Of a DNA stretch of 64,000 nucleotides, positions 1-64,000 are shown in pieces. The stretch is from Tipula vernalis (taxonomy: Eukaryota > Arthropoda > Insecta > Diptera > Tipulidae). Location: positions 20,791,653 through 20,855,652 of the forward strand of contig OY282560.1 in the NCBI GenBank assembly GCA_958295665.1, in the 5' to 3' direction. The stretch's first letter is position 1, and each line of letters opens with the position of its first letter. Under the pieces are notes generated by a model that saw only the letters and a program-made list of their open reading frames with translations, ran no database searches and was not told the origin of the DNA. The position numbers and the translations under genes were made by a program.

Positions 1-129
1 TAGGGAAGTCATTGGAACTGTTAAACAGATCAGCGATGAATGTTGAAGCAGCACATCTACGTCTTACAAGCAATGAATCCAAATCAGCAATTCTGCAGCG
101 GTCACCGTAGGATGGCAAATTATTTTTAT

Positions 130-1544
130 TCAGCCACATTGGAAGGTTCGGATCACAAATGGCCAATTCAATTTATGAAGATAGTAAATAATAAATTGCT
201 TCTGTATTCGTTCAATTCTATCGATATAAATATTGTAAGCAGGATCCCAAATAATCGACACATATTCCAAATTAGACCGAACAATAGAACAATACAAAGT
301 TTTAATTGATTGTGGATTACGAAAATCTTTTGTGATACGACAAATAAAGCCAAGTAGAGAATTAGACTTAGCTACTATTAAATTAATATGGTCTCGAAAA
401 TTCAATTGATGGTCCAGGACAACACCCAAATCTTTAAATGTCATAAATCGTTCAAGCTGGTGATTACCAATAAGATATGATAAGCTCATAATCTTGCACT
501 TTTCCAAATTTAAGTTCAATTTATTCATAACTGACCATTTATACAGCAAATCAAGATCACTCTGCATTTCATTACATTGTTGCGGGCTACATACACTTCT
601 TGATATTTTCAAGTCATCTGCATATAATTCACAGTCGCAGTACTGATACAAAGAAGCAATTTCATTGATGAAGACATTAAATAATACTGGTCCTCGGTGG
701 GAGCCCTGAGGCACTCCAGAATGAACTTCAATCATCTTAGATGTAAACCCATTAGTTTGAACTACCTGCTTCCGATCACGCAGGTACGATCCAATCCAAT
801 CCAAAAACAATTTACTCACTCCAAATCTGTCCAGTTTGGCAAGAAGTAACTCAAACTGAGCTGAGTCAAATGCTTTCGCAAAATCAGTGAAAACCATACT
901 TTAGATGTTAAACTTAAAAGATTTAGTGGTAGAACGATGCCTGAAGAATCCATGTTGTTGAAGTGATAATAAAGGTTTAAGATTAAAATACAAATAATCA
1001 GAAATAGTAAGCTCAAATAATTTTGGAATTGATGATAATATAGATATGCCACGATAATTTTTAATGTTGCTCCGTTTTCCGGATTTAAAAATGGGAACCA
1101 ACGGAAATACACCACTCTTCAGAGACGCATTAAATATCAGAGATAGTGGTAATGATGGCGAGCTGTTAAGATCTTTAAGTATTTTTGCAGGTATGTTGTC
1201 TAAACCACATCCCGATTTAATCTTGAATATACCAAGGCTGACATCTTTTACTGAAATATAAGGTATTCCAATTAAATTTTGATGATGCGAACTGATTGAT
1301 AGACTGATTGGAAAAATTCAGCAAATAATTCACATATGTCCTCAGCGTTACAACCAGTTACATCATTTAACGACATCATTTGTGGATAACCAGAACATTT
1401 TCTTTTGACATCAACAAAAGGCCAAAATAGTTTTGGGTTTAAAATTAAATTATTTTCCAGCCATGAAAAATAGTTCCTATAGGCTCGGCGTTGTTCCTTA
1501 TCAAACGGCCGGCGTAGTTGTAGAAAAGTATTTAGACAATTCAA
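130..1544 (-). pseudogene. LINE ORF2: linker and reverse transcriptase
   Basis: The domain runs in three pieces, read right to left. Positions 1272-1544 encode the linker between endonuclease and RT (about 90 aa). Positions 901-1101 give the start of the RT (PIFKSGKRSNIKNYRGIS, then QHGFFRHRSTTKSF). Positions 130-897 give the catalytic core: FTDFAKAFD carries the first catalytic aspartate, GVPQGS the next conserved block, and YADD the catalytic pair. In the third block the usual GVPQGSxLGP reads GSHRGP, so a conserved leucine is replaced. A frame break lies near 900 between the finger and palm parts, and others upstream. The family assignment is secure; the copy cannot encode a full enzyme. 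Confidence 0.9.
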
Positions 1545-1748
1545 GTTAACACCAAATTCTTTGGCAAATGTGTGTGCCTTATTCTTCTTGTTTCTTAAAT
1601 TGACAAAATGGTTGTCAAACTATGGAGGATGGTTATTCTTACGTTCATAGCATTTAGGTACATGTTTGTCGAAATCATCAAATAAAACCAAATAAAATGA
1701 GTCGACTAGAGCATTAACATCACCCCATTTAGAATTGAAAGTTACTTC

Positions 1749-2480
1749 CTAATCCACCAATTCAAAAAACTCCTGCAGACCGGCAATATCAGCCTTATTA
1801 AAATTGTAATTTAACCTTGGTTGTGTATTGTTGATGAATTTACAAAACAGCTCCTGGCAGTCAAAGTTAATTTCCAATCCACTGTGGTGAAATCTATCCG
1901 GAACAAAAGGTTCCAACGACTTAGTAACCAATCCACAATTAGGATCATTCAATAAAACTAGATGCAGGATTCTACCATTCAAGTTAGCAACTTTACAAAT
2001 TTGATGTAAATTTAAAGACAACATGGTATCAATAAAAATCTGTTCCACATCACTCGAAACATTGGATGGAAAAACAAAAGCAGTTTCATCATCATCAAGT
2101 ACACCAACATAAACCCGGAAGATTGAAGTCACCCAATATACATATGGTGTCATGTGCGTTAATGTGATACAAAATAATAAATATTTGCACAGTGTAAGCT
2201 ATAAACCTCATTCCACAGTAATATTCGGAAATACTACATCACAGTTTATAATTGAATTATACACAGCTACAAGAACTCCACCTCCATCAGATTTATCACT
2301 TATACGGTCACATCTATACGTTACATAATTATCATCAAAAAATTCAGAACTTAAAACAGCAGGTTTCATCCATGTTTCAGATAAAACATATATCGGATAA
2401 CATGACGACGATAGAAATAATGAAAACCGCGTTGATTTTGTACGCATACCACCAACATTTTGATAAGAAATAGTGCTAAC
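1749..2480 (-). pseudogene. LINE ORF2: APE-type endonuclease domain
   Basis: In this family the domain nicks target DNA to prime reverse transcription. The N-terminal part (about 2480 down to 2208) reads ISYQNVGGMRTKSTRF, then VLSETWMKP with the catalytic-site ETW, then DGGGVLVAV. These are the standard blocks of jockey/CR1 endonucleases. A second open stretch (2153 down to 1749) covers the C-terminal half and ends in the region leading to the linker. The two halves are out of frame with each other, and the GDFN block is not cleanly readable. It follows ORF1, whose stop is near 2498, almost immediately, as expected for ORF2. Confidence 0.8.
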
Positions 2481-2497
2481 GTGTTAAAATTCCAAAT

Positions 2498-2880
2498 TCA
2501 TTCTGTTAGAGCTGAGCGTGGGACTAAAAAATTATTGTTCATTGATTTCCGACGTGAATTTAAAAATTCTTTAATCAAGACTCCAGAAGGCCACGCCGAT
2601 GAATCAAGCATTTGGCCAAATTTGCTTACAGGAATACCGATTTTAAATGATACATAATCGCGATCATCATTACGTCGAAAGCAATATAATACAGCTTTCT
2701 CGACTACAAATTTGTTTTTGATATACATCATGAGATCATCATCAGTAACGTCCTAACATAATCGAGAAATAAAAATCCACCGTAGCGGCTCAACGGTACG
2801 CAAAGTAGAGTTCAAATCACCACTACCAATAAAAATTTTTTTAGACGAGTCCATACTATTGTCTAACGATTTAGCAGTTG
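2498..2880 (-). pseudogene. LINE ORF1, C-terminal part
   Basis: Read from 2880 downward, this begins inside ORF1 and includes IFIGSGDLNSTLRTVEPLRW, DVTDDDLMMYIKNKF, DYVSFKIGIPVSKF and WPSGVLIKEF. The last block is a recognisable end of insect LINE ORF1 proteins, which bind RNA and form the retrotransposition particle. One in-frame TAG lies just before DVTDDD. The upstream end is the junction with the 2.5-kb insertion. After removal of the insertion and one target copy, the frame is continuous with the finger-coding part at 5422-5610 (GCT codon at 2873-2875, in phase with the ATG at 2729-2731). Confidence 0.8.
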
Positions 2881-5421
2881 CAGTGCTGTCGCTCTGAAAA
2901 CTTTATATGGAGTACGTTTCAAATGTTTAGGGGAGTATTTCTAGTCAGAACTGTTCAAGTGAAATGAAATTTTCACTGGCACCAAAAATAGGAAGATAAT
3001 ATGACGAGTTTCGTAAATATTTTATTGCGCATAACTTCATATTGCCTCTGACACTAGAATAAAATTCACTTCGACAGTTGATTATCCTCAAAATGCAGAA
3101 ACTCAAATGAAATTGTCAAAATTTGTCATCACATTCATCGTCCAGCACCCGAATTCTGGTTCAATGACAAATGAGAATGAGAAATGACTTTATTTTTTAT
3201 TTTGCCTTCTCTAAATAAAAATGCAACCGACTAATTGAAATAAAAAATCAAGTCATTTCCCATTATCAATTGTCATCGAACCGGAATTCGGGCACAGGAA
3301 GATAAAAATGAAGTGAAAAATGTGTAGAGATAAATTAGGGACATTTATATTAAACTCCCATTTCGCTAGCTAAGCTACTTACCACTAAGTGAAATTCAGC
3401 GGTGAAATTTGCATTTTCGTGTACCGGGCTTTAGACATAAATACTTGTTGGTGTTTTGTGTTAGAAAAAAATCACGATCCAGCAAATTACACTAAAATTG
3501 ATTTTAGTTTTTGAGCCAAATTTGAATATTAAAAGAAAACTGTTTCAATTATTGGCTTGGAGCAATTTATCTACTTTACTAATAAAGATGCTGTTCGAGC
3601 TAAATAGTTTTTTAACACGGTCACAACTCTCTGATATTTTTAGATGATCGTTTTGAGATTTTTTAGTTTTCCTCGTAGAGAAGAAGAGTACCGATCAGCG
3701 AAACCGTAAGTGATGCTTCGAACTCTTTTCATTATCAAAAGCGTAATTTTAGCAGAAATGCGATTTCAGACATGTCAAGTATGCGAACATGTTCGTCATT
3801 TTATTTTTGAGATTTGGAACATATTATGGTGCAATTTAAAGAAATGTCATAGCCAGATGATACCACAGTAGGTACCTATGGCGACTAGGCCAAAAATGAC
3901 TAAACCTGGACAAAGTCTGAACAAATCATCTTTAAAAACAACAGGATAGTGAAATCTCTTCTAGAAAAGCTTTAAACCTTCTAACTTGATATTGGCTAAG
4001 TCAGATAATAAATTTCAATGAAATTTGTGCATAATCACAACAGTTTCATTTGTGGCAGGGATGGAGTCAGTCTTAAAACATCGCCAGAATTCAACAAATA
4101 TTGTACGACACTATAATGGTTGTTAGAAAAACACACTTTAGTTATTAGAAATTTTTTTTGGGGAAATTAGATTTGCCAAAGAAAAATTTGATTTTACTTC
4201 ATAAACACTCCAGGCCTTCCATTCCTAATATAGAACCGAATTATTCATGGTCTGAAAATGTCTTGGGTCACCTCATTTGGGCTTGGATAAATAAAATAAA
4301 ATAAGAGACAAATTCAAGAAATATTGTGGAACACCTTTAATGATATTTTGGTTTATGCCATTTATTAGAACATTGTTTCACCAACTTTTCGTATTTTTAC
4401 TTAAACAACCAATCCAGCCAGTGTATTACGTCTCCAGCTTCAAATGGAACTAGGTGGAACGTTTGTAAATGGATTTTAATAATATTTATGTCTGAGATTT
4501 GAGATGTTAAGTTGATTTTTAAGCAGTTCCCAATATAAAATTTATTAAATCCGGCTCTGGAAAATTCCTTCGGCCATATCATCTAATTTGTCTCTTCTCT
4601 CCAGCCTCAAATGGATGGAACAAGCACATTTGTTGATGGATTTTAGTGAAATTTATTATCTTCAATATTATAAAACCTAATATTTCATGGCCTGAAAAAA
4701 TTTTCTGTCATCAAGCATGAAATATTTTGGAACACTATTTGCCAATTTTGGTTTGCCACACACAGCCAACCTAGACAACTTTCTTCGCCTCCTGCACCGA
4801 ATGGAACACACTCATTTGTCGATGTATTTCAAAACATTTCTAACCTTAAACATATTAAATCACGTCCTAAAGAATTTTTTGGGCCGATCATTTGGGCTGG
4901 AGTTCGAATTAAATTTTGTTGAAATTATTATTTTTCTGGTCCCTCCAGAATTTTTTGCATTGCTGCTAATAAATTTAGGGATTTGAATAAATATTATCTA
5001 AAAATAAGCACAATGTAAGATATGTTCCTAGATCCTAGCTAGGCTAATAAAACTGACAGATAATTTCTGCTCTCTGGATTTTATTCAAACACGTAAACAA
5101 ATGATTTGAGAATTTTGATGTCAAGGCATATTGGGCGAATGAAATTTCCCATATCACACTACATAAATCCAGACTTCCATACAACTTTCTGTTTTGGAAA
5201 GGTTAGACGACTGCAGAAATTATCTTATAGTATTATTTTTATATGGAGGTCCTAGTCTATTGCAAGCAAAAGCCGATAAGTTAAAATATTGTGTAAAGGT
5301 TTATTAGTATAATTAGCAGTTATTAGAAAAGGGGTGTACAAAATGAAATAGTGGAGTATAGGAGTTAGCAATATGCGAAAGTAGTACAAATACTCCGATC
5401 GTACTCACTTCGACAGCACTG
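2881..5421 (+). mobile_element. hAT-like nonautonomous element, copy A
   Basis: The element begins CAGTGCTGTCG and ends CGACAGCACTG, an 11-bp perfect terminal inverted repeat. It is flanked by AGTTG at 2876-2880 and 5422-5426. It interrupts the reading frame of LINE ORF1, and excising it with one target copy restores that frame, so the boundaries are well supported. Two related copies lie at 42100-42730 and 43692-46390. Those copies, taken together, have an 8-bp duplication; the 5 bp here could be an 8-bp AGCAGTTG that lost 3 bp on the right. No transposase domain can be read in any frame. hAT membership is inferred from the CA...TG ends and the duplication length of the sister copy. Confidence 0.8.
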
Positions 5422-5610
5422 AGTTGAAGCCGTTGTTATGTTATTATTCTCATTTCTCTTAGATCTTGTAAGTATTGGTGTGGCAAATTCCATATCAAAC
5501 ACAGGTTTTTTAATCCCTGCACATCCAAAATGAATAAGTTTATTACATTCATCAGCACAAGTAAAAAAGTTTTCAGACACTTTGGCACTACATTCACAGC
5601 ACACGGACAT
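5422..5610 (-). pseudogene. LINE ORF1, N-terminal PHD-type finger
   Basis: From ATG at 5610 the protein starts MSVCCECSAKVSENFFTCAD, followed by CNKLIHFGCAG. The spacing of Cys and His resembles the PHD-type finger at the start of many insect jockey/CR1 ORF1 proteins. It is followed by a polar linker (SKRNENNN) and then runs into the terminal repeat of the inserted element at 5421. The rest of ORF1 resumes at 2880. The start codon is chosen because the finger follows immediately. The half-gene has no stop of its own before the insertion. Confidence 0.8.
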
Positions 5611-6913
5611 TATTATTTAAATCAAAAAATATTAGTTAATAAAATCACAGTTATTTATTTATGTATCACAGATTATTAATAGATTTTATGATTTTTAGCC
5701 GTTTCACAGTTATCAGAAAAATAGTTAATTTAATTGAAAACTAAATAACAAATTTTTAAAATTAAATCAAAATGTTAACACAAAATGTATAGATAAATTA
5801 TTTAACCATATGTATATATTAAAATTTAATTTTAAGATAAAATTGTATACGTACAAAATCGGGCCAAATGTTGAAAAACTTTTTTTGGCTGGGAAAACCT
5901 AAAAAAAACTATTAATTGATGGAATTATAGAAATATATCATCGAAAATTTCGGATAACCGCTTAAAATTTCAAAATTTACGAACAACTTTCTTATTTCAT
6001 TTCATAATAAATTTAATATATTGGTCAAAACCCATAGACGAATATATACTTATTGGATGAGGAAAACACCCCAGAGAGTAAGTATTTCCTGAAAATTAAT
6101 GTCGGGGTAAAATGAAGAATACAAAGGAACAAGATTTTTGATTGATACATGCTGACGTCTTGGTACTTCAAAACTCCAAATTCACAACAAAGTTACTTGA
6201 AGCACAAGGAGAATTTTATTCCCTAAACCCTTTTTGGGTTCTAAAATCCTACACGTTAAATTGATCGCAATATTATTGCAACGGACAACTTTTTTACAAA
6301 GCTATCAGTGGCACAAGGACGCCCTAACTTACATAAATTTTTTCGTTTCAAATAAAACTAAAACAAATTTTCCCTCTTCTGAGAAAAGAGAAAAATACCA
6401 GAATGAGGACAGTTCTCTAAACAGGTCGACCAAACATAAGGAAGAAACTAAAATTTTGAAAGGCTCAATTTTAGCCTTTTGAGCAACTAGGATTTAATAG
6501 ATTTTTCAAAAGGCTAAAATTCGATACTATTAAATTTTTGAGGCAAAGAAACAAATCCAAAAAAAAAAACAGCCCAGTCTAAAGATTTATTTACTAACAC
6601 AACAAAACACTGGTACAGAAGAAACAACCTTGGCCAGAGCGCTATGGAATACGAATGAAGAATAATTTCATTATCCTAGAACTCTAAAGCTGATTTAGTA
6701 GGTGGCATTTCTAAATTAGACGAGACAATATACGAGTACCTAGATCAGCATTGGAAGCAGACTTGTAGACAATTTGACAAATACTAACTTTAACCATAAC
6801 TTGACAAACACATTTGACTAAACTGACTGGACGTTGCAACTCACAATAGTAAATAATTTTTATGTGGCATAATCCTCATGTGTACATATTAAAGGATGGT
6901 AAGGTTAATATTA
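5611..6913. other. AT-rich stretch without recognised features
   Basis: This holds the presumed 5' flank of the LINE and then AT-rich sequence. An 82-codon open frame at 6234-6482 has no recognisable domain and reads like chance. I see no repeat or RNA structure here. Confidence 0.4.
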
Positions 6914-7065
6914 CAGAGCATTCACAATGAAAAAACTTTTTACTTTTGACTTACAGGTTTGTATGAATTTCCAACATAACAAGCAAAAATTTTTGTTCGT
7001 TAAGTTGGAAATTCGTACAAACCTGTAAGTAAAAAGTCAAAAGTTTTTGCATTGTGAATGCTCTG
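6914..7065. mobile_element. Foldback MITE, 152 bp, TTA duplication
   Basis: The two halves are near-perfect inverted copies around a centre at about 6990. The left arm starts CAGAGCATTCACAATG and the right arm ends with its complement. TTA flanks both sides (6911-6913 and 7066-7068). Almost the whole element is arm, so a transcript would fold into a long hairpin. There is no coding capacity. The superfamily is unclear: the CAGAG start recalls hobo-type hAT ends, but a 3-bp duplication does not fit hAT. Confidence 0.75.
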
Positions 7066-7068
7066 TTA

Positions 7069-8319
7069 CTCATGAAAAAACAGTCTATATTGAGAAAATG
7101 GACTTGTTCTTATCAGACAACGTACGGATACAAGATAAGTTGGTATTTCGTTAGTACAAACATGTTTAAATTGAATTATTTCAGAAAGTGTCTTTATATG
7201 TTATAAAGAAGGCAATCCTCTGAGCTATGATGGTTCAGATTTAGAGGGCTGTTTCTGAGAATTCCCGGGACAAATTTCACTGAAAAATAGCTAAATTTAT
7301 GTACGCCCGACTCCAGGGATTCTCATCATAAATCACGGGAATTTTCTTTATTTTTTTATCAAAATTTTCCTATGGGTAATTTGTAAAATCGTTTTATTCT
7401 ATTTAATCCGGATGATCCGGTTCAGATCAAATATTACGTCGAAACCAACAACAAAATTTGGTTTTGAAACAACATTTCAACGTCACAAAACGCAGCTACT
7501 ACAAAACTTTAGTCTCAAAATTAATCTTTGTCAAATGAAAAGTTACATACGATCAAAAATTATATGTTTCAAAGGCGCATTAAGAAACTTTCTAATAAAT
7601 TATTTAAAACTCAATTTTCAAAATGTCTCTAAATAATGTCAGTGATAGTTGTATGATGGATGTTTCTTGATAATGTAGGAAAAACTGAAATAGGCTGAAA
7701 AGATCGAGCCACCCCTCATTTTTTTACATCTGCCTCGTAAGACAGTGCTGAACGATACTCAATATTTACAGTGATGATTTGCTTACAGGCGCTCAATTAG
7801 TAAAGACGCTTTAATCCAGACGATGGTATATAAAAGAGCTCCGAACATAACAAAGCGTTATCATAGAGTTTATTTCTATTGCATGTGAAAAAAAAACCCG
7901 GTGGTTAATGAAATAGGTAAACGTTCAAGCCTTAGATTAGTTTTAGGCCCTTTTTAATTTCTCCTGAAAATATACTATTTTCTTCCATTCTTCATTTTAC
8001 TATGGATTGGAAGTTTACTGAACAGAGCGTTTACTCAGTTTATTGAAAAGTTTACTCAAACTTTCAATATTTTTAACACCATTGAGAATTGACTTCCATA
8101 GTGATCAGTTGTTCATCCTATTTTACCTGTGTTATAATACAATAAAGTGTGGTAAATTTAAGCGGTGGCTACATCTAAACAACAATATTTGGTTTTTTAG
8201 ACCATTCTATTAAGTACACCCCAAAAAACTATATTGAAATTAACCAAAAGAAACCGAACGGACGAACTATTGTTTTTTAAGCCAAAGTAATTCCACGAAT
8301 TGGAACATGAAGGTGAATT
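7069..8319. other. AT-rich stretch without recognised features
   Basis: A 74-codon open frame at 7412-7636 shows no motif. The end of this stretch (about 7780-8320) may be the decayed upstream part of the Penelope copy that follows, but no Penelope block can be read in it. Confidence 0.35.
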
Positions 8320-8700
8320 AAGGTTTAAAATTATCGTAGAGGTGTTAAAATTTGTCTTTGGTCATACTGAATTTAGTTTTATCGGAAAATGATTCAAACA
8401 AGTCTTTGGATCACCGATAAGTTCCTCAGTTAGCCCTCAGTTCTAACTTATATGCGAGGAATGATTGAATGAATTAATTAAAGTTTTGGAAACATCTGCG
8501 GTAAAACATATACCACATTTTTCTTTTTAGAAGCGTCAACGATATTATTGCGGCTATATCAAATTCTGAAGTTAACATTTTTCTTAATGATAAATTACAC
8601 AGCGAATAAAATTTACATGTGAAACTGAAAAAGGAAATGGTTAGCTTTATAGATACGAATGAAGTTTATCCTAAATTAATATTAGATTTTACAACAACAA
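8320..8700 (+). pseudogene. Penelope-like reverse transcriptase fragment (copy 2)
   Basis: Across shifted frames the sequence parallels the better copy at 10.2-10.9 kb: VLKFVFGHTEFSF, then FKQVFGSPISSSVSP, then VNDIIAAISNSEVNIF, then RIKFTCETEKGN and FIDT. The catalytic YVDD block reads VNDI, so one aspartate is lost. Stops and frameshifts occur throughout. Only the C-terminal half of the RT is present. The 500-bp foldback element starts about 55 bp downstream. Confidence 0.7.
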
Positions 8701-8754
8701 CAAAATAGCGTTTGGGTGTGTTTAAACAAGATACATTAAGGCGAATTTGTTATA

Positions 8755-9254
8755 TGTACAAAGAAATATTCATTCAAATCAAATATTTGTAATAAAAATT
8801 AAAAAAAATCCAAAAACACAAATTTTTTCAAGATTTAAACTATTTGGGATTTCACAAAGCCATTTTTTAAAAATTAAATCTTCTAATAAAATCGACATCT
8901 CAAAACTTTCTTCTATCGGCTATCGGCAAACATCTCACTATGATTTTTCGATAGGCCTATGGGTGTAGTTTAATCATTCTCATCCGCTAAATAGGCTTAT
9001 CGAAAAATCTTAGTGAGATGTTTGCCGATAGAAGAAGGTTTTGAGATGTCGATTTTCTTAGACATGGATAAGATTAAATTTTTAAATTGTCAAACATCGT
9101 CGATTAATAGGTTAACGCTTTGATCCGTTATTAAGTTTAAGGGGGTTAGCTTTGTGAAATCCCAAAAAGTTTAAATCTTGAAAAATTTTGTGTTTTTGGA
9201 TTTTTTTTAATTTTTAGTACAAATATTTGATTTGAATGAATATTTCTTTGTACA
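8755..9254. mobile_element. Foldback MITE, 500 bp, TA duplication (Tc1/mariner-type)
   Basis: The outer ends are TGTACAAAGAAATATTCATT and its complement, each flanked by TA (8753-8754 and 9255-9256). The arms match over roughly 200 bp each. The right arm carries about 90 bp of extra sequence (near 9060-9155). The spacer is short, around 8970-9000. TA duplication and terminal inverted repeats fit a nonautonomous Tc1/mariner-type element. It has no coding capacity. The right flank reads RNEGGSFT, close to the RNEDGSLT of the Penelope copy downstream, so the element may lie inside Penelope copy 2. Confidence 0.8.
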
Positions 9255-9421
9255 TACGAAACGAGGGCGGAAGTTTTACCAATATGATTGTGCATATAAC
9301 ATTAATTCGGTATTTTTGCTGAAAGAAATTTTAAATTATCATACGAATGTGTTCACATAGAAAAATCTATCGATAAGTACATCGATATTCATTTTGAAAC
9401 TCTCCGACTTGCAAAATTCAA

Positions 9422-9700
9422 ATGTTGAAAACACTTTACGATGTTAAGAAGTGTACAAGCAAATGCTGTACAAGTCTTAACATTGCAATCATCAGCAAGA
9501 GGCTACCTAATATAATAAATTTAATTAGATTAGAATCAGGTGCTTATTCAAATGATTTCCGCCATACTGGTCACTGTCGCAACTTAAAACTACAGTTTAG
9601 CTCGCACTATTATTATAATGAAGCAATTCCGCGAACCTGCCACAAAGATTATAGAAGTTTGCTTTGTGATGAACGGTGTCCTGTAATGAATTACAATTAA
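9422..9700 (+). CDS. Unidentified 92-codon open frame
   Basis: The frame encodes a small basic protein with several cysteines early (KKCTSKCCTSL) and near the end (CHKDYRSLLCDERC). The cysteines do not form a pattern I can name. It lies between two Penelope pieces and could be a decayed part of the same element family, or chance. There is no recognisable core promoter or splice signal to support expression. No function is proposed. Confidence 0.2.
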   Translation: MLKTLYDVKKCTSKCCTSLNIAIISKRLPNIINLIRLESGAYSNDFRHTGHCRNLKLQFSSHYYYNEAIPRTCHKDYRSLLCDERCPVMNYN

Positions 9701-9924
9701 TGTTACTAGTAATCAAAAACAAAATGATAAGACCAAATCCGTTTTAAACTGTAAAACTGTAAAAAACAAAACCAATATGTATGCAATCTTGGTAACTGGA
9801 ACAGTAATTATAAGAATAAAAATAAAATGTAAATTAAGCTCAAAATAAAACCGAAAATAGTTTTCTTCTACTTTTATACGTTAACATAAAAAGTAAAAAC
9901 AATAAGTACATTAGCTTATAGCGG

Positions 9925-10872
9925 ATGTGGAGAGTGGTATTTCAGGACTAGATGAGACAGCTCATAATACGATTAGAAACAGACTAGTAAATATGTTGAC
10001 GAATTTTAAAACAAACAATTATTTGCGTAAAACATTTCTGAGTATTGAAGAAATCCAACAGATTTGAATGAGCACCCCGAACTGTATGTGTTGAAAGCTG
10101 ACAAAGGTAACATAACGGTACTTATGACAAAAATTGAATAGGTAGAAAAAATGGAGTTACTCTTGTCAGACAACAACAGTTAGAAAAACTTTACTAAATT
10201 TCATAAAAATTATCATGGTACGACCCCACGAATGTATGGTCTACCAAAAGTGCACAAAATTGGTATTCCTTTGAGATCAATTGTAAGCTATTTAGGTTTA
10301 CCTTTATACAATTTATCCAAATTTTTGTCTAACATTTTAAATCATTACGTGGGATATAACTTTTCGGCTGTAAAAAACGCGGAAGATTTTAAGAATAAAA
10401 TTAAAAATGTGTCTCTACCAATAAATTATATATTAGTATCATTAGATGTAGTTTCGTTGTTCACAAACGTTGACTCATCTTTGGTAATATTTTTGGTTAA
10501 AAAAATGTGGAATAGCATTAAAGGCTGTAGTAACACAAATCTAGAGTCAAAAAATTTTGTAGAAGCATTAAAATTTGTGTTAGATCATACTGAATTTAGT
10601 TTCGACGGAAGATGTTTTTGACAAGTGTTTGGTTGACCGATGGGTTAGTCCAACAATGGCAAACTTAGTAATGGTAACAAACTTAGTAACACGTTGAAAC
10701 CGAAGTGTTAAAAACATCGTCCGTCAATTGATAATTTTTTGGACTCATTTAATAGTTTTACCCCGCGAATTAAATTTACATGTGAAATTGAAAATCCAGG
10801 TCGTTTAGCCTTTCTAGATACGATGGTAATACGTAATGAGGATGGAAGTTTAACTACAGATTTATATCATAA
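9925..10872 (+). pseudogene. Penelope-like reverse transcriptase (copy 1)
   Basis: The upstream part reads TIRNRLVNMLTNFKTN and LNEHPELYVLKADKGNITVL, a block typical of Penelope N-terminal regions. The clean stretch 10232-10621 follows: MYGLPKVHKIGIPLRSIVS, the hallmark of Penelope RT, and VSLDVVSLFTNV with a catalytic aspartate. After a TGA at about 10619 the text continues as PRIKFTCEIEN, RLAFLDTMVIRNEDGSL and DLYHKKTW. The stretch that should contain the YVDD active site is missing between the last two parts, apparently by deletion around 10680-10740. These RTs are related to telomerase. This copy is inactive. Confidence 0.88.
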
Positions 10873-10910
10873 AAAAACCTGGTCGGGCTTCTATCATCTT
10901 ATACAAAAAT

Positions 10911-11560
10911 AACACAGTTTTTTTGTTAGCTGAAAAAATTTTGAGATTATTGGATGAGGTTTTTCATGCCGAAAATTTTAAAATATTAAGGGATGTTCTA
11001 ATACAAAATGGTTATCCGAGAAATGTAATTACTAGAGGTATTAAAAAGGCTATCGACAAACATAACATTTCGGAAAATATTGTGGAAAATACGCGTGAAA
11101 ATCCCAATTTAATCGGTGAAAATAATCGCAACCTTTTCATTTCGGTCCCGTATGTTAAAATTTTGTTCGAAAAAATTTAAATTCTTTTATAAAATTATGA
11201 AATACAACTTGTTGGTAGAGCATTTCAAAGTTTTGACATGGTTTTCTTCACTTTCACAATCAAATTTAATATATAAATTAAAATGTTCGTGTGGAAAAGA
11301 GTATGTGGGTCAAACTAAACAAAATTTTAAAAAACGGGTTCGTCAACATATTTACGATTCTACGTATGAGCTTAAACAGTCACACAGCGCTTTATCGAAT
11401 CATATACGTAGAAGTAATCACTTATGATTTATAGATGACGCTGAGATACTTGATAAGGAGCAAAATCTCAATAAAAGATTAATTTTGGAAAGCATTTACA
11501 TCAAAAAACATCAAAATTTGTTAAATATCCAGGAAGTTTCAAAGTATTTGTTAAATTAAT
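10911..11560 (+). pseudogene. Penelope-like GIY-YIG-type endonuclease region
   Basis: The first 85-codon frame (10923-11180) matches the linker part of Penelope proteins. The endonuclease follows in another frame: LIYKLKCSCGKEYVGQT, then FKKRVRQHIYD and LSNHIRRSNH. The YKLxCxCG...YVGQT block is the Penelope version of GIY-YIG. Past a TGA near 11425 the C-terminal tail continues (DKEQNLNKRLILESIYIKKH). In Penelope elements this domain cuts the target DNA. The frameshift at about 11170 and the stop make the copy nonfunctional. Confidence 0.85.
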
Positions 11561-11737
11561 ACGACAACATTTTATAGATCTTCTAAATTTAAATTTGTTT
11601 CACTCTATTGTTAACTTAAACTATTTTTCTGTTAAACTGAGTAATTTATAAATTTCAAATTGAACTCTAGTTACTTTAGAAAAACATTCGTTATAAAATT
11701 TTTTTTTTATTTTGAAATTATAGTATAAATTATAACC

Positions 11738-11772
11738 TTGAAAATGACGGGATGTGCTGTCGAAACGTCGGG
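11738..11772 (+). ncRNA. Decayed hammerhead-like motif of the Penelope element
   Basis: The 3' half is intact: a 5-bp stem (GACGG with CTGTC, one wobble pair, 6-nt loop) is followed by GAAACGTCGGG. The 5' core, canonically CUGAUGA, reads CTTGAAAA here, so it is unlikely to cleave. Penelope-like elements are known to carry hammerhead motifs near their ends. The position downstream of the endonuclease fits. A better-preserved relative lies at 14301-14336 on the other strand. Confidence 0.5.
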
Positions 11773-11840
11773 TTTATTTTATTATTGCTAGAATAATTCT
11801 TGGCCATCAAAAAACTAAAACCAGGTCCGATACCATTCCA

Positions 11841-12419
11841 AACGAAATAAAAATTACAAGGCATTGCTGTTATAAAATTCCCAAAGTAAGACTACAATAG
11901 ATTATAAATCACTAGTTCGCCCAAAGTTATATCTAAAGCTAATTTACAAAGTTATACAGTACTAAGCAAAATGGTTTGTACCTGCTAAATTTTTTATGCA
12001 ACGTAACGCAAACAACTTTATAAATTATAAAAATAATAAACTTTTTGAAAACATTAATTTTAATTCAATAAATGTAATTACCCTGCTTTACATTTCTATA
12101 AAAAGTTTTTTTTTAATTTTACTTCTAGGAGAAATTATTTAATTTAGATTTTGTATAAATTATTTGTACCCACAAATTGGTTCTCATTATTATTTGTGTA
12201 ATATAGTAAAAATCAAAATAAAATAGTAAATCAATTAAATTTTTTGCTAATTAAATAATGTTATAGTCACTCATGTTTTGTATGCAGATGGTCAGTTTTA
12301 GTTTAGCCCCTACAACATCTAGCGAGTGGTTCCAAAATTTGTTGTAAACATCACCTAGAATCTTATCCTTCTCGATTTTCGTGACACCTTGCTACAAATT
12401 TTTGAATTTTTTTAATCAT
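11841..12419. other. AT-rich stretch without recognised features
   Basis: Short A and T runs dominate. I see no coding pattern or repeat. Confidence 0.4.
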
Positions 12420-12568
12420 AAATATCTTCGACTTTAACTTAAATCTGCGCAAGTTTAAGTCAAAACCCTGTCCTGGCCATAACATATTCACAATTTTTGT
12501 TTAATTTCATGGCAATGACTTTTTTTATGTATGGGGGCATTATTGTGCTGAAGAGCAAATTGCAAAAT
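12420..12568 (-). pseudogene. Tc1/mariner transposase fragment
   Basis: Reading down from 12568: LQFALQHNNAPIHKK, then after a frame break VNMLWPGQGFDLNL. These correspond to the two neighbouring DDE blocks of Tc1-like transposases, usually FQQDNAPxH and WPAQSPDLNP. In the first block the catalytic aspartate position reads Asn. The open frame continues upstream to 12907, but that part shows no transposase pattern. The fragment is too short for subfamily assignment, and no terminal inverted repeats were found. Confidence 0.65.
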
Positions 12569-13516
12569 ATCAAGATAAACTTTGGACGATGGAAATATAA
12601 TATAATAAAATATAAATTCTGCATCTAATTCAACAAAAATTGTTTTCAATCCATGCCCCAAACATTTCCACTTGCATCGTATAATGGTAAATTGAATAAC
12701 AAATCGTAAACGAAAAACAATGCATAATAATACAACCGCATTAAAATGTGTTTGTTTGTAGATATTTATAAAAATGCGTATACTTATACACACAAAACCG
12801 ATGGAACTCTCCCTATGAATAACGGCAGTCCTAGAACAAACAACACATCCAAAATACAACCATGATATTTCATCAATGGAACAATAAACATCCACACACC
12901 TACACACGCACGAATCGCAAAATACCTACAACACCATTGAGATTCATTATATGTACTTAATAGAATGAAATTCACGATACTAGCATTTACCGTAGACACT
13001 AATACTAACTAAAGCACATTTGTATACCCCATGTATAGTGGTTTTCTTTATTTTGTATACAACAAATTTAACCAAAAAAAATCCCTTACCCAAGCCATAT
13101 CATTTAATAAATATAAAGAAAAATTTTACACAATTCGTCAACACACATATGTATTCCAATACGTGTGATGCGAAAATACCTGTCTAACGGTACTTGAGAG
13201 TACCGTTAATTTATTTTTGTCCACGTTTGATCACGTTTTCCTTGATCAAAATCACTTCACCTTAAAACTATTAATTACACTACACTTATAAGAAAAAAAT
13301 ACTTCTGCACTACATAATACAACACTAAAACTATTATTACAATACACTAATACACTGCATAACAACACAACACACAGTAACACTAATTTAATTAATTTAA
13401 TCTAATTTAAATAAAATAAAATAAATTTCACTTAGGGAGACAGACTAAAACACGTCCATTTCCCTCGAGCGTTCATCCCCAACCTGAAATACCAAATTTC
13501 TTTAGAGTTGGAGACA
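12569..13516. other. AT-rich stretch with a 9-bp-stem hairpin
   Basis: Mostly AT-rich DNA. A perfect hairpin lies at 13186-13207 (AACGGTACT, loop TGAG, AGTACCGTT). It is not followed by a T run, and its role is unknown. The open frame on the minus strand above the Tc1 fragment is treated as chance. Confidence 0.4.
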
Positions 13517-13576
13517 AAATTGGTATACAGGTTGAAATGTTTTTGTGGCAGAGGATATACGGAGCAGACGAACTAT
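13517..13576 (+). pseudogene. Penelope endonuclease scrap
   Basis: The frame reads LVYRLKCFCGRGYTEQTN, matching the YKLxCxCGxxYVGQT block of Penelope GIY-YIG domains, including the paired cysteines. Neighbouring sequence does not extend the match. It is a short fragment of a third Penelope copy, distinct from the copy ending near 11840 because the same block is present there. Confidence 0.6.
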
Positions 13577-14300
13577 TCCGTTTTTGAGTTCCATTTCCTT
13601 AATCTTTAGAGCAGGCTACAGTTTCAGACAAGGAAGTAAATCTTGATACAGTTTAATTTTTGAAAATATTTATATAACAGAAAGGGTTTCAAATACAAAT
13701 TTATTAAATGTTCAAGAAACAAATGGTACAGTTTTGAAACTTGGTACACATCTTCTTTAAGCCTCAACAGAATACAATAAAATGTTTAGTGTCCAATTTT
13801 CGTACAGGCACTTCCAGGAGGGTGTTAAAAGGTTCTAGAAAAAATGTATCACATGAAAACCTCAAGAAGCTGTCAACCCTTACATAGCTATGGAAATAAC
13901 AAATATTTTGGTGGATTTTTTATTATTTTACGGTTAAAATTAAGAGAGTTATATTTTTTAAATTTGTTGGGGGCACTCATTTACCAGCAAGTTCATTTTC
14001 TATTTTTATCTATATATACTAAAATAAAATAGTATTTTTGAATTTGTTTTTATCTTTGTACATATGTATACAGTTCCAAATTTAAGGGAAAAATATTACG
14101 CTCATATTCCAAGATCCGAAATCATCCATAAAGGGAGAATCGATAATGTAAGGCAAGAAGGCCCGAAATTGGTTTGCGGTTAACAAACTAAATAAATGTA
14201 ATATAGTATATGACATCATTTATCAGGGAATTAAAGAAACGGTATAAATAATTTATTTGTTGGTTTTAACAGTTTTAACTTACTACATTTTATTTATATA
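13577..14300. other. AT-rich stretch without recognised features
   Basis: A 62-codon open frame at 13844-14032 has no recognised motif. Nothing else stands out. Confidence 0.35.
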
Positions 14301-14336
14301 CCGACGTTTCGATGGTTTTATTCCATCAGCATCAGC
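14301..14336 (-). ncRNA. Hammerhead-like motif, Penelope type
   Basis: On the minus strand the sequence has CTGATGCT, a 5-bp perfect stem (GATGG with CCATC, 7-nt loop), then GAAACGTCGG. This matches the conserved order CUGAUGA, stem II, GAAA, GUC of hammerhead ribozymes, with the compact stem III (ACGU) expected to work only as a dimer. CTGATG is present twice in a row, so a short slip in the 5' core is possible. No Penelope protein is readable next to it on the same strand, so it may be an isolated terminal piece. Confidence 0.5.
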
Positions 14337-14636
14337 GTGAATTACTATTAATTGTTTTATCGTTAGTCGGTTATAATCCGTTAAAGTCTCAATACATGAT
14401 TTTACCTATACTGGATTGAATCATCTTAGCATCATTCGATTTCGAAATGATAATATGGCTCGGCATAATGGCTTCAAGGCTCATACTTTCGCGTGTTTTG
14501 ATATATTGAAAAATTTTAATTTTTCCGTATTAATAGGCTAGTTCACTTTTACCCGGGTAAATTTTTTCTGGGTAGCCCACAAACAAAATATCGACCACCA
14601 TTACCAAAGCAACCTAGATTATATGTATAAAGCCAT

Positions 14637-15333
14637 AGTCTAAAAAACGAAGCTTTTATAAGGGGATTAGAAACGAGGAAAAAACCAAACTTTTCATAGT
14701 ACAACACATAAAACCTATGGGGAATTACTTGTATTCCTTAAACAAATTTTAAAATGAAAACTATACAAATTCCTAATTATGATTTCCGAAATATTTTCAA
14801 AAATATTTGAGTTTCAACATATACGAGTATTAAAAAATCTGAGCTTTTATAAGGGAATTAGAAAAGACGAAAAAACGAAACTTTTCATAGTAAATCACAC
14901 AAAACATATGGGAAATCACTTTTTTTCCTAAGATAAATTTTTAAATGAAAACGTTACAAATTCTTAATTATGATTTCCGAAACATTTTCAAAAATATTTG
15001 AGTTTCAACATATACGAGTATTATCAGAGCACCCTGTATTTTATAGAGCCACAATCAAAAAATCTGAGCTTTTATAAGGGAATTAGAAAAGACGAAAAAA
15101 CGAAACTTTTCATAGTAAATCACACAAAACATATGGGAAATCACTTTTTTTCCTAAGATAAATTTTTAAATGAAAACGTTACAAATTCTTAAATATGATT
15201 TCTAAAATACTTTCATAAATGTTTGAATTTCAACATATATGAATATCGTTTAAGTAAATCGTTTTCATTTTCTTGTAATAATTGATTTATTTAAACCAAA
15301 ATATTAAAAAATTCATAACAACAGCATTCTGGG
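14637..15333. repeat. Three tandem copies of a roughly 190-230-bp repeat
   Basis: The unit contains GAGCTTTTATAAGGGAATTA, CTTTTCATAGTA and TTTGAGTTTCAACATATACG. It occurs at about 14637-14830, 14831-15010 and 15011-15250. The third copy is preceded by GAGCACCCTGTATTTTATAG and followed by GTTTAAGTAAATCGTTTTC up to 15333. A fourth copy with the same preceding and following parts lies at 16164-16460. Confidence 0.7.
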
Positions 15334-16163
15334 CTGGGATGTTCTAACATCACTATTTTCGATATTCGATACGCTTTATGTCTCTTTTTTCATGAACAAA
15401 GTTGCCCATTATTTCGCTTCCTCAATTACGCTCATCTATTGCGATCTCAGCCTATTAGAATAAATTTCTTTCCTATCCTTTTGCAACATAATTGACAAAG
15501 TATCATAAAAAATGTTTGTAGTGATAAAGTGATGAATAAATAGCAGGCTGAATCGAAAATACTTAGACAATAATTGTGAAAGATAATGCGATTTTGTTCT
15601 TTAATATTAATTATTCTACTATTTGTATGTATCTACTATTTGTATGTATTTGTATTTGTATGTATTTGTAATACAGACATTCTCAAAACCAACAAAAATG
15701 TTTATACAAGCCGTCTCGTTCGCTCCTTACACAGATCCTATCAAAAAAATGTACACTATATTTATTATGAATCTATCACCTATACTTATTTGTTTTATGT
15801 ATATATAATTTCTGATTTATTTATATGCATCACTAATACTAAGCCATAACGTACTTTTTTATATCTTAAGTGTGTGTACTGTTTGGCTTGTATACACATT
15901 TTTGTTGGTTTTGACATTCTGCTTAGTACAAATGTCTTGTATAAAATTAGTACTTGTCAGTAATTCATTAAACCAAAAATTTCATTACATATACAAAACT
16001 CACCCCATAACAACAATTAATGGTCCCACTGTAAAAATAAAAAAAAATGGCGTACAACGCCAGCATTATAAAAAATCAAATACTTTCTAATAAAATTTTT
16101 AAAATAACTTGAAAAGCCTAGCGCTTCAAATTTTGTTTTAAAAATGTTATGCCACTAATTAAA
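15334..16163. other. Sequence between repeat copies, with TTTGTATG repeats
   Basis: It contains a short run of TTTGTATG-type repeats at 15620-15670. Two overlapping open frames follow (15586-15849) that encode low-complexity Tyr/Cys/Ile-rich peptides, best taken as products of the repeat. No protein family is recognised. Confidence 0.4.
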
Positions 16164-16790
16164 CCAGAGCACCCTGTATTTTATAGAGCCATAATCAAAA
16201 AATCTGAGCTTTTATAAGGGAATTAGAAACGAGGAAAAAACGGAACTTTTCATAGTAAAACACACAAAACATATGGGAAATCACTTTTTTTCCTAAGACA
16301 AATTTTTAAATGAAAACGTTACAAATTCTTAATTATGATTTCTGAGATACTTTCATAAATGTTTGAATTTCAACATATATAAATATCGTTTAAGTAAATC
16401 GTTTTCATTTTCTTGTAATAATCGATTTATTTAAACCAAAATATTAAAAAAAATTCATAACAACAGCATTCTGGTCAAATTGAAATAAAAGCTTACTACG
16501 ATTCGTTTGGTCATTAAGTCAATATACATTACATAGATGGCAGTGATGGCCGTAAAAATTTGGAAAAATCGTACCAAAAATTACCACCTGTGGAAATTTC
16601 AAGTTCAAAAATTGTAGGAAAAGCAAAACAAATTCACAAAATATAGGAACGTGTAATAATTTTGCGATTAAATCATTTTTTTCGCATTTTTCTGTAACCA
16701 TGTTAGACATCTTACGTACACTAGTAAAACTAAAGATAAATTTAGCAAGTATTATTTTAATTCGTCAGAGCCAACTTTGTTGTATTTTTC
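16164..16790. repeat. Dispersed repeat, fuller copy
   Basis: The first 300 bp match the unit at 15011-15333. The remaining part (16460-16790) matches 54610-54960 at high identity, including ACATAGATGGCAGTGATGG and AAAGCAAAACAAATTCACAA. Together they suggest a repeat of at least 600 bp whose 5' part was copied locally. It has no coding capacity I can read. Confidence 0.65.
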
Positions 16791-16964
16791 AAAATGAAAG
16801 TTCGAAAAAATATATTTTAGAAATAATATAATTTTAATATTTCTGCAATTAATATTTACTTAATACAAATATGGCCTTCTTGTATATTGTTCTTAAAGAT
16901 ATGTAGAAAACTTTTATATAAACATTTTATATGTTAAGAATTTAATTTGTCTGTCTGTAATAAG

Positions 16965-17055
16965 TTGATTTTTCGGCATTTTTTATAGACAAATATATTA
17001 ATTGTTCATGGCAATCCCAATATTTTCGATTTGGTAAATCAGAAAAATATAGAGG
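16965..17055 (+). repeat. 90-bp dispersed repeat (copy 1)
   Basis: The segment containing TTTTTTATAGACAAATATAT and CATGGCAATCCCAATATTTT is found nearly identically, inverted, at about 24870-24965, and in a more diverged form at 32405-32485. It may be the end of a mobile element. No flanking duplication was found. Confidence 0.6.
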
Positions 17056-18410
17056 CCAATCGCTCATAATATATCTACTGAAAAAAGTAGAAATATCTTC
17101 CCCCGCTCCCCGTAATTTTGGCTGAAGGCCCAGAGTTATACCAATGTACAACGAGGCCATAGGTTCGAACAAAATCGATAAAGTTTAACTTTCAATATTT
17201 CCACTGCAAATCTCAATTTAATTTCAAATACAATTTTATTTAATTATATGCTCACCTCAATTTCTTTAGAAAATAATTTTAACCGACGACTTTCTTGTAA
17301 TGATGTGATGCGAGTACATGTTGACATTCATTCGGAAATTTTTTGAATGACAAGGGTTGTTCAAATTTTCCAAATTAAAATGAATCAACAACTGAAGCTT
17401 TTAAAATTGCTATGTTCTACTTAATTCTAAAGCAAAAATAAATATGTAACTAGGAAATTATCCGAAATCAAATATTTTATCGAGCTAATATTTTCTATGT
17501 AACCTTACGAATTTAGTAGTGATGTTTTAAATCGACCATTTTTTATATTTTCTCGTGTGGTCTTTAACAAAAAAGATCGATTTAGTCCGTCACTTATGCA
17601 GAATAAAATGATATCTTCGCTTGACTCGTCCAAATCTATTACAATAAAACAACGTGTCTATAGTCTCAATATCACATACATTATCAAGTAAATTGATAAA
17701 TAATTTTATTTTATATTTTGCACCAATATTTTTCAAATGAATCCTAAATGAAAGTTTCGAGACTATAACCCTTCAGTATTCCGCGTAATCTAGATTAGGA
17801 GTGCCTTAGTCTACAATATTGTTGAATTTGGAAACATATTTCCAATCCAGAATAAATTATCCTAACTCAATGATTTCTTTTTGAATATTCGGTTGTTAAG
17901 AGCACTGCAAAAGCCTGAAGGAAGGACTATATTTATTATATATAGTATACCCAATTGTATACGATGGTTGTACCTACCACAAGGGAAAATAGTTTACCAA
18001 AAATTTTCATGTACGTTCAAATACAAAAATTTAGTTAGATTGATTCAAATTGTTAATTGCTTTCACTATTTTTGTATACTACAACGTCTGTCTGTTTACT
18101 ATAATTTTGTGAAACTATAGTATGTATATCATTTGATTATTCAAAAATACAAAATTTAGTTAAAATAAATACGCTTATATTTGTTAAAAACACGCCGCAT
18201 GTGGCCTAGTTTGGTTTTGCTTGATTTCCGGCGAACAATTTAGTATTTAAGTTTGTGTGTGGTTTTTAATTTTTGTTTCGTTATTTTTTCATAATTTATT
18301 TCGCACATATTCAAATTCGATAGTTTCTCGCGTAATTATTGACAGGAAATTTACGCTGTGCGTGGTAATTTTTTAACGATTTGATGTAATTCTGAATATT
18401 ATTTATGTTA
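17056..18410. other. AT-rich stretch without recognised features
   Basis: An open frame at 17881-18120 (79 codons) shows no domain. The last few hundred bases may contain the 5' LTR of the copia element downstream, but I could not pair it with a 3' LTR. Confidence 0.35.
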
Positions 18411-18420
18411 TGGTATCAAA
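18411..18420 (+). other. Possible primer-binding site of copia 1
   Basis: TGGTATCAAA resembles the TGGTATCAGA complement of initiator tRNA-Met used by many copia elements. It lies upstream of the copia gag remnant. Without a recognised LTR boundary this is weak. Confidence 0.25.
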
Positions 18421-19137
18421 CAGTGTTTATAATATATAACATGTTGGTGTGCTTTTAAATTGATATGCCTAATTAATTAACGAAATTTTGTTATAATATG
18501 GTGTTTTTCGATCAATATTTTAATATTATAGGGCCACCGACCACATTGAACGATTTCATAATAGCATAAGTATGTGCGCGCAATTAGAAATTTATAAAGT
18601 GATAGTGGTATTAACATTTAATAAATTAAGATACGCGAATAAATTAATTATTACTTAGGAAACAGTGATGAAATTGCACTGTGGTAAACTTACTTAGGGT
18701 AAACACCAAACGTTATGCCCGATACAAATTACTTTCGACGTCAAATGAATAAACATACTCGTAAGCCTGTGTAGTGCATTCTTTCTCCCGAGGCTTCATC
18801 GCAACTGAACTGTAACCTATAACTATAAATAAACAAACAAATTCACCAATCCCATCTAACCTCTGTATAAATATACAAATTCTGTGGCCGAAAAGTAGAT
18901 TTAGTTAAAATTAATTAGTAATATCCTAGGTATTAATCAGGTGCGAGGAAGGAAACTTAACAGAAGGACCTTAAAAATATTAAAGCAAACTTTAAACCTC
19001 TAAAATTTTTAAGAATAAATCAAATAATAAATGCCCTGTCCATCATTGAAAATCAAATAATAAATCAATTTAACCACGTTTTTCATTCCAAGTTGCTATA
19101 AAAGCATATCATCAAAGATAATCTGTAGCTAAAGCGT

Positions 19138-19430
19138 CAGCAAAAATTACATTGCTAAATGATCCTGTAAATTATGTACATATGCAAGATGCGAAGTTAG
19201 CTAAAGAAGCTTGGGAAAATTTGGAAAAAGCGTTTGCTGATTCAGGATTAACGCGAAGAGTTGGTTTAATGAGAAATTTAATAACCACCAGGTTGGCTGA
19301 TTGCACACAATCAACTGCGTAGAGGTACTTTATTATTAGTCGGTCTTCCAGAAGAGTACAAACCGATGATAATGGGCAGTTCAGGAATAAAAATTAGCGC
19401 AGACTCGATTAAAAATAAATTGCTACAAGA
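19138..19430 (+). pseudogene. Copia gag remnant
   Basis: The frame includes LNDPVNYVHMQDAKLAKEAW, EKAFADSGLTRRVGLMRNL and TTRLADCTQST. After a stop and shift it continues LLVGLPEEYKPMIMG and SADSIKNKLLQDV. These are standard blocks of copia-type capsid proteins of the UBN2 family. A deletion between DCTQS and the GLPEEY block removes the intervening residues. The zinc knuckle that should follow is not recognisable. Confidence 0.8.
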
Positions 19431-19569
19431 TGTCAAAAATGAATCTCAGAATATTAGTACTATTGCATTAATTAGTATAACAATCAAACATCAATTAAAA
19501 AGGGTAATCTCAAGTTTGTAAGATGTTACGAACAAAAACAAAAATGAAACAAAGGGCTCATCAAATAAT

Positions 19570-20640
19570 ACTGACCGGTATTTTGATTCAGCTGCAACGT
19601 CACATATGACAATGTACCGGATGATGTTATACGATATTTTAGAACCTGCGAACAGTGAAGTCGTAACTGCTAATAGTTTCCACATGATAGTTGAAGCTGT
19701 TGGTAATATCAAATTAAATGTTAATGTTGATAAAAATATCGAAGAAGTAAGCGTCAAAAATGTGTTGTTCGCAAGAAGGAGTTTGCAGCTAGCATTATGC
19801 AAGTAGATGATCCAGCAACTTTATGGCATAACAGAATGGGTTATATTAATTTTGATGGTCCACAAAAATTTAATGTTGATCAAGCTGAAGGTGTTGATTT
19901 CAACAAAATAGAAAATTGTCACTTTGCAATTTGTTTAAAAAGCAAACAAACTCGACTGTCTTTCAAAAATGTTGGAACGCGTGCAAGTAATGTTTTAGAA
20001 ATTGTCCCTTTAGATTTATGTGGTGCCATAGAATAAACTTCATTAGGAGAATGAACCAGAAAAGTTTTTGTTTATTAAAAAAAAAAAAAAAAAATCGAAG
20101 CTTTAGATTGTTTTACCGTCTTCAAAAATTTTGTGGAAAATCAAAAAAACCACACCATAAAAATTGTACGAACAGGTACAGAATTTTGTAATGCTCCGTT
20201 TCAAACATTGTTTCGTAAATCAGGCATCCAACATCAGTTAACAACCGTATATAATCTGAGCGAATAAATAGGACACTATTTGAGAGAGTACGTCGGCATA
20301 TACTATCAATCGTCCACCCCATCGATTGTTAGAACGGAAAACACCGAAAGAGTTGTGGTACGGCAGAAAACTAAATTTAAAGAGACTACGAGTATTTGGG
20401 TTGTAGTTGTTATGTTCATGTGCCAAAACAGATACGAAAACAATTTGACACAAAGTCTGAACAGTGTATTCTCGTGGGATACAGTAATGAATCGAACGCG
20501 TATAGAGTCTACAATTCTGAAAAGAAAAAGACAGTTATCAGTCGTGATGTTATTTTCTTCGAGAATCAGCATTTTGAAAATCATAATTTTCAAAATTCGA
20601 TTCAGTGTGGGATAAGAAAGAAGAGCAAATTGATAGTATA
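19570..20640 (+). pseudogene. Copia protease, GAG-pre-integrase and integrase
   Basis: The protease block reads YFDSAATSHMT: the catalytic Asp is kept but the usual DSGAT has Gly changed to Ala. The GAG-pre-integrase (19797-20036) reads TLWHNRMGYINF, then CHFAICLKSKQTRL and LDLCGAIE, carrying the His/Cys zinc site and the first integrase Asp. A frameshifted integrase core follows (RTGTEFCNAPFQ with the second Asp changed to Glu; STPSIVRTENTERVV). At 20396-20641 the C-terminal part reads GCSCYVHVPKQIRKQFD and CILVGYSNESNAYRVY. A run of 18 A bases at 20077-20094 lies in the integrase. Confidence 0.85.
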
Positions 20641-20879
20641 ATCACCAATGAATATATTACATTGAATAATAATTTGGTCAGATCCAGATTGTTTCAAACA
20701 GTTCAATATAATTTGAGATGAATGATTTGTTGACGACTGAACAAGCTATCAGTAGAGCAGACTGCAGTTTTTGGAAAAATGCTTTGAAAATTTAATAGAA
20801 TTAATATGACTGATTGCAAGGCTGTTTCTACGTCATTAGACGCAAATTAAAATTTATCAAGTGAGATGTGTACGAAAAA

Positions 20880-21000
20880 TCAAGAAGACTGCAATGAGAT
20901 GCAAAATGTACCTTATCAACAAGCCGTTGGAATTATTTTATTTGCACTCACATATCCAGATCAGATATAAGTTTTGCAGTGAATATGATTAGCCGTTTGC
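20880..21000 (+). pseudogene. Copia reverse-transcriptase C-terminal scrap
   Basis: The text reads NVPYQQAVGIILFAL, then after a frameshift DISFAVNMISRLP. It corresponds to the conserved NVPYREAVGSLMYL...RPDISFAVN block at the end of copia RT. It is truncated by LINE sequence. Most of the RT between 20640 and 20880 is absent. Confidence 0.75.
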
Positions 21001-21848
21001 CAAGCGTTTGGTTGTGTTTTACTTTATTTTTTCTCTGCGTTAAAAATTTATTTTGTAAATTTTAGTTTTAATTAGGATGGCTCCTAAAAAGTGCACGAAG
21101 TGCAGGAAACCGGAATAATCTGGGATTTCTTGCGAAGTTGCCTGCAACGGACAATTCCTTATTAATTGTGCGGATATACCAGTTGATCTTCTTGACCATA
21201 TTCGCAGTAAAACAGTAGCTTGGATTTGGAGCTCTTGTCAAGCTTCAAACCGTAAAACTACTGTTATTGGAACGGAAAGTACCATTGATACTACTTCCGT
21301 TAACTCATCCTGCCTTCCTGAGATTCTTGAACGATTAAATGACCTGCATACCAGATTGATTAATGTGGAAAATTCTCAGCAATATGTGTCTGACTCTTTT
21401 GATAGTTTTACGCAACAAATTAATATCATGATCGAAGAGAACACGATGCTAAAGAAGAAAGTCAATCAATTAGAAACGAAGCTGTCTCTTTATGATTCCA
21501 AATTGAATAAAATGGAACCACTATGTAATAAAGATTTGCAACGTACTATTCAGAATGATATTGTTATTACTGGTCTTCCATCTAATTCTGAGCTCAAGAA
21601 TGAAATGGTCAATAGTTTGTTTCGGATTCATGACGTCAAAGTTGATGATAGTATTAACCAAGCATCATACATATGTTGTGAATTTACATGAACAGTATTT
21701 GTGGTGCAAGGAAGGTAGAATATTAATTAGAAAGGACGACGATTCATTTGTTTACCGTATAAACTCGATGAGCAACATTGCGAATATTGAACGGACATTT
21801 CTGGACGCACTTAGTACTACAGTGGATGGGGTTACTGATGATTATTGA
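21000..21848 (+). pseudogene. LINE ORF1 with PHD-type finger and coiled coil
   Basis: From ATG at 21077 the protein begins MAPKKCTKCRKPE, then a stop (TAA), then GISCEVACNGQFLINCADIP. The Cys pattern is a PHD-type finger like the one at 5610 but of a different family. A coiled-coil-like heptad stretch follows (IMIEENTMLKKKVNQLETKL, near 21430-21490), then IVITGLPSN, the start of an RRM-like domain. A frameshift near 21690 moves the rest to the next frame (WCKEGRILIRKDDDSFVYRI), ending at 21848. The protein would bind element RNA. No ORF2 of the same copy follows directly. Confidence 0.85.
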
Positions 21849-22229
21849 TGAGATGACTTCAATTCTTTATTGTATTCTTAGAACTCGTCAAGTAATATTT
21901 TTCGGACGTTCGTCCTTTCTCAGTTCCTAATTGACTATTAACTTAATGTCTAAAAGTTCATCTTGTTCGCTATGGTGTTTGTTTTGTCATTTAGTAGTAA
22001 TGCCTTTGTCTAAATATTTGAAGTTCTTCCAGTCTGTCCAGCATGTCGCCTTTACAAATACGATGCATTATATGTAAATTTGTGTTGATATTAGTGAATG
22101 TATTATTCTCATTGTGTAGATGTTGAGCATAATTCGATTTGAAAATTGTTTTGTTGTGTGCAAGAGTTAATTCCTGTGTGTGATGATGGAATTGTACCAT
22201 TTATACAGCAATCCTCTATACATTCCGTA
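21849..22229. other. Spacer between LINE pieces
   Basis: No conserved blocks are readable here. The endonuclease that should follow ORF1 is missing, so this is either a deletion junction with filler or a separate insertion. Confidence 0.35.
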
Positions 22230-22590
22230 TTTGACAAAATTTTTGAAAAATTGATTTATTACAGTTTGGTAAATTTTTTGAACTATACAAATTTTTTTTA
22301 CTCACACCAATATGGATTTAGAAAAGGGTCAGGTACGGAATTGGCTTTTGTTAAAAGTTCAAGTATGATTTATACTGCTTTTGACAACAAAAAGTATGTT
22401 GGAGCGCTTTTTCTGGATTTACTAAAAGTTGTTGATTGTATAGATCATGAATTGCTTTTAAGTTTGGGGTAAGTGGTGTTTAAATAGAATGTTATGGGGT
22501 AAGTGGTGTTTAAATAGAAAGCAAAATGTCATGCTCAATGGAATTGAAAGCAGTATTCTAGATGTGAAGTGCGCTGTTCCATAAGAAACT
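22230..22590 (+). pseudogene. LINE reverse-transcriptase fragment
   Basis: The frame reads FDKIFEKLIYYSLVNFLN, QYGFRKGSGTELAF and ALFLDLLKVVDCIDHELLL. The FLDLxKxxD block carries the first catalytic Asp. After a frameshift inside a 24-bp direct duplication (22466-22489 and 22496-22519) it continues KWCLNRKQNVMLNGIESS and VKCAVP, ending just before the GxPQG block. The YADD region is absent. Whether it belongs to the same LINE as the ORF1 upstream cannot be decided. Confidence 0.85.
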
Positions 22591-22638
22591 TGAGTTGAAC
22601 AATCAAAATAAGGATTTGGTTGATTATTGTGATACAAT

Positions 22639-22848
22639 TATATACAGATAAACGATAAGAAGATTCAATCGAGATACTTACTTACAGATGGTATTATTGA
22701 AGATGACAAAGCCTTTGAGCCCGATGAAACATATGAAATGTTTGAAAGCTTTAGGGCTGAAATTTTAAATAATATCAATTCTAGTGGAAGTGTTGAAAGT
22801 GGAATGAATATTGTTATGTTGGCCACATCTTTTGATATTTACGTATAA
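22639..22848 (+). CDS. Unidentified acidic open frame
   Basis: About 69 codons without a stop and without an early ATG. The text includes LLTDGIIEDDKAFEPDETYE and AEILNNINSSGSVE. The composition is acidic and protein-like rather than AT-driven. It lies between two LINE fragments and is not a part of any LINE I recognise. It could be the end of another element's gag or an exon fragment. Confidence 0.25.
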   Translation, partial: YIQINDKKIQSRYLLTDGIIEDDKAFEPDETYEMFESFRAEILNNINSSGSVESGMNIVMLATSFDIYV

Positions 22849-23044
22849 TAAAGCAATCATGCAAGTTTCTTTTGTCTTACGTTATGTTCAAGTACATAAC
22901 CGTGTTATATTTGATCCATGCTCTATATTGTTAATTTTACAACAGTATTTGAACAATTTTCAAGATCACTATTAAAAGGACTGACTCACTCAAAGACACA
23001 GTAATAAAACACTAGTGTGCAAATTGAAAAGGGAACTACACTGA

Positions 23045-23306
23045 TAATTCCGTGGCGTGTCCTAAGCGTTTGAAAGCAATCAGTAGATCAGCATCTGTAA
23101 ATAATAAGGATCCTCAAGCAACATTTTCCGGCCTATTCAAACCCCCCACATAATCAACTAATGTACATCTTGCAGAAACTAATAATGTGAATCAGTTTTA
23201 CTCTGCTAATGAACTTCTTATGATATTGGACAGCGTCATGGTTGGGCTCAGGAGTTGTAGTACGCTAGCCGAACAAGTTAACGTTATACTCGGCGCCGCA
23301 AATAAG
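23045..23306 (+). pseudogene. LINE ORF1, C-terminal end
   Basis: One frame reads CPKRLKAISRSAS, QATFSGLFKPPT, a TAA, then YSANELLMILDSVMVGLRSC and LAEQVNVILGAANKYACK with its stop overlapping the start of the next frame. The CPKR and the final ...EQ...KY pattern are typical of the end of jockey-type gag-like ORF1 proteins. It is a separate LINE copy from the ORF1 at 21077, whose C-terminus differs. Confidence 0.6.
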
Positions 23307-23307
23307 T

Positions 23308-23430
23308 ATGCTTGTAAGTAATACTATCACTATTTGTACCTGGAACGCTCGTAGCGTAAAAAATAAAAAACATGAGGTAATTAATTTTTTAAATAAATAT
23401 GATAAAAATGTTTGTCCCGGTTCATCCTAG
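23308..23430 (+). pseudogene. LINE ORF2 start: endonuclease N-terminus
   Basis: ATG at 23308 overlaps the end of ORF1 in another frame. The text reads ITICTWNARSVKNKKHEV, the canonical first strand and Asn-containing block of APE-type LINE endonucleases, then NFLNKYDKNV and a stop at about 23428. The match ends there, so the element is truncated. Confidence 0.75.
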
Positions 23431-23985
23431 CGAAAGTCTGGTAACCCTAGTTTACGACCATTTTCTGGAGAAAAATTTTCAACGGCCAACCAATCGACGT
23501 AGTCTATTTCGTAAACAAATTTCCCCTTGCGAATGAAATTCTTTTGTTTTCCATATAAAATATTTTTAATCTGCTGAAAATTTTTCATCAGAATATTTAC
23601 GTAAACTCGCATTCAATACGAACTGAAAAACATAAAATTTTGTATTGTAAAACAATGAACATGAAATAAATTGTGTAAAACTGGTAATCAACATTTAGGC
23701 TGGCACAACAAATTATTTCATTCGATATTCAATCATTGCAAATAAATTTTTGGGTTCGATTCTCACCAAGGACGTTTTGCATTATTTATTTTATATTTTA
23801 TTTTATAACGGCATTTCATTGCGTTATAACAAATTGAAAAATATAAAATTTTGTATTGTATATAAACCATAAATATAAAAAATATTAAAATTTTAAGTTC
23901 AACGGGTAATCAACATTTAGACTGATTCAGCCTAAAGCATTAAGGTGGCAGCATTAGACAATTAGGGTTTCAAAATATTTTTTAT
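23431..23985. other. AT-rich stretch with a box-B-like motif
   Basis: GGGTTCGATTCTCACCAAGG at about 23749-23768 resembles a tRNA T-arm/box B. No matching D-arm or acceptor stem could be folded, so no tRNA is called. A minus-strand 61-codon frame at 23427-23612 is unsupported. Confidence 0.3.
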
Positions 23986-24336
23986 TTATCGAAACCATAA
24001 AGTAAAACCAAAGCAATCAACTAGAATAAAAATGACAACTAGATATAATTTCTTTGAGTTTTTTACTTGCTTAAAGATTTCTCTGAAGTGATGGGAATTG
24101 ATTGATTGATTGATTGATATGAATGCACGGCCAAGCTTATGAAGCAAGAAATCCCGTATTAGTGATGTGGTTATTAAACTGTCACACCAACTTGATAACT
24201 TAGGTGAATGCTTTCTCCACTGAAGATACCTAAGCACCATTACAACAAGGAGAACACAACCAATCACGATACCATATAAATGTGACAGCATCATGTCCAC
24301 CCCTGTCCGGGTCTCACCGTTCACCCTTTCACACAC
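23986..24336 (-). CDS. Unidentified 116-codon frame with a hydrophobic segment
   Basis: The frame starts MCERVNGETRTGVDM and contains a long hydrophobic run (GIVIGCVLLVVMVL) and a second one at its C-terminus (LVVIFILVDCFGFTL). GC content is slightly higher than in the neighbourhood (24120-24410), which suggests a distinct origin. A run of ATTG repeats (24096-24118) lies inside the frame, arguing against a conserved protein. It may be the 3' part of an unrecognised LINE or SINE. Confidence 0.25.
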   Translation of the reverse strand: MCERVNGETRTGVDMMLSHLYGIVIGCVLLVVMVLRYLQWRKHSPKLSSWCDSLITTSLIRDFLLHKLGRAFISINQSINSHHFREIFKQVKNSKKLYLVVIFILVDCFGFTLWFR

Positions 24337-24586
24337 TACAAAACCGAAGGATAGGGTAGGATAGTTAGAAGTGACAGAATCGGCCCGGTTGCAGACACCT
24401 AGGTATAGCCGATAGTTAGTAAATTGTTAGTAATTATATAGTAAAAATAGTTTGCACAAGACAACACAATTTCTAAACTACAGCTTATTCACTACTTGTC
24501 ATTCCTGGAGCGTTGAATCAAGCTAAAATTTAATTCTGAAACTCAAGATTAATTTTGATCCCTATAATAATGATTATTAATGTAAA

Positions 24587-24815
24587 AGCATATATTTGTG
24601 TCGATTGTACATAAAATAAAAATACAAGAACACATACAAGTGTGCGTAAAAATAAAATCTAAAATCTATTTTAATACTATCCAATTATTAAATTTTAGTA
24701 ATTAAAATTGAAATTGAATTTTATGTACAATCACACAAAAGTCAAAATCATGTACTTAAGCAAGAAATCAATAATCTTAACTTCTTTTTCCATAAATATA
24801 AAACATATATAATAT
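24587..24815 (+). repeat. 230-bp local repeat, copy 1
   Basis: Contains GCATATATTTGTGTCGATTG, TACTATCCAATTATTAAATT and ATGTACAATCACACAAAAGT. It is repeated at 24969-25190 and 26157-26420 in the same orientation. The CATATATTTGTGTCG start and the CATAAATATAAAACAT end are shared by copies 1 and 3. Confidence 0.7.
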
Positions 24816-24869
24816 ACTTGTATCGATTGTACATAAAATAAAATTTGTGTACAATCGATACAAATATAT

Positions 24870-24965
24870 CGGCCTCTGTATTTTTCTGATTTACCAAATC
24901 GAAAATATTGGGATTGCCATGAACAATTAATATATTTGTCTATAAAAAATGCCGAAAAATCAAAC
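24870..24965 (-). repeat. 90-bp dispersed repeat (copy 2)
   Basis: Inverted near-identical copy of 16965-17055. It lies between copies 1 and 2 of the 230-bp local repeat. Confidence 0.6.
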
Positions 24966-24968
24966 TGA

Positions 24969-25190
24969 TAAAATAAAACGCAACAACACATTCAAGAATG
25001 CGTAAAAATAAATGCAGATATGAAATTAACTATGACATAAATCAAATTAAGTTAAAACAATTTTAGTACGATCCAATTATTGGAATTTAGTAATTAAAAT
25101 TCCATGTACAACCGCACAAAAATAAAATTATGCACTTAATCAAGAAATCAAGAATTTGATTTCTTTCTCTATAAATAAATATAAAAATAT
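24969..25190 (+). repeat. 230-bp local repeat, copy 2
   Basis: A more diverged copy of the unit at 24587. It shares the AAAATAAAACGCAACAACAC-type start, ATCCAATTATTGGAATTTAG and the TTGATTTCTTTCTCTATAAA end. Confidence 0.6.
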
Positions 25191-26156
25191 CCATCAAACT
25201 TTAACTCAGTTCTCGTACATATTACTCTGCCAATCATGCATCCAAAGTAAGTAAAATAATAAATCAATGCAACGAAAATGAAACATTATTTTCTTACAAA
25301 TTTATCGGTGTGCCATATAAGTAATCAAGACGTTTGTGTGTGAAACCTGCAACCTAACTTCACTAAATTCCGATAAGTTAATAATTAAATTCAAAACATT
25401 TAGCCTTCCAAAATATTTTACATAATTCCACGTTGTTCACATTCGTTTAATCTAAATTTTACACCCATAAATAAATACGTCATTATGTGTTGCAAACCAA
25501 ATCTTAACTCAACTCAAATCAACATTTCCAAATTAGCATTTTATCTATATAGTTAGTTAATTTATAATTTTATAATATTAATTAAATTAATTAAAATCAA
25601 TTTGATGCAGTTTGTAATACCCTGTAAAAAAAAAATTATTAATCATACCTAAATAAACTATTTTAAAACTAATTATATAAGGCGGCTTCCAATTCGACTC
25701 AAACTTATTCGATTATACAAGAGTCGAATATTGTAAGATTTCTTGTGCTTGTATAGTTCATGATTTATCAAGAACACCATAGTGGTTTCATGAATACAAA
25801 AAACACAAAGAGTGAAAAACAACACCAGCATACAAATAACATAATCTTATATACTAAACCACCAACACATATCAAATGTAAATAGTTTCTACCAGATTTC
25901 ATGTGCGTAGCAGTAGATTTATCATGTGTTTATAATATTATATATAATACCCTTATAGCGCACATACAAACATACCTGATCTATGTATCAAAATACAAGA
26001 AAATATTTGTAACGACTATACCAAAACCAACAAAAAAAAAACTCTTTGTTTTGATGTTGTTCGTATGTTACAAGACAAAAACTATCAATGAATCTGTGTA
26101 AAGAGCGAATGAGACGGTTGTATAAACATATTGTTGGTTTTGTTATATATTATGTT
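25191..26156. other. AT-rich stretch without recognised features
   Basis: The open frame at 25901-26101 is AT-driven and has no motif. Nothing else was found. Confidence 0.35.
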
Positions 26157-26420
26157 ATAAGCATATATTTGTGTCGGTTGTACATAAAATAAAAACAGAA
26201 GAACACTTACAAGTGTTCGTAAAAATAAAATCTAATATGAACTTAACTACGACTAATGTATATTTAAGTTAAAATCCATTTTAATACTATCCAATTATTA
26301 GATTTTAGTAATTAAAATTGAAGTTGGATTTCATGTACAATCACACAAAAGTCAAAATCATGCACTTAAGCAAGAAACCCATAATTTGATTTCTTTATCC
26401 ATAAATATAAAACATTGCCT
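26157..26420 (+). repeat. 230-bp local repeat, copy 3
   Basis: Closest to copy 1. It carries an additional 30 bp (ATGAACTTAACTACGACTAA) that copy 2 also shows in part. It ends near AAATATAAAACATTG. Confidence 0.7.
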
Positions 26421-28560
26421 GATAAATGCATCATGGTGGATTGCATTTTCCAAAATCACACATTAATTATTATTTCACTAAAATTGAATTTAATTAGAAT
26501 TAAAATTAAAATTAAAATGTATATACATATGTATATAAAGTATATACATAACACTATATAAATAAAACAAAAATAAAGATAAAAATAAAATTTAATTAAA
26601 TTTTTTGTAGAGGATAGGAAAAACACGTCTATCCTCTTTGACGAGCATTTGCTCCCTCAAAGATTTCTCTGAAGTGATTGGAATATATAAAAATAAAAAT
26701 AATCTTAAAGAAACCCTGGACTCTGTTGGTCAGACTGTAACATATCAAAATAAAAATGAAAATTAAATTTGGTTTCTTTTATTATTTGGGTCTTAGTGGT
26801 ATGTCATCGGACTAGGACTACAAAAATCTCCGATTCGATTCTCCTTAAAGTTTTCACTTTCCAATTTTTTAGTTTATTTAGGTTTCATTATTCATGTAAT
26901 AACCAAATATTTTACTTTAAATAAATTTTGCTATTTATAGTTACTACTGTAATTATGCGCCTAAATGTAAGCAAATACTACTACAAATTATTTAAAACTT
27001 TTAGTAAGCCATGAAAATTTTTCGGTAAAACATTTTTTTTTCCTATCAAAAAATGCATAGAATAAGTGAAAAGCATGCTATGTTTGAAAAACAACAATGA
27101 AAATTAAAACAAGTTTATTGCGTAGAATGTAAGTTAGTAGTAGAGCGGCTAGGGTCTGAGGTTCGATTCTGCTCATCTCATGTTGGTTTTGTTTTTCAAT
27201 TTTTATTTTTTTTTTTTACTCTGCCTATTTGTCGGTCTGTAACGATTTGTGTGATGCCCCAACACATGTAGCATCATCCTTAAAAGCCCTTACTCTTTGG
27301 TTTAAGGTTTATTTAAGGTACAATCATTCTTAAAAGCCTTTAATCTCCCGCCTGTAAACTACTTTTACTCCGCTAAGAAATAACGGATACAAAAATATCA
27401 AATGGTCAAATGCTCATTGTGGCAGCGGGCGCTGGACATCACCATTAGGTGTAATATATGTAGCAAAACATGGGATGTACGCTGGTCTAATCGGAAGATG
27501 ATTTTATTTTTTTTTTCAGAATGTTTAGAAAATTCACAATGTTAAGACAGAATATTACGAAGAAATTCAGAAAATTAATAAATCAAATCATTGACTCTTT
27601 TGTTTATTGTATAATCACGATTTACATTAAAAGTATTGTAACTTGCATTACAAAACATAAAATTTTATAAAATTATTGTTATTTAATTCAATTTACAATG
27701 TATAGTATATAAATCGAAATAATTTGTTAGCACGCGATAAACTAAAGCAAATTTTTGTAGTTAAAAAATGGGCACAAAAGTATGTTACATGTTACATGGT
27801 GTTACACTCTTTTAATTGATTTGTGTCTATATAAGCTAGAATGTGTGAATGCGTCATGAAAATGGTACATTTCAAACCCCTCATCGCTCCTATAGTATAT
27901 TGGATGGGACGAAAAAATATTAAAACCCAGTTAACATGTTAACGTCGTACCACCTCCGATCCCCACCAAGACCTCTTCTGCAGCACTATAAAACAAAAAA
28001 TCGAAAATATGAAGTCTCATTGCGTTTATTTATATTGATTGTTGTTGTAAATTAATTTGATATTCCATTTATAAATTTTATTTACATTTTTTTATGCTTC
28101 GAAATCAATGCGTATGTGAAAAAATCAGAAAAATTTGGAATGAAAAAAAATTCGTTTACTAAAGTTGTTGGTATAACTCTACTCTCTTATATGCTTGATT
28201 TATACATTGGTTTTTACTGTTTTATCAAAGATTGGCATCAACAAAATAAAATTGTATACATTTTTATTTGGCGAAAAATCGATTGAATTTATTAATAATT
28301 TTTCCATTTTTATTTTTATTATTGCTGCTATTATAATGTCTCAGTTATTATTTATTTATTTTTAAATTTATTGTTCGGCTTTTGGAGGCTTTGTAAACAT
28401 ATAAGAAAATTGTGTTTGTTCCTTACAGAATAATTCGTTTATATTATATAATAGAATAAATATTAATATATTTAATATATTAAAAATTTCGAAATTGTAG
28501 AATTCTGAAAATTCTAAAAATTAACAAACGCCCAAATTATGTTCAAAACCTTTATTTTCA
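26421..28560. other. AT-rich stretch with tRNA-like motifs
   Basis: Two places resemble pol III internal promoters: 26791-26852 (TCTTAGTGGTATGTC, then CCGATTCGATTCTCC) and 27133-27180 (GTTAGTAGTAGAGCGG, then GAGGTTCGATTCTGC). Neither folds into a full cloverleaf by eye, so they may be tRNA-derived SINE heads or decayed tRNAs. A short motif shared with 24069 lies at 26655-26680. No protein is recognised. Confidence 0.3.
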
Positions 28561-29439
28561 TTTGCTAACATTGCTAACGTTTCTTCCTAATTTATTTGAT
28601 CTACACATGCATTACTTAGAGAATTTAGCCTGGGAAAATTATGGAGGGAATACAAATTTAGGACCAGCTTGGTCGAATAGTCACAATAACAAAATATGTG
28701 CCAAGATTTAAGGCGGCCTACGTTTTTTGTGGAGATATATTTTATGAGCCAGCTGATCATGAAAATGCTAGTCAAAACTATTTGTGCATTGGTCCATGCA
28801 TATTTACTGGTAATGGATCATTGCATACTAAATTAGACAAACTATACGTTGGCCGGCAGCTGACATTTGTCCTATAAATTATAGTATAACAAATTTCTTA
28901 TGTCGTAATATTTGTATAATTTTGGCATAACGTAGCTTCAGTTTCTGGTGTTAATTGATATTAGCATCAAATACTAGAACTCCTTCTCTAGCTTCCTCCT
29001 TCTCCAAAGCATATTTTAAATATTGCAATATTTCTTCAAATAAAAGCTTCCAATTTGAACGGTTCATTGCAATAGGTTTCGATCGTGAATTATATAATCG
29101 AACTGTTCGTATAAGCTGTCCTAACTACGATCTTAGCATTTATCAACGTGGCAACTGATATTTCTTGATACGGTGGAATCAAACGATGTGAAAAGAGAGG
29201 TTAATATGAAATTCGTAAGATTTATAGATCAAATCAATGAACAAACCGAGCAAATGCAAAGTACACATCCACGTATATTTTTCCAACTCATTAAGATGAC
29301 CATACTGGGGGTAGAACATCCTGTCAGACATTTTGATATCGTTTCATCCCAATTTATCAAACGATACCAGGCGCAACGCTGATAAATGCTTATAAGGTAG
29401 TTAGGACAAGGACAGCTTAGGAACACATCGAAATTTAGT
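28561..29439. other. Flank of the BEL/Pao remnant, with an inverted repeat
   Basis: Several 60-70-codon frames on both strands show no domain. Positions 29112-29148 and 29377-29419 form an imperfect inverted repeat (TAAGCTGTCC...AACTAC...GCATTTATCA). This may be a small transposon or part of a decayed LTR. Confidence 0.3.
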
Positions 29440-30260
29440 TAAAATAAAATGTTCCATCCATAAACCGTTTAGTATATTATTACCAAATATAAAGGGAAAT
29501 TCGTCTGAACCAAATCTCTTAAAGGTTCATCTTTGTGTAAACCAAATGCAAAGAGCTCGGGCGGGTTATTCATTTTCGAAACTTCCCCCTTGGCAGGACG
29601 ATGACTACCATTAAATATTTCGAAACCTTCGTATTCCACAACATCTCTAATACTTTTGCTATCTCTAACTCATGATTTGTGTTTATGCTTCTTTGATAGT
29701 AACGGGTCTGTGCAGCCATCGCATTTAACATTTCATCTGTATTTGATTACCAATTATTGCCGATTGGTCTTAAGCCCTCTACGAGGTATCCTAAATAACG
29801 GATTCTGCTTCTTAACTGTGCTTTCACTGCTCTACGATACTTTTCATCATATTGCGTTTTCGGTCTTCCCGTAATGAGCTCTACTCGGTGAGCAAGCTGC
29901 AATAAGTATCATCACCTTCCCGTAAACGCCAAAGTTTCTTCTCGTCAGTGAAACCTTTGTGAATCTTGCTTTTTCCCTATCATCATTATTTGATGAAACA
30001 TTTCCTTAATGTCGCCAAAAATCGCCATCTTTCGTTCTTGGAAATGATGATAACAAGTCCGGCGACATCAAAATGTCATTAGCTTTAACTGTTTGACCCT
30101 ATATTTATCTCATCTTTCCCGGTTCTCCCGGACCATCTTCCGTTTGCTCCTTCAGGTGTTCTGATTATAATTCAATTCATTTTCAGGTATTAAACCTTTT
30201 TTTGCCCTCGTGGTGCCATAGAAGAGGGGCCTCATAATGTCCCCTATTGGTCGTTTTTGC
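29440..30260 (-). pseudogene. BEL/Pao reverse-transcriptase region
   Basis: Upstream text HYEAPLLWHHEGKKRF (about 30235 to 30190) is the pre-RT block. Then NDILMSPDLLSSF and KMAIFGDIKEMFHQI (30090 to 29990) give the strand with the first catalytic Asp, followed by SQRF. Later RRAVKAQL and YEGFEIFNGS correspond to the palm end and the GGFEIRNW block. The YVDD motif expected after RAVKA is replaced by unrelated residues. Frames shift several times. Confidence 0.75.
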
Positions 30261-30305
30261 AAAAACTCTCTGGCTCACTGGTCATCGTTAGACGTGAGTC
30301 GATGG

Positions 30306-30347
30306 ACCAATGGAATCAATCACGTTAACGTGATTGATTCCATTGGT
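30306..30347. repeat. Perfect 42-bp palindrome
   Basis: The sequence equals its own reverse complement over 42 bases, centred on GTTAAC at 30324-30329, with arms starting ACCAATGGAATC. It interrupts the BEL/Pao linker text. It could form a cruciform or mark an inverted duplication. Confidence 0.95.
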
Positions 30348-30349
30348 TG

Positions 30350-30660
30350 TTTTACTCTAAAGCTTTGTGTTGTGGAGTGGTAGATCTCCTCTCTAACCTC
30401 AAGTGGCAGCTCTAGTTTCCAGTGCTGGAGACCGATCAATATCCTCGTACTAGCGTTTCCATTTCACTGTAAGGGAATATCTTTTCAGGTGACAAAGTAG
30501 GCTTTCTACCGCGCCTCCTAGTTCAAGACTCTTGGAAATAGCTTGGGAAAGGTTAGCAAAGGTTTGTAATCATAGCCCCATATAATCTTACAGGAACTAC
30601 TCGGAATAATGTATCACTTCATAATGGCCGACTATTGAATACTGATTTGCTTTCTGTTCA
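30350..30660 (-). pseudogene. BEL/Pao protease region
   Basis: The minus strand reads FRVVPVRLYGAMITN (30613 to 30570), the beta-strand just before the BEL/Pao protease active site, and later TRILIGLQHWKLELPLEVRE (30450 to 30390), the block after it. Between them SKSLELGGAVESLL matches the middle part. The active-site DxGSS motif expected after the first block is not present; that stretch is altered or deleted. The protease would process the Gag-Pol polyprotein. Confidence 0.7.
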
Positions 30661-32349
30661 ATTCGATATCCGGGCAGTGCCATTTTGATGGACCTTGAAC
30701 TTTGAATAACAACATTAAGCGGTAGGTAGTAACTCTGCTCTGACCTCATGAAGCGGTATAAGCATTTTTAGAATCAATTTTCCGTGTGATTAGTCAGTAT
30801 AGTTAGTTTTTCACTTTCTAATAGCAATGCAGATCGTCAATCAACGGCAGGAGCGCAGTTTGTCTGGATTTTTTAACGTTGCAAAAAGATTAATTTCCTA
30901 CGTAACGACAATTTGAACTGGACATTATCCTGAACAGCCAAGCTTTCCGAAATAAATGGTCCTGGATCCGAGGCTTATAAATTGACACCAAGGAAGATTA
31001 AAAACGTGTAAGCATGAGGTAGATATTGGGCGATTTGTTTTATCGGTTCAAATTCGAATCATTATGAAAACATCTGTGAAATGTATCGGGTTTTTCATAA
31101 AACATGAAATACATTCTAGTTTTTGTTTGACTCTGTACGAATATTAGCTGAAACATTTTTAAATTCTCGATTCAAGCAACATTATTTTTTGATGAATAAT
31201 CTTTTAAAGGTAATTCGGTAATTCAAGCGTTTTTCAAAACTCTTTTTAAATTTAGAATTCACCTTTCCAAACCATCTTCAAGGTTTTGCTTATAAATAAA
31301 TTTTATTTGCATGATCATGATGATTACTACAAAAAATATAAAATTAAAAATTTCAATGTAGACAACGATGTGTTTGTAAGAATTCTAAAAAAAAAAAAAA
31401 AAAAAAAACGAATTCCTTGGAAACATATTTAAAGCCTTTTCCAAGAATTTTGTCGGCACTTTTCAACATAGATAAATTATGTTTGTTCAAAATGTTCGAA
31501 TTAAAATAACATATTTTTCATAAAAGCCAGGCTCATCCAGCGCAATGTTTTTTAATAGCTAATATTTCCCAGAAAGATTTCACTCAATTTCAATGAACAC
31601 ACACCCAAACCAAATCCTTGAGAAATTTCGATTTGAATTCGCAGATCCGGATAATTAAAATTAAATTTTATATGGGCTTGTGTAATAACAAAAGTTTAGT
31701 GTTTACATGTAACAGTACACAGACAAAAACATATAAAAGCTTTGTAAATATGAGATTTCGGAGAATTTTAATGTTTGCGTTTCGTTATTTTATGATATGC
31801 TTTGGAGTGGTTTAAAATACGCTATGGGTCGAATAAAGTTACGATAAAACGAAATTAATTGATTTGGTTTAAAGTAAACATATTTGTTTTGTGCTTTTAA
31901 AATAAAGTTTAGTTTTATAACGATTTATTATATCGTGCCAATTACTATTAAAGGTAGGTTGAAATTTAGAATAAACAAAAAATTGGTGTTAAAAGAATTG
32001 ATTGAATTAAAAATCTATCCGTGTGCGACCTAAACCTAATATTTAAATCGATTAAGATTTGTTTGTAAGGTTTCCGATTAACTAAAAAAAAATCCCAGTT
32101 CTCTAATCAATAGACCAAATCCGATTTAGGGAGAATTCCCGAACTTATTTTGCAATGTTACGATTTCCACTGGTGTAATCTTACATTTTTTATATTACCT
32201 GGCTCTCGTACGCTTTTGTTCTTTTAATATCTCCTAATCTGAAAGTACCAACCTGCCTATGGCAAATTTTGAAAGTTAATCAAACTTATTTTTAGTACAG
32301 TACTTTTTCTGAAAACATAACAATTTTATTTAACGTATTTAGCCAACGG
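30661..32349. other. AT-rich stretch without recognised features
   Basis: It may hold decayed BEL/Pao gag sequence at its left end, but no block is readable. A run of 22 A bases lies at 31387-31408. A 65-codon frame at 31618-31815 has no motif. Confidence 0.35.
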
Positions 32350-32485
32350 AACCGGTATAAAGAACTTAACGTTAACATAAAAGTGGAGTTTACACAAAAA
32401 AAAATTTTTTTTCTGGCTTTTTATATACACAAATATATTGGTGAAAATGGCATTCACAACATTTTCGATTGGTTAATCAGAAGAG
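32350..32485 (+). repeat. Inverted-repeat partner and 90-bp repeat (copy 3)
   Basis: Positions 32361-32403 (AACTTAACGTTAACA, AAAAGTGG, GTTTACACAAAAAA) match, inverted, 36483-36553. Positions 32405-32485 are a diverged copy of the repeat at 16965-17055. The two lie side by side. Confidence 0.5.
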
Positions 32486-33423
32486 AGTCTTTCTTGAGTT
32501 TTTTTGATTTACTGAATATAATTCGCTAAATCGGTATGTTCATACTTGAAACTATCTGTGTTAAGTAGGAATTGTATTTTTGTAGTTTGGTTGTAGCTAC
32601 CTGCTGAGTAGACCAACTTTTTCAGTACGAAACCAAACAACCCAATGAGCCCAAAAGCAACCGGTATATACACTGATCTGAAACGTTTAGCAACTGAAGA
32701 AACATTGATCTGGGGTAGTTAAACGTAGTTAGCTACTAAGTGATCTATGGTAATTCCAAAAAGATTTCAGATTATTCTTTACAAATTTCTACAATTAATT
32801 TGGTGTAAAAAGACCAAAGTATTGAAATCCTGTTAAAAATAACGAAAAAATTGGTTGATTCTAAACCATCAAACCAAACCAACCAACCAACGTTTTGAAA
32901 ACTCCTCAGTCTAAAAAGGCAAAAAATGTAAAAAAAAAATAAAAATTCCGGTCTGGATGTCCGGATGTGTGGATGTCTGTACCCACGGTATTTCGAGAAC
33001 GGCTGGTCCCATATGGAATTTTCCGATTCTATGGTCAAGGCGGAGATTTGAAAAGCTTTAGGAAACTGTACGTCAAGAGGGTGAGGTACCTGCCATACGA
33101 ATTGAACCAAAACACCTGATTATATAAAAATATTTATGAATTTTTTATATATGCTGGTTTGAGGATTGAGTTTGGTGTAGAGTTTGCAGTTGAGTTGAGG
33201 GGTAAGTTGGGTTCTCTTTGCAAGCTGCATTAGGGTTGAGTTGCGGTTTAGTTGGGGTTGGATTAGGGTTAAGTGAGCAGTTGGGTAATCTATATGCAGA
33301 GAAACCTCACTACAACGGAAATTGACGGGACCAAAAAAGTTGGCCTTTATAGAGAGGTGTCCGTTAAAATGAGGATTTGTGATTTTTTTTTTAAAACTTT
33401 TATTGGGATTCTATATCTTACCC
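32486..33423. other. AT-rich stretch with a GT-rich tract
   Basis: The tract at about 33160-33295 is strongly G/T biased on the plus strand, with irregular units such as GAGTTGAG, TTAGGGTTGAG and TTGGGGTTGGATTAGGGTT. The rest has no recognised feature. A minus-strand 112-codon frame (32772-33110) shows no domain. Confidence 0.35.
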
Positions 33424-33960
33424 GATTTTGATGAAATCCAGCATTTCCAATGGAAATGGATTTCTCAAATGATTCTTAGACAAATTCTGGAATATGGCCA
33501 AGTGTGATGGAACTTGCCTATTTCGCAACCGATTATGATGAAATTTAACATGTGCGATGGAAATGGGATTCTAAACTGATTTTTGGATAAAGTTCTGGAA
33601 TTTGGCCAATGATGACTAAACATCGCTATTTCTCAACCGATTATGGTGAAATTTGATGTGGGTGATGGAAATGGGATTCTAAAATGATTTTTAGATGAAG
33701 TTCCGGAATATGGCCAATTAGGAAGGATCTCGCCTATTTCTCGACCGATTATGATGAAATTTGACATGTGCGATGGAAATGGGGTTCTAAAATGAGTTTT
33801 AGATAAAGTTGTTGCCATAACTTCACCTAAAAATCATTTTAGAATTCCATTTTCAGCGCACAAATTCCATTTATTTTTTTTGGCCATATTCCAGAATTTT
33901 ATTCAAAATCATTTAAGAATCCCATTTCAATCATGGATGTCAAATTTCACTTAAACCGGC
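33424..33960 (+). repeat. 108-bp tandem repeat, four units, plus an inverted part
   Basis: Units begin with GATTATGATGAAATT at 33424, 33531, 33639 and 33747 (spacing 107, 108, 108) and contain GATGGAAATGGGATTCTAAA and GGAATATGGCCAA. From about 33822 to 33960 the same unit text appears inverted. A lone diverged unit lies at about 42870-42945 inside the second composite element. Confidence 0.85.
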
Positions 33961-35744
33961 TAAGAACTAGCCAGGCTAACACGTAATATGCACGTTTGTT
34001 GAAAAAAATATTTTACGATGTTTTAGAGCGTTCAAAAACTTATTGGTAAGTAGTTTTGGATTTATTATCTCAGTTTTTGTTGTTGGTTTAGTAAAACATT
34101 ATTTTGGGGGACTGTATGGCGATGCATTTTATAATACCCACCTGTAGCCGGACTTGTGCATTAAAATGAAAATTTGTATTTCGGCTAAATATTGTATTTT
34201 CCGTTTGTACGTGTATGTAACAACAACTCTTCGCTGGGTTTTATTTTATACATCTGTATTTGATTTAGATCTTATGACGTCTCGATAAGCTTACAAAATT
34301 TCATAAATAACTGATGAGGAAATCAAACAACTTATCACTTCTATACCATCCGATATTGAAACCACTGACGATGAAGATGATTGTATTTTGATTGATGATC
34401 AAATTCCATCGACAAATACTTTGGTTAGTACTGTAGACGACATGCTAATTGATGAAAATCTATTAAGCGATTTAACAACAACAGTACTAACTGATATCAA
34501 TAGAGATGCATTGAGAAAAGCATATGAATCTTCTGAGAATGAGGCATCAACGCCTACTCATAGTGAACATACGTGTGCGGGTGCACTCAATAAAAGATGT
34601 GGTCGAAAAAAGCGAATCCGATCACCAGAATTGGTAAAAGAAATAAACGGACAACAACTACCACCAAAGTTGAACGCACTTAAAACCCCTTATTTTAACG
34701 AAAAATTCAATTTGCACACGCATCAAAAGAATATTTTAACGACAATCGATTCTAACTAATGAAATATGGACATTTGTAGACGTGCTACTCTTTATTAGAG
34801 GGGGGAGATACGCGTTTGAAGCGATCCGACAAGTGATGTCTGGACATAGGTTCGAAGAAATTTGTCGGTAACTTCACTATAACAATAATTCTCTTGCAAT
34901 CGATATAAAGACCAACCAGATTATGATTAGTTGTTCAAGGTTCGACCGCTTATAAGACATTTTAATGAAACCTTCGGTTTAGTGCCAATGCTACCTATGA
35001 CAGGAACTATTCCGCGCCAATACATGCCAAAAAAGCCGCACAAATGGGGTTTAAAGCTCTTCTCATTTGGCGATTCCAACGGTTTTTCTTACGCATTCGC
35101 AATTTAATGTGCCAAAGGTACATCTGAGATTGGAGCATTAGCGATTGTTGTTGTTCGTCTTTCAAGGAATGTATGTACCTAATTTTGTTAACCATATTCT
35201 TTATTTCGATAATTTTTACACGTCCATGGGTCTGTTAACATACCTACATAGCAGAGAAATATATAGCCTGGGAGCTGTCCGTTCAAATCATTTACCGAAT
35301 TGTAAGCTGTCGACTGGCTTAAGTGGGGGAAAAAATTGAACGAAGATACCCTTAGGAGCACGCGGGAAATGCTAATGGTGTCGACATTTCATCAGTTTTG
35401 TGGCAAGAAAAAATTAAGCTTCGAACATTTACGAAATGCCACCTTAGTTTGTGTAATTCACCGAATAAAACATGTTTCTATGAGTTCCACAATACATAAA
35501 AAAATGTATGACAGATCCCAATTTACTGTTTTACTTTGTCTCGTGAATAAATGACATTATATCTCAATAATTTGTTATATTTTATCTTATTGGATATAAG
35601 GCCGCTAAAGGCGGACTTTCATTTTTGATGTGTGGGTTTTCTTCAAAATTAAGTTTCAACTTTAAATTCGCCTTTTTCAACACACAATTTCAACATCATG
35701 CTTATTGTCAGCTCGAAAAAAAACTACATACATTAAAGGGTTAA
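33961..35744 (+). mobile_element. piggyBac-like transposon remnant
   Basis: The right end is clear: CATTAAAGGG (35731-35740) followed by TTAA (35741-35744), the target site of piggyBac elements. Read inward from that end it is CCCTTTAATG, a typical piggyBac-like terminus. No matching left end was found; the left boundary given is only where the neighbouring tandem repeat stops. The transposase inside is broken. The right flank is LINE endonuclease sequence. Confidence 0.7.
34290..35554 (+). pseudogene. piggyBac-like transposase
   Basis: The N-terminal part (about 34310-34759) is an acidic leader (DEEIKQLITSIPSDIE, DDEDDCILIDDQ) followed by a basic patch CGRKKRIRSP. The catalytic region is shifted and gapped: RPLIRHFNETFGLVPM and RQYMPKKPHKWGLKLF (34945-35055), then HILYFDNFYTSMGLLTYLHS and GAVRSNHLPN (35190-35310), where DNFYTS carries a catalytic Asp. 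A final part (35336-35554) shows MLMVSTFHQF and IKHVSMSSTIHKKMYD. A block between GLVPM and MPKKPHKW (the DE-containing stretch) is shortened. The C-terminal Cys-rich domain is not seen. Confidence 0.8.
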
Positions 35745-36290
35745 GCGCACTATATTGTTCGAGTACCATTTAGGGTAGCAGTCCTGTTTACCATAGTAAA
35801 CCGGTTGGAGCGACCGATCAAAAAGAAAATTGTATTGTAGAATAGGGAAATGGCATCATCTGGAGCAATCAATACCTTCCCAATTCAAAGGACAGTTTTT
35901 TATAGTCTATTTTATGAAAAGTAATTCGTGAGAAAGAAGTTGATGACTGCTTTCGTAAAACAGTTGTATTAACCGAAGCATTGAATGGAGGATGATAATT
36001 ATCAACTCTAGTTAACAAGAAATCATAATTTCCGATATTCACGTCATGCGCATCAATATTTGGAAGAACTAGATCCAAAATTCAATTCTGAACATTTTTC
36101 ACATGATTGAATTGTGCCATCAGTGTTAGTTTTAGAGTATCTAGTAGATATGCCGCAGTGCGCCCTTCATAATTCGACGGAAATATGTTCAATGAATAAC
36201 TTATATCACGAAAAGAGTTACCTATGTTAAAATAAACAACACAAACAATCAATGACGAACAAGCTCCAACTCTCATTTTCACCCACATAT
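35745..36290 (-). pseudogene. LINE endonuclease fragment
   Basis: Reading down from 36288: SSLIVCVVYFNIGNSFRDI, then LTLMAQFNHVKNVQN, then LDLVLPNIDAHDV, then RVDNYHPPF (the VDxxHPP block) and finally YPKWYSNNIVRL next to the TTAA at 35741-35744. These are the middle and C-terminal blocks of an APE-type LINE endonuclease and the start of the linker to RT. The GDFN block is damaged. The LINE text stops exactly at the piggyBac end. It is a different LINE copy from the one at 1-5610. Confidence 0.75.
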
Positions 36291-36616
36291 CCTAGTCACA
36301 ACATGAGAACAACTCTGAGATGCGTTTTAATTGGCACAGTAGATTCTTGGTGAAACGGCGTTAAAGTAAGCCTATTTCACATCTTAAATTGAAACTGTCA
36401 AAAACTTTTCAAATTTACTAAATTTCTGTCGTTTATTTTATGCGGGTAAAAATATAACGAGAATTATACATTAAAATGTTTTGATTTTCCACTTTTTTGT
36501 GTAAACGTCACTGTTTGTGTAGCTACACTTTTCTGTTAACGTTAAGTACCTCACACCGGCCCAACGCAGGAAGGATAACACCAATCACTATTTTGCCTGT
36601 AGCATTGACAAACCCA
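36291..36616. other. Spacer with an inverted-repeat partner
   Basis: Contains 36483-36553, the inverted partner of 32361-32403 (GTTAACGTTAAGT). Otherwise no feature. Confidence 0.4.
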
Positions 36617-36621
36617 AATTT

Positions 36622-36680
36622 TGTTGAAACGTAAAGCGTGAAGTACGATGCAGGTGCACCCTATGGACATTATATTCATG
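36622..36680 (+). repeat. Truncated 5' LTR of copia 2
   Basis: These 59 bp match 41964-42022 with few differences (TGTTGAAA, AAAGCGTGAAGTACGATGCA). Directly after it the sequence enters the protease gene, so a deletion removed the rest of the LTR, the primer site and gag. Confidence 0.85.
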
Positions 36681-36689
36681 TATAAAATA

Positions 36690-39160
36690 AATGTTGGAGT
36701 CTAAACCCAATACGTGTATGCGTTGGTACATTGATTCGGGTGCTAGTGACTATATGGTGAACGATGATTCACTTTTAAGCGGATGGAAAAATTTAAACAA
36801 ACCGATTTCGATTGGTGAAAACAAAAATTGGTGTTGTTCGGAGTAAGACGGTCGTTAATCGGAAAGAGAGGCCATGTACAATCAACGATGTTTTGTTTGT
36901 GGAGAATTTGAAATGCAATTTATTTTTCGTGAGCCGAATTGAGAATGCTAGTTTTGAAGTTATGTTTATTGATGGCCGTGTGTACGTTCGTCAAAGACAG
37001 ATCGAATTGATTGTTGGAAAGCGACAAGGCCGCTTATACGAGTTTGAAATCATCGTCAATCGACAATCACTTGTTGTTTTAAATGAAGTATGTGACACCG
37101 AGAATCAAAAAAACCGGAAAGGTGAAAAATTGACTGTTTGGCGTAGTGTGACAACTACCAAATCCAGCGATGAAGCATTAGTCGGTGAATTGCATGAGAT
37201 ACAAAATAAATCAATTCAAAACATCGAATTGTGGCACATTCGTTTGGGTCATTTGAACACCAATGATATTCGGCGATTGGCATTAATTATGGACGGCATT
37301 GGAAAATCGAATTGTAATTTGACTGGAGTGTGTGAGCCCTGCGCACTCGGCAAGCAGGCGCGAATACCATTTTGGAGTCAAGGCGGAGCACGACCATCAA
37401 GAATTCTCGAGTTGATCCATACTGATATATGTGGACCTATCACACCTATAACGTTTCTTGATGATTACACACTTGTTGATTTTTCCAACATGGTTTCTGC
37501 GCAGTTCGAGCGAAAAATTTCAATATTGAGATGCGACAATGGTGCTGAATACCCATCGCATCAGTTCAAGAAATTGTGTCGTGATAAAGGTATTCGGGTT
37601 GAATACACGGCACGTTAAAATTCGGAGCAAAACAGCGTAGCAGAGATATTGAACCGAACTCTGTTGGAAACAAGTAATTTTGGCATATACCACAAATCGC
37701 AGTCCAACGCGGGCGCTAAACGTAAACAAAACGTCAGCGGAACTTTGGTACGGCAAACGACCAAATTTGTAGAGTCTTCGTGCGTGTGTTTGTATCAACA
37801 GCATATGCTTATGTTCCGGATGCTTTACGCAAGATAATAGATGATAAGTCAAAGCGGATGACCATGGCCGGATATGCAAAAAAACGGCTATCGATTGTGG
37901 GATACTGAATCGTTACGAAATCGAACGATTTAAGGATCATCAGAACTAGGCGGAGGCACCTGTCAACAATGAAGATAAACTTGATGATAATCATGACGCG
38001 AAAAGGAACAGGCCGGCAATGATGAGGCGTAGAAACGTGGTTCGGATATAGTGCTGCCACAGATAACGAATGCATCACCATCGCGACCACCGCGAGAGTA
38101 TCGTTCACCGGCTCGTTATAATGATTATGTCCGTGGATCAATTATTGATCGTATAGAGGATGAGGACAACGATGCCATGACAGTTTTTGGATTGAATGCA
38201 TTAGCATTTGTTGACGATGTTCCTCGTTCGTTTGAGGGCATTCGAGGGCGAAATAATGTTAATGAATGGCAGTGAATGCAGAAATGGACGCGCTCAAGAA
38301 AAATCAAACGTAGAAGCTGGTTGAAGTCAGTTCTAAATGGGTTTTTTCAAGAAAATGTGATGAGTTTGGACCGCCGAACAGCTACAAAGCACGTTTGGTG
38401 GCGCGACGTTTTACTTAAAAATCGGGCTTGACTTCTTTGAAACTTATTCGCCTGTGGCAATAATGGTGGTCGTGCGACTACTGTTGGCTATTGCTGTAGA
38501 ACGTGATTTGGAAATACATCAAATGGATGTCTGCACGGCTTTTCTCTACGGCTAACTTCACGAAGAAATATATATGAAACAGCCGGATGGGTTTGCACAA
38601 GGAAAATTTGTTTACAAACTCGAAAAGTCGTTATATGGGCTAAAACAAGCGTCTCGCGTCTATAGAACGAGAGGTTTCACCATTTAATGATTAGCATTGG
38701 TTTTGAGCAATCGAAATATGATCAATGTTTGTACATTCGTGGACGAAGAGATGAAGCTGTGGTCGAGCAAATTGATGAAATCAAGAGGATCATTTCGAAG
38801 GAGTTTGAAATGAAAGACATTGGTGAGATCCGTCACTTCTTGGGTATCACTATTCACCGTGACAGAGAAAACAGTATGTTACATTAAGTCAACAATCATA
38901 TTTAGAAGATGTGCTCAAACATTTCGGAATGGAAAATTGCAATGGGTTCTCAACACCCATCTAATGTAAATTGAAGCTCCATAAGACTGAGGATGCTGTG
39001 ATTACAAAGAAACAAACATATCGTGAACTGATTGGCTGTTTAATGTACACAGCGACGACTTCTTTTGTGCAGTATTCGAGTAGTACTCTGTTGACCGGAT
39101 ATGCGGATGCGTTATATGTTTCTGGTATTTAGCAATACTATTTCCTGGCCTACAAAGCAA
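36690..39160 (+). pseudogene. Copia 2 protease, integrase and reverse transcriptase
   Basis: The protease has WYIDSGASDYMV (36724 on) with an intact DSG. The GAG-pre-integrase reads LWHIRLGHLN and CEPCALGKQARIPF. The integrase keeps HTDICGPI, RCDNGAEY and SVAEILNRTL (the three acidic residues), but about 20 residues are missing between FLDDYT and FSNMVSAQF, and a TAA follows YTAR. The RT shows GLDFFETYSPVAIM, IHQMDVCTAFLYG, YMKQPDGFAQ and KSLYGLKQAS. The segment 38687-38887 then jumps from CLYIRGRRDE to IDEIKRI, so the YVDD catalytic block is deleted. Frames shift repeatedly. The RNase H is cut at 39160 by the first insertion. Confidence 0.88.
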
Positions 39161-39168
39161 CAAACGGC
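39161..39168 (+). repeat. Target-site duplication CAAACGGC (left)
   Basis: Identical to 41616-41623. Together with the element between them it interrupts the copia text WPTKQQTA, which reads on as IALSS after excision. Confidence 0.95.
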
Positions 39169-39692
39169 CAAGGCTGGGCAAATTACATTACACTGAGTAA
39201 TTAAAATACTTTTCCGAGTTACAACAAACTCAGTAATTAAAATACAAATTAAAATTAATTTCGAATGGAGTAATTAAAATACAAGTTACAATTACTTTGA
39301 ATTGTCATTTGTAATTAAAATACAAATTACAATTACTTTACATTTGTAAATTAATAAATTTGATTTGACAAAATTCATTTAGTGAAAAAACGTATCATTA
39401 GAAAAAGATTATTATGATAAGTTTAATTAGATTAAGAAAAAGATTATTATGATAATATAAGTAAAGCTGATGACTCTGGAACCAATTTTTAATAAGCCTT
39501 GTAAAAATTTAAATAATAAATTTCAAAAACTGGGGTAGTTAAAATACAAATTACAATTACTTAGAATTTAAGTAATTAAAATACAAGATACTGTTACTTG
39601 GAGAATGAGTAATTAAAATACAAATTACAAATTGTAATTTGTATTTTAATTACGTAATCCAAATACAAGTAATTCGTTACTGCCCAGCCTTG
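39169..39692. mobile_element. Left hAT-type MITE of the composite (524 bp)
   Basis: Begins CAAGGCTGGGCAAATTAC and ends TACTGCCCAGCCTTG. It carries many copies of TAATTAAAATACAAATTAC-type subterminal motifs and a 43-bp hairpin (39610-39652, 19-bp perfect stem). It differs from the right copy by two internal duplications (near 39255-39320 and 39393-39455). Its right end abuts CCTAATTA. Confidence 0.9.
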
Positions 39693-41216
39693 CCTAATTA
39701 AAAAATCCTAATCCATACGAATCGTTCGTTTAGTAAAAGTTCTACAAAATTTTATTTTTAAAATCGCACTCAACCCTTAAGGGCCAATATCGGCAATTGC
39801 CAATAATGATGACAAAGGTTTAGCTGGCACATGGAATAGGACCCTTAATTACCTAATTAAAAAACCCTAATTTATAAGAATCGTTCGTTTAGTAAAAGTT
39901 CTACAAAATTTTATTTTTGAAATCGCACTCAACCCTTAAGAGCCAATATCGGCAATTGCCAACAATGATGACAAAGGTTTGGCTAGCACTTGGAATAGGA
40001 CCCTTAATTACATAATTAAAAAACCATAATTTATAAGAATCGTTCGTTTAGTAAAAGTTCTACAAAATTTTATTTTTGAAATCACACTCAACCCTGAAGG
40101 GACAATATCGGCAATTGCCAACAATGATGACAAAGGTTTGGCTAGCACTTGGAATAGGACCCTTAATTACCTAATTAAAAAACCCTAATTTATCAGAATC
40201 GTTCGTTTAGTAAAAGTTCTACAAAATTTTATTTTTCAAATCGCACTCAACCCTTAAGGGCCAATATCGGCCATTGCCAACAATGATGACAAAGGTTTGG
40301 CAATTACATGGAATAGGACCCTTAATTACCTATTAAAAAACCCTAATTTATAAGAATCGTTCGCTTAGTAAAAGTTCTACAAAATTATATTTATGAAATC
40401 GCACTCAACTCTTAAGGGCCAATATCGGCCATTGCCAACAATGATGACAAAGGTTTGGCTAGAACATGGAATAGGCCCTTTAATTACCTAATCAAAAATT
40501 CTAATCCGTACGTATCGTTCGTTTAGTAAAAGTTCTACAAAATTATATTTTTGAAATCGCAATCAACTATTAAGGGCCAATATCAGCCATTGCCAACAAT
40601 GATGACAAAGGTTTTACACTTGGAATAGGCTCTTTAATTACCATAAGTCAAAGCACTTGAGATAGGCCATTTAATTACCTAGTCAAAAACACTAATCCAT
40701 ACGAATCGTTCATTTATTAAATGTTCTACAAAATTACATTTTTGAAATCGCACTCAACTCTCAAGGGCCAATATCGGCAATTGACAAATACGATGGCAAA
40801 GGTTTGGCTAGCACATGGAATAGGATCTAGTCATAAACCCTAATCCATACCAATCGTTCGTTTAATAAAAGTTCTACAAAATTATATTTTTGAAATCGCA
40901 CTCAACTCTCAAGGGCCAATATCGGCAATTGACAAATATGATGGCAGAGGTTTGGCCAGCACATGGAATAAGATCTAGTCATAAACCCTAATCCATACGA
41001 ATCGTTCGTTTAGTAAAAGTTCTACAAAATTTTATTTTTGAAATCGCACTCAACCCTGAAGGGCCAATATCGGCCATTGCCAACAATGATGGCAAAGGTG
41101 TGGCTAGCTCATGGAATAGGCCCCTTAATTACCTAATTAAAAAATCCTAATCCATACGAATCGTTCGTTTAGTAAAAGTTCTTTGTACAAGTATAGGACC
41201 CTTAATTACCTAATTA
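39693..41216 (+). repeat. 159-bp satellite array, about 9.5 units
   Basis: ATCGTTCGTTTAGTAAAAGT recurs at 39721, 39880, 40039, 40198, 40356, 40514, 40705, 40853, 41001 and 41160. Spacing is 158-159 for most, with one 191 and two 148. Each unit has AAATCGCACTCAACCCTTAA, GGCCAATATCGG, CAACAATGATGACAAAGG and, in most units, CCTAATTA. The last unit is shortened. There is no coding frame. Confidence 0.95.
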
Positions 41217-41615
41217 CAATGCTGGGTAAATTACATTTCACTGAGTAATTAAAATGCTTTTCCGAGTTACAGCAAACTCAGTAATTAAAATACAAATTAC
41301 AATTACTTTACATTTGTAAATTGTTAAAATTGATTTGACAAAATTCATTTAGTGAAAAAACGAAAAAGATTATTAAGATTAGCTTTTATGCTGATTACTC
41401 TGGAACCAAATTTTAATAAGCCTTGAAAAATGTAAATAAGAAATTTCAAAAACTGGGGTAATTAAAATACAAATTACAATTACTTAGAATTTAAGTAACT
41501 AAAATACAAGATACTGTTACTTAAAGAATGAGTAATTAAAATACAAATTACAAATTGTAATTTGTATTTTAATTACGTAATTCAAATACATGTAATTCGT
41601 TACTGCCCAGCCTTG
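41217..41615. mobile_element. Right hAT-type MITE of the composite (399 bp)
   Basis: Same family and orientation as 39169-39692. Its inner (left) end reads CAATGCTGGGTA, with two changes from the active-looking outer end. Its outer (right) end is intact. It holds the same 43-bp hairpin (41533-41575). The inner end is preceded by CCTAATTA at 41209-41216. Confidence 0.9.
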
Positions 41616-41623
41616 CAAACGGC

Positions 41624-41907
41624 CATAGCATTATCGTAGGCAGGATACGTTTCGTTGAATTCTGCAGTATGTGAAGCGATTTGGCTTCGAGGTAAACCAA
41701 CGGTCATCTCGAAGGGAATCTCACAGACTCAAGCACATTGATATTCGATATCATTTTCTGCGTAATATAATCGCTCGGGGAGATATCGAAGTGAAATACA
41801 TCAACACCAAAGAGCAGCTTGCAAATATCATGACGAAGGGTTTACCAGCTGCTACCTACAGAAAACACATTGCGAACGAAATTGGGATTGATTTGACCTG
41901 CGCTTAA
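41624..41907 (+). pseudogene. Copia 2 RNase H, C-terminal part
   Basis: It continues from the text before the insertion: IALSS, a TAG, then AGYVSLNSAVCEAIWLRG. It then follows in 41671-41907 with RLKHIDIRYHFLRNIIARGD, VKYINTKEQLANIMTKGLP and a stop at about 41905. The MKHIDIxYHF and TKEQLADIxTKxL blocks are the usual end of copia RNase H. The DNQS block before them is missing. A polypurine stretch (GATCGAGGCGGAG) precedes the 3' LTR. Confidence 0.88.
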
Positions 41908-41963
41908 AGCCAAATTAATTTTTTAAATTTATTCTATTTGAATTCAAAGGATCGAGGCGGAGT

Positions 41964-42099
41964 GTTGAAATGTAAAGCGTGAAGTACGATGCAGGTGCAC
42001 CCTATGGACTTTATAATCATGTTCATAGGGGCTGAACAGTAAACTAACGTGTTTTGTTTTTGCCCGATATATTGCATTTTACTTCACAGTAGTTGGTAT
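41964..42099 (+). repeat. 3' LTR of copia 2, first part
   Basis: Starts TGTTGAAATG after the polypurine tract. It is interrupted at 42099 by the second composite element; GTTGGTAT at 42092-42099 is the left target copy. The last seven bases of the LTR are at 46399-46405. Confidence 0.88.
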
Positions 42100-45000
42100 C
42101 AGTGCTGTCGCTCTGAAAACTTTAAAAGGAGTACGTTTTAAATTTTCAGGGAGTATTTCAAGTCAGAAGGGAGTAAATAAAATGTGAAATACAATAGTTA
42201 GACCTTAGACATAAATAATTGTTGTTGTTTAAGAAAAATCACGATTCAGCAAATTACACTAAAATTGTTTTTAATTTTTGAGCCAATTTTGAATACTAAA
42301 AGAAAAGTGATTTATTTATTGGTTTATAACTATTTATCTATTTTACTATTAAAGAATTAAGCTCTGTATGCTGCTCAAGCTAAATAGTCTTAAACGCGGC
42401 CACAACTCTCAGATTATCGTTTTGAGATTTTTAAGTTTTTGTAGTAGGGAAGAGTACCGGTCAGCGAAACCGTAAGTGGTTAATGGAAAATTTATTTTAA
42501 AGCAACTTTAGCTTCAAATTCTTATCATTTTCAAAAGCGTAATTTTGGCAGATGTATACCAATACGGACATGTCAAATACGCGAACATGTGACTTTGTCA
42601 CAAAACTAATTTTTGGGAATTGACAGAAATGAAGCAAGTAGCAGTGCCTTGATACAATTTAAAGAAATGTAGTTGCCAGACGGTACCACAGTAGGTACCT
42701 AGACTGGAAACCTGAACGAAATCTAAAAAAATCTCCTTAAAAAATAGAACAATTGTTCGAAGTCTCGTGTTTTTAATCAAAATAAGGTTTTTGTTTTATT
42801 TTCAAAGAAACGTGCTTATGCTTTATACTTAATTTTAACGCAACTCTGTGCGATTAGGATGGAACTTGACTATTCTTAACCGGTTATGAAGAAATTCAAC
42901 AAATGCAATGGAAATGGGGCTCTAATATGATGTTTCTACTTCCTAGAGCTAGTACTACTATTAGAAGCTTCGCTTCGGCTTTACACAATTTGTTTTAGTG
43001 TGAGGAGATAAGACTGTCAATTATTTTGATCCTAATTATCGCTATATATTTTATAACGGTTAACATGAGCACTAGAAAAAGGCACAAAAAAAAACACAAC
43101 TATTTAAACTTTAGGCAGCCTTAGTCTAAGGGAACGAAGAAGGTTTCGGATTATTAGAAGAATTTATTGAGGGAAGTTCGAAGTCAAACCTTAAACAAAA
43201 AAAAAACAGGTTTTATTAAAGATGCCGACAATTTTAAGGTTGAAAGTGAAATACGCAAGGAATGACGTGTTAGCGGTAAATTTGGATACGTTAATGTGCT
43301 TATGTATTCACAGAAAACCGTATTTTGTGGAAAACATTTAAGAATTTTTTATAAAAATATTTAAATATTTCTTCTATCACATTCACAAGTGAATAAAGTC
43401 TCAGCCTGCTTATGTTGTCAATTTGCCGTCTTATTTTAAAAAAAGAAATCGACACGGCCAAAATTTTAAGAAAATAGTTTGTGTGCAAGTAATCAGATAA
43501 ACATAAATATTATGTTGTGGTTTCTGGAATTGGAGAATTAGAGTTTTAGTGTTCGATTGAGGTTAGGGGCTTGCTCCACTTCGTTCGAGGGTTAATCTGG
43601 GTTTTAACAGAGTCAGCCTGATAAAAAAAGTCAACAGGTTGTGTCTCTCCAGTCAATTGATGTCAGTGTCAGTGTCTGGGTCGGTGTCGGTCAGTGCTGT
43701 CGCTCTGAATACTTTAAACGGATTACGTTTTCAGAGCAGTGTTTCTATCCACAAGAGAGTACATTCGAAATACAATAGTTAGACCTTAGACATAAATAAT
43801 TGTTGGTATTTTCTGATTAAAAAATCACGATCCAGCAAACTACAATATAATTGTTTTTAAGTAGTTTTTGTGCCAAATTTGAATATTAAAAGAAAACTGT
43901 TTTATTTATTGGTTTAGAGCTCTTTATTTATTTTACAATTAAAGCGTTAAGATTCTGTATGCTGCTCGAGCTATATAGTTTTTTTAACATGGCCACAACT
44001 CGCCAGTACCAATCAGCGAAATTTTTAATTTTTAGCTATTTTTATCTAAATTTTACGTGGTAAATGGAAAATGTATCTTAAAGAAACCGAACTCCTTTCA
44101 TTTTCAAAAGCGTAATTTTGACCGATATGCGAATTCAGACCGTAGTAGGTATCTAGGAGGTGACCAGGTCAAAAATGACTAATCCTGGGCGAAGACTTAA
44201 AAAACAGGACAGTTATTAAGTCTTGAAATATGTTGTGTATTTGACTTTAAAAAAATTGCTAATAATATTGGTTTGGTGGCGATGATTGGTCACAAAACAT
44301 GCACGTCGTGAAATCTCTTCTTAAAAAGTTTTAAACTTGCTAACTTGATTCTTAATTTAGTGATGCTATAACTAATTCATTGATCATCAAATGTATTGGC
44401 TAAGTCAGATAATAAATTTCAATGGAGTTTCTTAAATAAAACAAGGCCAGAATTCAACAAATATTGCAGCCACTATAATGCCGCATTGGTTATTAGAAAA
44501 CATTTAAGAAAATTAGATTTACCAAAGAAAAATTTGTTTTTTACTTTTGTAACCACTCCAGGCCTTTACGAAATTTCCAGGTTCCAGCACCAAATGGAGC
44601 ACATTTGCCAATGGATTTTTAAGTAGGTTTATACCAGAGTTATAAAGCCGATTCTATCTGCAGTTCCTAATATAAAACAGAATTATTCACAAACTGAAAA
44701 TTTCTTGGGTCACTTCATTTGAGGTCGGTTTTGATAAATAAAATAAGAGCCAAATTCAAGAAATATTGTGGAACACTTTTTCTTTGTTTTTACATAGACA
44801 TACATATACTTAGCTAATTCAGACTATCTTCTCAGTATCCAGTATCTAACGGATGGAATAAGCTGTTGATGGTTTTTTGTGATATTTATTATCTGCAATA
44901 TTTTGTAAATTCTATAAATTGTTCCTATTATGCAACATATTATTTCATGGCCTGAACACATTTTCTGCCATAAGGCAGGGCTGGAATCAGAGTTTTTAAA

Positions 45001-46390
45001 ATAAAACAAGGCCCAACGGCAAGAACTATTTTGGAACACTATTCATCCTAATGGTATTATGATCGATACCATAAATGAAAAATTAGATTTGCCAAATTTT
45101 TTTTCCATACGAAGCTAACCCAGACAATTTTCTTCGTCTCCAGCACCGAACGGAACACACATATTTTTTCCTATATATATATATATATATATATATAAAG
45201 AGTAAACATTGGGCATTAATTTTGTTGAAATTATTATTTTTCTGGTTCCTCCTGAATTTTGCAGGAAGTATGGTCACCCTATTCCTACCTATATTCTACC
45301 TAGGCGATAAGGAGAATGTCAAAATAAAACTGAAAGACAATTTCTGCTGTCAGCGATTAAACTTGATAGACAAGAAAGATGCAAGGGGGGCTGGATTTTA
45401 TTCAAATGTATGTAAAGGATTTGAGAATATTGACGTCAAGGCGTATTGGACGAATGACATTTCGCATATACGAGTATATCACATTGATGACTGCAGAAAT
45501 TATCTTACAGTATTATTTTTATATCCCTATAAAAGAGGGTCCTAGTCTAAGCTGATGGAAGCTTATGTTTAGCCTTTTAGCGTTTAATTTTTGTATTCAG
45601 GAGGTCCTATTCTAAATATTTAGCCAAAGCAGACAAAAATGTTTTGTTAAAATTAGGTAATTACTGTCATGTTTGAGTTTTTCTGGTGCCCCATATAGAG
45701 TGTCTTGATGTTTTTATAAGTTGTGAAAAACCCTAAATTATCTTTTTATAAGTTTTAACAACAAATTTCAATCGCAAATTTAACATATTTGAATTGATAT
45801 TGCCTACTAAAGTGACTTGCACATTACTGCAAGAAAACCGTTTTATGGGCTTTTCCCTGAAAATGACAGAAACCATTTTAGCTTTGAAAAAATACTTTAT
45901 GAAAAATTCAGCTCTCTCCCAGAATATTATAATTATTGCAAACAAAAGCCGAGAAGTTAAAAATATTGTATGATTTTTAATATGTTCCGAAGATTGTAAG
46001 AGAATTCAATCCAGTTTCGAACTGATGAGCTTATGATTATGAAAAAATCAATCTTCTCATCAGACCGTGGCGACTGGACTGATTATACCACAATTTGCGT
46101 TCTATATATACAGAATGTGCTGTGCATTAAGTACTAGCGAATCATAACTAATACAGATGAAATCTCTTACAATTTTTCTTCTTCACGACATTCACACAGC
46201 ATTAAAATGGTCTAATCACCGGTAGCATATTGGAAATTACATGAATTAATTAACATTCAACAAAAAATTAATAAAGTAAAATATTGTGTAAAAGTATTAT
46301 GTATTAGTAGAGCAATTATTAGAACAGGGGAGTACAAAATGAAAGTGCGGTGTACAGGAGTAAGCACACGTACACACTTCGACAGCACTG
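42100..46390 (+). mobile_element. Second composite hAT-like element (CAGTGCTGTCG family)
   Basis: The left end CAGTGCTGTCG at 42100 and right end CGACAGCACTG at 46380-46390 are flanked by the perfect 8-bp duplication GTTGGTAT (42092-42099 and 46391-46398). Inside, the left end of the same family recurs at 43692 in the same orientation. The structure is a partial copy (42100-42730), about 960 bp of other sequence, and a near-complete copy (43692-46390). The outer ends, not the inner one, match the duplication. No transposase is readable. Confidence 0.85.
43692..46390 (+). mobile_element. hAT-like nonautonomous element, copy C
   Basis: It aligns by eye along its length with copy A (2881-5421): CAGTGCTGTCGCTCTGAA at the start, GGCTAAGTCAGATAATAAAT in the middle, and GGGGAGTACAAAATGAAAGT before the end. 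It is 158 bp longer than copy A. A TA tract (45172-45197) accounts for part of the difference. The bases left of 43692 do not duplicate those right of 46390. Confidence 0.8.
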
Positions 46391-46410
46391 GTTGGTATAA
46401 TTACAAATTT

Positions 46411-47331
46411 AACTGGTGCACATCTCTTTATATATAACATGCACTAATTCCGGAAACCAAAATTTTTTTTTGCATCCATATCTAATCCATTCTCGCCTGG
46501 AAATTTTGCTTTCATAACATTTTTACGATTTTCTGTTCATTTTGTTTCCTCTTTAGTTTTCAAATATGTACATTAATTCCATAAAACCGACACCACAAAT
46601 AAGAAAAAAAAGACGCGAGAATGAAATGGAAAAAATTATGAACCAAAACAAAAACAAAAAAATCCGCGATAAACCAAAAAACAAAAAAAATTCTATTAAT
46701 TTAATTGCGACAGGTGCGTGACATTTTTTAATTGTCTGTCATATTTTTGTCGTTATTGTTGTTGTCTTCTTACGTAATTTATGTAAACATATGGTCGACG
46801 AATGGTATTATTTTTTGGGAAAAATATTATTTAGAATTTATTAATGAAAAATTTAGGGTTTTTTTTTTTGCTTTTTATGTGTACGCGCGCGCCGCAGAGG
46901 GGGAAAAACAAAACAGAAAGTTTTCTTTTATTTTTTTAATGGCACTTTTCTCTGTTGTTGTGACATTTTAATTTATGTGTATAATCGTTATATTCTTTGG
47001 TGTGTTTGTCTGTTACTTGAAAATTTCTAAAGGAAAATGATTTGTCACATCACACACAGAGTGTATATTTAATTAGATTGGAAGATTATGTTTTTGAATT
47101 AAAAGGATTCATTTATATAGAAAACTGTAATTATGTTTTGAGCTCAATATCTTAAATGTGGAAACATATTTGTCACTTAGAAAATTTTTTTTTTGGTATA
47201 CAACAGGTCAGTATTAGTTATAATCAAATATTTCGAAAAATCAATGAACATCCAAGAGTAATTTTCTTAATTGGAATAAATTTTGGTTACAGCGCCATTT
47301 GCTGTTTCATCCATACTGGCTCAGGGTTTAT
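46411..47331. other. AT-rich stretch without recognised features
   Basis: Sequence right of the copia insertion site. An 79-codon frame at 46732-46971 is hydrophobic and AT-driven. No family is recognised. Confidence 0.35.
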
Positions 47332-47900
47332 TTATTTTAGAGTCGTGGATTTGTTGGATGCATGGGGTATCACCTGATCCATTAACCGGCACATAGTATG
47401 TGGCGCGTTACTGAGTCGTACGTTTGTTATCTCGTTGACGAGTGTTGCATCTAAGCAGACCTGGGCTTTGCCATTTGGTTTCAGAACTAATGTTACAGAT
47501 GAACTCCTAGCAATATTTGACCCTTCAGTCATTCCCAATGATAACTTTAATTGAAGATAATGGATAGAACCTTTGTTTTGACGGACATAGCTCCTTAAAC
47601 ATCAATAATATGTGATAATATCGATGTTTTACCTAAAACTTGCTTATTATTCACCTATGATAATACATGGGAATTTATGGTTCCGGAATCTTCTTTATTA
47701 TATCTGATTTTTGGACTACCTTAAATGAGATATTTGTTCAGAGTTGCTTGGGCAACAGGATTTTCGAGAAAAGTTTCGCACGCCAACCAACTCCATTAAT
47801 TTTGACTTTTGCGAATGGTCTCTGAAACATTCTGAAATAACTCATTTTAACTCTTTCCCCTTCTTGCAATACTTTTTAATACGATAACCAACAGTTCAAC
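47332..47900 (-). pseudogene. Ty3/gypsy fragment: protease and reverse transcriptase
   Basis: From about 47880 downward: YCKKGKELK, then RPFAKVKINGVGW, matching YWEKRKEVK and RPFAKVKINGIGY of the plus-strand copy near 51290-51400. The protease active site after it is lost. From about 47580: SKQRFYPLSSI, then SSSVTLVLKPNGKAQVCLDA and LVNEIT (47510-47420), the first blocks of gypsy RT. The RT stops at 47332, before the catalytic YxDD. It is an inverted partial copy of the family at 49.6-51.6 kb. Confidence 0.75.
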
Positions 47901-49599
47901 ATTTATTTCTCAACTTTTGTGATGCAACAGCTGGAACAGCATTTGGCAAATTGGAATATTTGGTAACGTTAATTTTGTTGTATGATTGATTTAAAAGTGA
48001 TTGTTGTGATTTGGATCCTGGTATTGTTACAAATGAATATTGCACTGTATTGGTGGTATATCGATAATTAGGGATTATACTAGGTGGGGAGTACTAAATT
48101 AAGTGAGTATGAAAAATGAAAAAAAAAAATTGGGAATCAAATTAGGTAGGAAAAAAAAAATTTGGACTGTTTGAGAAATAGAAAAAAAAAAAGAAAGGGG
48201 AGTGAAAAATTAGACTTGATAGGGTAAAGACCCAAATAAAAAAATAAAAAAAATTGTGTCTGAACGACGTTTGACGTTTTAATCGGTTATTGCGAGCGGA
48301 AAGTTCCCTGGCTGAGGATTCGATCGAGGGTGAAATCAGAGATTGGGTAGATAACTATACATCTATATATCTCCATATATAAAATTTTTTTATTGTTCCT
48401 AAATTTGTTTTAAAATTGTGAATATTTATTGTATATACGTTTAATCGGGCGGGTATAATTTAAATGCGGGATATGCTAAACATTTTTTTTGGTGTTTGAG
48501 TTCATTGGGCACCCGGTATAATTATATGAGTACATGTCGATGTATATAAGTATATAAATATACATGTATAAATATAGACACATACAGGTGTAGCGTGGGG
48601 TCACACTTGGGCGGCATATCTTTGTGTAATTTGTGTGGTTGTAGTGTTTCCGTTTGTGTGGTTAAACATTTTTTTGATTTAAATATCATGATACCTACAA
48701 TGAGTGAGTAAATTTTTTGTGAATTTTATGTTGCAAAAGAAAAAACGAATCCGCGACCCAAACCTAGCAATCCCTGAGCCAGTCGAGATGGAAACGAATT
48801 AAGCACCCGTAACAATATAGCGCCCAAGCTGTATTTTAATTTTGTATGGAATTTATTTTAATGTTTTTGTTTTGAGTCGCTTTGGGGATCAGTGTTTTAT
48901 CAACCTAAAACCGTCATATCTTCCGTTAGGGAATAGATTTTAAAGAGTATAAAAAGGGTGGAAATATGCTTTCTTAAAGTTCTTCAAAACTAAACAACAG
49001 CAGTATTAATTTGTGTAAATTCCATACTACAATTTTTTCAAAATTTGTGATTCACTTGCATTCTTTTGATTCCTTTTCCAATTCGGTCATGTTCTTACTC
49101 CCAAGTTAGGATTGATTAAGTTTAAAACGAATTGTTGATCCCGTTCTTTTAATGTTTGCTTTTAGGCATAGATTTTCAGAATCCTATTCTTCGCAATTGC
49201 GAATCGATTTTAAGGTGTGAACTTCTGAGGATTTGTGGTCAATTCAGAGGATGAATTATTATGTGTGAATATGGTGTCTACAGTTTTAAATCCTCAATCG
49301 AGTTGAATAATTATACAACAACAAACATTTTATTTAGTAGTTTCCGTTTAATATTTTTATAGTTTGGAAGTTCAGTGTGACTCGTGGTTTTGCAACACAT
49401 CATGCTCATTCAGACACAATTTTTTTTTTTTTTTTTGAATTTGTTACAATAGTAATAACGGCAGCAATTTTAGTCTTGCTGGTTTAGGAAACCGGTATTA
49501 TTAGTGTACAATTTTACACAAGTGCTAAATATTTTTTTTTAATATTAATCAGGTGTGGTCAGTTCAGTAAAGCAATAAAAACTAATATGGAACGCTGGT
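47901..49599. other. AT-rich stretch between two gypsy copies
   Basis: Its left end (to about 48060) may hold decayed gag of the minus-strand gypsy. Long A runs occur at 48118-48245. GAGGATTCGATCGAGGG at 48315-48331 resembles a box B, without a partner. A 17-T run lies at 49420-49436. The 5' LTR of the plus-strand gypsy may be here but was not delimited. Confidence 0.3.
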
Positions 49600-49639
49600 T
49601 CGACAGGTAACAGGTAGTCCGAAGGAAAAATTAAAATCT

Positions 49640-51250
49640 CTAAAAATATTAATAGAGGAGGAAATTTCAAATCCCGTATTGCAGCCTCATAAGGCACATA
49701 AACAAGCGGCAAAAAATCCAGATCGTGAATTACGAAGGTGCTCAGTTAAGTTGAGTGATTTAGTGCGGTGGTTTATTAAATTAAAGGACAAAGATAGTAA
49801 AGAAATTGACTTTACGGCTAGTCGATCCCAACTAATAGCACAAGGAGGTATAAAGCAGGATGTTTAAAATTGGTGGATAAGGTAAACATTTTAATGACTA
49901 ATGTCAGGAATGTTTTGATAGGCGCTGGGGTGTTGGACGATTCCATCAACATTGTCGAGGAAAACATTCTCATTGATTCCGAAGACATGTCTTCTTCTGA
50001 GGATGAAGCATCAGACAATGAATCATTATATTCAACCAATACGATGCTCCATAGCAACGATAAAGGTAAAAATATTACCATATCTAATTCGGAGACAAAC
50101 CAAGCTGGAGCGAGTAATACCCAAATACATAGTAGGCATCAAACGGCAACATCCCTAGAAAATTTAAATGTACAATTTCAAAAGTTAAATTGTGTAGATA
50201 AGGTTCGAACGCTAGCACCAAATGATGAGCAAATTACAGCAGATGTTCCTAACGTTTCGAATGTCACTTATCAAAAGGTGAACCAAAATTCACAATTTTA
50301 TAATTTTCAAAAACAACGAGATTATTCACCGGCCTTACCAATATTCGCATATATGCCAAATTCGTCTGCCGGATATAACAACGTACAACATCAACTTTCC
50401 AAATGGAAAATTGAATTCGATGGATCTACCACCGGGATATCGATTGACCGGTTCCTGTTCAAAGTATAACATTTGAATTGAATGAATTTAGCGTGTTACT
50501 GAAAGGTATAGCGTCTAATTGGAATCGTTTGTTGAATTCTATAATGAAATTTTGGTACTGACTTTGCAATTTCGGTCTCCAATAGCAGACACAGAAATTC
50601 TACGAATTTTAAGATATAATATGCGGGCCGACCTGCAAAACCATTTGGCGGACCAAGATATTGATAATATTAGTAACTTGGTAAGACGATGCGTTGCTTT
50701 GGAGGACACGTGGAAACGTAATAATAAAATTTGTGATTTAACATCGAGAAATGTAAGCAAACACATTAATGAAATTTCTGCTGGGGTTGAGCCGCAATCT
50801 AAAGTCGGTTCCACCAAATTTCGAATGGCAGGCCATGTCCACTAATTTTAGTGATGAAAATCATTGGAATCAACGGCATCAAAATTCGGCTTTTCAACCA
50901 AATTGCAGTCCTGTACAAAATCTTCAAAAGTCGCATTACCAAATTGATGCATACAATTCTAATTTAAAGACAATTATGAATTCAGATTATCAAGTTTGTT
51001 GGGATTGTTTGGAAATAGGCCATAAATTTGATCGGTGCAACAAACCTCTTCGTCTATTCTGTTATGACTGTGGTAAGGAAGGCGTGGCAAAACCAAATTG
51101 TTTCAAATGTGTATCAGGAAACGGTCAGCCGGGGAACAAACGGGCTGCTATAAGAATTCCTCGGAACCAGGAGCAGCAATCAAATTCAGCAACAAATATA
51201 AGCAACAAGATGATGGGTTACAAAGACCAGAATCATCACGAAAGATGAGA
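49640..51250 (+). pseudogene. Gypsy gag with zinc knuckle
   Basis: An upstream frame (49679-49867) and the main stretch (49870-50469) encode the N-terminal region, with an acidic Ser-rich patch (DSEDMSSSEDEASDNES) and ending KWKIEFDGSTTGISIDRFLF, the start of the capsid. After a deletion or frame break, 50519-50845 gives the capsid C-terminal half: SFVEFYNEILVLTLQF, IADTEILRILRYNMR and RRCVALEDTWKR. At 50997-51110 CWDCLEIGHKFDRC is a CCHC zinc knuckle, followed by a second CYDCGKEG...CFKC whose His is lost. The protein would assemble the particle and bind RNA. Confidence 0.82.
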
Positions 51251-51560
51251 AACAAATCGTTACCTGCTGCTAACCGTACTAAAAAGTATTGGGAGAAGCG
51301 GAAAGAGGTAAAAGGAGATATTTCAGAATCGGTTCTCTGTGATGAAATAGATGAAAGACCATTCGCAAAAGTCAAAATTAATGGAATTGGGTATACCGGA
51401 CTGATGGATAGTGGAGCATCTATAACCGCTCTAGGGAAGGGGTGCGAACTGTTTCTAAAAAAATGCGGACGTTCAGGTATTCAATAGTGCGTCTCATATC
51501 AGGACAGCGAGTGGCAAGTCGGAGCGAAAAGTTGGTTATATATATGGGCCAGGATCTGAA
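51250..51560 (+). pseudogene. Gypsy aspartic protease
   Basis: The frame reads YWEKRKEVKGDISESVLCDE, RPFAKVKINGIGYTGL and MDSGASITALG, with DSGAS at 51407-51421 as the active site. A shift follows and the next block reads SHIRTASGKSERKVG. The flap and C-terminal ILG block are not recognised. No RT follows. The protein would mature the Gag polyprotein. Confidence 0.8.
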
Positions 51561-51600
51561 GTGAATTTTTAGGATTTCGTAAGGTCCCACAAGCATTAAA

Positions 51601-53219
51601 TTTGGTTAAAAATTAGAATTTGGTGGAACCGAATTTAAATTATAATTCAATTGTTATTCAACGCCAGTGGAAACGTTTGCTTGGTGTTAACTCGCAAATT
51701 TAATGATTGTGTTTCCAAGTATCCTCCAATTGTCCTACGTTACTCATATTATCAATATCTTAATGAAATCGCAGAGGCAGTATCAAATTTTCAAAATTTT
51801 TTATTTCCTTGAATCGACTAGTTGTCGGATGTCATCATCTGTCCGACGGTTGTAAAATCCGTCAATCAACGCACATTTAAGTTGATTACGTAAATTATTT
51901 TAGGTTCAATATCGTAAAAACATGAAAACGAAAAATTTTATATTGGGCCTTCTGAATTGTTATGCAATCTAACCAATGGACATCAAATGCCCCAAAAACC
52001 TTAATAAAATGTAACATGCAAAAAATCGATGCTAAGATAAGAAACTTTCTGAACATTTGAAAAGAATGTCGCAACCTTCGAACAAAATTTGAAAATTCTC
52101 AATAATTTCTTAATAATCTGAAAAAAGTCGAAGTTTCAAAGTATTTTAAAAAATTTAGAAAACTATAACTTTAAACTATAACTCGAAATATCCAAAATGT
52201 TGAATAATCTCGGAAACACTTCAAAATCTATGATTCTGAAACAAACTGCTACTGAAACCTAAGCACAATACAACCCCATGTAAAATTCGAACAAATTCGA
52301 AAATCTCGAAATACCTCGAAAATGTCGAAAACTTTAGAAGCAAATTTAGAATATGGAACTGGAATAATCTGGATTACCCCAGAAAAACTCGAATAATATC
52401 CATGTGCAATACGAATCATCTGCAGTAATTTCAATAATATCTAGAAACTTTGACATTAATGGATAATTTCGAGAAGCCTGCAAATCTGTTGTGATTGCCG
52501 ATTCATTTATGAAAGTCACTAATATACTTGTTTAAACATACTGACGCTAAGCCGAACAATGATTTACTACGAATAGGCTCTAAAATTCCCGAATAGTGTC
52601 GAACTCCTCGAATAATCTCAAAAACACTGGAATAACCTAACTGTTTCGAGAAAACCCAATAAACAGTAATCCTCTAATAAACATCAAGCAACTCAAGTTT
52701 CATCTAAACTAGCATAATTTCGAAAATCTCGAGAAATTATAAAAAAAAATGAAAACGTCAAATCCGGAACATCGACACTTAAAATCGGGACCTCTATCGA
52801 AATCGTGTGAGGAAAACCCGATCCAAAGAATTTCGAAATTGGGAGAATCCAAAGGAATTAGCATTTTTCGTACATTTAGTAGTTTTCCAAATCAACCAGG
52901 TGTGTACCGGTACATTTCGATTTTATTTACCGTTTAGAATTTTAATAGATTTAATCGCTGAGAAGTTTTTCACAAAAAGTGTAACTACACAAATTTACAT
53001 AAAGTGTAGCCGTACATAAAACAAATGTAATCACTATAATAGTTAATTATTTTCAAGAGCCTTCATTGAAATATCGTCCATTACCTCTAATAAACACTTT
53101 ACTGCTTAAGGAATCAACAATGTGTATGGCCCACTTCAGTTGACACAGATTTTAATTAACGGTTCTGAAGAACCCTGCGCACTCGGCCTAAATTAATATC
53201 AGATAATGGACATCAGTCA
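51601..53219. other. AT-rich stretch with CTCGAAAA-type degenerate repeats
   Basis: From about 52020 to 52760 short irregular units such as CTCGAAAATNTCGAAA recur. The part 52170-52450 is similar to 54130-54590. No coding family is recognised. Confidence 0.4.
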
Positions 53220-53365
53220 TGCTAATTTAATAACTAGAGAATTTAAACCAAGTAGACACGGTTCTTGAACACGTATGCGCCTATAGTGCCAATCACAATG
53301 TACGAGGTATTAAAACATTTTTTACGGATAGTGTACATGGAAAGTCGATTTCATAAAATTTTATT
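53220..53365 (+). pseudogene. Copia reverse-transcriptase scrap (tentative)
   Basis: The frame reads TYAPIVPITMYEVLKHFLRI and VYMESRFH, resembling the copia RT block ETYAPVAxxxxxRxLLAIA...LxxHQMDV. The catalytic Asp that should follow is not present; the open frame continues to 53477 without further match. A short relationship only. Confidence 0.4.
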
Positions 53366-54584
53366 TCCAGCATGCAATATTCCTGATCACCAATATTTAA
53401 AATGTTTAACAACTAAATTGAGCTATCTTTATATATGGTCCTATAGTGCCAGTCATATCTTGTGGACTGAACTATAAAATTTATCAGAGGTGATTTCACA
53501 AGAATAAAATTGTCTTAATGAAAGTTATTGAGAATTATTTGCTAAAATACGAGCGGCTACTTTTCTTTTATGTACCATTACACTTTTTTATTGTATACAC
53601 TTTGTGTGCACATTATGTAGCTAGACAACCTTACGATGCCAAACAATGGTAAGTCTCGAGGGTCGAATTTTCTGTAGCCATTTGCGGTAGAGATGTTTGG
53701 AATATAGAGGATTGACAAGTAGAAAAATCGATTTTTTGATAAAAAGATTAAACGGAAATTTTTAGGCTCCAAAAGTCCTCTACAGGTTAAAATCTTTATC
53801 GTTTACCGGTAATTTAAAATTACTCAATCACTTGCTTAAATACGTTATTAAATAGAGAAATACACAAATGATACGTCTCATACCAATACGGATTCATTGT
53901 TCTAAGCTACAAAAAATAGCCAATTGCTATTTCCTATGGTGGTAAGCCTTGTTTCTATAAGCTCCTCGAACTAATCGCCATAAGGATTTGGATTAATTTT
54001 TAAAACGTTCAATTATATCAGGATAAATTTATTGGGGACCAATAATTTTTGTAAATGGTAATTTTTAAAGTTTCAATTCGTTGATAATTTTGAAATTTCT
54101 TTCAAAAATATCGACTTATCGGTAAATTTGTAAAGCCGAAATATCAAATAAACTCGAAATATCGAACATGTTAAATAATCTACGAAAATTTTCAAAATGT
54201 ACGTACTAAATTCAAAAAATCTGTAAAATGAAAATCCAAACAAAATAAGTTTGTCAAAGTACTTTTGACCTTACAGTTCTTATTATTTATGATCTTGGAA
54301 ATCATTTCATAAACCGGATAGAATTTATTGTTACCAGAGATCCCATTTGTATAAGATTCCGATTTGTATGTATAAGTCTATAACATATCGTTACCCAAAT
54401 CTAAGCGCAAAACATAATTCGAATAAATTCGAAAATATCGAAAACCTAGGAAATTTAGAATAAACGGCAATCGCTCGAGTAACCAGAAAAACTTTAATCT
54501 CTGTACAGAACTCGAATAATTCCGAGTAATTCGTATAAAACTGAAAAGTCTGTGAATCTGTTCGATCGGTCTTTAAACAAAGCA
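53366..54584. other. AT-rich stretch with degenerate repeats
   Basis: 54130-54590 resembles 52170-52450 (ATATCGAACATGTTAAATAA versus ATATCCAAAATGTTGAATAA). Small minus-strand frames here are products of this repeat. Confidence 0.35.
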
Positions 54585-54960
54585 CCCTGGATTTTACCGA
54601 GTCAAATCAAAATTTTATAAAATTTTCTTAACAACACCATTCTGACCATAATCAAATAAAAGCTTACTACGAATCGTATGGTCACCTAAGTCAATAAACA
54701 ATACATAGATGGCAGTGATGGCAGTAAAAATGTAATAAAATCGAACCAAAAATTACCACCTGGGGAAATTTCAAGTTTAAAAATTGTAGGAAAAGCAAAA
54801 CAAATTCACAAAATATTAGGAACGTGTGATCATTTTGTGTATTGTTTTGTAAACATCTTAGACATCTGATGTTCACTAGTAAAACTAATGATAAATTTAG
54901 CAAGTATTATTTTAATTCGTCAGAGCCAACCTTGATGTATTTTCCAAAATTAAAGTTCGA
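54585..54960 (+). repeat. Dispersed repeat, second copy
   Basis: Matches 16455-16790 in the same orientation (ACATAGATGGCAGTGATGG, AAAGCAAAACAAATTCACAA, TTTAGCAAGTATTATTTTAA). It is preceded by AAAGCACCCTGGATTTTACC, a decayed form of the GAGCACCCTGTATTTTATAG that precedes the copy at 16164. Confidence 0.75.
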
Positions 54961-56639
54961 AAAATATATTTTAGACATAAGTTATTTTTAATATCAATAC
55001 AAAATCAATTTTTTTATTGAAAACATTATTTATACTCGCTAGGCTCTACTCTCTGTAAGTCGTATCGAATTATTTGTAAATGTTAGTAACATTAAGCAAA
55101 TTACGGACGAGTTCAAGAAATCTTTAAAATTCTAGTTTCAGAATAACTTGAGGGTTGAAAAAATACAGGGCATTGAGGTATACCAAAAACACTTTTTGTA
55201 CGAATAATTACTTCCAAAAAGTATGCATTCAACTAGATTCCACTTGTTGTAAAATAAAGAGGTTTGTTAGTATTTAAACTATTCCAATATATTGCTTTCT
55301 AAATATAGATATGTAGCAGGGCGATTGAACCATATAACGCGCTTGAATTTATTATTTTTTCCATTTCCCTTGGTAAACAATGTAATGTACGATTTGTTCA
55401 CGATGAAAAGTTAATTTTTTATTTTTTTTTTGCTGTATACACAACCGCGTTAAAACCAAAAAAATATGAAAATATATCCATTTTTCTTGGAAGATAACTA
55501 AGTTCGATAACAAAAAATGTTAAATGGATACAATTCTGTGTATACTCTATGGTGTACATATCAAAATTTTATAAAAGAGTTTGGTTGTTTTGTATGATAT
55601 CGCGTTGCGTGATAAATACATTATTTTTTGTATATTTTTATGAAAACTACATCTATATAAATAATAAAAATATTTATTTAGTTTAGTTCATAACTATATC
55701 TATATAGGTATATGGTATAAGAAGAAATTTTATTTATTAACAGGAAAGCTTTCATATCTCATGTCTAACTACATATTATAAATGTATATCCCGTAAATTT
55801 ATTTATTATAACAAGTATACGGTTAGTTAATAGCAAAACTTAATTTTGCTTGTTATCCTGTGGAAAATGCTTACAGGAACATTTCGAATAACGTTGTCTA
55901 GTACAAAGAAGAAGTGGATCGCGATAGTTTGCTCATCTGTTTGTAAATCTTCTTTTAACCTACTCTACTTTCTGTCCGCTTCACACAAAATATTTCGTAA
56001 AGTTCTTCATTACGCCTTAACACCACTCTTTTACCCATCTAAAGAACGCTTTACTAAGCTTTGCTGTATAATTTATTTTCTTATTGAGTTTAAGATTAAT
56101 TAAATAAAACTTTTGAACTGGAATATTGTAACTATAGTAACCATTTAATTGGATTCGAGAATTGCGATAGTTTCATAAAACATCATATCTCGTATAATTC
56201 AAACAACACGCAGGTACATTATTCTACCAAGTGGTTCAAATACTGCATTACTTAAATAACGTGTAATACAATAGTTATTTATATATATGCAAAGTTATCC
56301 CAGACTTTTATCCCATAGTGCAGATAACCAAACAGGCAGTGTTTTAATCACTCTGATATATGTATGTACATATACTTATCTATCGATCTTACTATGGTAA
56401 AACTCTTATTTAATACGACATTTTTTATAAGTGGTATCTTTATTTGCCTACACCGGAAGAAGCAGGTGTACAAACCCTGCAGGCCCTTTCAACAAATAAT
56501 TCCATAAATTATTAAAATAATTTGTTTGCTCCGCTTGGAACCCTTACAAATTAATGAATCATATGTGGGCTGGGGCACCATAGAACCGCCTGGCTGCACA
56601 CAACCGAGTTCAGAACTGAGCATGCTGCTTAAACATATC
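54961..56639. other. AT-rich stretch without recognised features
   Basis: An 85-codon frame at 55846-56103 has no motif. Nothing else was found. Confidence 0.35.
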
Positions 56640-58560
56640 CTCTATCCCGAATACTCTTTCCGATTTAAAATGTAAATTTTCGAAATTTCCAAAATTCTGG
56701 AAATCATAACCATAAAATTTTGAAATTTTCTAATGAATTTATCTACTGTTTTCTAACATATCGTTCCTCTATTCTTTGAATATTAAATATTTAATCATGG
56801 TTCTGATAATTCCGAAAATTCAAGAAAAACAAAGTAATGCATCAATTCTTAATAGTTATAAGTTTAAAAATCTTAAGCTCACATGGTATAGAAATTCTGA
56901 AATTATTAAAAAATTAGTAAATTTGATCTTAAATCTCGAGAATTGTGTTCAAAATAAATCATTTTTCAGTCTGTTCCTTTGTTAATTTCCAAAACTTCAA
57001 TTGTGAAATTTTCGAATTTTCCAAAATTCTGAAATTCTTTGTAGTAATAATTTAAAATTTAAATTTTTTACTATTTTATAACCAATAATCCCTTACTGAA
57101 AATTCTTATTTTCCAGATTATCAATTCAGAAAATTCAAAATCATAATTCTGATAATTCCGAAAGCTCAACAAAATCTGAAACCTAATCAATTCTGAAAAC
57201 TTTAAAACTTTTCGAATTTTGAAGATTAACACATTTAAAAATTTCACAATTTGATATTAAATCCGGAAAATTGTTGAATTTTTAGGAATTAAGAATTTTC
57301 AATTATTTACCTCTGAGAAACGCAAAATGTAAATTTTGAAATTTCTAAAGTTCTGAAAATCTTAACGTTAAAATTTTGAAATTTTGTAATTTAAATTTAT
57401 TTTATTTTTTATAACCAGTCGTTCCTTAATTCTTGGAAAATTCTTATTTTCCAAATTAAAAATTTACAAAATTCAGAATCACAAAAAGCGCACTTTCACA
57501 TGGTATAAAATTTTTTAAATATAACAAATTTGAAAATTTGAAATTAAACCTTGAGAATTGTACTGATCTTTTTAAAATGTCGAATTTTTAATATTAAATT
57601 CTAAATAAATGTTAAAGCAAAACGTTATTTTACAAAATTTTCAAAATTCGGAAAATCTTTACATTCAAATTTTTAAATTTTTAAGTTGTTATTTTGTTAT
57701 ATCATGTAACTGTTCCTTAATTCTTTGAAAATTTTAATTTTCCAGGAAATCCGGAAATTTAATAGAATCTGGAACTAAATCATTTCTGAAAACGTTAAAA
57801 ATTTTCGAATTTTGAGCATTCTCACATGGTAAATAATTTTCGAATTTCTAAAAATATTGAGTTTTCAATTGTTAACAAACGCAGAATATCTGCCTTTTTT
57901 ACTATCTTCTATTTATTAGCGTTTTAGAAAATTTTCAAAATTTCATTTTTAAATTTCGAGAATTATTCGGAATTTAAAAAAAATGTAATTTTGAATTATT
58001 AACGTCTGAATAAAACCCTGTTGAAAATTTCAATTTATGAAATTATAAAATTCTCGATGCTTTTATTATGCAAGATCATAAATATAACTAAAATTGATGT
58101 ACTTGAATTAAGTGTTAGCTGAAATCTTAGAAGTCAAAATAGTAGTTCAAAATAAATTTTCTAAACATCAATTCCACAATTTTAAGCAAAATGTAAATTT
58201 TCATAATTTCAAAAATTTTGAGAGTGTTTACTTTAAAGTTTTGCATTTTAAACACCTTATAACCAACCTCAATTCTTTCAAAATCCTTATTCTCCAATTT
58301 TCCATTTTACAAAATTCAAAATCACATTTCTGATAGTTCCAATAGTTCAAGAAAATGTATTTACTAATTCAATTCTGAAAAAGCTAAAAGTTTACGAATT
58401 TTGGACATTCACACGTGGTATAGGAATTCTGAAGTTAAAAAAAAAACTGAAACTTCCAGGTTTTTCAAAAATTTGATTAAATTCTAAAGTTTTCAATAAT
58501 TTTAGAAATAATAATTCTCAGAATAAATGACAGTAAATTTAAAGCTTCAAGGAAACCATC
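56640..58560 (+). repeat. Degenerate long-period tandem repeat, about 320 bp
   Basis: A phrase like TATAACCAGTCGTTCCTTAA followed by GAAAATTCTTATTTTCCA recurs near 56751, 57077, 57411, 57700 and 58253. The blocks CAAAATTCTGGAAATC, TCTGATAATTCCGAAA and CACATGGTATAGAAATTCTG recur in the same order between. Divergence is high, so it is an old array. Open frames inside (56776-56985, 58112-58333) are by-products. Confidence 0.65.
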
Positions 58561-58994
58561 TACGAGCAGGTAACTTTTCGGTCAAATTGCACTAGATTTC
58601 TTACTACAACTTATAACCACTTGCTCTGTGATTTTCTATTCTTTTCAAGATACCCCTTAACCCATTTTCACACTTTTATAGATGAATCATAAACCAATAC
58701 AATAGTTCTATCCTTAGATCTTCTATTCCAATCTAAAATTTTGTATTGCTTTCGTTTTGTTTACAGAAAAATTTACTTTTGTATTGAGGATTGCAAGCAA
58801 TTACGAATTAACGTAACTAAATTACAAAAAATTAATCGCCTTAAATTTATCAGCGTTAATTGGGCCAACAAGAAACAGCAAGTCAAAATGAAATATTTAG
58901 AAAAAAATGGTACTCCTTAATGTATGCCAATATTTGTTTAAGTTTAGAGGGACCTCTTAACCTTTTGAGTATCGAATCTACAGCTGATTGAGGA
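58561..58994. other. AT-rich flank of the hAT transposase scrap
   Basis: No conserved block can be read here. Confidence 0.35.
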
Positions 58995-59155
58995 TTTTGG
59001 ACGGCGCTTAAGGCACAAATCCAGATTATCTAACGGACGCAGATTTAGGTAATATTTGCCATCTTATTTCTGCAGAGTGTTTTACTGCCAGTTTTGAAAG
59101 AATATTTGCGAAATTTAGTTTTACGCATACGAATTTAAATTACGAAATAAATTAG
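58995..59155 (+). pseudogene. hAT transposase C-terminal scrap
   Basis: After FWTALKAQIQII and a frame break, the text reads ICHLISAECFTASFERIFAK and then FSFTHTNLNYEIN before a TAG at 59153-59155. It resembles the dimerisation domain of hAT transposases, where a Ser-rich, hydrophobic helix is followed by SxERxFSxxxxIxTxxRNxL. The Arg after the helix is kept; the RNRL end reads NYEI. It is the only hAT protein trace in the window and may belong to neither composite element. Confidence 0.5.
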
Positions 59156-61482
59156 GTGTTTCATAAGCTAGTCAACCACTCTTTCCAGGGACAATTTCAT
59201 CGGCGGTTTGTGCTTGCCGCTAAGTGCAAATTTCGTAACACAGAAAGAGGGCTAATTTGCAAGAAATGGTCAGGGGTCAATAACTGAAAATTTAATAGCT
59301 TGAAGTTTGGGTTTCTAGACCATATTGCTATTTGTTCATAATTTCGCTAAGCTCCTTATTCCATACTCAGGATGAAACAACCCGTGGTTCCATAGACATA
59401 GAGTCGGATTTACGTTAGAATGTGGCCTGAAAACGAATCGGTTAATGTACTAGTAATGCGTTAAACGTAACAAAATGATGACTAAGTCGTCTTGATCTTT
59501 AAGGTGCCAGTATTAAATTTTATAAACCACCAAATTTAAATTTAACAAATTATTACTATTAGCTTTAAAATTTCCTAATATTCTTTTTCAAATTCTGTAG
59601 TTCTTCTGTTCAGGAACTCGTAAATTTCTAAATAACTAAACCAGTTCAAAAAAGTCTCCTAAATCCAAGAAATCTAAATTCGTGAATTCGTCTACTAATC
59701 GCAGTTATTTCATAATTCTTGATCTTTCCATTGTAAGTAAGTATATAATTCAAACGCAACAAACACAGAATCATCCGATGACATAACATTATGTATGTCA
59801 TGTCATATGACCGGCTGCTTAAACAAAGTACCAATTGTTAAATAAGATTTCCTACGTTTCTTCTTTTATGAAATTGTGATTTGACAAAGCCAATGCAAGC
59901 TGATTATATTTTTCTGCATAGAAGTATTTTGTCCTCAGTTAAATATTTAGCTGAACGAAATCGGGTAGTTAAATTTTTAACTCTCCAGTTAAAATTTTCA
60001 TGTAAAAAGCCATTAACTTGCTTTGATTTGGTAGAAAATGTTAGCTGTATTTCATGAAAAGGTTCAAACTTTTGATCCAAAAACAAAAATTTGTTCAAAT
60101 CTGGTTGTTGCTTTCAATGTAAACTATGATCTGATCCGGATACAGCGCTGAGGCTTAACTTTTAACTATTTTAACTTCAAAACGAAAACTACTCACAAAC
60201 CCAGCTTTCCCAGTCATTGTATTTTGTTTTTTACTGTTTCAGTTTGGTCTAGTATTTGTTTAGTTAAAAAGCTCAAAGATAACATCACACCTGTATCACA
60301 AATCATAAACTTGAAACAAAATCAAAACAACATTTAATGATATTTAAATACCCGCCGATAATCTGCTAAGCATTGATACGTAGGTACCCCAAAAAAAAAT
60401 CCAACCGCTAATTAGAAACGTGTCTGGAGTGAACCAAAAAAAGCAACAAGAAAACTCTCATCTCATAACTAATCAAAAAGGTGTCAACCTTTTTTCCTGT
60501 GTAAATATAATTTTCCAACCTTTTTCACATTTTTTTTTTTTAGTTTTTCCAACAAAAATTTTAACACGCGGAAGACAAATCATCGCAATCCGAATCGTAT
60601 ACTATGGTGTATATTGTTGACATAGGTATATACATCCATAAAACACGTAATTAATGAATTAAAATTTCTTGTTCTATCCATTTTTAATTTTAATTTAATT
60701 TATCGTATTTTTATGTAGCAGAAAAACTCGTTTTTCCATTTTCTATATTTTCTAAATAAAAAAAAAACTTTAAACCATAACTTTTTAAAACTCAATGGAT
60801 GTACCAGTATTGTATACTCGTACATAACATTCTATATGTGTATTTCGTATGGCAAGAAATTTTTCAAGGGGATTGTGGAAGAATGTTGTTATAGTAAAAA
60901 GGATATAATCAAAAGTGACATAAAAATGACAAATTCCACATTGGGGAAAATCAACGTTGAAATAAAATAACGAGGAAAACGTGAAAATTGTTTGAATGTT
61001 CCTCCACGTTTCGATTATTGAATTTCCGTTTGGATAAATTTTCATCCTGTTTATGTTTTATTATCGGGGGCACCATTTGTTTGACACAAATGGTGTATTC
61101 GGTAAACGCATTAAATTATGTTTTATGATTGAGAGCTTTCAAATCGTTATAATGTCTTAAACAACAAAAATTATTAGATTCCAGAGATAACAAAATTAAT
61201 TTGATTCCATCAAATTTTAATTTCAGTCGTATGCTGCCATGGTTCAGTTAAACAGAGTGAAAGTTAATTTGTTGATTTGCATATCTCATTTCAATTTGAT
61301 CGAAATTTGTGTTTAAAAAGAGTTTAAGAGTTTCAATAATTAAAATGTGAGTCAGTCCATCGTTCTTGTACACGAAAGTGAAAGCATAAAAACGAAATAT
61401 CAAATTGTACGACTGAATGCTCTATTTTTCACTTTATACTTCAGTTTAAGAGAAAATTTCACGATTGCTCACGCATAAAACT
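59156..61482. other. AT-rich stretch without recognised features
   Basis: Small frames at 59646-59834, 59904-60098, 60420-60620 and 60785-61045 have no motif. No repeat with other parts of the window was noticed. Confidence 0.35.
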
Positions 61483-61567
61483 ACTGGGTAAATAAAACTG
61501 TGTAAATAAAACTGTGTAACTAAAACTGGGTAAATAAAACTGGGTAAATACAACTGAGTAGATACAA
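61483..61567 (+). repeat. 15-bp minisatellite
   Basis: About six imperfect units of the type ACTGGGTAAATAAA. Confidence 0.85.
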
Positions 61568-64000
61568 TTTAATACGAAAATTAACATTGTATTTGTATAT
61601 TATTTTTGAGATTGAGAAAGTCATCGAATATTTGTAAATAAATTTGATTTAGTAGATCTGATATATTAAAGTTGTTATATTTGGATCTTGGCCAACCAAT
61701 TTTCCATTTTGTTTACGAGTATTAAAAAACTTGGTTTATTTCTCGTTTGGTTCACACCACTGATTTATGAATTAACAAAATGTTTGTATTTCCTATTTAA
61801 TTTTTTGTTTTGTATAATATTTATGGAAATAAAGTTAAGACAGAAAAATGTTGTTAACACAAACACAACGAACAGAAAACAAAACGAAAATTGACGTTTG
61901 GGTATAAACACACAAGCCAGAGAAAACACACAAGAAGATTAAAAAAAATTTACGTTTACCTATTAAGCGAGGATTTATAACGCTCTGTGCTCTGTTTTCC
62001 GACTCTGCGCTGATGATATTCTGTGTTTACAGTACGTTTGATACATGTATATATACCAAGTATATACGGCAGTTGGATTATTTCTTGTTTGTTTTGGTTC
62101 TTGTATTTTTTTCAATTTCCTAAATGTGATTTTTTTAGTGGCAACATTTTTTTAAATTATGTTTAATGTAAAGGAAGCATTATAGCTACATCTAAAAAAG
62201 GTAATTTTATTTAATAATGAGATGAAAATTGTTCTGTTTTTGTGTATACACCAGAACAATAATACAACATAACAAACATTTTATTTATTTTTTGGATCAA
62301 TACATGAAATGAGATGAGATGTTATCATGAACGAAAAAAAAAAAAAACTTTTATCACTTTTACATAATTATGTATACATATATACATACTATACAACAGT
62401 ATTTACTTAAACAGGAGTATGATGATAATAGTTTAAGCAAATATTATGAACCCATATACGCAAAAAGGTCAACCAAAATGAGCGTTTTAAGGTCAGGCAT
62501 AATAAAAAGCATTTGTAGTGATTTGGTTCACTAAATATGAACACTGAAGTCATTAGATGGAATGGGCGTTAAAGTTAAAATAATTGTTTTGATATTAATG
62601 GTTGAATAAGATTTGTAAGTCCTTGCTCAGGAAGAGCTTTATCAAGTTTCTTTTGTTTGGTGTTCATGCTAATTTTTTTTAGAACACCCTAATATCAGTC
62701 AAATATTTAATTAATTTTTAAAACTGAAATCAATAAGCTAATTACTCGTCCCCTTCATATGACAAATATTCATTATCATTAAATACAATTTTTTACCACT
62801 CTAGTAAATAACTGAAATGTTACGTCGAAAATGACATTGAACTTTTAATTGGAAACCTATATATTTAATATAAATCGATCAGACCTTATTTTTATATTTG
62901 CTTTATATGTTTGGAAATTCAAGCTATAAAAATCATCTTAGTGGGAGCGTGACTCAAAGAAATGAACCAACATCTTAATTGACTTATACTAACTTGATTA
63001 GAAAATACCAGTTTATTAGATTTTCAAACATATTAACATTATTACTGGAATTGGCTGTTTGCTTTCTAACTGTGCCATTTTTATTCACGTTTTGCGATTA
63101 GTGAAATGGTCAGCAAAATTAACCTTATCTCATTTACGTCGAATTTAAAGGAATATTTATTTCAGCTGGTGCAGCATACTTATAGTTTAACTTAACAACT
63201 AAGCAGCCGCCAGCATATTATCGTAATGTTCACCGATTATAAATTTACATTTATATCTAGGTGAAAAGGATAAATCCAGTAACGACAAATTCAGCTGCTG
63301 CTTGACTCAGATATTGAAAGTCACTCTCTCGAAAGTATTTTAATTACCATATTTACCATACGCCATCAAACAATTTTTGATAACGATACTCGATCCACTA
63401 AGCAAATACAAATTCACACAAACAGCTACATTATCTCAAAACCAAACGCGTTAAATATAATACATATACCAAAACCGGGTTTTACACCGTTCTTTTTACA
63501 CGATTTTTTAATTTTTCTGTTTATTTTTTTTTACACGATGGGAAATTACGAATTCAATTAACAATTATTCACTACCGCATTCAAATCAATGCATGCGGTG
63601 TGAATTTATTTGTAACGGTTACCAGAATATACTAATAATTTCAATACGTAAATTATATTGTACACACATTATTTACTCATTCGCCATAAAACTTAAATTT
63701 AATCTAATTTAGTTTAGAATCCAGTTCTATTTAAATTTATTTTAATTTGAATTAAACTACTCTAACTAAACGAATCTAAATTAATTTTCAAAAAGTTAAA
63801 AATAAAATAAAATGAAACGTTTACAACAGAAAATAGACACACGTTCGTCCGTAGGAACGTTCAATTCTCTCTGTTGAATGTTCTTCGCACAGACTGTCAA
63901 CAAAATATTGACTGTCAATGAAAATAAATCATTAGCCAATATAAAACAAAATCGCTTTGCAACTGAAAAAGATTTATTCGCAGGTCAGACCATTTCTGAA
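61568..64000. other. AT-rich stretch with one hairpin
   Basis: A hairpin lies at 63568-63604 (TTCACTACCGCAT pairing with ATGCGGTGTGAA, one bulge). A 68-codon frame at 61688-61894 has no motif. No gene was recognised up to the window end. Confidence 0.35.

What the first reader, a model, noticed from the sequence alone, without database searches (positions are those of the whole stretch)
39169..41615. Composite hAT element that appears to have transposed a block of satellite DNA
Two direct copies of one small hAT-type element (524 and 399 bp) flank about 1.5 kb of a 159-bp tandem repeat. The perfect 8-bp duplication CAAACGGC is at the outermost ends only, and excision restores the copia RNase H frame. 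The inner ends abut CCTAATTA (39693-39700 and 41209-41216), an 8-bp motif found inside the satellite units. The simplest reading is that the small element sat in a satellite array at CCTAATTA, was present twice in that array, and the outer ends of two copies were then used together to move the block. That gives a mechanism for seeding satellites at new places. The inner end of the right copy is mutated (CAATGCTGGGTA) and the outer ends are intact, which fits.
Basis: partly seen in the sequence, partly recalled or inferred. Interest (0 to 1): 0.88.

Follow-up and report, generated by a model that had tools for sequence, protein, structure and literature searches.

The report
Jumping gene that carries satellite DNA
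A pair of small transposons flanking a block of satellite DNA behaves as a single jumping element, is found at many places in this genome with satellite blocks of very different length, and at some places seems to have lost one end and left the satellite behind, which gives a concrete route for satellite DNA to reach new sites.

Summary
In detail: two direct copies of a hAT-like MITE (L 39169-39692, R 41217-41615) flank 1,524 bp of a 159-bp satellite, with one perfect 8-bp duplication at the outer ends. The window's own genome shows that this is one member of a dispersed family with fixed inner junctions: exact left junction 101 times, exact right junction 111 times. Of 32 elements read at both ends, 27 have perfect outer duplications, 3 have 7/8, 2 none. 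Read arrays span 329 bp to 18.5 kb. Two loci with unrelated flanks and different duplications agree at 1806 of 1808 bases, array included, so the block moves as a unit. R's inner end is CAAT, not CAAG, in 41 of 41 readable copies; L keeps both ends. In 5 of 35 satellite-selected arrays L is precisely missing, 7 bp of the duplication abutting the satellite, as if L had excised and stranded the array. Best filed as a hAT-like macrotransposon carrying satellite, a new variant of known kinds. No transposase was identified: that search did not complete.

The parts
39161..39168 (+). left outer target-site duplication CAAACGGC
39169..39692 (+). left MITE module L (hAT-like, 524 bp), both terminal inverted repeats intact
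   Evidence: in the family 37 of 40 L outer ends and 39 of 44 L inner ends intact
39169..39180 (+). outer left end CAAGGCTGGGCA
39681..39692 (+). inner right end of L, TGCCCAGCCTTG
39693..41216 (+). satellite core, about 9-10 units of 159 bp, beginning and ending with CCTAATTA
41217..41615 (+). right MITE module R (399 bp), direct orientation to L, with the 78-bp internal deletion seen in 20 of 21 aligned R copies
41217..41228 (+). inner left end of R, changed: CAATGCTGGGTA; 4th base T in 41 of 41 readable family copies
41604..41615 (+). outer right end TGCCCAGCCTTG
41616..41623 (+). right outer target-site duplication CAAACGGC
38666..41907 (+). decayed copia-like coding region used as the target (interrupted by the element)
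   Evidence: open frames 38666-38887 and 41659-41907; joined-flank frame; 28 relatives continuous across the site

Best explanation
A non-autonomous hAT-like macrotransposon. Two MITEs in direct orientation enclose a satellite array, and a hAT transposase supplied in trans uses the outermost ends (left end of L, right end of R) to move the block as one piece, making one 8-bp duplication (movement of the block SHOWN by outer duplications at many sites, by two near-identical copies in unrelated flanks and by co-inherited markers; the transposase INFERRED). A near-fixed change at the inner end of R (CAAG to CAAT) should stop R from leaving alone and so keeps R tied to the array (change SHOWN, effect INFERRED). 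The array lengthens and shortens between and after moves (length variation SHOWN; unequal exchange INFERRED). L keeps two good ends and can leave by itself, stranding the array and R at the target (footprint-like scars SHOWN at 5 loci; excision INFERRED). Origin: two MITE copies at the same phase of an older satellite array, then joint use of the outer ends (INFERRED).
For: Of the 40 scored MITE loci (40 of 1,033 candidates), 30 including the window are L followed by the satellite and 10 are solo MITEs. Of the 30, 22 were read at both ends: 19 perfect 8/8 outer duplications, 2 with 7/8, 1 with 4 mismatches. From an independent satellite query (35 of 1,876 candidates scored, 35 loci), 10 more were read at both ends: 8 perfect, 1 with 7/8, 1 none. 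101 exact left and 111 exact right inner junctions, reversed-pattern controls 0; 57 of the 100 listed left junctions pair on the same strand within 30 kb with one of 97 right junctions used, against 0.14 on average by random placement. C4_3.60/C2_306.15 (L024/L025): 1806/1808 identical, no gaps, duplications GCACCAAT and GCTATAGC. A 19,351-bp member with an 18,479-bp array has a perfect TAAGTAGT duplication. Markers absent from all 10 solos are inherited together across the block: of 21 composites compared, all 11 with 60G in the outer part of L also have 423T in the outer part of R (one further composite has 423T without 60G). Inner end of R intact in 0 of 41, against 37 of 40 (L outer), 39 of 44 (L inner), 38 of 45 (R outer). 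Five L-loss scars. Target continuous in 28 copia relatives.
Against: No transposase or autonomous partner was seen; the PF05699 search was sent ten times and never answered. Only 57 of 100 listed left junctions pair exactly; why the rest do not was not examined. 7 of 35 satellite-selected arrays lack L without a scar, and 3 of these show no R within about 700 bp, the array ending in mid-unit. Three of the 22 fully read loci (and a fourth read on one side) share one insertion site and flanks, so they count as one event. The outer part of R is on average no closer to other R copies (0.0272) than to solos (0.0239), and distance comparisons between pieces of the block are uneven (L-outer/R-inner r 0.51, p 0.009; R-inner/R-outer 0.48, p 0.0095; L-outer/L-inner 0.39, p 0.03; L-outer/R-outer 0.31, p 0.06; L-inner/R-inner 0.29, p 0.08; L-inner/R-outer -0.09, p 0.66). 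Of the five scars only one carries a terminal complement base that the satellite cannot itself supply, and one has none. MITE-selected loci are chosen for a good L, and the satellite sample is the best-matching one, so diverged or very long free arrays could be missed.
Confidence: 0.9

Rival explanations
1. Recombination model: each locus first received a solo MITE with its own duplication, and a circle or array holding a MITE plus satellite then recombined into it, giving MITE-satellite-MITE with an outer duplication but no transposition of the block.
For: It also gives one outer duplication, fixed inner junctions and variable array length, and solo MITEs exist (9 of 10 with perfect duplications, 1 with 7/8). 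The larger markers fit it: the 78-bp deletion is only in R (20 of 21) and lies in its inner half, the 29-bp deletion is in the inner half of the 26 short-type L and in 2 of 21 R, neither is in any of 10 solos, and R's 354del/361G also occur in 4 of 10 solos. The outer part of R is no closer to other R than to solos.
Against: C4_3.60 and C2_306.15 are identical in the outer parts as well as the core. Small markers in the outer parts, which this model derives from resident solos, are absent from all 10 solos and linked to each other: 60G in outer L (15 of 26 short-type L) and 423T in outer R (12 of 21), together in 11 of 11 composites with 60G that have both modules aligned. It may still describe how the founder composite arose.
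Confidence: 0.06
2. The array grew in place inside a single MITE, as in MITEs with internal tandem repeats.
For: Known MITEs carry a tandem core (review PMC12628747, passages).
Against: Each flank here is a whole MITE with its own two ends, not half of one, and the satellite query gave no match at E 1e-5 in the five loci of solo MITEs first fetched.
Confidence: 0.02
3. Today's copies were spread by segmental duplication after one old block movement.
For: Four loci do share flanks and an insertion site.
Against: Among the 22 fully read copies, only the three sharing that site had flanks at 70% or more of 150 bases matching; most of the others have their own duplications.
Confidence: 0.02
4. On the sub-claim of L excision: the five scars are deletions or one-ended insertions.
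For: Left ends of some other arrays are ragged truncations (C2:372.8, C3:99.11, C4:12.2).
Against: All five keep exactly the first 7 bp of the right-hand duplication and resume the satellite within its first 6 bases; the other four arrays tested share at most 3 bases.
Confidence: 0.2

Closest known systems
Ac/Ds macrotransposons of maize (hAT)
   Same: Nearby hAT copies whose outer ends act jointly; excision of a 28-kb block with an 8-bp footprint and reinsertion of a 10.3-kb block (PMC9910405, passages read).
   Different: Those are traced alleles carrying gene-regulatory DNA. Here a non-autonomous composite has become a dispersed family, the cargo is a satellite array of variable length, and one inner end is near-fixed in a changed state.
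Cg_HINE / Helentron satellite carriers of the Pacific oyster
   Same: Non-autonomous DNA elements that carry and disperse satellite-like arrays (PMC7492417, passages).
   Different: Helentrons make no target duplication and have one left and one right module; longest array there 29 monomers. Here 8-bp duplications, two whole MITEs as ends, up to about 120 units.
miDNA4 and Xstir MITEs of Xenopus
   Same: MITEs with satellite arrays of variable copy number; for miDNA4 capture of a pre-existing tandem repeat is proposed (review PMC12628747, passages; original papers not read).
   Different: Array inside one MITE, Tc1/mariner type for miDNA4; here between two complete hAT-like MITEs.
Tetris foldback element of Drosophila virilis
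   Same: DNA transposon feeding satellite growth, repeat number differing between alleles, arrays up to 66 copies (PMC4079207, passages).
   Different: Repeats lie in long inverted ends, and satellite growth is proposed through disruption of the element, not through loss of one end module.
P-element MITE AgaP2-P12 of Anopheles gambiae
   Same: Authors propose macrotransposition of two neighbouring copies as an origin of a MITE (PMC1562414, passages).
   Different: One hybrid MITE; no satellite cargo in the passages read.
Tandem hAT MITEs at Atlantic cod inversion breakpoints
   Same: hAT MITEs associated with 167-169 bp tandem units (PMC12368964, passages).
   Different: There the repeats form the long inverted ends; no composite with a separate satellite core and outer duplication is described in the passages read.

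Membership tests
hAT superfamily (non-autonomous) | 8-bp target-site duplication | tested here: met
   27 of 32 composites read at both ends perfect, 3 with 7/8, 2 without; 9 of 10 solo MITEs perfect, 1 with 7/8. P elements also make 8-bp duplications (PMC1562414, passages), so this alone is not proof
hAT superfamily (non-autonomous) | short terminal inverted repeats of a hAT-like motif (motif recalled, from no call) | tested here: met
   CAAGGCTGGGCA / TGCCCAGCCTTG at outer ends, 37 of 40 and 38 of 45 intact
hAT superfamily (non-autonomous) | mobilised by a hAT transposase with matching ends in the same genome | not tested
   PF05699 search did not complete
hAT superfamily (non-autonomous) | excision scars centred on the complement of the base next to the element | tested here: inconclusive
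   5 scars; 4 of 5 have the complement base next, but only C2:411.53M cannot be explained by satellite letters, and C3:6.11M has none (rule from PMC5873905, passages)
MITE | short, non-coding, two inverted ends, many copies | tested here: met
   524 and 399 bp here; no open frame of 70 aa or more overlaps L or R; 40 of 1,033 candidates scored, all 40 matching
Macrotransposon / composite transposon | two element copies and the DNA between them moved by the outermost ends, one outer duplication | tested here: met
Macrotransposon / composite transposon | excision of the whole block | not testable with these tools
   needs sister alleles or populations
Helentron/HINE satellite carrier | no target duplication | tested here: not met
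   8-bp duplications
Classical satellite DNA | long free arrays, usually heterochromatic | tested here: inconclusive
   of 35 arrays 23 have L, 5 an L-loss scar, 7 neither; chromosomal context not examined

The most novel reading that the evidence does not exclude
Deliver and leave: a hAT-like composite inserts a satellite array at a new site, and its left MITE, which alone keeps two working ends, then excises and strands the array as immobile satellite. A single inner-end change that stops the right MITE from leaving turned a chance macrotransposon into a heritable satellite-dispersal element; rare places with the unchanged inner end (2 of 100 listed right junctions; one read, L105) are remnants of the earlier state.
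Probability: 0.65. Interest if true: 0.8.

Novelty: new variant of a known kind. Interest (0 to 1): 0.72.

Why it matters
How satellite arrays reach new, dispersed places is an old question, and many proposals rest on the proximity of transposons and satellites. Here the carrier, the cargo, the outer duplication, near-identical recent copies, and arrays apparently stranded after loss of one end can all be read in one assembly with chromosome-size contigs, so each step can be tested by long reads across individuals and by a transposition assay.

Tried and rejected
The viral collection held no exact copy of a 32-base satellite stretch. The protein search with the window's RT fragment gave RT relatives, the hits named with a species being insects; the species of the window was not identified. 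I considered and disfavoured an array grown inside one MITE, entry by recombination with circles, misassembly and spread by segmental duplication.

Corrections to my own earlier figures: the notebook gives 20 of 23 for outer duplications; the table gives 19 of 22. The notebook says that the markers contradict the recombination model; the recount shows that the larger markers fit that model and that 354del/361G also occur in 4 of 10 solos. The case against the model now rests and on the linked outer markers. Rows dropped: solo s023 was left out of the solo group and of the mean distances; modules of 300 bp or less were left out of the tree; 4 of 45 R copies had no readable inner end or did not fit the junction pattern used, that pattern admitted only T or G as fourth base for the satellite-selected copies, and four ends were entered there by hand from the readings; three listed right junctions (two G, one C) were left out of the pairing.

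Within-array unit identity does not clearly exceed between-array identity in most of the 21 arrays compared, except the 18.5-kb one (0.945 against 0.910) and slightly two others; only the first 30 units of each array were used. The hAT transposase search (PF05699) was sent ten times and never answered. Literature: no paper describing a hAT composite with a separate satellite core was seen in the listings (two returned none); this covers only the open-licence library and the terms used.

Full report
Check of the observation. L is 39169-39692, the satellite 39693-41216 and R 41217-41615, with CAAACGGC at both outer ends and CCTAATTA at both inner ends. TRF gives a 159-bp period with 9.3 copies. 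L and R are direct repeats and align end to end, with the larger differences in gaps. R's inner end reads CAATGCTGGGTA. With the two flanks joined over one CAAACGGC, one frame runs through the site as NTISWPTKQQTA/IALS, although this copia-like copy has stops elsewhere. A search with those joined 266 bases found 28 other loci, 67-87% identical, that cross the junction in one alignment with a genomic span at most 52 bp longer than the query span (37 of 37 candidates scored). The target was an ordinary copia-like sequence, and these are paralogues of the site, not alleles.

The same structure elsewhere. The window lies on a 371-Mb contig of a 1.27-Gb assembly whose three largest contigs seen here are 464, 412 and 371 Mb. 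With L as query, 40 of 1,033 candidates were scored. Fetching them showed 10 solo MITEs, 9 with perfect 8-bp duplications and 1 with 7/8, and 30 places, the window included, where L is followed at once by the satellite. In 22 of the 30 both ends were read: 19 have perfect outer duplications, 2 have 7 of 8, and 1 (C3_329.32) does not match. That one shares its flanks with C3_334.37 and C1_4.89 and its left flank with C1_411.1, so these four are most simply one insertion copied together with its surroundings. Their array lengths differ (12, 25, 8 and at least 15 units), which suggests that arrays change length in place.

Array length in the fully read elements runs from 329 bp (C2_390.5) to 18,479 bp (C3_32.29, a 19,351-bp element with a perfect TAAGTAGT duplication). 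Two elements, on C4 and C2, agree at 1806 of 1808 positions without a gap through L, six units and R, lie in unrelated flanks and have different perfect duplications. The block therefore moved as one piece and recently.

An independent view from the satellite. Using the array as query, 35 of 1,876 candidates were scored, at 35 array loci. Nine of these were already known from the MITE query to begin with L. For the other 26 the ends were read (20; 6). L is present at 14 of the 26 (23 of 35 in all) and R at 23 of the 26, one of them only in part. Ten of the 26 were read through both outer ends: 8 perfect duplications, 1 with 7/8, 1 none. Together this gives 27 perfect of 32, 3 with 7/8, 2 without.

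Loss of L alone. Of the 12 arrays without L, nine have a readable outer flank of R. In five of the nine (C2:411.53M, C2:384.75M, C3:3.35M, C3:6.11M, C1:49.67M) exactly the first 7 bases of the right-hand duplication stand directly before the satellite, which resumes within its first six bases (in C2:411.53M with one base between); the other four share at most 3 bases. This is what excision of L by its own two ends would leave. For Ac/Ds, footprints are described as deletions and short palindromic insertions centred on the complement of the base next to the element (PMC5873905, passages). In four of the five the next base is that complement, but in three of those four the satellite could have supplied the same letter; only C2:411.53M (C to G) cannot be explained so, and C3:6.11M has no complement base. 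In the three arrays of the 26 that lack R the satellite stops in mid-unit, so no precise loss of R was seen among the 26.

Why L could leave and R could not. Over the copies read, the outer end of L is intact in 37 of 40, the inner end of L in 39 of 44, the outer end of R in 38 of 45, and the inner end of R in 0 of 41, where the fourth base is T in 41 of 41; four of the 45 R copies had no readable inner end or did not fit the pattern used. Genome-wide the exact right junction with any fourth base occurs 111 times; of the 100 listed places 96 have T, 2 have G and 2 have C. One of the two G places was read: satellite, CCTAATTA, a MITE with intact ends and without R's 78-bp deletion, then DNA that is neither satellite nor MITE. 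It looks like the state before the change. That the change matters for function is inference.

Counts. The exact left junction occurs 101 times and the exact right junction 111 times; the reversed patterns give 0. Of the 100 listed left junctions, 57 pair with one of 97 listed right junctions used (the two G places and one C place were left out) on the same strand within 30 kb; 200 random placements gave 0.14 on average, at most 2. Median array 1,542 bp, largest 7,549 bp except one pairing of 21,570 bp that was not read.

Ancestry of the modules, and the recombination rival. In a tree without support values looked at, 19 of 21 R copies lie together (C1_118.58 and C3_210.9 do not), and L copies lie among the solo MITEs. 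The 26 short-type L share a 29-bp deletion that no solo (0 of 10) and 2 of 21 R have; 20 of 21 R share a 78-bp deletion that no L or solo has; 354del and 361G, in 18 of 21 R, also occur in 4 of 10 solos. These larger markers alone would fit a model in which a MITE-bearing circle recombined into resident solo MITEs, because they lie in the inner halves. Two smaller markers speak against it. 60G lies in the outer part of L (15 of 26 short-type L), 423T in the outer part of R (12 of 21), neither is in any of 10 solos, and among 21 composites with both modules aligned all 11 with 60G have 423T, while one more has 423T without 60G. Composites at different target sites thus share derived letters at both outer parts, as expected if the block is copied whole; three of these 12 share one site. 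Distance comparisons between pieces are uneven: three of six pairs correlate at p below 0.05, three do not, and the outer part of R is on average no closer to other R (0.0272) than to solos (0.0239). The 1806/1808 pair is the stronger evidence. Satellite units are about as similar between arrays as within them in most of 21 arrays, except clearly in the 18.5-kb array.

Comparison with what is known. It works like the Ac/Ds macrotransposons of maize (PMC9910405, passages) and, as a carrier of satellite, like Helentron elements of the oyster (PMC7492417, passages), MITEs of Xenopus (review PMC12628747, passages) and Tetris (PMC4079207, passages). It differs from each in combining two whole hAT-like MITEs, a separate satellite core of very variable length, a near-fixed inner-end change and apparently stranded arrays. 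Nothing of this combination was seen in the listings. Membership in hAT rests on the duplication and the ends; whether a matching transposase exists is untested because that search did not complete.

Verdict.

Noticed in passing
window 33411-33810; L029 right flank: A second tandem repeat (108-bp period, 3.7 copies); related repeats lie in the right flank of the composites that share one insertion site.
   Followed up: partly
G000:C1:431265803 and C1:431267050: Two exact left junctions 1.25 kb apart on one strand, possibly a doubled or nested composite.
   Followed up: no
G000:C1:83498409 to 83519980: A left and a right junction 21.6 kb apart, possibly the longest array of the family, not read.
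   Followed up: no
window 14651-15246: Tandem repeat of 191/225 bp, about two copies.
   Followed up: no
window 10184-11427: Open frames that look, from recall, like a Penelope-type element; not tested.
   Followed up: no
window 130-897: Reverse transcriptase fragment (PF00078), non-LTR type by look; a relative 91% identical over 42% of it sits on a 752-bp public contig (source 'ena').
   Followed up: partly
L012 and L011 (C3:32.27-32.29 Mb): The 18.5-kb array shows recurring length patterns of neighbouring units, suggesting block-wise local amplification.
   Followed up: partly
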